Below are positions 1-30,077 of a DNA stretch of 30,077 bases, piece after piece (within the stretch, counting starts at the first letter, position 1; each line of letters opens with the position of its first letter). The notes below the pieces were generated by a model, which saw only the letters and a list, made by a program, of their open reading frames with translations, did not search any database and was not told the origin of the DNA. Both the position numbers and the translations under genes were made by a program. This DNA is from a virus: IMG/VR virus record IMGVR_UViG_3300034418_009393, positions 1 to 30,077 of that record; one strand, written 5' to 3'.

Positions 1-34
1 GGGGCTATTAGACGCCGCACTGGACCGAACGCCT

Positions 35-50
35 CGCGTGCGCGCACGCG
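35..50. repeat. 16-bp perfect GC palindrome
   Basis: The sequence CGCGTGCGCGCACGCG equals its own reverse complement. Flanking bases (GCCT before, AGGC a few bases after) could extend a stem with a small bulge. No U-rich tract follows on either strand within a few bases, so it is not an obvious intrinsic terminator. A protein-binding site or structured RNA element are both possible; the function is unknown. Confidence 0.5.
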
Positions 51-79
51 TAGGAGGCTATTCATTCCCTGAAGGGGAG

Positions 80-101
80 ACCAAGCTATAATTAGCTTGG
101 T
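80..101. repeat. Perfect 9-bp hairpin with TAAT loop
   Basis: The arms ACCAAGCTA and TAGCTTGGT are exact reverse complements around a 4-nt loop. The hairpin lies downstream of the leftward gene 443-282. It is not followed by a T run in the minus-strand reading sense, so a rho-independent terminator is not clear. It may be an RNA 3' end stabiliser or an operator. Confidence 0.5.
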
Positions 102-281
102 GCTGCCTGATTGACTGCAAATGCTTTCGACGGTGGTGTGCTATTCGCTCGACCCAATGGGCGTTGTGGCTAGCACTGCATAGACTAGCCGTCTTCGAAT
201 GCAGCCACCGAGAATGGCAATACTCTGCAAAATGTGGCCCCTTGAGGATAGAGAGCCACTTGTAATGGTCTGAGCGCTTTT

Positions 282-443
282 TTAAGCGTAACATTTTCCA
301 ATCCTATTCATAGCATTTTGAGCTTTGCGTTCAGTATTGTAGTAACCGAAGCAATCTCCATGCTCGTCAATAATCATCCAGGTAGAAGAACCGTTAAAGC
401 GGATATGGTAGCCATTTGCTTGAGCTTTTTCAAAATTAGTCAT
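282..443 (-). CDS. Small unknown protein, 53 aa (early leftward gene)
   Basis: The frame runs from ATG at 443 to TAA at 282 and encodes MTNFEKAQANGYHIRFNGSS followed by a WMIIDEHGDCFGYY stretch and a basic C-terminus. I do not recognise the family. It is called a gene because a GGAG ribosome binding site lies 7 nt before the start, in a leader nearly identical to those of genes 2231-1995 and 2423-2626 (GGAGACAGAC). A copy of the shared promoter module stands at 468-530. It is shorter than most automatic cutoffs. The predicted mixed beta/alpha pattern (aromatic strands, then a basic helix ERKAQNAMNRIGK) suits a small folded early protein. Base composition is more AT-rich than the operon upstream. 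Confidence 0.72.
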   Translation of the reverse strand: MTNFEKAQANGYHIRFNGSSTWMIIDEHGDCFGYYNTERKAQNAMNRIGKCYA

Positions 444-463
444 CGTCTGTCTCCGTGTTTGTT

Positions 464-489
464 ACCCCTTATATGCCGCAATAAGGGGA
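464..489. promoter_or_regulatory. Operator-like palindrome before the 443-282 gene
   Basis: Arms CCCCTTAT (465-472) and ATAAGGGG (481-488) surround an 8-nt spacer. The same palindrome, with 10-bp arms, recurs at 2252-2279 before another leftward gene. It overlaps the probable -10 box (TATAAG read on the minus strand) and would lie at the start of the transcript, as expected for a repressor site or 5' leader hairpin. Confidence 0.6.
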
Positions 490-498
490 GCCCGTAAA
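468..498 (-). promoter_or_regulatory. Sigma70-like promoter for the 443-282 gene
   Basis: Read on the minus strand, a -35-like TTTACG (498-493) is followed by a -10-like TATAAG (473-468) after a long 19-bp spacer; CATATA at 17 bp is an alternative. The block just upstream (510-494, minus strand GCAAATAGGGGGTTTAC) and the run of A/GGG beyond it match the other two promoter copies at 2257-2320 and 2335-2396. That points to one shared regulator or UP-like element. The element abuts the 3' end of the hydrolase gene. Confidence 0.6.
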
Positions 499-528
499 CC
501 CCCTATTTGCATTTTTCCCAATTTTTTT

Positions 529-1185
529 TCAGTTACAATAAGGGAGGGTCTGATTGAGAGGCTTGACACCCCCTATCCGTGTCCACTGGACGCAGCGCTC
601 GACAGGTCGCTCGATTGGCTGACTGAGGGGCTGACTGCTGAGGGGACAGTGGCGCCTGACTGCGCGCTCAATCGTCTGCTGGACGAAGGGGTGTCTGCCG
701 ACGGACAGGTGGCCCTCCCAGGGGAAGTAGTGTCCCTCGCGCCTCGTCCTCGACCCCTCGGGGTACGAGGGCTCACCACGTTCCCACTGCCTGAAGTCGA
801 CGTGCACGCGGACGTTGCTCGGGACCTCGAAGTCCTCGGGGGCGTCCACGGTCGCGAGGAACGCGATCGGACGTCGCGCCTCTCGAGCGGTCCGTACCGC
901 CCTCAGCGCTCCGAGGCTGTGGCCGACGAGGCAGACGGGGCCGACGTGGCCCCTGACCTCTCGGGTCCGCACGTCGTCGTGTGACAGGGCGTCCCTGCCG
1001 GCGAGGCGCTGGCTGAGCTCGTTCATGGCACGGCCTATGTGGGGCTGTTCGCCGAACAGGCCGTTGAAGACGTACCGTCCGTCGCCCACCGGCCCGTCGT
1101 ACGATGCCGTCGCGCATCCCCCTAGGAGGAGCGCGAGGCTCAGCGCACCCAGACGTGATCGTACTTGTTTGGAAGGTTCTCGCAT
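529..1185 (-). CDS. Lipoprotein with alpha/beta-hydrolase (lipase/thioesterase-like) fold
   Basis: The 218-aa product starts at ATG 1185, behind an AGGGG ribosome binding site 6 nt upstream. A longer in-frame start exists but would run through two other genes. It has a short basic N-terminus, a hydrophobic segment and a lipobox LLGGC (Cys24), so it is probably exported and lipid-anchored. It then carries an NGLFGE strand-turn (41-46), the nucleophile elbow GHSLG (Ser90), an acid Asp114 in TVDAPED and His159 in EGHLSV, with QQ-rich helix 169-170 after it. This is the order seen in small alpha/beta hydrolases related to thioesterases and lipases. The substrate is unknown: a lipid, acylated envelope component or peptidoglycan-linked ester are possible. 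The last ~38 residues look unstructured. It is the last gene of the leftward operon and overlaps the preceding membrane-protein gene by 46 bp. Confidence 0.8.
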   Translation of the reverse strand: MREPSKQVRSRLGALSLALLLGGCATASYDGPVGDGRYVFNGLFGEQPHIGRAMNELSQRLAGRDALSHDDVRTREVRGHVGPVCLVGHSLGALRAVRTAREARRPIAFLATVDAPEDFEVPSNVRVHVDFRQWERGEPSYPEGSRTRREGHYFPWEGHLSVGRHPFVQQTIERAVRRHCPLSSQPLSQPIERPVERCVQWTRIGGVKPLNQTLPYCN

Positions 1186-1361
1186 GAGTATCCCCTCTTC
1201 GGTTCGACGTACTCGATCACGCGCTCGCAGTGACCGGTGGAGTGGCTGACCTCTACGGTCGGCATGGACGCCCAGGCGTCGAGGGCCTTCCACGTGACGA
1301 TGAGGACCCACGGCAACGCCCCTAGCACGAACCCCGCCCGAATAGCGAACGACCAGCTCAT
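1140..1361 (-). CDS. Small single-pass membrane protein, 73 aa
   Basis: The product starts MSWSFAIRAGFVLGALPWVL with a hydrophobic N-terminal segment (about 5-25) that would act as a signal anchor. A short extracytoplasmic part carries two cysteines (HCERV and SCENL) and ends in KYDHVWVR. From memory, small proteins with this aromatic/VWV ending occur in other alphaproteobacterial and marine phages, but I cannot confirm that here. The start codon overlaps the upstream stop (ATGA), indicating translational coupling, and its 3' end overlaps the start of the lipoprotein gene by 46 bp. A membrane protein coupled to a lipoprotein in an early operon suggests action at the cell envelope, for example against superinfecting phages; this is inference. 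Confidence 0.75.
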   Translation of the reverse strand: MSWSFAIRAGFVLGALPWVLIVTWKALDAWASMPTVEVSHSTGHCERVIEYVEPKRGYSCENLPNKYDHVWVR

Positions 1362-1756
1362 GCTGGACGCCCCTTCTTGCGCATCGGCACCTCAACGCCC
1401 TTGCGACGGAGGTCTGCGGCCACTGAGGCGATGGAGCGGCGCGTCGTCTTCGCCTCAGGGAACTCACGCTTGACGGCCTCCTCGATGAGGTCGTAGGACA
1501 GTCCGTCCTCCATGAGTAGGAGCTCCTTGACGAGTGCGCCGATGGTGACTGAGGGCATCATCGCGCCCCTGAGCTTGATCGGCTTCGGGGCCTCGGGCTC
1601 GTCGTCTCCGATCACGTCGTCTGCGACTTCCGCCCTCATGGCGTCGATGCGTTCCCGTAGGGCGTCCTTCGACTGCTTCCAGGACTTCAGGGGCTTCTTG
1701 CCCCACTTCTCTGCGAACTCGTTGTGCTGCTCGAGGAGCTCTGCTGTTGTGGTCAT
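1358..1756 (-). CDS. Unknown 132-aa protein, possible helix-turn-helix domain
   Basis: The first ~60 residues are charged and probably helical (EKWGKKPLKSWKQSKDALRE), with an acidic linker (VADDVIGDDEPEAPKP). The C-terminal half (about 65-132) reads GALVKELLLMEDGLSYDLIE, then an AVKREFPEAKTTRRSIASVA helix and a basic RRKGVEVPMRKKGRPA tail. The pattern of helices with a TTRRSIASVA segment suits a small winged-helix or helix-turn-helix DNA-binding fold. This is a visual call without a family assignment. A GGAG site precedes the ATG in the leader CGGAGAAGACAG, similar to other leaders of this region. The stop overlaps the next start. A regulator or an inhibitor of a host protein are both plausible. 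Confidence 0.75.
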   Translation of the reverse strand: MTTTAELLEQHNEFAEKWGKKPLKSWKQSKDALRERIDAMRAEVADDVIGDDEPEAPKPIKLRGAMMPSVTIGALVKELLLMEDGLSYDLIEEAVKREFPEAKTTRRSIASVAADLRRKGVEVPMRKKGRPA

Positions 1757-1784
1757 CTGTCTTCTCCGTGGTTGGATTGAGGGG

Positions 1785-1982
1785 TTACCAGTTGATCGGC
1801 TTCTCAGTGCCGTCTTCGAGGGTGACGAAGCCGTCGGCTCCGTGGTCTTCAGGATGGAGGCGTTTGAGCTCCGCGGTCGCTGCCTTCAGGGTGCCGTTCA
1901 CGATCGTGCGTGAGGTCATCCCGTAGTCAGTCTCCCAGTGGAACTCGAACTCCTGTTGCGAGAGGTGTTGTTCGCTGTGCAT
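1785..1982 (-). CDS. Small unknown protein, 65 aa
   Basis: Starts at ATG 1982 behind a strong AAGGAGG site and encodes MHSEQHLSQQEFEFHWETDY followed by a T/S-rich strand, the helix KAATAELKRLH and a short beta hairpin ending KPINW. No family is recognised. It lies 12 bp after the preceding gene in the leftward operon and 28 bp before the next. The soluble, compact pattern resembles the many uncharacterised early phage proteins. Confidence 0.72.
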   Translation of the reverse strand: MHSEQHLSQQEFEFHWETDYGMTSRTIVNGTLKAATAELKRLHPEDHGADGFVTLEDGTEKPINW

Positions 1983-1994
1983 GTGACTGCCTCC

Positions 1995-2231
1995 TTAGAT
2001 CGAACAGTGTTGACGTATCTGTTGTTCGCTCACTTGACCGTGAGGCCAACGAGCGGACACTTCAGAGATGACGACGTCAGCGTCTTCACCGACGGCCTTG
2101 ACGGCTTTCGGGAACCACATGTCGTCTTCGAGGGTGCCCTCGTCTTCCGACAGTAGGACTTCCTGATATAGGCCGACAAGTTTCTTGTGGCCGTCGCTGA
2201 GTTCCTCGTGGGCAATTACTGGGTCGAACAT
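1995..2231 (-). CDS. Small unknown protein, 78 aa (first gene of leftward operon)
   Basis: I place the start at ATG 2231 (MFDPVIAHEELSDG), because GGAG lies 8 nt before it in the same leader as the 443-282 and 2423-2626 genes. An in-frame ATG at 2270 lies inside the promoter/operator and would add non-coding sequence. The product is acidic in the middle (SEDEGTLEDDMWFPKAVKAV) and ends ARWPHGQVSEQQIRQHCSI. No family is recognised. As the promoter-proximal gene of a strongly marked early operon it is probably expressed soon after infection. Confidence 0.72.
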   Translation of the reverse strand: MFDPVIAHEELSDGHKKLVGLYQEVLLSEDEGTLEDDMWFPKAVKAVGEDADVVISEVSARWPHGQVSEQQIRQHCSI

Positions 2232-2251
2232 GTGTCTGTCTCCGTGGTTGT

Positions 2252-2279
2252 TACCCCTTATATGCCGCAATAAGGGGTA
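2252..2279. promoter_or_regulatory. Operator-like palindrome in the leftward early promoter
   Basis: Arms TACCCCTTAT (2252-2261) and ATAAGGGGTA (2270-2279) are exact reverse complements with an 8-nt spacer. The palindrome covers the likely -10 box of the leftward promoter. A near-identical copy lies at 464-489. The rightward promoter has only a related half (TTACCCCCTAT, 2384-2394), so the two directions may respond differently to a binding protein. Confidence 0.65.
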
Positions 2280-2287
2280 CCCGTAAA
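2257..2287 (-). promoter_or_regulatory. Leftward early promoter
   Basis: Minus-strand TTTACG (2287-2282) serves as the -35 box. TATAAG (2262-2257, 19-bp spacer) or CATATA (2264-2259, 17-bp spacer) serves as the -10 box. The transcript would carry a short leader with GGAGACAGACAC before ATG 2231. The upstream block is one arm of the 38-bp inverted repeat. Confidence 0.65.
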
Positions 2288-2372
2288 CCCCCTATTTGCG
2301 TTTTTCCCAACTTTTTTCCCGCTCTCTATAATAGGGGAAAAAAGTTGGGAAAAATGCAAATAGGGGGTTTAC
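2283..2372. repeat. 38-bp near-perfect inverted repeat between divergent promoters
   Basis: The left arm 2283-2320 and right arm 2335-2372 are reverse complements with a single mismatch (position 2300 against 2355), separated by a 14-nt spacer (2321-2334). Each arm consists of a GGGAAAAAAGTTGGGAAAAA block followed by GCAAATAGGGGG and ends in the outward-facing -35 element TTTAC. A third, partly diverged copy is at 494-530. It probably holds binding sites for a transcription factor or A-tract UP elements serving both directions. As single-stranded DNA or RNA it could form a very long hairpin. Confidence 0.85.
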
Positions 2373-2396
2373 ACGCCCGCAGTTACCCCCTATATT
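2368..2396 (+). promoter_or_regulatory. Rightward early promoter
   Basis: TTTACA (2368-2373) and TATATT (2391-2396) are separated by exactly 17 bp, close to the sigma70 consensus. The upstream arm of the inverted repeat supplies A-tracts. The transcript would start near 2403 and carry a leader with AAGGAGACAGACA before ATG 2423. Confidence 0.75.
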
Positions 2397-2422
2397 GGCA
2401 CCAACAACCAAGGAGACAGACA

Positions 2423-2626
2423 ATGACGAACAATGATAAAGCCCTCGACGCCTTCCTCGCCAAGAAGGCTGAGATCGACGCACAGCTGAAGCGCCTGCAG
2501 GACCTGAGCGACAACATGTTCGAGGCGCACCCTGACGAAGTCAACTACGGTCACGTCGGCAGCCTCGGCTACATGGCCGAGAAGCTGAAGGAGGTCACCG
2601 ACTTCATGTTCAACGAGGGAGAGTGA
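2423..2626 (+). CDS. Small acidic helical protein, 67 aa
   Basis: The start is placed at ATG 2423, 7 nt after an AGGAG site in the shared leader; an upstream in-frame ATG at 2345 lies inside the promoter repeat. The product MTNNDKALDAFLAKKAEIDA continues with a heptad-like helix (QLKRLQDLSDNMFEAHPDEV) and a short second helix ending TDFMFNEGE. It is likely a small helical bundle or coiled coil. No family is recognised. It is the first gene of the rightward unit and shares its leader with two leftward genes. Confidence 0.75.
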   Translation: MTNNDKALDAFLAKKAEIDAQLKRLQDLSDNMFEAHPDEVNYGHVGSLGYMAEKLKEVTDFMFNEGE

Positions 2627-2629
2627 GCG

Positions 2630-2920
2630 ATGCCTGTCAACTCCCTCACACGCCGTGTCGCCGACGAGTTCAAGGACTGCATGGCTGAGACGCTCCAACC
2701 CGACGAGCTCCGAGCCATAGACGCCGAGAACCGCAAGCGATCGGACGCCACCTGTGCCTCACACGACTACTGCGACGCCAACATGGTGATGAACGAGGCC
2801 TTCGAGCGTCTCGAGCTAGAGGTGTTCGGCGACGACGGGATGTCCGAGGAGACCGTGACGCTGTGGAACGAAGCTTGGGACCTCGCACAGTCTGAGGGGT
2901 TCTACTCCCCACATGACTAG
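2630..2920 (+). CDS. Conserved-looking small phage protein, 96 aa
   Basis: Encodes MPVNSLTRRVADEFKDCMAE, then a charged segment and the motif CASHDYCDANMVMNEAFE (about 43-60), followed by acidic helices. From memory, small proteins with an SHDxCDANMVM-type motif occur in other marine and alphaproteobacterial phages, usually without a known role; this is unverified. The His/Cys/Asp cluster could bind a metal. It starts 3 bp after the previous stop behind GAGGGAGAGTGAGCG, which includes a GGGAG ribosome binding site, and its stop overlaps the start of the DenV-like gene, so the genes are translationally coupled. Confidence 0.8.
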   Translation: MPVNSLTRRVADEFKDCMAETLQPDELRAIDAENRKRSDATCASHDYCDANMVMNEAFERLELEVFGDDGMSEETVTLWNEAWDLAQSEGFYSPHD

Positions 2921-3287
2921 GATCAACTGCGTCCCTCCCGAGGAGCTCACGCGGGAGCACCTCGTAGCCGAGTACCGCGAGCTCCCCCGCACGTTCAAGC
3001 TCGCCGTTGCGTGGCACGACCGTGACGGCCGCCTCGAGACGATCCCGCCGACCTATCGCCTCGGCACCGGACACGTCAAGTTCTTCTACGACAAGCTAGG
3101 CTACCTGCTCGACAGGCAGCTAGCCCTCATAGCCGAGATGCTGCGAAGGGGCTACTCCCCTCAACACACCGACCCGTACTCCCTAGTCGTCGACGTGCCC
3201 TCCTGTCTGCTCAACGACTGGGCACCGACGGACGAGGCCCTGGCCAGCAACCGAGAGCGTATAGCGGCTCGCCTGAGGGGCGACTGA
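2913..3287 (+). CDS. denV: Pyrimidine dimer DNA glycosylase (T4 endonuclease V type)
   Basis: The 124-aa product matches T4 endonuclease V closely at the N-terminus: MTRIN at 1-5, HLVAEYRELPR at 16-26 and the GTGHVKFFYDKLGYLLDRQL block. Thr2 (the nucleophilic alpha-amino group after Met removal), Arg22, Glu23 and Arg26, the active-site residues of the T4 enzyme, are all in register. The family (Pyr_excise) removes UV-induced cyclobutane pyrimidine dimers by combined glycosylase and AP-lyase action. The T4 protein is 138 aa and ends in an aromatic WYKYYGK tail that helps dimer recognition. That tail is replaced here by DEALASNRERIAARLRGD, so the C-terminus is diverged. It overlaps the preceding gene by 8 bp. 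A free-living phage exposed to sunlight would benefit from it. Confidence 0.93.
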   Translation: MTRINCVPPEELTREHLVAEYRELPRTFKLAVAWHDRDGRLETIPPTYRLGTGHVKFFYDKLGYLLDRQLALIAEMLRRGYSPQHTDPYSLVVDVPSCLLNDWAPTDEALASNRERIAARLRGD

Positions 3288-3294
3288 CGACACC

Positions 3295-3321
3295 CTCCTA
3301 TCGTTGCAACCAAGATAGGAG
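3295..3321 (+). promoter_or_regulatory. Hairpin sequestering the ribosome binding site of gene 3330
   Basis: CTCCTATC (3295-3302) and GATAGGAG (3314-3321) form a perfect 8-bp stem with an 11-nt loop. The 3' arm contains the AGGAG ribosome binding site, located 8 nt before ATG 3330. In the mRNA the folded form would hide the site, while translation of denV, ending at 3287, stops just short of it. This fits translational control by temperature, protein binding or antisense pairing; which one is not shown. Confidence 0.6.
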
Positions 3322-3329
3322 AAAGTGAC

Positions 3330-3674
3330 ATGGACGACGAAGTAGCATGGGCGGCAGCCTCGGGACCGGGCACGCTGGCCGCACAGGGCGTCTGCTCCTC
3401 AGCCAAGGCGATGGCCGCCGTACAGAACCACCTGTCACAGGGCCACGTCGTCATCGTGGGCCCCAAGGAGTACGTCGAGGGCATGGTCGGTGAGGTCGGA
3501 GGCGGTCAGCCTGAAGACGACGAGCCGATGGAGTTGACACGTGAGAGCATTGAGGCCGCCGACGAGGCCGAGCTCGACGAGCTGCTCGAGGCTCACGGCC
3601 TGGAGGCTGACGACTTCGAGGACGTCGACGCCAAGCGTGAGGCCGTCCTGAAGGCCGTCTTCGTGGACGCCTAA
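3330..3674 (+). CDS. Acidic unknown protein, 114 aa
   Basis: Starts at ATG 3330 after AGGAG, in a hairpin. The N-terminal half (MDDEVAWAAASGPGTLAAQG, then AMAAVQNHLSQGHVVIVGPKEYVEGM) looks globular. The C-terminal third is strongly acidic, ESIEAADEAELDELLEAHGL followed by DAKREAVLKAVF, a helix-extended-helix pattern that recalls small HeH/LEM-type domains found in phage proteins. No function is assigned. It lies between the early DNA-repair gene and the packaging genes. Its separately regulated start suggests that its dosage matters. Confidence 0.75.
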   Translation: MDDEVAWAAASGPGTLAAQGVCSSAKAMAAVQNHLSQGHVVIVGPKEYVEGMVGEVGGGQPEDDEPMELTRESIEAADEAELDELLEAHGLEADDFEDVDAKREAVLKAVFVDA

Positions 3675-3685
3675 GGCACCAGCAT

Positions 3686-3714
3686 GAACGCGGGTCCCCA
3701 CGTGGCCCGCGTTC
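3686..3714 (+). repeat. GC-rich hairpin with ACGCGGG/CCCGCGT arms (copy 1)
   Basis: GAACGCGGG (3686-3694) pairs perfectly with CCCGCGTTC (3706-3714) around an 11-nt loop. It lies 16 nt before the terminase small-subunit start. The same 7-bp core recurs at 6571-6587 and 10325-10340. No U tract follows, so it is more likely an mRNA processing or stability element or an operator than a terminator. Confidence 0.6.
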
Positions 3715-3730
3715 GTGGCATCCTGCGGGC

Positions 3731-4324
3731 ATGGACAAGAACGACCCGCTATACGACCCAGACGACGACCCAGACGTACGCCTCGACGACCTCGCCCTAG
3801 CGACGAGGGAGGCGGCGGAGCTGACCTCCGCCGAGTTCCTAGCCCAACAGCCTACGGACCTGACCTCCGCACAGCGCGCCTCCTACAGGAAGCGAGCGTT
3901 GTTCGTCGAGAACCTGGCCCAGATGGGCAACGTCGCGATGGCTGCTCGAGCCACCGGTTGGAGCCGAGGCACCCCGTACGCATTGCGGCAGACGGACAAG
4001 CTGTTCGCTGAGGCCTGGGATGAGGCAATCGACATCAGCGTCGACATGCTCGAGGGTCAGGCCTGGAGCCTGGCCATGAAGGGCGTCAAGGAGCCCGTCT
4101 TCCACAACGGCGAGCAGTGCGGCTTCAAGGTCAAGTACTCGGAGCGCATGCTGGAGATACTCCTGAAGGCCCGACGCCCGAACACCTACCGTGAGAACGT
4201 GAAAATGGAGCACGACGTCAAGGGCGGCGTACTCGTGGTCCCCGGCGTGGCAAAAGAGGCCGACTGGGAGGCCGCTGCCGTCGAGCAGCAGGCCGAACAC
4301 CGCGCGAGCACGGGAGAAGACTGA
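3731..4324 (+). CDS. Terminase small subunit
   Basis: This 197-aa protein recognises phage DNA and loads it onto the terminase motor. After an acidic N-terminus, residues ~50-95 hold the DNA-binding part: YRKRALFVENLAQMGNVAMA, then ARATGWSRGTPYALRQTDKL, a helix-turn-helix typical of small terminases, followed by FAEAWDEAID. The segment SERMLEILLKARRPNTYREN (about 137-156) is the other family hallmark. The tail (VLVVPGVAKEADW) probably contacts the large subunit. No strong Shine-Dalgarno precedes the ATG, so the exact start is less certain. The gene overlaps the next by 1 bp. The large subunit lies two genes downstream rather than next to it. Confidence 0.88.
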   Translation: MDKNDPLYDPDDDPDVRLDDLALATREAAELTSAEFLAQQPTDLTSAQRASYRKRALFVENLAQMGNVAMAARATGWSRGTPYALRQTDKLFAEAWDEAIDISVDMLEGQAWSLAMKGVKEPVFHNGEQCGFKVKYSERMLEILLKARRPNTYRENVKMEHDVKGGVLVVPGVAKEADWEAAAVEQQAEHRASTGED

Positions 4325-4725
4325 TGAGCAAGGTAGACCCAATTCACGAGACGCTGTCGAAGCCTCAACCCCCGAAGGAGGTGCACAGGAAGCTGCGCAC
4401 TCAGGAGGACAACCGCCACAAGGGCCTCGTCGAGGTGACCATCAGCGACGAGACCGCGCACCTGTTGACCGTGTCCGTCTTCTCGGCCGTCAAGCCGCAG
4501 TTCCTGCGCACGGTCAAGATCAAGGACCAGGGGGCTGACGACCGCAACAGACGGGCCTGTGAGATCGCTGCCGGCGCAGCGGCTGAGGGCCTGAACGAGA
4601 TGTACAACGACAAGCTCGACCCCGAGGAGTGCGCCAAGACGGCACGCAAGCTGTTCGACGACACGCTCCGCGCCTTCCGGCTCGAGGTGGAGCACGGTGG
4701 CAAGGCCACGGGAGTGCTGCAGTGA
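4324..4725 (+). CDS. Unknown protein between terminase subunits, 133 aa
   Basis: Encodes MSKVDPIHETLSKPQPPKEV, then a central beta-rich part (GLVEVTISDETAHLLTVSVF) and a helical C-terminal half (EIAAGAAAEGLNEMYNDKLD, ARKLFDDTLRAFRLEVEHGG). I do not recognise the family. Its start overlaps the small-terminase stop and its stop overlaps the next start (GTGA), so it is translated as part of the packaging operon. A packaging accessory or small structural protein is plausible from position only. Confidence 0.78.
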   Translation: MSKVDPIHETLSKPQPPKEVHRKLRTQEDNRHKGLVEVTISDETAHLLTVSVFSAVKPQFLRTVKIKDQGADDRNRRACEIAAGAAAEGLNEMYNDKLDPEECAKTARKLFDDTLRAFRLEVEHGGKATGVLQ

Positions 4726-5144
4726 GACCAGGACTATTCACCCTATCGGTCCAGCGAGGGGCCTCTCTCTGCCTGGACCTGCCCATTCGGAACGACGACG
4801 GCACGGCCTGGGACCTCACCGGTTACCAGGCCAAGCTGCGTGTGTACGACAAGGAACGCACCGTGGTGTTGAGCCTCGACGCCACGGAGGGCACGCCGAC
4901 GCCGCAGCTGACTGTTCACGCGTCCAAGGCGGTATTCATAGACGGTGAGATGGTGACGACAGGGGTCGTGGAGCTCGACCTGAACACCTCGACGACCGAC
5001 CAGCTCGGCCAGGACGAGAGCCAGGCCATGGCCAACAACAGCGGTCCATTGAGGTATCAGCTAGACATTGTAGAAGGGGGGACCGACAAGACGACTAGAA
5101 CGCACGTCGGCGAGGTTATGGTATACAATGGGCGACTTGCATGA
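4722..5144 (+). CDS. Beta-sandwich-like phage protein (BppU N-terminal-like), 140 aa
   Basis: I choose the GTG start at 4722: a GGAG site lies 7 nt upstream and the codon overlaps the previous stop as GTGA. Upstream in-frame ATGs run through the preceding gene. The product VRPGLFTLSVQRGASLCLDL-PIRNDDGTAWDLTGYQAKLR follows the pattern of an antiparallel beta domain (Q-G-x-x-x first strand, then DG..xDLTGY.a..q.R) that phages often use in baseplate upper proteins and related accessory proteins. Its location before the large terminase, not at the tail tip, is unusual for a fibre component, so it may be a head decoration or accessory protein. It overlaps the large terminase start by 17 bp. Confidence 0.75.
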   Translation: MRPGLFTLSVQRGASLCLDLPIRNDDGTAWDLTGYQAKLRVYDKERTVVLSLDATEGTPTPQLTVHASKAVFIDGEMVTTGVVELDLNTSTTDQLGQDESQAMANNSGPLRYQLDIVEGGTDKTTRTHVGEVMVYNGRLA

Positions 5145-6564
5145 CGTTGCCTGGCAGCCCCAACCGGGATCGCAGGTCTTATTCCTGAGCTGCCCTATAT
5201 ACGAAGTCCTCTACGAGGGGACACGCGGACCCGGCAAGACCGATGCGCTGTTGATGGACTTCGTTCAGCACGTCGGCCAGGGCCTAGGAGCCGACTGGCG
5301 AGGCATCCTCTTCAGACGGACTTACACCGAGCTCAAGGACGTCATCGCCAAGACGCAGAAGTGGTTCAAGAAGTTCTTCCCAGGAGCCGAGTACAACAAG
5401 ACCGAGAAGACATGGACCTTCCCGGACGGCGAGCAGCTCGTACTCTCATACATGCGGACGGTCGACGACTATTGGAACTACCACGGTCACGCTTACCCCT
5501 GGATAGGCTGGGAGGAGCTGACCAACTGGCCGGACGACGGCTGCTTCCGCAAGATGATGAGTTGCTCGCGTTCGACCAACCCGAACGCGCCGTTGAAGTA
5601 TCGGGCCACCTGTAACCCGTACGGCGCCGGACACAACTGGGTGAAGAGGCGCTACCGCCTGCCCGGCGGTAGGGGCAAGGTCATACGTGACAGCCTCGAC
5701 CAGGACGGTCAGGTCGAACCGGCTCGCGTTGCCATACATGGTGCGTTGAAGGAGAATAAGATACTCCTGGACGCGAACCCCGACTACGTCTCCAAGCTAC
5801 GAGCCGCAGCTCGCAACGCGGCCGAGCTCAAGGCCTGGCTGTACGGCAGCTGGGACATCGTGGCCGGGGGCATGTTCGACGACGTCTGGGAGCCGAGGCG
5901 TCACGTCCTCAGGCCCTTCCCGATACCTCGGCAGTGGCGTGTCGATCGCTCGTTCGACTGGGGCTCGTCGAAGCCCTTCAGCGTAGGCTGGTGGGCTGAG
6001 GCAGACGGCTCGGACATAGAGCTGCCCGACGGACGGACGTTGCACACGATCAAGGGAGACCTGTTCCGCATCCACGAGTGGTACGGCTGTGACAAGCGAG
6101 AGCCGAACGTCGGCCTCCGCATGCTCGCGGAGGACGTAGCGACGGGCATCAAGGAGCGAGAGGTCGAGCTGTTCAACTCGGGACGAGTGCAGGGGCGCAT
6201 ACGACCCGGTCCGGCAGACACGGCGATATGGACTAGCGAGGACGGGCCGTCCATCGCGTCGAACATGAGCAAGAAGGGTGTGCTATGGGAGCAGGCCGAC
6301 AAGGCACCGGGCTCGAGGATACAGGGCTGGGAGGAGATACGGACGAGGCTCAGCAACGCCCTACCCGGAGACGGAGGGGTACGTGAGAAGCCGGGGCTGT
6401 TCGTGTTCGACACGTGCCTGTCGTTCCTTGAGACCTTCCCGGTGCTGCCAAGGGACGACAAGAAGCTAGACGACGTCGACACCGAAGCAGAGGACCACAT
6501 CGGGGACGAGGTGCGATACCGTGTCCGTAAGCCCAAGAAGGGCGTACGCTCCGGCACCATGTGA
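5128..6564 (+). CDS. Terminase large subunit
   Basis: The 478-aa ATPase/nuclease drives DNA into the prohead. Visible motifs: Walker A GTRGPGKT (31-38), Walker B WIGWEE (125-130) and the coupling motif TCNP (161-164). The C-terminal RNase H-like nuclease has a first aspartate in SFDWGSS (Asp277), a second in PADTAIW (about 364) and a third in HIGDEVRY (Asp460). The length is normal for the family. It overlaps the preceding gene by 17 bp, with only a weak upstream GAGG. It belongs to the Terminase_6/large-terminase group commonly paired with DUF4055 portals, as here. A GC-rich hairpin follows before the portal gene. Confidence 0.95.
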   Translation: MGDLHDVAWQPQPGSQVLFLSCPIYEVLYEGTRGPGKTDALLMDFVQHVGQGLGADWRGILFRRTYTELKDVIAKTQKWFKKFFPGAEYNKTEKTWTFPDGEQLVLSYMRTVDDYWNYHGHAYPWIGWEELTNWPDDGCFRKMMSCSRSTNPNAPLKYRATCNPYGAGHNWVKRRYRLPGGRGKVIRDSLDQDGQVEPARVAIHGALKENKILLDANPDYVSKLRAAARNAAELKAWLYGSWDIVAGGMFDDVWEPRRHVLRPFPIPRQWRVDRSFDWGSSKPFSVGWWAEADGSDIELPDGRTLHTIKGDLFRIHEWYGCDKREPNVGLRMLAEDVATGIKEREVELFNSGRVQGRIRPGPADTAIWTSEDGPSIASNMSKKGVLWEQADKAPGSRIQGWEEIRTRLSNALPGDGGVREKPGLFVFDTCLSFLETFPVLPRDDKKLDDVDTEAEDHIGDEVRYRVRKPKKGVRSGTM

Positions 6565-6570
6565 GGCGGT

Positions 6571-6587
6571 ACGCGGGGAACCCGCGT
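6571..6587 (+). repeat. GC-rich hairpin ACGCGGG-GAA-CCCGCGT (copy 2)
   Basis: A perfect 7-bp stem closes a GAA triloop; beyond one T-T mismatch, three further pairs (6567-6569 with 6589-6591) extend it. It is located 7 nt after the large-terminase stop and 52 nt before the portal start. Without a following U run it is a weak terminator candidate. Its recurrence between head modules suggests mRNA processing or partial attenuation. Confidence 0.6.
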
Positions 6588-6639
6588 TCCGACAGATTGA
6601 AGCTCAAAGACCGACCGATCGAAAACGAAGGAGGGTCAC

Positions 6640-8235
6640 ATGGCTAACGGCCAAGACACTGACAGGGGCCCCCAGGGCGGACCGTACAAGAGGAAGCAGG
6701 TCGGCACGAGCACGACCAAGAAGAAGGACGACGTCTCCACGACGTCGATGGCCTACGAGGCCATGCTGCCCAAGTGGCGTCTCATCGAGGCGCTACTCGG
6801 GGGCACTCGTGCCATGCGAGCGGCCTCCGACGAGTACCTGCCGAAGCACGAGTACGAGGGCAAGCAGACCTACGAGGAGCGACGTGATCGGGCGACGCTG
6901 CTCAACTACACCCGCTTCACGTTGAACACGCTAACGGGCAAGGCGTTTCGAGAGCCGCCTCAGCTCTCAGAGGACGCGGCAGAGGAGCTCAAGAACTTCG
7001 TCGAGGACGTCGACGGCAGCGGCACCGGCCTAGCCGTGTTCGCACGTCGGTGGTTCAAGGCGGGACTGGCCAAGGCCATGTGTCACGTGCTGGTAGACTT
7101 CAGTCGTCCGGAGGAGACGGACGAGGATCGTCCGCGCACCAAGCAGGACGACGAGCGTGAGGGCGTACGTCCCTTCTGGATGCTAGTCGCCCCCGAGAAC
7201 CTGATATTCGCTCACGCGGACCTCATCGATGGTCGCGAGGTGTATACGCACGTCCGCATCAGGGAGACGGCCGTTGAGATGGACGGTTACGCCGAGGTCG
7301 TCAGGGAACGCATCCGCGTCATCGAGCCCGGCCGCTTCGAGCTCTTCGAGATGGAGGAGACCAAGAAGGGCCAGAGGCCCAAGTGGGTGAAGATCGACGA
7401 TGGAGAGACCGGAGTGGACTTCGTGCCGCTCGTCACCTTCTACACGGACCGCGAGGACACCTGCGAGGGCACCCCGCCGCTCGAAGACCTCGCCCACCTC
7501 AACGTCTCTCACTTCCAGTCCACCTCAGACCAGCGGGCCATTTTGACGGTGTCTCGCTTTGCCATGCTCGCGGTAGCGGGCGCCCCGGCGACGGACGAGG
7601 AGACGGACGAGCCACTGGTCGTTGGACCCAAGCGGTGGCTCTCTACCCCCGACGCCCAGGGCAAGTTCTACTACGTCGAGCCTCAAGGCTCAGGCATAGA
7701 GCAGGGCTGGAAGGACCTGTCCGAGCTCGAGGAACAGATGAGCATGTATGGCGCGGAGTTCCTGAAGAAACGGCCGGGCTCAGTGACTGCGACTGGACGA
7801 GCGATCGACAGCTCGGAGGCCATCAGCCCGCTGCAAGCGATGGGCGTGGACTTCAAGGACGCACTCGAGCTAGCGTTGAGCTACACGCTCGCCTGGCTGG
7901 GGCGCAACGACGCGGGGGCCGACAACTACGCCGTGACCTTCGAGGTAGACGTTGACGTCGACGCCTCGGACGGCAAGGAGCTCGACACCCTCGACAAGGC
8001 GCGCACTCGCCGGGACATCAGCCGCGAGACGTATCTGAAGGAGCTCAAGCGCCGAGGCGTCCTGGACGACGACTTCGACGCGGACGACGACAAGGACGCC
8101 CTGTCTGACGAGACCGACGACATGGGGCTGTTCGGCGGCGAGACGCCTCCGGACGATGATGGCGACGAGACGAACGACGACCCGCCAGTGGACCCCAAGG
8201 GGCAGGGCAAGGTCAAGGAGCCTGAGGTCGTATAG
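6640..8235 (+). CDS. Portal protein (DUF4055 family)
   Basis: The 531-aa protein forms the dodecameric DNA entry ring at the capsid vertex. The N-terminal part has the DUF4055 signature YLPKHEYEGKQTYEERRDRA followed by LLNYTRFTLNTLTGKAFREP (about 67-107). A central beta-rich region includes the PFWMLVAPENLIF segment. The stem/clip region is followed by YGAEFLKKRPGSVTATGRAI and DSSEAISPLQAMGVDFKDAL, a portal helix pattern. The last ~70 residues are very acidic and disordered (DDDFDADDDKDALSDETDDM), a common tail in this family. A strong AAGGAGGG site precedes ATG 6640. The order terminase-portal-MuF is the standard packaging layout. Confidence 0.93.
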   Translation: MANGQDTDRGPQGGPYKRKQVGTSTTKKKDDVSTTSMAYEAMLPKWRLIEALLGGTRAMRAASDEYLPKHEYEGKQTYEERRDRATLLNYTRFTLNTLTGKAFREPPQLSEDAAEELKNFVEDVDGSGTGLAVFARRWFKAGLAKAMCHVLVDFSRPEETDEDRPRTKQDDEREGVRPFWMLVAPENLIFAHADLIDGREVYTHVRIRETAVEMDGYAEVVRERIRVIEPGRFELFEMEETKKGQRPKWVKIDDGETGVDFVPLVTFYTDREDTCEGTPPLEDLAHLNVSHFQSTSDQRAILTVSRFAMLAVAGAPATDEETDEPLVVGPKRWLSTPDAQGKFYYVEPQGSGIEQGWKDLSELEEQMSMYGAEFLKKRPGSVTATGRAIDSSEAISPLQAMGVDFKDALELALSYTLAWLGRNDAGADNYAVTFEVDVDVDASDGKELDTLDKARTRRDISRETYLKELKRRGVLDDDFDADDDKDALSDETDDMGLFGGETPPDDDGDETNDDPPVDPKGQGKVKEPEVV

Positions 8236-8258
8236 GAATAAACGCGGGGAATTAGACA

Positions 8259-9431
8259 GTGCCTACAGCGAACGAAGAGCTATTCGACGACGTCATCCGT
8301 CATCAGATCGGTCTGCGACGCTTCACGTCTCGTGAGATACGCGAGATACTGAAGCTACTCAAGCAGGCTGACGACGACCTGCTCGACCTCATTCAGCGAC
8401 GCCTACGCGTGTTGTCTGACGGACCGATACCCGAGACCGGCAGTCGCACGCTCGAACGGCTCGAAGCCCTCCTCAAGGAGGTTCGAGAGCTCCGTAAAAA
8501 GGCCATGGCCGAGTTAGCAACCAAGGTCGCGCAGGACATGCGAGACATGTCCGTAGCCGAGGGCGCCCTAGAGGCCGCCGTGCTAACCCAAGCGATACCC
8601 ATATCCATCGAGCTCGCTCGCATCCCGGCCTCGACGCTGAGGGCCTTAGTGAACGCCCGACCGTTCCAGGGGCGTTTCCTGCGTGACTGGTTCCTAGGCT
8701 TGGAGCAACGAGACCGTCGCGCCGTAGAGACCGCCATCCGTCTAGGCGTTATAGAGGGAGAGACGACCGACCAGATAGTCCGCAGGGTGCGAGGCACCCG
8801 GGCGAACGGCTTCAAGGACGGCGCGCTGTCCATCACCCGACGCAACGCGGAGGCGATCACGCGCACGGCCGTCACCCACTACTCTAACGCGGCTCGCAAC
8901 GAGGTATGGAAGGCGAACTCAGACGTCATTGAGGGCCTCCGCTGGACGGCTACGCTGGACGGTCGAACTTCGGCAGTCTGCCGGGGTAGAGACGGCCGCG
9001 TCTTTCCTGTCGATAGAGGCCCGAGGCCTCCCGCTCACGTGAACTGCCGCTCCGTCATGGTTCCCATCCTAGACGGCGTAGGGGTGCTAGGAAAACGACC
9101 CACCGTGGTCGACACGCGTACCCGCGCCAGGCGTGAGGTGGACTTCCGGGCGGAGGCTCGTAAGAGGGGTGTACCGATACAACAAGTCCGCCGTGAGTGG
9201 GCTGACAGCGTCATAGGCAGGGTGCCAGCCGAGACGACATACGAGCAGTTCCTGAGACGTCAGTCCAAGGGCTTTCAGGACGACGTGCTCGGTGATAAGA
9301 AGGGAACACTGTTCAGGAAGGGAGAGCTACCGCTCGATCGCTTCGTGGACGGATCGGGCCGTGAGTTCGGCCTGGACGAACTCAGGAGACGAGAGCCTGC
9401 GGCTTGGGCCAGGGCGTTCGGCGACGAGTAG
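8259..9431 (+). CDS. MuF-like minor head protein (head morphogenesis)
   Basis: The 390-aa product uses a GTG start (MPTANEELFDDVIRHQIGLR). Residues 1-170 are largely helical, and the C-terminal half carries the MuF domain: ITRTAVTHYSNAARNEVWKA (about 200-220), then TLDGRTSAVCRGRDGRVFPV and PPAHVNCRSVMVPI (about 232-275). The conserved Cys/His pattern C..RDG..F...PP.H.NCR is diagnostic. Such proteins (Mu gpF, SPP1 gp7) bind the portal and enter the prohead, and may be ejected with DNA. After the domain, ~110 further residues form a basic helical extension. No strong ribosome binding site is seen before the GTG (GGGGAATTAGACA upstream). Confidence 0.9.
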   Translation: MPTANEELFDDVIRHQIGLRRFTSREIREILKLLKQADDDLLDLIQRRLRVLSDGPIPETGSRTLERLEALLKEVRELRKKAMAELATKVAQDMRDMSVAEGALEAAVLTQAIPISIELARIPASTLRALVNARPFQGRFLRDWFLGLEQRDRRAVETAIRLGVIEGETTDQIVRRVRGTRANGFKDGALSITRRNAEAITRTAVTHYSNAARNEVWKANSDVIEGLRWTATLDGRTSAVCRGRDGRVFPVDRGPRPPAHVNCRSVMVPILDGVGVLGKRPTVVDTRTRARREVDFRAEARKRGVPIQQVRREWADSVIGRVPAETTYEQFLRRQSKGFQDDVLGDKKGTLFRKGELPLDRFVDGSGREFGLDELRRREPAAWARAFGDE

Positions 9432-9472
9432 AGACAGAGGAATAGACAGAGTGGCTCTAACGGCGGGGTGAT

Positions 9473-9493
9473 CCCCCGGCGGAAGGGTGATCC
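9473..9493 (+). repeat. Leader repeat GGAAGGGTGATCC, copy 1 (before scaffold)
   Basis: The stretch CCCCCGGC followed by GGAAGGGTGATCC is repeated almost exactly at 10450-10468 before the major capsid gene, with a 2-bp deletion. Just upstream, GGGG-TGAT-CCCC (9465-9476) adds a small hairpin with the same GGTGATCC core. Two leaders of highly expressed head genes sharing this element suggests a common post-transcriptional or promoter function. Confidence 0.55.
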
Positions 9494-9524
9494 TGAAGCA
9501 AACAGTCACTAAGGAGACTTTCAA

Positions 9525-10310
9525 ATGGAGTTCGACTTCACAACCAACCAGTCCGTAGAGGACATCAACGCGGTCCCGGAACAGTTCCGGGGGGCCTACG
9601 TCGCAAGCGACGACGGGGTATACAGCATCAGCGACACGGCGAAGGGCCTGGTCGAAGCCGTCACAGGGCTTAACCGTTCCCTAGCTGCTTCCCGCAAGGA
9701 GGCTAAGACGCTCAAGGGGCAAGTCATCACGCCCGAGAGCGTCATCGGCCAGATTGGCGAGTTCGACAGTGTCGACGCCGTCAAGGAGCACATCGCCGGT
9801 CTGCAGACCCAGCTCGAGGAGGCCGCCGCCAACGGCAACAAGGTCAACCTCGACAAGATGAAGGCTGACATGGAGAAGGCCTTCGCGGGTCGTGAGCAGG
9901 AGTACAAGGACCGCGACGCCAAGAAGGACGCGGCACTGACACGCTACATGGTGCAAGCAGCCGCAACGTCAGCTCTGGCAAACGCGAAGGGCAGCACTGA
10001 GCTGTTGCTCCCGCACGTCATGGGCAAGGCCCGGGTGGTCGAGGACGGCGACGACTACGTCGTGCGGGTGCTCGACGACGCAGGTGACTATCGTGGCGAT
10101 GGCAAAGGTGGCTTCATGACGATCGCGGACCTCGTCAAAGAGATGAAGGCCTCTCAGACCTTCTCCGCAGCGTTCGAGAGCGAGGCGCCTCCCGGAACCG
10201 GCGCGAAGCCCGGTCAGTCACAGCGTGCCAAGCCCGCACGCAGTCAGGATGGCGACCTGAGCGCTCGCGATCGTATCAAGAAGGGACTTGCAGCACGTCG
10301 CGCCAAGTAA
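9525..10310 (+). CDS. Capsid scaffolding protein
   Basis: The 261-aa product lies directly upstream of the major capsid protein, as scaffolds do. It has an N-terminal part (MEFDFTTNQSVEDINAVPEQ, YVASDDGVYSISD) and long charged helices likely to be coiled coil (LNRSLAASRKEAKTLKGQVI, LQTQLEEAAANGNKVNLDKM, KAFAGREQEYKDRDAKKDAA). A small beta-rich region (VVEDGDDYVVRVLDDAGDYR) follows, then a disordered linker. The basic C-terminus DRIKKGLAARRAK is the usual capsid-binding element of scaffolds. A strong AAGGAG site precedes the ATG. There is no protease gene nearby; a scaffold-only assembly without a maturation protease is therefore likely. Confidence 0.88.
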   Translation: MEFDFTTNQSVEDINAVPEQFRGAYVASDDGVYSISDTAKGLVEAVTGLNRSLAASRKEAKTLKGQVITPESVIGQIGEFDSVDAVKEHIAGLQTQLEEAAANGNKVNLDKMKADMEKAFAGREQEYKDRDAKKDAALTRYMVQAAATSALANAKGSTELLLPHVMGKARVVEDGDDYVVRVLDDAGDYRGDGKGGFMTIADLVKEMKASQTFSAAFESEAPPGTGAKPGQSQRAKPARSQDGDLSARDRIKKGLAARRAK

Positions 10311-10324
10311 CTGCTGGTACCGCA

Positions 10325-10340
10325 ACGCGGGGACCCGCGT
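10325..10340 (+). repeat. GC-rich hairpin ACGCGGG/CCCGCGT (copy 3)
   Basis: ACGCGGG (10325-10331) and CCCGCGT (10334-10340) are exact reverse complements with almost no loop, giving a 16-nt structure. It begins 14 nt after the scaffold stop and is followed 16 nt later by a second, longer hairpin. The same core recurs at 3688 and 6571. Confidence 0.6.
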
Positions 10341-10356
10341 CATATATAGCAAGCAT

Positions 10357-10382
10357 AGGGGCGACGAGAGATCGTCGCCCCT
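10357..10382 (+). terminator. 11-bp perfect stem with GAGA loop between scaffold and capsid genes
   Basis: AGGGGCGACGA (10357-10367) pairs perfectly with TCGTCGCCCCT (10372-10382) across a GAGA tetraloop, a stable GNRA-type loop. There is no U run after it, so it is not a classic intrinsic terminator; a leaky terminator or an RNase-blocking 5' end for the capsid mRNA are both reasonable. It stands 152 nt before the capsid start. Confidence 0.5.
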
Positions 10383-10449
10383 GAGAACCTCGGTCGGCCC
10401 CAAGCACGACCTCGGCCCTCCTCGAAGCGTGACGCTGATAGAGGCCGGA

Positions 10450-10468
10450 CCCCCGGGAAGGGTGATCC
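10450..10468 (+). repeat. Leader repeat GGAAGGGTGATCC, copy 2 (before capsid)
   Basis: CCCCCG followed by GGAAGGGTGATCC matches copy 1 at 9473-9493 apart from a 2-bp deletion. It lies 66 nt before the capsid ATG, whereas copy 1 lies 31 nt before the scaffold ATG, so a fixed ribosome-binding role is unlikely. Confidence 0.55.
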
Positions 10469-10534
10469 GACCCATGTAGAAAGTCAGGGGCATTACGCCG
10501 ATCAACAGCCTTAACCCTGAGGAGGGACACGAAA

Positions 10535-11452
10535 ATGGCATCAGTTACCCTGGCAGAAAGTGCCAAGCTCGCGCAAGACGACCTCGTCGTCGGCGTGATC
10601 GAAAACATCATCACAGTGAACCAAATGTTCGAGATGGTTCCCTTCGACGGCATCGACGGCAACTCCCTCGCATACAACCGTGAGAACGTGCTCGGCGACG
10701 TCGAGACCCTCGGCGTAGGGGGTACGATCACGGCAAAGAACGCTGCGACCTTCACCAAGGTGAACGCTGACCTCACGACCATCATCGGCGACGCTGAAGT
10801 CAACGGTTTGATCCAGGCTACCCGCTCTACCGAGACGGACCAGGAAGAGACCCAGATCGAGAGCAAGGCGAAGTCCGCAGGCCGGAAGTTCCAGTCCATG
10901 CTCATCACAGGCACCGGTTCAGGCAACGAGTTCGACGGTCTCATCAACCTCACACCCGCCGGCCAGATGGTCGACACCGGGGCGAACGGTCAGGCCCTTT
11001 CCTTCGAAGTCATGGACGAGATGCTTGACAACGTCATCGACAAGGACGGCGAAGTCGACTACATGGTCATGCCTTCTCGCACGATCCGTTCCTACAAGGC
11101 GCTGCTTCGCACGCTCGGTGGCACGGGTGCAGAGGACATGTACGAGCTTCCGAGCGGCAAGCGCATCATCGCTTACTCCGGTGTGCCGATCTTCCGCAAC
11201 GACTACATTCCTACGGACCAGACGAAGGGTACGGGCTCCGGCCAAACTACCATCTTCGCGGGTACCCTGGATGACGGCTCTCGCAGCTACGGCTTCGCGG
11301 GCCTGACTGCTCGCAACGAGGCCGGTATCGTCATCGAGGACGTCGGTGTTCATCAGTCCAAAGACGAGACCATCACCCGCGTCAAGTGGTACTGCGGTCT
11401 CGCGCTGTTCTCCGAGCTCGGCATCTCTGCCGCGGACGGCATCACAAACTAA
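10535..11452 (+). CDS. Major capsid protein
   Basis: The 305-aa product is preceded by a strong GGAGGG site. The N-terminus (MASVTLAESAKLAQDDLVVG, VIENIITVNQMFEMVPFDGI, GNSLAYNRENVLGDVETLGV) is typical of coat proteins of the HK97 fold that lack a cleaved delta domain. A spine-helix segment follows (TRSTETDQEETQIESKAKSA) and a P-domain. The last ~70 residues include a Gly-rich loop (TKGTGSGQTTIFAGTLDDGS) and an A-domain strand (ITRVKWYCGLALFSELGISA). Codons are strongly biased to GC-ending, high-expression choices. It sits between a scaffold and small head proteins and is flanked on both sides by stable GAGA-loop hairpins, suggesting a separately stabilised abundant mRNA. Confidence 0.92.
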   Translation: MASVTLAESAKLAQDDLVVGVIENIITVNQMFEMVPFDGIDGNSLAYNRENVLGDVETLGVGGTITAKNAATFTKVNADLTTIIGDAEVNGLIQATRSTETDQEETQIESKAKSAGRKFQSMLITGTGSGNEFDGLINLTPAGQMVDTGANGQALSFEVMDEMLDNVIDKDGEVDYMVMPSRTIRSYKALLRTLGGTGAEDMYELPSGKRIIAYSGVPIFRNDYIPTDQTKGTGSGQTTIFAGTLDDGSRSYGFAGLTARNEAGIVIEDVGVHQSKDETITRVKWYCGLALFSELGISAADGITN

Positions 11453-11491
11453 CGGCTTTCCCCTGGGGCTTCAAGCCTCAACTCGCCGCGC

Positions 11492-11519
11492 CGGGGGCCC
11501 ATCGAGAGGTGGGTCCCCG
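11492..11519 (+). terminator. GC-rich hairpin with GAGA loop after the capsid gene
   Basis: CGGGGGCCCATC (11492-11503) pairs with GGTGGGTCCCCG (11508-11519), including two G-U wobbles, around a GAGA loop. It is followed by GTTGTCGTTTC, a poor U tract. It is a possible leaky terminator or 3' stabiliser of the capsid message. Its loop is the same GNRA type as the hairpin before the capsid gene. Confidence 0.5.
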
Positions 11520-11614
11520 TTGTCGTTTCTGGAGCGAGGGCTCTCTTGCAGGGCGGGCCGTGACAATTTCGTAGTACCGGCGCGGCCGGGACATCAAACC
11601 AAACGGAGACATCC

Positions 11615-12127
11615 ATGGCACATACAGTCACAAAGTTTCACCTGGTCGGGCCGTACGCCGGCAAGACCGTAACCCTTGGCGCCAAGAAGAAGGAAATGGG
11701 GCGTCAGTTCGAGTTCGTCGACGGCGTGTACACCTTCAGCGGCTCCGACAAGGAAGCGTTGAGCATCGGGAACTACCTGAAGCGCTGCTACCAGGCCTAT
11801 CCTGAAGGGCCGCTGCTTGAGGCCGCAAAGAAGGCCGCAGCAGGCGACGAGCCCGCAGCACCGGCAAAACAAAAGCACACGCAGAAGCCCGTTGAACCGA
11901 CGCTTCCTGCGGACCCTGACCCCCTGGCTGACGACAACGACAAGCCCGAGACGGTCGCCGAGGCCTTGAACATGCTCGACCCTGAGGACGACAGTCACTG
12001 GACTTCCCGCAAGCTGCCTCAGGTCGACGAGGTCGAGAAGCTGATGGGTCGTTCTGTCACCCGCGCTGAGATCGAAGAGGCTGCGCCTGACTTCGACCGA
12101 GATGCCGCCAAGGCCGCAAAGGAGTAA
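11615..12127 (+). CDS. Head-associated protein of unknown function, 170 aa
   Basis: Starts at ATG 11615 after GGAG. The N-terminal ~65 residues look folded (MAHTVTKFHLVGPYAGKTVT, FEFVDGVYTFSGSDKEALSI, GNYLKRCYQAYPEGPLLEAA). They are followed by an Ala/Pro/Lys/Asp-rich linker (about 68-110), and the C-terminal part (HWTSRKLPQVDEVEKLMGRS, VTRAEIEEAAPDFDRDAAKA) again looks helical. I do not recognise the family. Position after the capsid gene suits a decoration or head-completion role. It ends in an AAAGGAG that serves as ribosome binding site for the next gene. Confidence 0.75.
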   Translation: MAHTVTKFHLVGPYAGKTVTLGAKKKEMGRQFEFVDGVYTFSGSDKEALSIGNYLKRCYQAYPEGPLLEAAKKAAAGDEPAAPAKQKHTQKPVEPTLPADPDPLADDNDKPETVAEALNMLDPEDDSHWTSRKLPQVDEVEKLMGRSVTRAEIEEAAPDFDRDAAKAAKE

Positions 12128-12131
12128 ACGA

Positions 12132-12377
12132 ATGGGCCGCATGTCCTCAGCCGATATGCTCAAGGGCCGCCGCGGAAGCGGCGGCCCGAAGCCCGGCGGA
12201 AACGCCGGCGGAGCGAGGCAACCTACGGCTAAGAAGGTTGCAGTGACGATCCCTAAGGGCGGTCGCGCACACGTCGAGAAGGCCAGCAACGGCATCGCCG
12301 TCACGGTCAGCGACAAGAACTACAACACGACCCAAAAGGTGGTCGCCACAGACCCCAGCAAGGTATCATTCGAATAG
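12132..12377 (+). CDS. Small basic head-region protein, 81 aa
   Basis: I place the start at ATG 12132, 9 nt after AAAGGAG; an in-frame ATG at 12102 lies inside the preceding gene. The first ~30 residues are Gly/Arg rich and probably disordered (MGRMSSADMLKGRRGSGGPK). The rest forms a likely beta domain (KKVAVTIPKGGRAHVEKASN, GIAVTVSDKNYNTTQKVV). No family is recognised. A small capsid decoration or connector-associated protein is plausible from the position between capsid and connector genes. Confidence 0.72.
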   Translation: MGRMSSADMLKGRRGSGGPKPGGNAGGARQPTAKKVAVTIPKGGRAHVEKASNGIAVTVSDKNYNTTQKVVATDPSKVSFE

Positions 12378-12386
12378 GAGACGGCC

Positions 12387-12917
12387 ATGGCTTTCGTCGT
12401 ACAGCAAGATACCCCCGTAGCTTCGGCGAACTCTTACGTGGCCGTGGCCGACTTCAAGGCCTATCACGCGGATAGGGGAAACACATTCACGGCGGAAGAC
12501 ACCGCCATCGAGCAAGCCCTCGTAAAGGCTACCGACTACCTAGACACACGCTTCCGCTTCGTCGGCTGTCGGGACACCAAGGACCAGACAACGGAGTGGC
12601 CGCGGGACCACGCCTACGACGATCGAGGCGACAACGTCGAGGGAGTGCCGCAGGCCGTCAAGGACGCGACGTGTGAGTACGCCCTCCGGGCCATCTCAGC
12701 CGACCTGCTGTCAGACCCCACGCGCGATGCAACCGGTCGAGCGATCAAGTCGAAGTCCGAGAGCGTCGGGCCGATCAAGGAGAGCGTGGAGTACGCCTAC
12801 GACGGTCAGGTGTTCCAGCTCCCCGAGTATCCCAGTGCGGACAGGCTGTTGTTTGCCCGCAAGCTAGTCCTTCGTAGGTCTGCCGGCATCGGCGGGGGCA
12901 TCGTGGGGAGAGGCTGA
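12387..12917 (+). CDS. Head-tail connector/adaptor protein (DnaT-like fold)
   Basis: The 176-aa product has the common adaptor pattern TPVASANSYVAVADFKAYHA, then a helical AIEQALVKATDYLDTRF segment and the short motif TEWPR (about 69-73) that ends the region shared with phage DnaT-like/gp6-type connector proteins. A helical stretch (VPQAVKDATCEYALRAISAD) and a flexible loop follow. Such adaptors form the ring that attaches to the portal after packaging. AGGAG lies 8 nt before the ATG. The following gene starts on its last base, forming an ATGA-type junction with the stopper. Confidence 0.87.
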   Translation: MAFVVQQDTPVASANSYVAVADFKAYHADRGNTFTAEDTAIEQALVKATDYLDTRFRFVGCRDTKDQTTEWPRDHAYDDRGDNVEGVPQAVKDATCEYALRAISADLLSDPTRDATGRAIKSKSESVGPIKESVEYAYDGQVFQLPEYPSADRLLFARKLVLRRSAGIGGGIVGRG

Positions 12918-13330
12918 TGACGACACAGTACGCAAGCTCTCGCGCCCTAGCCCAGAGGCTGATCAAGAACCGGGGGCGTAACGCAACCATACAACGCAAG
13001 TCCGACGGGACGCCCCCGGACCCTTCCAAGCCCTGGAAGCCGGGGTCAACTCGTTACAGGAACGTCGTGCAACTCAAGCCGATGGTCTTCCTGGAGTATC
13101 GCGTATCAGAGAACAACACTCTCAACTCCTTCGCCCTCGCGGCAACGGTCGGTAAGGCCCTGGTGCCGGAAGCCAAGCAGCTCGCGTACGTCGCAGCCGC
13201 AGACCTGACCGAGCGACCGAAGGTCGGGGACGTGGTTGTAGACGGACTGTCCAATCACGAGGTGCTCGAGGTAGAGATACTTGCACCAGGCGAAGAGGAC
13301 GTCCTCTACGTCCTGTACTTGAAAGAATAA
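12917..13330 (+). CDS. Head-tail stopper/connector protein
   Basis: The 137-aa product (MTTQYASSRALAQRLIKNRG, RNATIQRKSDGTPPDPSKPW) matches the pattern of head-closure or stopper proteins: an N-terminal helix, an RxATIxR strand with a P-rich linker, and a beta barrel (YVAAADLTERPKVGDVVVDG, HEVLEVEILAPGEEDVLYVL). The family closes the channel after packaging and joins the tail. It follows the adaptor with a 1-bp overlap and is separated by an endonuclease gene from the tail terminator, its usual neighbour. Confidence 0.83.
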   Translation: MTTQYASSRALAQRLIKNRGRNATIQRKSDGTPPDPSKPWKPGSTRYRNVVQLKPMVFLEYRVSENNTLNSFALAATVGKALVPEAKQLAYVAAADLTERPKVGDVVVDGLSNHEVLEVEILAPGEEDVLYVLYLKE

Positions 13331-13333
13331 GGG

Positions 13334-13693
13334 ATGACGACCGAAAGACATAACAGGTACGAAGACCAGGTGAGATGGCGGAAGAACAACCCTATCAAGC
13401 ACATGGTCATTCGTGCTCGTTGTCGAGCGAGAGACAAGGGTATCGAGTTCTCAATCACACACGAAGACGTCGAGAAGCTCACGCATTGTCCTGTGTTTGG
13501 AACCGAACTAAACTACGAGCCTCAACCGTCTGCGTTTAGCCACAACGCCGCATCGCTCGACAGGATAGACAACAGCAAGGGATACGTTCCAGGCAACGTG
13601 ACGATCATGAGCCTACGGGCAAACACGCTTAAGCGTGACGCGTCAGTAGAGGAGATAGAGAAGCTTCTCGAATGGATGAGGAGACAGGGCTAA
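13334..13693 (+). CDS. HNH-type (beta-beta-alpha-metal) endonuclease, probable homing enzyme
   Basis: The 119-aa protein has a basic helical N-terminus (RYEDQVRWRKNNPIKHMVIR, ARCRARDKGIEF). Its core contains HCPVFGTELNY (about 50-60), then ASLDRIDNSKGYVPGNVTIM and SLRANTLKRDAS (about 74-105). The SLDRIDNSKGYVPGNV block with a terminal Asn/Arg helix is a hallmark of small phage HNH-family nucleases that cut DNA with a metal ion. It sits alone between stopper and tail-terminator genes, starts 4 bp after the stopper's stop and its stop overlaps the next start (TAATG). It therefore behaves as a free-standing selfish insert. A structural or regulatory role is less likely. Confidence 0.8.
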   Translation: MTTERHNRYEDQVRWRKNNPIKHMVIRARCRARDKGIEFSITHEDVEKLTHCPVFGTELNYEPQPSAFSHNAASLDRIDNSKGYVPGNVTIMSLRANTLKRDASVEEIEKLLEWMRRQG

Positions 13694-14148
13694 TGGCAAG
13701 CTTAGACTTCGAGACGGCTACCGACATCGTGCTCGGTAAGTTCAAGGAAGAGTGGGACCGTCGGGCGGAAGAGGCCACGGCCGGATACGTACCCGAGGTC
13801 GAGTGGCCCAACGTGCGAATAGAGACACCCAAGAGCGAGACTTCCAAGGATCGCGCATGGGCACGCATAACCACCCGCCATACTTCAGGCTCACAGAGAT
13901 CGCTAGGGGAGGAAGACTGCAGACGCTTCGAGCGGCGCGGCCTGGTCAGCGTGCAGGTATTCGCCCCCGTTGGCCAACGCGGGCTCACCCTTGCTCACCG
14001 TTTGGGTACAGTGGCTCAAGATGCGTTTGAGGGCGAGCAGTCCGAAGGCGTATGGTTTAGGGACGCCGTCCTCCGAGAGGTAGGTCCCGACGCTCACTGG
14101 TACCAAGTGAACGTGACGGCTGAGTTCGTGTATGACGTCGTCAAGTGA
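13693..14148 (+). CDS. Tail terminator protein (DUF4128-like)
   Basis: Start chosen at ATG 13693 (MASLDFETATDIVLGKFKEE), overlapping the endonuclease stop; an ATG at 13672 lies inside that gene. The 151-aa product shows the terminator pattern: an N-terminal helix, a strand (WARITTRHTSGSQRSLGEED), then RFERRGLVSVQVFAPVGQRG with helix LTLAHRLGTVAQDAFEGEQS, and C-terminal strands (WYQVNVTAEFVYDVV). Such proteins form the ring that ends tail-tube polymerisation and binds the head. The next gene is the tail tube, as expected. Confidence 0.87.
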   Translation: MASLDFETATDIVLGKFKEEWDRRAEEATAGYVPEVEWPNVRIETPKSETSKDRAWARITTRHTSGSQRSLGEEDCRRFERRGLVSVQVFAPVGQRGLTLAHRLGTVAQDAFEGEQSEGVWFRDAVLREVGPDAHWYQVNVTAEFVYDVVK

Positions 14149-14170
14149 CACCCCTTAAGGAGGATGCAAT

Positions 14171-15655
14171 ATGAGCACCGGAACAACAATCGACAGCAAC
14201 AAGGTCGGTCTGCGCTATGCTGAGGAAGTCCTCGGCTCTATCGGCGTCCTGCCGACCGGACCAGACCCCGACTGGAACCCTTTGGAACCGAACACCTACG
14301 GGGAGTTCGGTCCGCAGATAAGCCAGGTCGCACGCAATCCAATCAACAAGTCTCGCCAACGTAAGAAGGGCGTCGTCGTCGACCTGGACGCTTCAGCCGG
14401 CTTCCAGTCCGACTTCCTTCAGAAGAGCATGTACGACCTGATGCAAGGCTTCATGTTCGCTGACTGGCGAGAGAAGGTCAACACCGAGCCGACTGCAGTC
14501 TCAGGGACAGGCTACACGGTCGGCGCGGCAGCGTCTGACTATGATGCCAACGACCTCGTGTTCGCCGAAGGCTTCACCAACTCGGGCAACAACGGCTTGA
14601 AGCTCGTGACCGGTACGACCGGCACTTCTGTGCAAGTCTCCGGCCTGACTGCAGAGGCCTCACCTCCGTCTGGTGCCAAGATCACGAAGGTAGGAGCTCA
14701 GGCTACGGCTGGCGACGTCGCGGTAGACGTCAGCGGCTCGGACCCGAAGCTCACTGCCACCACACTCGACTTCACTGACTTGGGGCTCATCCCGGGCGAA
14801 TGGCTGTTCATCGGCGGCGACGCCCTGGCGAACAAGTTCGACACAGCAGCAGACAACGGGTTCGCCCGGGTCAAGAGCGTCTCGGCAGGAGAGCTGGTGC
14901 TCGATCGTCAGCCGTCGACAATGGTCGCGGACGCCGGCACCGGCAAGACAATCCGTCTGTTCGTCGGTCACGTCATCAAGAACGAGTTTGACGAGAGCCT
15001 CATCAAGTGTCGCTCCTATCAGTTTGAGCGCACACTCGGCTCAGCGGGCTTCGAGTACGTCAAGGGCGCGGTCGCCAACACCATGGAGATCGCGATCAAC
15101 ACGGCTGACAAAATCACCGTCGACCTAGGCTTTGTCGGCATCGACGCGGAGACGCGTACGGTCGGCGACGGAGAGAAGCCAGGCGCACGCCCTGACCTCC
15201 CCGAGGAAGAGGCCTTCAACTCGAGCTCAGACTTCTCACGTCTGCGTCTGTTGAACGAGGACACTGCTCAGACTTTGGCCACGTATCTCACCGAGATGCG
15301 TATCACAATCGACAACGGCGTACGGCCGAACAAGGCCATCAGCCAGCTGGGAGCCATCGGCGTTAGTGCCGGGGACTTCATGGCCGCCGGCTCAGTGACT
15401 GCCTACTTCGACGACGTGGCGGCGATGAGTGCCGTGCGCAACAACGACGACGTCTCTCTGGACTTCGCGCTCGTCAAGTCGAACGCCGGTTGGCTGTTTG
15501 ACCTTCCCCTCGTATCTATGGGGGACGGTCGGTTGAATGTCGAGAAGGACCAGTCGATCAAAATCCCGCTCACCATGGAGGGAGCGGAACACCCGACGCT
15601 GCATCACACCCTGCTTGCAGGCAGCTTCACTTACCTCCCGAACGCCGCAATGTGA
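14171..15655 (+). CDS. Major tail tube protein
   Basis: The 494-aa product follows the terminator behind a strong AAGGAGG site. The segment MSTGTTIDSNKVGLRYAEEV, LGSIGVLPTGPDPDWNPLEP is the common start of phage tail tube subunits of the larger type, whose N-terminal beta barrel polymerises into the tube. The central ~120-260 region is Gly/Thr/Ala rich (TGTTGTSVQVSGLTAEASPP) and probably Ig-like beta domains. The C-terminal part (IKCRSYQFERTLGSAGFEYV, ITVDLGFVGIDAET, SAGDFMAAGSVTAYFDDVAA) returns to the core fold. Codon use is highly biased to GC-ending codons, as for the capsid gene, indicating high expression. Confidence 0.9.
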   Translation: MSTGTTIDSNKVGLRYAEEVLGSIGVLPTGPDPDWNPLEPNTYGEFGPQISQVARNPINKSRQRKKGVVVDLDASAGFQSDFLQKSMYDLMQGFMFADWREKVNTEPTAVSGTGYTVGAAASDYDANDLVFAEGFTNSGNNGLKLVTGTTGTSVQVSGLTAEASPPSGAKITKVGAQATAGDVAVDVSGSDPKLTATTLDFTDLGLIPGEWLFIGGDALANKFDTAADNGFARVKSVSAGELVLDRQPSTMVADAGTGKTIRLFVGHVIKNEFDESLIKCRSYQFERTLGSAGFEYVKGAVANTMEIAINTADKITVDLGFVGIDAETRTVGDGEKPGARPDLPEEEAFNSSSDFSRLRLLNEDTAQTLATYLTEMRITIDNGVRPNKAISQLGAIGVSAGDFMAAGSVTAYFDDVAAMSAVRNNDDVSLDFALVKSNAGWLFDLPLVSMGDGRLNVEKDQSIKIPLTMEGAEHPTLHHTLLAGSFTYLPNAAM

Positions 15656-15694
15656 TCGGCTTAGGGGTCCCTAGGGGAAACAAGGATTAGACAC

Positions 15695-16156
15695 ATGACT
15701 GACAAGACCAAAGATACCGCAGCCGACGTGCTGAACAATCCGTTCGCCCTCTTCGAGACTGACCAGTCTGTCGAGGCGGACGGCATCGAGCTCGACTACG
15801 GAGCGTTCTACATCACTGTCGCTCGCGCCGGCGGTTCGAACGAAGGGTTCAAGAAGGCGCTCGCCGACAAGACCCGCCCCTATCGTCGCCTCATCCAAGA
15901 GGAGCGCATGCCTGAGGAACGCTCGAAGCAGTTGCTTCGTGAGACCGTGGCTGAGACCGTGGTCAGGGGCTGGGGCAGCACGAAGCATGGCGACGGCAAG
16001 ATGGTCGGGAAGAACGGTGAGGCTATCCCCTTCTCTGTTGAGAACGTGATTGACCTCTTCGAGAAGCTGCCAGACCTCTTTCAGGACGTCTACGAACAGG
16101 CTCAGAAAGTGTCGCTCTTCCGCGCCAACGAGGCTGAAGCCGACGCGGGAAACTGA
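15695..16156 (+). CDS. Tail assembly chaperone G
   Basis: The 153-aa protein (MTDKTKDTAADVLNNPFALF, VEADGIELDYGAFYITVARA, FKKALADKTRPYRRLIQEER) matches the pattern of tail assembly chaperones encoded directly after the tube gene, which coat the tape measure during tail assembly. Its last codons are GCG GGA AAC TGA, so it ends on a perfect -1 slippery heptamer (16147-16153). About 70 residues of its C-terminal part form a helical bundle. An AAGGA site precedes the ATG. Confidence 0.88.
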   Translation: MTDKTKDTAADVLNNPFALFETDQSVEADGIELDYGAFYITVARAGGSNEGFKKALADKTRPYRRLIQEERMPEERSKQLLRETVAETVVRGWGSTKHGDGKMVGKNGEAIPFSVENVIDLFEKLPDLFQDVYEQAQKVSLFRANEAEADAGN

Positions 16157-16503
16157 CGGCGGTCCTCAGCTACTCGCTGACGCAGGGACCGACTGAACGC
16201 AAGATCATAGAGGCCGCCATCAAGAGACGGCGGCCTCTGCCAGAGACGATAGCTAACGCTCCGTCGCTGTACACGGGCCTCGAGATGTACTACGAGGCGT
16301 TCACAGAGTTGAGCACGTGCCGAGGGCTCTCAGACATGGGGGCCTCAGGTCCGATCCCCTGGACGGCGATCGACGCATACGCAAGGAGAAAAGGCTTCGC
16401 CGGCGACGGCTTCGAGTACCTTGTCAAGATGGTGAGAGCCATGGACGACGTTTTCCTACGCCACCTACAAGACAAACGTGAACAAGAACGTGAGGAAAAC
16501 TAG
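15695..16503 (+). CDS. Tail assembly chaperone GT (product of -1 frameshift)
   Basis: After the AAC codon at 16151-16153, a -1 shift continues into an open frame from CTG 16153 to the stop at 16501-16503, adding 116 residues (LTAVLSYSLTQGPTERKIIE, then RRPLPETIANAPSLYTGLEM, STCRGLSDMGASGPIPWTAI, DAYARRKGFAGDGF). The total fusion length is 269 aa. The -1 frame has no stop from the slippery site to 16503 and no ribosome binding site before its first ATG (16285), so it is best read as the T extension. In lambda, G and GT recruit tail tube subunits onto the tape measure at a fixed ratio. Confidence 0.85.
16147..16153 (+). promoter_or_regulatory. -1 ribosomal frameshift slippery site GGGAAAC
   Basis: GGGAAAC is a canonical X-XXY-YYZ heptamer read in frame as xxG GGA AAC, directly followed by the G stop codon TGA. 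Lambda uses GGGAAAG at the same location in its tail chaperone. Re-pairing in the -1 frame gives GGG AAA C with full codon-anticodon matches at the first two positions. Confidence 0.88.
16161..16190 (+). promoter_or_regulatory. Stem-loop stimulating frameshift
   Basis: GGTCC (16161-16165) pairs with GGACC (16186-16190), and an inner CAGC (16167-16170) pairs with GCTG (16176-16179) around the loop TACTC, with a small internal asymmetry. It begins 7 nt after the slippery heptamer, within the usual 5-9-nt spacing of stimulatory structures. It does not look like a terminator. Confidence 0.6.
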
Positions 16504-16505
16504 CC

Positions 16506-16949
16506 ATGGCAGGATTTGCGGACTTCGGTAAGAGGATGGGGGACCTCGCAGTAGAGGTCACCGATGGCTCAGACCGCATAGTCCGCAAGACCGTACTAGC
16601 GGTAGACCAAGCCGTCGTCATGTCTACCCCGGTAGACAGAGGACGGGCCCGGTCCAACTGGGTCGCTCAGCTCGACGAACCGTACAACGGAACGATAGAC
16701 CCATACGCTCCAGGTGAGGGGCTCGGTGTCGGAGAACAGGCGAACGCGCAAGCCGCTCTCGCCCAAGCAGCCTCGGTCTCGGCCGCCTACGACGGCGACC
16801 GCAATAGCGAGGTACACATCACAAACAACCTGCCTTACATTGAACGCCTGAACGACGGGTATTCCGCCCAGGCTCCCGCTGAGTTCGTCGAAGAAGGCGT
16901 ACGAGAGGGGGTGAAGGCTATCAAGGAGGCCCGCCTATTGGAGGACTGA
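16506..16949 (+). CDS. Tail completion / minor tail protein (HK97 gp10-like)
   Basis: The 147-aa product starts after a GAGGA site at the end of GT. It carries STPVDRGRARSNWVAQLDEP (about 40-59), the signature of HK97 gp10-like minor tail or neck proteins, and the matching INNNLPYIERLNDGY-type segment (here HITNNLPYIERLNDGYSAQA) followed by PAEFVEEGVREGV, a helix. In this location, between the chaperone and the tape measure, it probably belongs to tail assembly, though related proteins act in the neck. It is 3 bp from the tape measure gene. Confidence 0.82.
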   Translation: MAGFADFGKRMGDLAVEVTDGSDRIVRKTVLAVDQAVVMSTPVDRGRARSNWVAQLDEPYNGTIDPYAPGEGLGVGEQANAQAALAQAASVSAAYDGDRNSEVHITNNLPYIERLNDGYSAQAPAEFVEEGVREGVKAIKEARLLED

Positions 16950-16952
16950 TAG

Positions 16953-19748
16953 GTGCCGACCGAACGTATTGACATAGTCGTATCCGAGCGAGGCTCTCGC
17001 CGGGTACGTCGTAACATTGAGGACGTAGGGTCTAGCGCCACCAAGTCAGGTAAGGCGGTAGGCTTCTTCACGTCTGAGCTCAAGCGTCTCGCCATCGGAG
17101 CCTCGGCGTCCGCAGCCCTCATAGGCGTCACACGCGCAGCCATCCAGTTCCAAGACGCCATGGCCGAGGTCTCGACTTTGGTCGACACGGCCGTGTTCGA
17201 CATGGACAGGCTCAAGCGAGCTGCTCTCGACCAGGCCGCAGCGTTCGGGCAACAGCCCGTCGCACAGGTGCAGGCCATATATCAGATAATCTCCGCCGGA
17301 GCCTCTTCGGCAGCCGACGCGACTGAACGCCTGGAGGCAGCCAACAAGCTGGCCGTGGGAGGCGTGACGGACGTGGCGACGGCTGCAGACGGCTTGACTT
17401 CCGTGCTCAATGCCTACGGGCCTCGCGTCGAAGGCGCGACTGCGGTCACGGACGCGTTGTTCGTAGCCATGAAGGCCGGCAAGACGACGATTGCGGAACT
17501 GTCGAGTGCCATAGGTAAGGTCGCTCCACTAGCCGCTCAGACCGGCGTGTCCTTCGATGAACTGCTCGCTTCAATCTCAGCCCTCACTAAGGGAGGCATC
17601 AAGACGACGGAAGCCGTCACGGGCGTGCGAGCCGTACTCGCCGCCGTGGCCAAACCGACCAAGGAGGCTTCCGACCTCGCGAACGCCCTAGGCATCGAGT
17701 TCAACGCGGCTGCACTCCAGTCCCTCGGCCTGGCGGGCTTCCTCGAGCAGCTCGTACAGAAGACGGGCGGCAGCACGGAGGCACTCGCTCAGCTGTTCGG
17801 TGGCGTGGAGGCCCTCATACCTGTCATGGCTCTGTCTGGTCAAGCGGGCGTCGACTTCGCTAATATCCTAGAGGATATGGCTGAGAAGGGCGGAGCTACT
17901 GAGGAGGCGTTCAACAAGATCGCCAACTCTCCGGGCTTCCAGCTCAACCGTGTCATGGCGGCGATAAAGGTAGAGGCCATCGAGCTAGGCTCCGCGATAG
18001 CCGACGCTCTCGTGCCTGCCATGAGGTTCCTCGCAGACAACCTGTCGAACATCATAGACCTGCTGAAGGTCGCGACAGCGGCTACGGCTGCCTACTACGC
18101 GACCGTACGAGGCGGAGCTCTAATCACGGCCGTGACCCAGTTGGTCGCCCTAGAGAAGGCACTCGGGGCCACGACTACGGCGCAGGCCCTAGCTTCTGCT
18201 GCCAGCAAGACGTTCACCCGAGCAACCGCGGGCGCCACCGGCGCCGTGCGAGCTCTGACCGTCGCACTCATCGCCAACCCGGTCGGAGCCCTCGTCGCTC
18301 TCATAGCCGGCGCGGTTACAGCCCTCGTCTTGTTCGGCGACCAGATAAGCGTGACGGGCGACGGTGTAGTGTCACTGCTCGACATCTTCCGAGCGCTCTT
18401 CAGCTTCGTGACCGACGCGCTAGGCCCCGTCGTCGAGTTCTTCAAAGACGCGTGGGATGGCACTGTGGACAGCGTGGGCGGATACCTCGGTAAACTGCTC
18501 CAGTTCTTCGTTGACGTGCTAGGCAAGGTCCTCGAGTTCGCGAAGGACGTCGTCAACAAGTACATCGGGCTTTGGGTCGGAGCCGTACAGGCCGTCATCG
18601 CCGCTTGGGGCATCTTCCCGGACGCATTGAAGGACATATTCATTCAGGCCCTCAACGGGGCCATCGGCCTGGTCGAGAGCGGCATCAACAAGATGATCGG
18701 CCTGCTCAACGAGCTGCCCGGCGTAGACATAGGCGCCGTACAGTTCGAGGAGTTCGAGAACAACGCTGCTGGAGCCGCGGCTCAGCTAGGACAAGCAGTG
18801 TCCGGAGCGTTCGGCGACGCGTTGAACCGAGACTACATCGGGGACGTGGCAAATGCCGTACTGGACCGCGCTCGTGAGATAGCAGAACGTCGCAGGGGTG
18901 AAGCAGTCGCAGACGCCGTCGCGCCGACAATCCCGACCGTGAACCCCGGGGGCATCAACATTCCGACGGCGGCTTCAGGCTCTAGCGGCGCAGCCGCTCA
19001 AGACGCTGAGAAGCTGAACGACGCGTTGAAGCTGCAGAAGGAACTGCTCGAAGGCATCCGTGGTCCCGCGACTGACTACGGTCAGAAGCTCGACGCCCTG
19101 TCCGCACTGCTCGACAAAGGCAAGATCAGCCTGGACGAGTACGAGAACGCGGTTCGAGACGTACGCATCGAGTTCCTCGAGAGCCAGACGGACTTCACTT
19201 CCGGCTTCGAGCGCGGACTGCTCAAGATACAGCGCGACATAGACGACGTGGCCTCCCAGATCGAGGACGCTCTTACGAACGCCTTCCGCGGCGCAGAGGA
19301 CGCACTCGTCGAGTTCGTGACGACCGGCAAGCTCGACTTCAAGTCCCTCGCAGAGAGCATCATCGCTGACCTGGCTCGCATAGCCATACGTCAGGCAATC
19401 ATCAAGCCCCTGACGAACGCCCTAGGGTCGTTCGCTAGCAGCTTCGGCGGGGGTTTTGGAGGAGGAGGCTTCGGTGGCGGCGGAGGAGGCCTAGGCTTTG
19501 CCACGGGCGGCGGCTTCACAGTCGGCGGCGGAGGCGGGGTTGACAGTCAGCTTGTACAGTTCCGAGCGTCACCGGGTGAGCGCGTGAACATCACACGTCC
19601 AGGCGAGAACCCCTCTGACGGCGGCGGAGGTCCTCGTCAAGTGGTATTCAATATCTCGACGCCGGACGTCCAAGGCTTCCGACAGTCAGAGGCTCAGATC
19701 GCTGCTCGCATGCAACGGATCGCTTCACGCGGAGACAGGGTGAGATAA
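16953..19748 (+). CDS. Tail tape measure protein
   Basis: The 931-aa product uses a GTG start behind GGAGG. After a basic N-terminus (SERGSRRVRR) it has the TP901-type core: AAIQFQDAMAEVSTLVDTAV (62-81), QAAAFGQQPVAQVQAIYQII (94-113), VGGVTDVATAADGLTSVLNA (135-154) and ELLASISALTKGGIKTTEAV (203-222). A strongly hydrophobic stretch (VRALTVALIANPVGALVALI at 432-451 plus AGAVTALVLF) may insert into the host membrane during DNA ejection. The C-terminal ~100 residues are Gly rich (FGGGFGGGGFGGGGGGLG) with an FRASPGERVNITRPG end. At about 1.5 angstrom per residue it would set a tail of roughly 140 nm. It is the longest gene except the hub. Confidence 0.94.
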   Translation: MPTERIDIVVSERGSRRVRRNIEDVGSSATKSGKAVGFFTSELKRLAIGASASAALIGVTRAAIQFQDAMAEVSTLVDTAVFDMDRLKRAALDQAAAFGQQPVAQVQAIYQIISAGASSAADATERLEAANKLAVGGVTDVATAADGLTSVLNAYGPRVEGATAVTDALFVAMKAGKTTIAELSSAIGKVAPLAAQTGVSFDELLASISALTKGGIKTTEAVTGVRAVLAAVAKPTKEASDLANALGIEFNAAALQSLGLAGFLEQLVQKTGGSTEALAQLFGGVEALIPVMALSGQAGVDFANILEDMAEKGGATEEAFNKIANSPGFQLNRVMAAIKVEAIELGSAIADALVPAMRFLADNLSNIIDLLKVATAATAAYYATVRGGALITAVTQLVALEKALGATTTAQALASAASKTFTRATAGATGAVRALTVALIANPVGALVALIAGAVTALVLFGDQISVTGDGVVSLLDIFRALFSFVTDALGPVVEFFKDAWDGTVDSVGGYLGKLLQFFVDVLGKVLEFAKDVVNKYIGLWVGAVQAVIAAWGIFPDALKDIFIQALNGAIGLVESGINKMIGLLNELPGVDIGAVQFEEFENNAAGAAAQLGQAVSGAFGDALNRDYIGDVANAVLDRAREIAERRRGEAVADAVAPTIPTVNPGGINIPTAASGSSGAAAQDAEKLNDALKLQKELLEGIRGPATDYGQKLDALSALLDKGKISLDEYENAVRDVRIEFLESQTDFTSGFERGLLKIQRDIDDVASQIEDALTNAFRGAEDALVEFVTTGKLDFKSLAESIIADLARIAIRQAIIKPLTNALGSFASSFGGGFGGGGFGGGGGGLGFATGGGFTVGGGGGVDSQLVQFRASPGERVNITRPGENPSDGGGGPRQVVFNISTPDVQGFRQSEAQIAARMQRIASRGDRVR

Positions 19749-19749
19749 G

Positions 19750-20517
19750 ATGACAGACTTTCACGAGGTCCGGTTCCCGGACGACATAAGCAAGGGCTCG
19801 AGTGGCGGGCCGACACGTAGGACCGACATCGTCGAGCTCGTGTCAGGGCACGAGAAGAGGAATGCGGCTCAAGCAAACTCGAAGCGTATGTACGATGCAG
19901 GCATCGGACTTAGAAATGTACAACATTTACATGCAATAATAGAATTTTGGGAGGCACGCTTCGGACAGCTATATGGCTTTAGATGGAAAGACTGGCTTGA
20001 TTATAAAAGCAGCCGGGGAAAAGCTCAGCCTTCAGCCATAGATCAGGTACTAGGTACCGGAGACGGCACTAACACAGTCTACAAAGTCTACAAGACTTAC
20101 GGTGGCCCCGAAACAGCTTTTTACACTCGTAGGATTACAAAACTAGTGGAAGACAGCGTATTAGTTGCGCTAAACGGGACAGAGACCGACGAGTATTTGT
20201 ACTCAGTAAATAAGGGCTTAATAATTTTCTTCAGTCCTCCGAGCGCAGGCGCTAAAATTACTGCGGGCTACGAGTTTGACGTTCCAGTTAGGTTTAATGC
20301 AGACAGTCTTATGATTAGTATTGATGCTTTTGAGGCGGGCTCAGTGCCAGCAGTAGAGATACGAGAACTAAAGCTTCAAGAGGCACCGGTTCCTATCGAG
20401 GCACAATATGCCGTAGATATTGCAGCAGTTTATGGCCTTAACGCCCTAATTGATTTGGCTAACAAACTCGACAACACAGTTAACGTGGTCTATCCTGGAG
20501 TGCTATCATGCCCGTAA
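19750..20517 (+). CDS. Distal tail protein, GTA gp12-like (DUF2460)
   Basis: The 255-aa product has the DUF2460 pattern: MTDFHEVRFPDDISKGSSGG, then RTDIVELVSGHEKRNAAQAN, FWEARFGQLYGFRWKDWLDY and the DQVLGTGDGTNTVYKVYKTY strands, then ITAGYEFDVPVRFNADSLMI near residues 176-195. In the Rhodobacter GTA the protein forms the distal ring between tail tube and hub. The last ~50 residues (AVEIRELKLQEAPVPIEAQY, AVDIAAVYGLNALIDLANKL) extend beyond the usual end and lie in an AT-richer tract. The composition changes within the gene around 19,910, which marks a mosaic joint. It overlaps the next gene by 10 bp. Confidence 0.9.
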   Translation: MTDFHEVRFPDDISKGSSGGPTRRTDIVELVSGHEKRNAAQANSKRMYDAGIGLRNVQHLHAIIEFWEARFGQLYGFRWKDWLDYKSSRGKAQPSAIDQVLGTGDGTNTVYKVYKTYGGPETAFYTRRITKLVEDSVLVALNGTETDEYLYSVNKGLIIFFSPPSAGAKITAGYEFDVPVRFNADSLMISIDAFEAGSVPAVEIRELKLQEAPVPIEAQYAVDIAAVYGLNALIDLANKLDNTVNVVYPGVLSCP

Positions 20518-22440
20518 CATTAGAACAATTGACTACTCGGCTAGAAAACATTGACGTTGACGCCAACACACTGGGCAAGATTGTCAACGACGCCGCAGAC
20601 ACACCAAACGCCGGGCAGCCCAGCGGTACGGTTACAACACGCAGCGGGAATGTAGTCAAAAATGCAGCGCGAGTATTGCAAGACCTTCGGCAGAATGCAA
20701 CTTACAAAGTGCCAGTAGATTTCGGGGCAGGTTTACTCGTCGATGATCCGGCTTTCACCGTACGCTATAATGGTAATATATATGCTCCTTCAAATGACTC
20801 TCCAAATTTTACGACAACTGCAACTTTTGTGCCCACTGAATGGGAGTTAGTTGCAAACCGTTCAGGAATGCCCTGGTTTGCGGAAATTTGTGCGGATGGG
20901 GTCTGGCGGGTCATTCTTGTAAAAATGGGGCAGTCGAATGCCGTCGGTAAGGGGGAAACGGGAGGTATAACTGCGTACAACTCCCTAGTCAAAGTGTATG
21001 ATCAGCCTAACAATCAGATAGTCGAAGCAACTTATGGCTTTTTTAACACGCCAGACGCTGCGGACATGGGCCTGACTACTGCGCATCGTATTGCTGAAAA
21101 ATACGGCGTCGAAGTTATTGTGGTCGACAACGCGCAAGGGGGCTTATCGATTGACAACTGGCACGAACCTCTGCAGGGAAACTCGGCTCCGACGCTAAAC
21201 ATGTGGACGCCGCTAACAACTGACGTACCGGCCGCACTTAGTCTCGCAGGGGCCACTAAGGCTCACATTCTATTTGCGCAAGGGGAGTCTGACTCGAATA
21301 TGCCCCTTGACGAATATTACATAAAACTAGATGCCATCATCGACGATCTGATTGACAACCAGCCCTGGTTTGTCCGGGGTTTTTCGTTGTTCATGGACGT
21401 TGAAATGGGCACAGCAAACCTGGCGGGCAAGTCAGACAAGCAGATATGGTCGAAGCAGTTGCTTTCAGGCAAAAGACCTGATATTCATAAAATTTTGCGG
21501 ACTAGACTTATGCCAATGAAGGACGCTCTGCATTTTTCTGGAGAGTCTACAGACGCTATTGGTGCAATGGCTGAACAAACCCTTACCGCTCCAGCCTTGA
21601 ATACGTCAGTTGACGCATATATAGCTGATAATTCCATAATTGACTTACACCCAACAGGCACGACCGGAGTGCTTTTTAACAACCTACAAGATATTTGGTA
21701 CGCGGTTTCGGCTTCTCGCATTGAACCGTCTAAAATAGTCATAATAAATCTTAAGCCCGGAGACCATATCTATAAAAGTTTGGTAGTTGACGCAGCTAAT
21801 TCTAATCAGATTATTTTCAGAGGAGCTCCCGTATCTGGCACTGAGCCTACTGCTTCTAATCTTACTGGAACGTATTCTACCGATCTTAGTGCTTGGGAAA
21901 GCTACTGGCCTTCGCGTTTGCGTCCTACAGGACAAGCTTTAGCTCTCGTGTCTCCGGTCCATGCTTTTGAAAACCTTTTAATAGCGGCAGACGTGAATGC
22001 CGACGGAGTTGTGTTAGGCTCTGAAACGGGGGACAGATATTCGGGTTCAAGCCAGTTTAAGAAAGTAGGTATCATAGGTTTCAATGAGGCTGGGGTTGAA
22101 GGTCGTTATGGTGGAAAACTTTTTGCCCCGGGGGCCTTAGGCAGCCCCGAGTTGTATATATCTCATTGTCAAGATGCATTAAAACTCAACGGCGCTCAGG
22201 TCTGGACGCAAGGAGCTTTAATTTCGCGAAATTTGCGATACGGAGTATATTGTGGCGGATTTTCCGACGCTTATGTTGACAATGCAGACATTGTAAACAA
22301 TGCCTCTAATGATCTTTTTGTTGCCGGAGAGGCTCGGGCGACAATTCAGGCAAAGAACATGCTAACTGCTACTACGTCTAACCGGACTTATAATTCTACA
22401 GGAGGCTGGGGGCAAACAGTTTACGGCAATGATGGGGCTA
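19910..22440. other. AT-richer island with receptor-recognition module
   Basis: From about 19,910 to about 22,440 the sequence switches to AT-ending codons and many TA/AT runs, while the regions before and after are GC-rich with GC-ending codons. The left border lies inside the DUF2460 coding sequence and the right border falls at or just inside the start of the DUF2163 gene. The island holds the esterase-spike gene and the DUF2460 C-terminal part. This is judged by eye, without computed values. It fits acquisition of a host-range module by homologous exchange. Confidence 0.7.
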
Positions 22441-22445
22441 GGTAG
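20508..22445 (+). CDS. Tail fibre/spike with SGNH (SASA-type) esterase domain
   Basis: The 645-aa protein has an N-terminal part (about 1-125) that may attach it to the tail. An SGNH/sialate O-acetylesterase-like domain follows, with GQSN (nucleophile Ser143), AQGGLS (209-214), QGESD (258-262) and DALH (Asp339, His342), giving a complete catalytic dyad and conserved blocks. From about 380 a repetitive beta-rich region (NRSIIDLHP..., VVLGSETGDRYSGSSQFKKV) suggests a right-handed beta-helix, common in tail spikes. It probably removes acetyl groups from surface polysaccharide or deacetylates a receptor. The whole gene is visibly AT-richer than its neighbours. It interrupts the usual DUF2460-DUF2163 order and replaces the C-terminal part of the DUF2460 gene. 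Confidence 0.85.
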   Translation: MPVTLEQLTTRLENIDVDANTLGKIVNDAADTPNAGQPSGTVTTRSGNVVKNAARVLQDLRQNATYKVPVDFGAGLLVDDPAFTVRYNGNIYAPSNDSPNFTTTATFVPTEWELVANRSGMPWFAEICADGVWRVILVKMGQSNAVGKGETGGITAYNSLVKVYDQPNNQIVEATYGFFNTPDAADMGLTTAHRIAEKYGVEVIVVDNAQGGLSIDNWHEPLQGNSAPTLNMWTPLTTDVPAALSLAGATKAHILFAQGESDSNMPLDEYYIKLDAIIDDLIDNQPWFVRGFSLFMDVEMGTANLAGKSDKQIWSKQLLSGKRPDIHKILRTRLMPMKDALHFSGESTDAIGAMAEQTLTAPALNTSVDAYIADNSIIDLHPTGTTGVLFNNLQDIWYAVSASRIEPSKIVIINLKPGDHIYKSLVVDAANSNQIIFRGAPVSGTEPTASNLTGTYSTDLSAWESYWPSRLRPTGQALALVSPVHAFENLLIAADVNADGVVLGSETGDRYSGSSQFKKVGIIGFNEAGVEGRYGGKLFAPGALGSPELYISHCQDALKLNGAQVWTQGALISRNLRYGVYCGGFSDAYVDNADIVNNASNDLFVAGEARATIQAKNMLTATTSNRTYNSTGGWGQTVYGNDGAR

Positions 22446-23344
22446 TGAAGAAATTATCTGCAGCTCTTCAAGACCACTTGGACGGCGAAGCAACAACCAT
22501 GTGCTACTGCTGGCGGGTGACTCGTACGGACGGTATCGTTCAGGGCTTTACCGAACACGACGAAGATATCACGTTTGCGGGAACCACGTTTCTTGCGTCC
22601 TCGGGCTTCACGGCCACTCAGGTGCAACATAGTCTGGGTCTCGCAGTTGACAACCTAAACGTCGACGGCGCCTTGTCGAGCGACACGCTCAACGAAGATG
22701 ACCTGGCAGCAGGCAAGTATGATGACGCGTTTGTCGAGCTCTTTTGGGTGAACTGGGCAGACGTGTCTCAGAGGATACTCAAGCAGACCGGGTACACGGG
22801 AGAGACGCAACGGACCGGCTTGGCGTTCTCTGCAGAGCTGCGAGGCCTCAGCACCCGTCTCGGGCAGACGCAGACGCGAACCTTCAAGCGAACGTGTGAC
22901 GCGATAGTCGGCGACGCGGCTTGTAAGATCGACCTAACCGCGTCAACGTTCCGGGGTGCCGGCGAGGTACAGGCCGTGTACTCCCCACGGTCGTTCTCGG
23001 CTACCGGCATAGCCTCATATGATAGCAAGTGGTTCGATCAGGGCATACTCACCTGGACGTCCGGCCCGGCGTCGGGCACGTCGATCGACGTCAAGGCCCA
23101 CGTCAAGGACGCGGGATTGGTGACTATCGAGCTATGGAACGCACCGGCCTTCGAGATCGAAGCAGGATGGGACTTCAACGTGACGGCCGGCTGTCAGAAG
23201 ACCGTAGGCATGTGCACCACGAAGTTCAACAACCTCGTTAACTTCAGGGGCTTCCCGGCAATGCCAGGCTCCGACGCAGTCATCCGCAACCCCGACCCGT
23301 CTGCTCGCAACACCGGGTCTAGCACGACATCGAGTTCGAAGTGA
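22445..23344 (+). CDS. Tail hub protein, GTA gp13-like (DUF2163)
   Basis: The 299-aa product starts at a GTG overlapping the previous stop. It begins MKKLSAALQDHLDGEATTMC, YCWRVTRTDGIVQGFTEHDE, matching the DUF2163 family, and ends with the C-terminal hallmark TAGCQKTVGMCTTKFNNLVN, FRGFPAMPG. Four cysteines, Cys151 and Cys160 (CDAIVGDAAC) plus Cys250 and Cys257, form a cluster suited to metal or iron-sulphur binding. Published GTA hub structures and lambda gpL report Fe-S binding in this family, from memory. It forms the hub ring at the tail tip. Codon use returns to high GC within its first 50 bases. Confidence 0.9.
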   Translation: MKKLSAALQDHLDGEATTMCYCWRVTRTDGIVQGFTEHDEDITFAGTTFLASSGFTATQVQHSLGLAVDNLNVDGALSSDTLNEDDLAAGKYDDAFVELFWVNWADVSQRILKQTGYTGETQRTGLAFSAELRGLSTRLGQTQTRTFKRTCDAIVGDAACKIDLTASTFRGAGEVQAVYSPRSFSATGIASYDSKWFDQGILTWTSGPASGTSIDVKAHVKDAGLVTIELWNAPAFEIEAGWDFNVTAGCQKTVGMCTTKFNNLVNFRGFPAMPGSDAVIRNPDPSARNTGSSTTSSSK

Positions 23345-23793
23345 TGACCCCTGTAGAAATAGCTCGCGACTGGATAGGAACGCCGTACCATCACCAAGAG
23401 AGCGTGAAGGCGGCAGGAACGGACTGCCTCGGCCTAATTCGCGGAGTGTGGCGCGAGCTGTACGGTGCCGAACCGGAAGCACCGCCTCCGTACACACAGA
23501 CTTGGGGCGACTACTCCAAGAGAGAGACGCTCCTCGAGGCCGCGTACCGGAACCTCGAACTGGTGGCCATGGCCGAGAACAAGAGGTTCGTGGTCAGGCC
23601 GAGAGACAAACACTGGGAACCCGGAGCCGTGCTGGTATTCCGTCGCACCCCCGGCGCCGTCGCCAAGCACTGTGCCATCCTCTCTGGAGACGAGAGCATG
23701 GTCCACGCCTATAGTGGTGTTGGCGTGCGGGAGACTAGCGTAGGTATTTGGGACAAGCGCGTGGCTGGCATATTCAGGTTTCCGGGCCACTGA
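23344..23793 (+). CDS. NlpC/P60 cell-wall peptidase, GTA gp14-like
   Basis: I start at ATG 23344 (MTPVEIARDWIGTPYHHQES), although a GTG at 23341 also reads in frame. The 149-aa product has catalytic Cys28 in TDCLGLIRGVWREL, His109 in AKHCAIL and a candidate third residue His121 in VHAYSG. The family hydrolyses peptide bonds in peptidoglycan, and the phage version locally opens the wall during DNA entry. It sits between hub and megatron genes, the standard GTA order. Its start overlaps the stop of the hub gene. Confidence 0.93.
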   Translation: MTPVEIARDWIGTPYHHQESVKAAGTDCLGLIRGVWRELYGAEPEAPPPYTQTWGDYSKRETLLEAAYRNLELVAMAENKRFVVRPRDKHWEPGAVLVFRRTPGAVAKHCAILSGDESMVHAYSGVGVRETSVGIWDKRVAGIFRFPGH

Positions 23794-23811
23794 GCCGAAG
23801 GAGACACACGA

Positions 23812-26800
23812 ATGGCCACATACGTCTTAGGAGCTGTGGGTACAGCCATCGGCGGACCGATCGGCGGAGCAATCGGCTCCGCGCTAGGTAGCCTCATAGA
23901 CGGCGCCATCATCGGAGCTCTCACTCCGGGCACCACCACGACAAACACAGGACCCCGACTGACCGAACTCTCGTTGACGACGTCGACCGAGGGGGCGGTT
24001 GTTCCTCGCATATTCGGCAGGTGCCGCCTCGGTGGCCAGGTCATCTGGACTGCCCAGTTCAAGGAGACCGAGGTCGTCAACAGTCAGGAGAGCGGTGGCA
24101 AGGGAGGCGGGCCTACCCAGACCACCACTACCATCTCGTACGAGTATAGCCTCTCGTTTGCCGTCGCCTTTGCGGTCGGCAACCCTATGGCGCATCTCGG
24201 ACGTGTGTGGATTGACAGCATCGAGACTGACCTCTCGAAGTTCAGCTTCAAGTTCTATCCGGGCTCAGAGACCCAGCAGCCCGACCCGACCATCGAGGCG
24301 ATTGAGGGCTCGGGCAAGGTACCCGCCTACCGCGGCGTCGCGTATCTCGTGTTCGAGGACCTCCCCCTGGCCGACTACGGTAACCGCATGCCCCAGATCA
24401 CGGCAGAGATCGTTGTACCGCTAGAGACTGACGAGGCTGACGACCTGACTAACATCGGCGAGGCCTGGCAGTTGATCCCCGCGACCGGGGAGCACATCTA
24501 CGGCACACAGAAGTACACTCGGTCCGTGTCGAACAACTCCGGTGACGCGTCTAAGATCACCGAGAACATGCACAACAACTTCAACCAGCCTGACGTCGAG
24601 GTGTCGCTAGACATACTCGATCAGGTACAGCCGAACCTTGACGCGGTCTCGGTCGTTGTCTCTTGGTTCGGTACGGACCTCCGCGCCGGAGAGTGTCGTG
24701 TAATTCCGAAGGTAGAGGGACAGGACAGGTCCGTACAGCCGACCGACTGGGCAGTTGCGGGCTACACCCGATCCACGGCGGAGCTAGTGAGCTACGACGC
24801 CGAAGGCAATCCCATATTCGGAGGCACTCCGTCAGACGTCACGGTCCGCGAGCTGGTGTCCCACATCAAGAACGACCTCGGTAAGCGGGTAATGTTCTAC
24901 CCGTTCATCCTCATGGACGTGCCGTCCGGCAACAGCCTTCCCAATCCGTATTCAGACAACGCGGCTTCCAACGGGCAGGCCGTGTTCCCCTGGCGCGGAC
25001 GCATCACGTGCTCCCCGGCCCCGGGCTATGCGGGATCGCCGGACCAGACCGCTGCAGCGGCAACCCAGGTCAACAACTGGTTCACGCGCACCGAGGGCTA
25101 TAGGGCCATGGTGTTGCACTACGCCAACTTGCTCGACGACCTCATGGGGGCAGACGACGCGTTCGTCATTGGCTCGGAGCTCGTCGGCCTGACGAGTGTG
25201 CGTTCGAGCCCCGGCGCCGGTACTTATCCGGCCGTGACCCAACTCGCCACGTTGGCCGCCGACGTATCGGCCATACTACCCGGCGACGTGAAGGTGAGCT
25301 ACGCGGCCGACTGGTCCGAGTATCACTCGCACCGCCCGAACGACGGGACAAACGACGTCATATTCAACATGGACCCCCTCTGGTCTTCGCCTCACATCGA
25401 CTTCATCGGCATCGATAACTACCTGCCAATATCGGACTGGCGAGACGGTGCGGGGCACCTTGACTATGACGCCGTCAACGGCCCTGTCTCGATATATGAC
25501 AAGGACTACCTGGCCAGTAACATTGAGGGGGGAGAGTATTACGACTGGTTCTATGCCTCTACGGCTGACCGTAACAACCAGGTGCGGACGACGATCACAG
25601 ACGGTGATCCTGCGAACGAGCCCTGGATATATCGCCAGAAGGACATTCGCAACTGGTGGCAGAACGCCCACCATCATCGCCCGGGAGGGGCGCGTGTGAG
25701 CAGTAGCACTTCATGGACTGCCTCAAGCAAGCCTGTGTGGTTCACCGAGCTAGGAGCGCCGGCGATCGACAAGGCGACGAACCAACCAAACGTGTTCTAC
25801 GATCCTAAGAGCTCCGAGAGCTTCTTCCCTTATCACTCAAGCGGTCAACGGGACGACCTCATACAGCGTCTCTACCTTGAGGTCAGCCTGGCATATTGGA
25901 GGGACAACGGCGGGGCAATGATCGATCCGGCAAACATGTTCATCTGGACCTGGGACGCAAGACCGTTTCCTGCTTATCCTAAACGGACCGACGTGTGGTC
26001 TGACGGTGCACAGTGGGTGCTAGGGCACTGGTTGTCAGGTCGTATCGATGGAGCCGTGCTGCCTCGTCTCGTTAGGAAGCTATGCCTTGAGGCGGGACTA
26101 GCCGACAGTCAGATAGACGTCGAGGGTCTGTACGGGCCAGAAGCTCTGGTTCGAGGCCTGCTGATAGCGTCGAGCATGTCGGCTCGAGACATCATTGAGG
26201 CCTTATCGACGGCGTACCAGTTCAAGGGCTTCGAGAGCGAGGGCAAGATCAAGTTCGTCATGGACATCAACCAGAAGTCTACGGAGCTACCGCTTGACGA
26301 CCTCGTGTTGATAGGCGACGCGACTGCCCCGGTCACGGTGACACGCGGTCAAGAGACGGATTTGCCTAAGCGGGTAAACGTCTCGTACCTCGACGAGGTC
26401 AACAACTATCAGGCCGCCTCAATCGACGGACACAAGGGCACAGGCACTAGTCAAAACCAAATTGCCGTAGACTTCCCTCTCGTCTGGAGCGACGGCCAGG
26501 CTCGCGCGCTCGCGACCTCTTTGCTGTTCAAGGCATGGGCTGCACGTGAAAAGGGCGAGCTCGCTTTGCCTCATAGCTACATGTACCTCGACGCGGGTGA
26601 CTTGGTCCGAGTGCCAGTAGGCAATCGCTCGGTCACTGGCCAGGTGTCAAACATCGACGACGGCATCGCGCGTCGTGCGGAGTTCGTCGGCTTTGACTTG
26701 TCCATTCTGTCGTCTCCCCGCTACGAGACCGACCTCAAGCTGCCGATAGTGACTGACCTCACACCTCAGGTGGTGTTGCGTTTCATGAACCTGCCTCTCG

Positions 26801-27744
26801 TGTCTGAGGATGAGCTGTTGCCGTACTCTATGAGGCTGGCGGCAGGCGCCAGTGACGGAGCATGGCCGGGCGGCGTAGCGGTCCTACAGAGCGATGGAGC
26901 CGGAGGCTTTTCGCCCGTGCAGACCGTGGCGAACAGGACGACGATGGGCGCTCTAAGCGGTCAACTCTTCACCGGACCGACAAACGCCTGGGATCGCAAC
27001 GGTGAGATTTACGTCAACATGCTGAGCGGCGGTCTCTCGTCACTGACGGAGGAGCAGCTGTTACTGAGCAACACAAACGCCGTCGCCATCGAGAACACGG
27101 TTACCTCCGAGTGGGAGGTCGTGCAGTTTGCCAACGCGGACCTGCAGTCTTCGGGCGTTTATCGTCTGACAGGGCTGATACGCGGGCAGCTCGGCACCGA
27201 ACATGTGATGCGAGACCCTTATCCTGTCGACACCCGAGTCGTTTTCATTAACACTGTCTCAGTGGAAGCCCTTAAGGTTAGCCGCAACGTGGCAACGAAC
27301 GACACGCTTTATCGCTGGGGCCCTATAACCGTACCGACCGATGACGATCGCTTCGTAGAGGGTACTCGTCGGAGCACGATCGCAGGCTTCCGGCCCTATT
27401 CGCCTTGCGATATGAGACTGCAGCTTGATACGTCAAACGATGACTTGACAATCTCCTGGAAGCGTAGAACCCGTCTAGGTGGAGACGACTGGGAACAGAA
27501 CGAGGTTCCACTCAACGAGGAGAGCGAAGAGTACCGCCTCAGAGTGTATGACGACACTGGCGGGGCCCTGTTGCGGACAGAGGTACTTACCTCTCCCTCT
27601 TTCACCTATACTGCAGCCATGCAGACCGCCGACCATGGAACAACGAAGGCAGACGTCTTCCTACGCGTCAGTCAGTACGGCACCGAGTACGGAGCCTACG
27701 GACCTGAGTTGGAGGGAATGTTCTTCACAAGGAGCACGACATAA
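23812..27744 (+). CDS. Tail tip TIM-barrel protein, GTA gp15-like (megatron)
   Basis: The 1310-aa product starts after GAAGGAG with MATYVLGAVGTAIGGPIGGA, a hydrophobic Gly-rich segment. Residues about 390-700 hold the GTA TIM-barrel-like domain: YRAMVLHYANLLDDLMGADD, FVIGSELVGLTSVR, SYAADWSEYHSHRPNDG, DFIGIDNYLPISDWRDG and WFTELGAPAIDKATNQPNVF (Glu near 646). The next ~250 residues (LDDLVLIGDATAPVTVTRGQ, TDLPKRVNVSYLDEVNNYQA) are the phage tail domain also found in phage tip proteins (Phage-tail_3). The C-terminal part carries fibronectin-like strands. In the GTA this huge protein caps the tail and extends to contact the cell. Its 3' end overlaps the DUF2793 gene by 1 bp. Confidence 0.94.
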   Translation: MATYVLGAVGTAIGGPIGGAIGSALGSLIDGAIIGALTPGTTTTNTGPRLTELSLTTSTEGAVVPRIFGRCRLGGQVIWTAQFKETEVVNSQESGGKGGGPTQTTTTISYEYSLSFAVAFAVGNPMAHLGRVWIDSIETDLSKFSFKFYPGSETQQPDPTIEAIEGSGKVPAYRGVAYLVFEDLPLADYGNRMPQITAEIVVPLETDEADDLTNIGEAWQLIPATGEHIYGTQKYTRSVSNNSGDASKITENMHNNFNQPDVEVSLDILDQVQPNLDAVSVVVSWFGTDLRAGECRVIPKVEGQDRSVQPTDWAVAGYTRSTAELVSYDAEGNPIFGGTPSDVTVRELVSHIKNDLGKRVMFYPFILMDVPSGNSLPNPYSDNAASNGQAVFPWRGRITCSPAPGYAGSPDQTAAAATQVNNWFTRTEGYRAMVLHYANLLDDLMGADDAFVIGSELVGLTSVRSSPGAGTYPAVTQLATLAADVSAILPGDVKVSYAADWSEYHSHRPNDGTNDVIFNMDPLWSSPHIDFIGIDNYLPISDWRDGAGHLDYDAVNGPVSIYDKDYLASNIEGGEYYDWFYASTADRNNQVRTTITDGDPANEPWIYRQKDIRNWWQNAHHHRPGGARVSSSTSWTASSKPVWFTELGAPAIDKATNQPNVFYDPKSSESFFPYHSSGQRDDLIQRLYLEVSLAYWRDNGGAMIDPANMFIWTWDARPFPAYPKRTDVWSDGAQWVLGHWLSGRIDGAVLPRLVRKLCLEAGLADSQIDVEGLYGPEALVRGLLIASSMSARDIIEALSTAYQFKGFESEGKIKFVMDINQKSTELPLDDLVLIGDATAPVTVTRGQETDLPKRVNVSYLDEVNNYQAASIDGHKGTGTSQNQIAVDFPLVWSDGQARALATSLLFKAWAAREKGELALPHSYMYLDAGDLVRVPVGNRSVTGQVSNIDDGIARRAEFVGFDLSILSSPRYETDLKLPIVTDLTPQVVLRFMNLPLVSEDELLPYSMRLAAGASDGAWPGGVAVLQSDGAGGFSPVQTVANRTTMGALSGQLFTGPTNAWDRNGEIYVNMLSGGLSSLTEEQLLLSNTNAVAIENTVTSEWEVVQFANADLQSSGVYRLTGLIRGQLGTEHVMRDPYPVDTRVVFINTVSVEALKVSRNVATNDTLYRWGPITVPTDDDRFVEGTRRSTIAGFRPYSPCDMRLQLDTSNDDLTISWKRRTRLGGDDWEQNEVPLNEESEEYRLRVYDDTGGALLRTEVLTSPSFTYTAAMQTADHGTTKADVFLRVSQYGTEYGAYGPELEGMFFTRSTT

Positions 27745-28466
27745 TGGCCGATACTAACCACCTGCTCTTGCCGCTAATGTCAGCGGCACAGAGCCAGAAG
27801 CACTTGACCCACAACGACGCCATCATCATGCTGGACGCCCTCGTGCAGCTAGCCGTCATCGATCGCGACCTCGCCACTCCACCGGCTTCACCCAGCGAGG
27901 GGGACCGGTACATCGCGGCGTCCGGTGCCGCGGGCGCGTGGGTCGGAAGCGACTTCAACATCTTTTACTACACGAACGGTGCCTGGACAAAGATTGTTCC
28001 GAAGGCGGGCTTCCTTGCTTGGGTGGTCGACGAGCAACTGCTCGTCTTCTGGAACGGCAGCTCCTGGGCCCCGGTCAACGCGGTCACGGACCTCGCGGCT
28101 CAAGTTGTAACGGCGAATGGCGCGGGTACGGGCATTACGGTGGTCGACGAGCTGCTCACCGTGTCGGGTGCATCAACGACGAGCACCATCAGCTTCCCCA
28201 ACCGATCGATCATTCAGGCGGCTTCCGTACGCGTCGTAACGGCCGTCACGGGTGCGACGTCGTTTGACTGCGGCATAACGGGTGAGCTCAACAAGTTCGG
28301 AGGTTCACTAGGTATCGCAGCCGGTTCGACGAACGTAGGCGTTATAGGACCCACGGCCGTATACGCCAATACTCCCGTCATACTGACCGCGAACGGCTCG
28401 AACTTCACTGGAGGTGAGGTTCGCGTAGCCTTGCATTATGTGACAGCATCGGCACCATCGTCTTGA
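27744..28466 (+). CDS. DUF2793 tail fibre/tip protein
   Basis: The 240-aa product has the complete DUF2793 pattern: LPLMSAAQSQKHLTHNDAII, MLDALVQLAVIDRDLATPPA, SPSEGDRYIAASGAAGAWVG and the aromatic GAWTKIVPKAGFLAWVVDEQ. The C-terminal half (ISFPNRSIIQAASVRVVTAV, TGELNKFGGSLGIAAGSTNV) is a beta-rich add-on found in some family members. DUF2793 proteins occur next to GTA-like tip genes and are thought to form part of the receptor-facing fibre. With the esterase spike, this gives the phage two candidate host-recognition proteins. It starts on the megatron stop (TAATG). Confidence 0.88.
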   Translation: MADTNHLLLPLMSAAQSQKHLTHNDAIIMLDALVQLAVIDRDLATPPASPSEGDRYIAASGAAGAWVGSDFNIFYYTNGAWTKIVPKAGFLAWVVDEQLLVFWNGSSWAPVNAVTDLAAQVVTANGAGTGITVVDELLTVSGASTTSTISFPNRSIIQAASVRVVTAVTGATSFDCGITGELNKFGGSLGIAAGSTNVGVIGPTAVYANTPVILTANGSNFTGGEVRVALHYVTASAPSS

Positions 28467-28488
28467 CCCTAAAAGGAGACTCCCCACA

Positions 28489-29652
28489 ATGTTCAGTAAA
28501 GAGATCGAACAGGAGCTACGCAGTCTAGCCGTCGGCCACGGGTATGAGTCGGCCGCGCTCTTGGCCGTAGCCGACACGGAAGGCAAAGTCGTCGACATGA
28601 TCGACGGCATCCAGGACGGACTGGTACACGGATACGTGATGATCCGCTTCGAAGGGCACCACTTTTGGCGTCACCTGCCGAAAAGCAAGCGTGACCAGGC
28701 ACGTCGTGCCGGCCTTGCGCACCCAAAGATGGGAGCCGTCAAGAACTCCCGCTCCATGAAGAAGCGTCACGAGATGCTAACTCGGGCCATGGCCATCGAC
28801 GAGGAAGCAGCCCTCAAGTCTATCAGCATGGGCGTCGGGCAGGTCATGGGTTCGAACTACGCAATGTGCGGGTACAAGACCGTCTTCGAGATGTGGCACG
28901 ACTGCCACACGGTAATTGGTCAGGTGCGAGCGATGGTAGGCTTCATCAAGTCTGCTCGCCTGGACGACGAGTTGCGTGACCTTCGCTGGGCCGCTTTTGC
29001 TCGCGGTTACAACGGACCGGCGTACAAGCGCAATCGTTACGACGTCAAGATGGCCGAGGCATATAAGAAATATGGGGGCTCACGCCAACAGCGCCCTCAA
29101 GGCGACGACGTCGTGCGACTGGGAGACCATCGTTCGAGCCTCGTCCGCCAGATACAGACGCGTCTCAAAGAGCTAGGCTACCCGGTCGTGCCGGATGGAG
29201 ACTTCGGCCCCGCTACACGCCGGTACGTCATGGCATTCCAGGCTGAACGCGGTCTCAAACCGGACGGCATTGTCGGACCGAAGACTAAGAACGAGCTGTA
29301 CTCTGTTGCTGCCGCTGCGGTAGTCTCGGAGGAACGCATAACGACTTCGGCAAGCGAACTGAGCGAGCGTTCTCGCATTGCGTCGAAGGCAAAGACGTTG
29401 CAAGATACGGCTGCCACCGGCGCCGTAGTCGTGGCGGCAGGCAAAACCGCTCAAGAGACCGGGGTGCTCGAGACGATCACAGACAACGTTGAGCCTTTGA
29501 GCTCCGCCTTCTATTATATTCAACCGGTCTTAGAGTTTGCTTCTGAGAACTGGTGGGTGTTTGCCATTATTGCCCTCGCCGCTCTCGCGTACTTCGGTCG
29601 CGGCATTCTAATGGCCCGCCTTGAGGATCACCAGTCAGGGAAGACAGCCTAA
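28489..29652 (+). CDS. Endolysin: N-acetylmuramidase with peptidoglycan-binding and membrane segments
   Basis: The 387-aa product starts after AAAAGGAG. Residues 1-210 match the N-acetylmuramidase family (DUF3380): ESAALLAVADTEGKVV with candidate catalytic Glu31, IRFEGHHFWRHLPKSKR, and FEMWHDCHTVIGQVRAMVGF. A PG_binding_1-type domain follows (about 215-270): LVRQIQTRLKELGYPVVPDG, DFGPATRRYVMAFQAERGLK, PDGIVGPKTKNEL. A hydrophobic segment near 354-373 (WWVFAIIALAALAYFGRGIL) before a short basic tail would anchor it in the membrane, which is unusual for a soluble endolysin. No separate signal peptide is seen. It lies just before the spanin genes, so it is the lysis enzyme. Confidence 0.9.
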   Translation: MFSKEIEQELRSLAVGHGYESAALLAVADTEGKVVDMIDGIQDGLVHGYVMIRFEGHHFWRHLPKSKRDQARRAGLAHPKMGAVKNSRSMKKRHEMLTRAMAIDEEAALKSISMGVGQVMGSNYAMCGYKTVFEMWHDCHTVIGQVRAMVGFIKSARLDDELRDLRWAAFARGYNGPAYKRNRYDVKMAEAYKKYGGSRQQRPQGDDVVRLGDHRSSLVRQIQTRLKELGYPVVPDGDFGPATRRYVMAFQAERGLKPDGIVGPKTKNELYSVAAAAVVSEERITTSASELSERSRIASKAKTLQDTAATGAVVVAAGKTAQETGVLETITDNVEPLSSAFYYIQPVLEFASENWWVFAIIALAALAYFGRGILMARLEDHQSGKTA

Positions 29653-30020
29653 TGTTGAGCATGGTAGCTATAGGCGGATGGCTTGCGACGATCTGGTCGT
29701 CGAAGCTAATTCGTTTCGGGGTGAGAGTGGGGGCGTTACTGCTTCTCCTGGCCTGGTTCTACGCCTGGGCCGCTGGAAACGGTCGCCAGCAGTGTGAGCT
29801 GCGGGTCGAAAGGCTCAAGCTCGAAGAGCTGTTGAGGCAAAGAGAGGTCGTCCGTGAAGCCGTGCAAGAGGCTGAACGTCGTGCCGAGGAGGCCGAGCTG
29901 TCTGAGGCTGAGGCCCGGGAGGCAGTTCAGGCTGCAATAGACGTGGCTCGCAAAGCCGAAGCTGCGGGGCAAGTATGTCTGAGAGAGGACGTCACCGATG
30001 CACTACGCCGTATCAAGTAA
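29652..30020 (+). CDS. Rz: Inner-membrane spanin (Rz-like)
   Basis: The 122-aa product has an N-terminal membrane segment (about 20-41, LIRFGVRVGALLLLLAWFYA) with a basic cytoplasmic stub, followed by a long charged coiled coil (LRVERLKLEELLRQREVVRE, AVQEAERRAEEAELSEAEAR) and a basic end (DVTDALRRIK). That is the standard inner-spanin plan: it spans the periplasm, joins Rz1 and fuses the inner to the outer membrane at the end of infection. The start overlaps the endolysin stop. The Rz1-like gene begins inside its 3' end in another frame. Confidence 0.85.
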   Translation: MLSMVAIGGWLATIWSSKLIRFGVRVGALLLLLAWFYAWAAGNGRQQCELRVERLKLEELLRQREVVREAVQEAERRAEEAELSEAEAREAVQAAIDVARKAEAAGQVCLREDVTDALRRIK

Positions 30021-30077
30021 GATCGCATTTACACTCCTTACCGGGTTCCTCCTGGTGGGGTGTGCTTCTATGCGGGC
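29998..30077 (+). CDS. Rz1: Outer-membrane spanin lipoprotein (Rz1-like), truncated by the window end
   Basis: An ATG at 29998 opens a frame reading MHYAVSSKIAFTLLTGFLLV followed by GCASMR and running off the window. A basic start, hydrophobic core and lipobox LLVGC mark a lipoprotein signal with the lipidated Cys at residue 22. It overlaps the Rz-like gene by 23 bp in a different frame, which is the usual Rz/Rz1 relation. The mature sequence is not visible, so Pro content and length cannot be judged. Confidence 0.8.
   Translation, partial: MHYAVSSKIAFTLLTGFLLVGCASMR

Follow-up and report, generated by a model that had tools for sequence, protein, structure and literature searches.

A conserved slippery heptamer in a YuA/RcSimone-Hastad-like siphophage points to programmed -1 ribosomal frameshifting within its tail assembly chaperone gene

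Two overlapping reading frames in the tail module of a viral genome raise the question of whether they are expressed as separate proteins or whether the second extends the first through a programmed change of frame. The window, that is, the whole 30,077-nt stretch of DNA analyzed here, an IMG/VR virus record, carries on its plus strand, in this order, the genes for the tail tube, G, T, Neck1 and the tape measure, which places the two overlapping frames between the tail tube and tape measure genes, as in a G/GT pair. The upstream neighbor (14171-15655) encodes the tail tube protein (Pfam Phage_tube_2, E = 4e-28), and a tail completion/Neck1 gene of the HK97 gp10-like type (16506-16949; PHROG 169, E = 1e-35) lies between T and the gene for the tail tape measure protein, the expected partner of G (16953-19748; PHROG 991, E = 1e-72; Pfam PhageMin_Tail and Tape_meas_lam_C). 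Profile searches assign G itself (15695-16156, 153 aa) to PHROG 313, 'Tail assembly chaperone' (E = 1e-26), and to PHROG 8233, though a Pfam search with the same protein returned no match. The T region (16153-16503, 116 aa plus stop) matches Pfam PF23812, Phage_TAC_18 (E = 5e-20), and the tail chaperonin family PHROG 3817 (E = 4e-31), in agreement with the T-type continuation proposed in a preliminary description of the locus. Furthermore, the two halves cover PHROG 8233 head to tail, G taking up positions 7-139 of the profile and T positions 140-256, and as they are consecutive on this profile, the family evidently contains fused products.

Two other genes of the region are of separate note. 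An ORF at 13334-13693 is HNH/endonuclease VII-like (PHROG 3322, E = 1e-32) and is flanked by the genes for head closure (12917-13330) and the tail terminator (13672-14148); RcRudolph, RcSimone-Hastad, CN1 and YuA have no annotated gene at this position, and the ORF probably encodes a homing endonuclease of the free-standing type within the structural module. Further downstream, the gene at 20508-22445 is flanked by those for DUF2460 and the baseplate hub. Its 645-aa product contains a sialic acid-specific acetylesterase (SASA) domain (E = 6e-10), gave no match in a PHROG search and is possibly a tail-borne carbohydrate esterase.

The anatomy of the G/T junction can be read directly from the letters. 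The end of G contains the heptamer GGGAAAC (16147-16153, plus strand), phased G_GGA_AAC within the gene, i.e. in X_XXY_YYZ register, and immediately followed by the G stop codon TGA (16154-16156). The -1 frame entered at 16153 stays open for 116 codons up to the T stop at 16501-16503, the 19-nt overlap between G and T contains the in-phase heptamer, and the predicted G-T product would comprise 153 + 116 = 269 aa. The phase, the abutting stop and the length of the open frame had all been described correctly; the further statement that the site joins chaperones G and GT is right in that the junction is real, but the elements joined are G and T, and GT is the fused product, G-T. As a mere string GGGAAAC is not rare (5 occurrences in the window vs 3.9 expected); an in-phase X_XXA_AAZ heptamer is found at just 5 of the 7694 codon positions in called genes, and its chance presence within the 19-nt overlap is unlikely, at a few per thousand. 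A chance origin is excluded because the heptamer recurs in all relatives.

To place the site in a comparative context, as the preliminary description had called for, we assembled 9 IMG/VR loci and 26 annotated phage records, nearly all picked by T-domain homology only, which after removal of copies left 31 distinct loci for close analysis, the window included. The best named relatives over the window stretch are the Rhodobacter phages RcRudolph and RcSimone-Hastad, followed by the YuA/CN1 group. T lies in the -1 frame of G at every one of the 31 loci, and each of them carries an X_XXA_AAZ heptamer that is in phase and whose position relative to T is unchanged. The heptamer reads GGGAAAC in 19 loci and AAAAAAC in 9, AAAAAAG, GGGAAAA and GGGAAAG occur once each, and heptamers ending in AAC are preferred over AAG in this phage group (28/31); no relative that keeps both frames was found to lack a heptamer among the homologous loci compared. 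The distance to the G stop is at most 42 nt throughout the set: the heptamer abuts the stop in 19 loci, precedes it by one codon in L009, L012, L021, L034 and L035, and lies 30-42 nt before it in L003, L004, L010, L023, L033 and L036, and at a further locus outside the 31, L013, an AAAAAAG stands 111 nt upstream of the G stop. The G stop of YuA, CN1 and AN14 is located 39 nt further on, and the heptamer still directly precedes the conserved T start, LxxVLxY. The variable heptamer-to-stop distance means that the length of the G tail drifts while the slip site is fixed relative to T. The site is thus anchored at the beginning of T and not at the G stop, which is the behavior to be expected from a true recoding site.

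If T were instead an independent gene with a start of its own, translated by re-initiation or from an internal ribosome binding site and without any frameshifting, its first available ATG would be that at 16285, T codon 45. Such an ATG is indeed present, and PaMx25, AN14 and phage 73 are annotated with two genes. The region between the heptamer and 16285, however, contains no ATG, GTG or TTG, and the bases preceding the ATG, tgtacacgggcctcgag, read directly, hold no good Shine-Dalgarno sequence, which upholds the earlier observation that this start lacks a ribosome binding site. Initiation at 16285 would moreover discard 44 conserved residues: the codons of T ahead of the ATG align across the group (LTxVLxY...PLPxxIANAP) and evolve under purifying selection (dN/dS 0.22-0.39 against three relatives), and the Phage_TAC_18 match already starts with residue 23 in the translated T segment, ahead of the ATG. 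Independent initiation would also leave the conserved heptamer unexplained, and we consider it very improbable.

Still less credible is that the split between G and T reflects a sequencing error or the decay of a single gene. A one-base indel would resemble a frame change, but the same site is present in three other IMG/VR contigs at 99.95-100% identity and the same arrangement recurs in much more distant relatives. A comparably negligible probability attaches to transcriptional rather than ribosomal slippage as the source of the fused product; mixed-frame products do arise by this route in some bacteria, but the homopolymer runs in GGGAAAC are no longer than 3, too short for slippage by RNA polymerase, and the in-phase codon constraint in the relatives fits tandem tRNA slippage. 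Stop-codon readthrough was also considered and rejected: past TGA, the 0 frame closes within 8 codons.

Taken together, the family matches, the gene order, the conserved heptamer, the lack of a usable T start and three existing join annotations lead us to propose, with high confidence, that this YuA/RcSimone-Hastad-like siphophage uses a programmed -1 ribosomal frameshift to express its tail assembly chaperone gene. Among these lines of evidence, we regard the comparative conservation of heptamer and frame as the strongest. In the corresponding model, most ribosomes would terminate at TGA 16154 to release the 153-aa G, whereas a minority, paused at GGA-AAC, would slip one base back to GGG-AAA and resume with CUG at 16153 for another 116 codons, producing the 269-aa G-T. 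By homology with lambda, G would serve to coat the tape measure protein, while in G-T the T part would recruit tail tube subunits, and given these lambda-like roles we infer that the slip rate would set the ratio of G to G-T.

The term 'textbook', previously applied to the site, fits in that a -1 shift is supported, but not in two other respects that count against the frameshift reading: the codon decoded is AAC rather than the AAG favored in E. coli, where G_GGA_AAC is the weaker slip site of the two, and the downstream hairpin is not conserved in close relatives. G_GGA_AAG is described as highly shift-prone in E. coli in a review of the subject (PMC5009743).

The predicted RNA stem-loop 3' of the heptamer (16157-16195, plus strand), a possible stimulator, is the least secure of the claims. 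In genes of this kind such a stimulatory structure is common without being obligatory. The core of the stem-loop, GGUCC/GGACC (16161-16165 paired with 16186-16190), begins 7 nt past the heptamer, the spacing noted previously, whereas the complete stem of minimum energy begins at 16157; the stem-loop belongs to a 107-nt predicted fold with a z score of -3.9, and of 300 codon-preserving shuffles only 2 fold as well as the natural sequence over the first 55 nt after the site. In RcRudolph and RcSimone-Hastad, however, two of the core pairs are broken, and covariation analysis of the four closest distinct sequences lends the hairpin no support (68% of cells paired; 368 of 500 shuffles reach the score). 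Hairpins at a similar spacing of 7-8 nt are predicted in PaMx25, HD01, PW916 and Axy06. Across relatives, which are not independent sequences, the excess of structure over codon shuffles found at 0-55 nt (Stouffer -7.1) is equaled by that at 60-115 nt (-7.8), and the notion of RNA structure specific to the slip site was rejected. A role of the stem-loop as a frameshift aid is plausible, if unproven. A second predicted hairpin, 11 bp long and GC-rich, lies inside T at 16208-16239 (plus strand), and it is conceivable, though doubtful, that the hairpin after the site and this GC-rich one about 55 nt on form a two-part element tuning an AAC-type slip site; the ratio of G to G-T would then be set by structure and not by an efficient AAG slip. 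An SD-like element lying some 10 nt before the heptamer is stronger than most other positions of G in many relatives, but as a candidate dnaX-type upstream Shine-Dalgarno stimulator it does not clearly exceed codon-preserving shuffles (Stouffer -1.4; window z +0.3) and is not supported.

The prediction that automatic annotation would divide the gene or lose T is borne out by the public records, where most relatives have two genes or no T, as in HD01, PW916 and Vibrio 1.194. T is encoded yet unannotated in these three and in R6L (L017, L018, L035 and L036). Recognition of the frameshift corrects the annotation of a gene that is split or dropped by automatic tools in many relatives, and the 31-locus data set ties the slip site to the start of the T domain instead of the G stop. 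The site itself raises no new mechanistic question; the frameshift is an ordinary one of the lambda G/GT type, with nothing categorically new.

The slip heptamer of lambda is GGGAAAG, unlike the GGGAAAC of the window, which further differs in the Neck1 gene intervening before the tape measure gene. The likeness lies in the location upstream of the tape measure gene and in the shared X_XXY_YYZ logic. In lambda, G and GT are two chaperones made from one start through a -1 slip (Levin 1993 and Xu 2004, as cited in PMC5009743), and both the system and the fact that tailed phages conserve it are well established (PMC5009743). G_GGA_AAC is listed in the same review as the g-t shift site of a haloarchaeal virus, and GGGAAAC has been reported for Caulobacter phage Colossus (PMC3556154). 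A paper on Rhodobacter capsulatus phages takes a programmed frameshift in tail assembly chaperone genes to be usual and comments on its absence in RcZahn (PMC8601537). The chaperones of RcRudolph and RcSimone-Hastad share about 65% T identity and an identical GGGAAAC at the G stop with the window, but that stop is TAG and the 7-nt-spaced hairpin is not kept. Their records, like that of Burkholderia phage KL1, already carry a joined CDS annotation at the homologous site. For KL1, a stem-loop behind the site was predicted with mfold (PMC3483164); in our analysis this stretch is weakly structured (-6.8 kcal/mol, z -0.5). Although its T is only about 40% identical to that of the window, KL1 gp18/gp19 are homologous proteins with the same GGGAAAC right before TGA, a site predicted in 2012 to yield a -1 product of 264 aa, and in KL1, as in the window, a Neck-type intervening tail gene separates the frameshift gene from the tape measure gene (PMC3483164).

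Follow-up and report, generated by a model that had tools for sequence, protein, structure and literature searches.

An AT-rich island joining part of the distal tail protein to a putative SGNH-esterase tail spike is a candidate exchangeable cassette in a GTA-like phage tail module

The 30,077-base virus record analyzed here over its whole length (the window) carries a GTA-like tail module in which foreign DNA starts within the conserved 5′ part of the DUF2460 gene, encoding the distal tail protein (Dit), and ends just inside the DUF2163 (baseplate hub) gene. The import replaced the outer half of Dit (codons ~83-206), added a 47-aa C-terminal tail, and brought in a whole tail spike gene. This island is probably a receptor-binding cassette, an exchangeable spike docked on Dit, that spread by homologous recombination between GTA-like phages from an AT-richer donor, and the cassette plausibly changes host range. 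Many alphaproteobacterial phages have GTA-like tails, as do gene transfer agents. The order tape measure-Dit-hub-peptidase-megatron is kept in the window, with the single spike gene inserted between Dit and hub (Table 1), so that the spike interrupts the DUF2460-DUF2163 order as the first-pass annotation had described. A muramidase gene and a spanin-like gene follow the DUF2793 gene.

Table 1 Features of the tail module and of the AT-rich island in the window
Feature	Coordinates	Strand	Basis
Tape measure protein	16953..19748	+	Pfam profile; conserved neighbor
DUF2460, distal tail protein (Dit), 255 aa	19750..20517	+	PF09343 and RcGTA/R4C matches
Dit codons 1-82, conserved core	19750..19995	+	Last nucleotide match to spike-less relatives at 19995-20006
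Dit codons 83-178, protruding insertion domain, exchanged	19996..20283	+	Drop in amino acid identity; docking-type fold matches
Dit C-terminal tail, 47 aa, ends VYPGVLSCP; proposed dock	20374..20514	+	
Tail spike, 645 aa; start overlaps Dit stop	20508..22445	+	
Spike N-terminal segment, residues 1-61, proposed anchor	20508..20690	+	Resembles L100/L085 spike N-termini
Putative SASA/SGNH esterase domain, residues 137-355; Ser143 codon 20934-20936	20916..21572	+	Pfam and motifs
Predicted right-handed beta-helix, residues ~375-645	21630..22442	+	Predicted structure
DUF2163/baseplate hub; right exchange border in first ~55 nt	22445..23344	+	PF09931, E 3.9e-55
NlpC/P60 peptidase	23341..23793	+	Pfam profile; conserved neighbor
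GTA_TIM megatron	23812..27744	+	Pfam/PHROG; conserved neighbor
DUF2793 tail-fiber-type protein, retained beside spike	27744..28466	+	Pfam/PHROG
AT-rich imported island, maximum-likelihood borders	19869..22473	.	Composition

Sliding GC falls from ~0.62 to 0.44-0.50 over about 19750-22500 and then returns to 0.60. The maximum-likelihood island has a GC of 46.9%, compared to 61.1% outside, with support at 19810-19923 for its start and at 22394-22789 for its end, and it extends from about Dit codon 40 into the hub gene with the spike as the one gene inside. The gain in lnL was 97.1, while the maxima from 500 shuffles each were 21.3 with 60-nt blocks and 53.6 with 300-nt blocks. GC3 amounts to 0.40 over 19909-20517 and 0.44 over the spike gene; the two flanking genes have 0.72-0.73, and the 21 other whole genes for which it was measured have 0.63-0.85. 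This drop indicates that the GC of the island is not an effect of amino acid composition. Sliding GC, likelihood, and GC3 thus all confirm the earlier claim of an AT-rich island that starts inside a coding sequence, and they exclude a uniform GC. The borders first assigned to it, 19910 and 22445, stand roughly on the left, where the compositional border lies ~40 nt upstream, and fail on the right, where the island extends ~30 nt into the hub gene. Copies of the island at 99.94-100% nucleotide identity are present in three other contigs, two of which (L003 and L004) span both borders and one (L002) the left border; these identical junctions in separate contigs rule out an assembly chimera.

Identity profiles were taken against four relatives, L005, L006, L008, and L150 (RcSimone-Hastad), the last being, among named phages, the closest to the resident Dit and hub DNA (71.8% and 70.7% nucleotide identity). 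Protein similarity to the relatives collapses only from Dit codon 83 (19996): amino acid identity to the four is 0.69-0.86 over codons 41-82, with 0.76-0.86 over codons 54-82, and 0.37-0.50 over codons 83-120. In the window, GC3 is already low in the conserved part (0.54 for codons 41-53, then 0.31 for 54-82). Since GC3 falls while amino acid identity is still high, the crossover would lie inside conserved Dit sequence, which implies that the donor also had a DUF2460 gene; a crossover in conserved Dit followed by divergent donor sequence would be the simplest reading of the profile. At the right border, homology to relatives resumes at 22441-22499, no more than 55 nt into the hub gene.

The Dit product matched PF09343 over the full profile (1-205 of 205; 236.5 bits against a cut-off of 30.4, E 2.5e-70) as well as the solved Dits of RcGTA (Rcc01695, E 5e-59) and phage R4C (E 5e-39), and its predicted fold matched R4C Dit 8gtc_G at Z 15.0. 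Judged from these profile and fold matches, DUF2460 is the distal tail protein of GTA-type baseplates. The PHROGs label for DUF2460 is glycoside hydrolase. Confidence in the Dit model, made with 41 sequences, is good across most of 84-205 but low at 1-42 and in the tail, which is predicted to be helical with a pLDDT <50. The insertion domain (~83-178) aligns with CBA120 TSP4, T4 gp10, and the N-terminus of T7 gp17 at Z 4.7-7.5, although values of Z 4.7-8 may reflect common fold arrangements. The CBA120 XD2/XD3 and T4 gp10 domains are described as binding other spikes and fibers (PMC8825819), and the insertion domain of R4C Dit has been likened to part of the T7 fiber (PMC10276861).

The spike protein matched Pfam SASA (PF03629) with 39.6 bits (cut-off 24.8, E 5.9e-10), and its motifs G-Q-S143-N, Q-G-G212, Q-G-E260-S, and D339-x-x-H342 are all kept in a 39-40% identical homologue. 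We take S143, G212, E260, D339, and H342 to be the residues of the SASA/SGNH blocks, and the conserved motifs together with the Pfam match bear out the complete SASA/SGNH active site proposed in the first-pass annotation. The probable beta-helix proposed with it is also supported, as VIA with model residues 341-645 returned 7chu_A as the best match (Z 18.2, 225 residues, rmsd 2.9, at moderate model confidence) and several tailspikes matched the C-terminal model at Z 15-17. The whole spike model has a mean pLDDT of 47, with block means of 56-86 only at about 411-595, and because the model is poor outside this part, the esterase assignment rests on Pfam and the motifs. Foldseek gave no match for the spike at E ≤ 0.001, whereas the second look with VIA did give matches, and a sequence search of solved structures with the spike alignment gave none.

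Relatives of the spike are few. Among viral contigs they amount to the window phage in three copies and a second phage in two contigs (L085/L086); phage records held none, and genome contigs gave a single remote SGNH match, in Chitinophaga. The L085/L086 spike is 39% identical to the window spike over residues 10-640, with a similar N-terminus (z 7.1 for L085), and in L085 it follows a 980-aa J-like tip (phrog_469; more weakly central tail fiber J). The L085 phage region has no DUF2460 match, and no likeness was found between the C-terminus of its J-like tip and the window Dit tail. The spike would presumably remove acetyl groups from a host surface polysaccharide. The retention of the phage's own DUF2793 fiber, and the behavior of the RcGTA spike TspA, which detaches and degrades biofilm (PMC13420450), would also fit a loosely attached or soluble polysaccharide esterase in place of a host-recognition spike. 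This reading is improbable, however, given that the gene sits between structural genes, overlapping them, and that the counterparts of the spike in L100 and L085 match PHROG tail-fiber families.

The same exchange was found in two sister phages, L044 and L100, in which Dit codons 1-83 are 96% identical and the hubs 0.81 identical. Nucleotide homology between the two is 82% up to Dit codon 91, absent from there until 25 nt inside the hub gene, and then 79%, and their Dit tails, of 48 aa in L044 and 46 aa in L100, are unrelated, as are the inserts that follow them. The L044 insert encodes a 723-aa GDSL-type protein. The inserts in L100 encode a 665-aa protein of tail-fiber family phrog_4201, with no Pfam match and SGNH-like by motif only, and a 251-aa protein whose lectin-type match falls short of the cut-off. 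Against viral contigs the L044 and L100 spikes matched only themselves, and the body of the L100 spike has 25-26% identical relatives in four Klebsiella phage records. Among the best matches listed, spike-less relatives are homologous up to Dit codon 82-86 in the window, 87 in L044, and 91 in L100, and homology resumes, relative to the hub start, at -4 to 54, 6-33, and 3-29 nt, respectively. GC3 falls at codon 83 in L044 (0.64 to 0.24), and there is no fall within the Dit of L100 (0.62 to 0.61). As a control, 73 non-extended pairs with an identity of at least 0.95 in Dit 1-83 keep at least 0.675 in codons 84-206, compared to 0.43-0.50 in the five such pairs that include L044 or L100; the window, having no relative that close among those loci, does not enter these pairs. 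The first-pass annotation had the C-terminus of Dit exchanged with the spike, and the two do travel together, here and in independent phages, but the exchange also takes the insertion domain.

The repeat search found no flanking repeats at the island borders, only short internal or low-identity repeats, and transposition or insertion at flanking repeats is thereby ruled out. A simple insertion of the spike gene, by transposon or illegitimate recombination, with a Dit 3′ end that drifted to low GC, is very improbable. It would accommodate L172 and L181, two loci with spikes that are also below the GC of their flanks while the Dit there is not AT-rich, but in the window the change takes in Dit codons ~45-255 as well as the spike, and the borders, free of repeats, are common to two other phages.

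The association between Dit tail and insert was counted in 197 distinct Dit loci (identical Dit sequences counted once), of which 196 are closed and one has no Dit stop in its contig; the hub is in view in 195, with L023 left out. The loci come from three viral scans (best 80 of 536, 533, and 578 confirmed relatives) and 16 phage regions, and their frequencies are not unbiased. The phage regions are the 16 inspected of 115 DUF2460 records in the phage collection, one of which (L156, MW202657) has both tail and insert; plasmid matches stand outside the counts, and L106 and L223, in which the start of the hub match precedes the end of Dit (a negative gap), entered the counts as loci with no insert. 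The extra Dit segment, in the window the 47-aa tail, is 8, 8, 46, 47, 48, and 107 aa long at the six loci with a spike or fiber insert. Tails of at least 8 aa are thus present at 6/6 of these loci, compared to 2/189 loci without such an insert (2/185 among those with no insert), and tails of at least 40 aa at 4/6 and 0/189. Fisher tests gave p = 4e-10 for all loci, 5.6e-8 with one locus per 80% cluster (5/5 vs 2/132), and 1.2e-4 with one locus per 60% cluster (5/5 vs 2/26), values that correct only partly for shared ancestry.

On the earlier question of whether a Dit extension always goes with a following fiber, the extension is thus almost confined to spike loci, with the limits that the 8-aa tails of L024 and L155 have no spike beside them and that the tails of L172 and L181 are only 8 aa. 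Lysis-type inserts include that of L046, a phage lysozyme by Pfam, and those of L021, L022, and L038, which inspection by eye placed as lysis-type or, at a minimum, other than spike-type; the L023 insert gave nothing above the Pfam cut-off. At lysis-type loci with the hub in view the tails are 1, 1, 1, and 1 aa, and a fifth, incomplete locus is also without a tail, which rules out the tail as a consequence of any insertion at this position. A tail-targeted scan returned the window's own copies only, and a second, covering the best 80 of 578 relatives, gave L172 and L181. The same extension in a phage lacking this spike type, named at the outset as an observation that would speak against the idea, was not found among the best 80 of 536 and 578 relatives or in the tail-targeted scan, and the one related extension, in L100, is followed by another kind of spike whose N-terminus is related.

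This pairing was seen in shuffle tests, in which the ends of the Dit tails of the window and L100 were alike (z 7.0, 0/1000 shuffles, 10 comparisons in the set), as were their spike N-termini (z 6.3, 0/1000 shuffles, 10 comparisons in the set), and neither window-L044 nor L044-L100 showed likeness in tail or spike N-terminus. Hub identity is 0.49 for both window-L044 and window-L100, and insertion-domain identity, 0.32 for window-L100 and 0.43 for window-L044, does not track spike type. Tail type and spike N-terminus are therefore common to the window and L100, two phages with backbones of no particular closeness. The kelch-like protein encoded next to Dit in L156 has an N-terminal domain homologous to the 107-aa tail of that Dit (z 11.7). 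L172 and L181 have the same 8-aa tail, and their spikes are 78% identical over residues 1-162 with no match beyond; the L172 anchor matched nothing among phage records.

Based on these observations, we put forward, as a proposal about evenly balanced between right and wrong, that GTA-like tails use a plug-and-socket arrangement in which each spike type has its own dock, the C-terminal tail of Dit (8 to 107 aa), and dock and spike are inherited together as one cassette between two common borders. At least four unrelated types would exist: VYPGxL (window, L100), L044, LPEPPLPA (L172/L181), and a duplicated-domain type (L156). The L085 spike, a relative in a region without DUF2460, argues against a strict pairing of tail and spike. 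The chief rival, which we consider unlikely, is that linkage alone is at work: recombination in conserved DNA on either side would move the spike together with the 3′ part of Dit, the tail would be incidental, and the docking site would be the Dit insertion domain (as for TspA) or the megatron. Tail and spike N-terminus are adjacent in the DNA, so their common ancestry could be linkage; the left border lies at codon 82-91 and not at the tail, with the insertion domain exchanged in the window, L044, and L100; TspA trimers of RcGTA are reported to contact the Dit OB domain, the tail tube, and the megatron (PMC13420450); and 8 aa suffice in L172/L181. Linkage alone does not account well for tails of at least 8 aa at every spike locus and at just two loci without a spike, nor for a spike N-terminus type that tracks the tail and not the insertion domain. 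The near confinement of the extension to spike loci (6/6 vs 2/189) partly supports the earlier suggestion that it is the docking site of the spike, but it need not be the only dock, since the insertion domain, described as the TspA holder in RcGTA (PMC13420450), is also exchanged.

The window resembles RcGTA in its homologous Dit (Rcc01695, g12), in the order Dit-hub (Rcc01696)-peptidase-megatron (Rcc01698), and in a polysaccharide-acting beta-helix spike, which in RcGTA is TspA (Rcc02623), set around the Dit ring (PMC13420450, PMC7296036), and in the window a protein for which docking is predicted. TspA is described as loosely bound and encoded outside the main cluster, whereas the gene for the window spike lies between Dit and hub. 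RcGTA Dit has no tail, its sequence stopping near residue 210, whereas window Dit carries a tail of 47 aa. The C-terminal Arg209 of RcGTA Dit is reported to take part in hub and megatron binding (PMC13420450, PMC7296036), and a tail leaving from the equivalent of Arg209 would emerge at the Dit-hub joint. By analogy, the TspA-Dit contacts and the position of Arg209 would favor a spike docked on Dit, with type specificity residing in the tail.

Such a spike would consist of an N-terminal anchor, an SGNH acetylesterase, and a beta-helix trimer, perhaps as six trimers, as for TspA on RcGTA, with its N-terminal segment held on the Dit ring via the Dit tail and/or the insertion domain. Two modes of change would follow from the sequence comparisons. 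With dock and spike on one short segment between conserved sequences, both could be exchanged in one event with their fit kept; on a kept anchor, as in L172/L181, only the outer part of the spike would change and Dit would be left alone. The resulting sequence rule, in which a Dit tail predicts a neighboring spike gene, offers a testable dock for each spike type. TspA homologues are reported to be absent from GTA-like phages (PMC13420450), and the plug-and-socket arrangement, if true, would explain how phages with RcGTA-like baseplates but no TspA gain tailspikes.

Spikes held by Dit and fibers with SGNH domains are both known already. In lactococcal phage p2, the arm/hand of Dit holds the N-terminus of the receptor-binding protein (RBP) ORF18 (PMC7291167); that arm is a galectin-domain insertion with binding seen in the structure, whereas the window has a C-terminal tail with putative binding. 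An SGNH-type esterase domain is described in Klebsiella prophage RBPs and coliphage G7C gp63.1, and SGNH fibers with esterase activity are known (PMC13123978), whereas in the window a single chain, on the tail of a GTA-like siphophage, would combine a SASA-type domain with a beta-helix. No title or abstract opening in our literature search concerned a Dit-hub spike cassette in GTA-like phages. RcSimone-Hastad differs from the window in having neither tail nor spike, and its hub gene starts before the Dit stop. In the window, the PG of VYPG overlaps a Shine-Dalgarno-like stretch for the spike gene, which weighs against the proposed cassette.

The boundary between the distal tail protein gene (Dit, DUF2460) and the hub gene (DUF2163), which holds the spike in the window, is occupied by lysis-type genes in five of the compared records (L021, L022, L023, L038 and L046). 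The L046 insert is a lysozyme, while those of the other four were judged by eye to be lysozyme-like or small membrane proteins. The Dit-hub boundary is therefore a general insertion site. PHROG 2913 and several GenBank records label the Dit gene of the window a glycoside hydrolase, although its product matches the distal tail protein in baseplates of solved structure.

In the L172 and L181 spikes, a common N-terminal anchor of 162 amino acids carries unrelated outer parts, and the Dits of both records have the tail sequence LPEPPLPA. A full-length relative of the window spike, with 39% identity, is encoded in L085 and also in L086. Its gene follows that of a J-like tip protein, and the phage region has no DUF2460; this spike type therefore crosses tail architectures.

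Coordinates of the spikes and other features
Feature	Location	Remark
L172 spike	L172:1364-3727	outer part without Pfam family
L181 spike	L181:5165-7009	outer part a phosphodiester glycosidase domain (Pfam NAGPA)
Spike relative	L085:5965-7845	also in L086
Dit	window 19750-20517 (+)	
Left end	window 1-2500	

Two phages, Erythrobacter phage L02 and Sphingobium phage Lacusarx (L158, L159), have an enlarged gene 3′ of Dit. It is annotated F5/8 type C and offers another location for a binding domain. Separately, the left end of the window is set apart by its composition, with stretches at GC 0.49-0.57. It also contains reading frames on the reverse strand, one weakly resembling an alpha/beta hydrolase.
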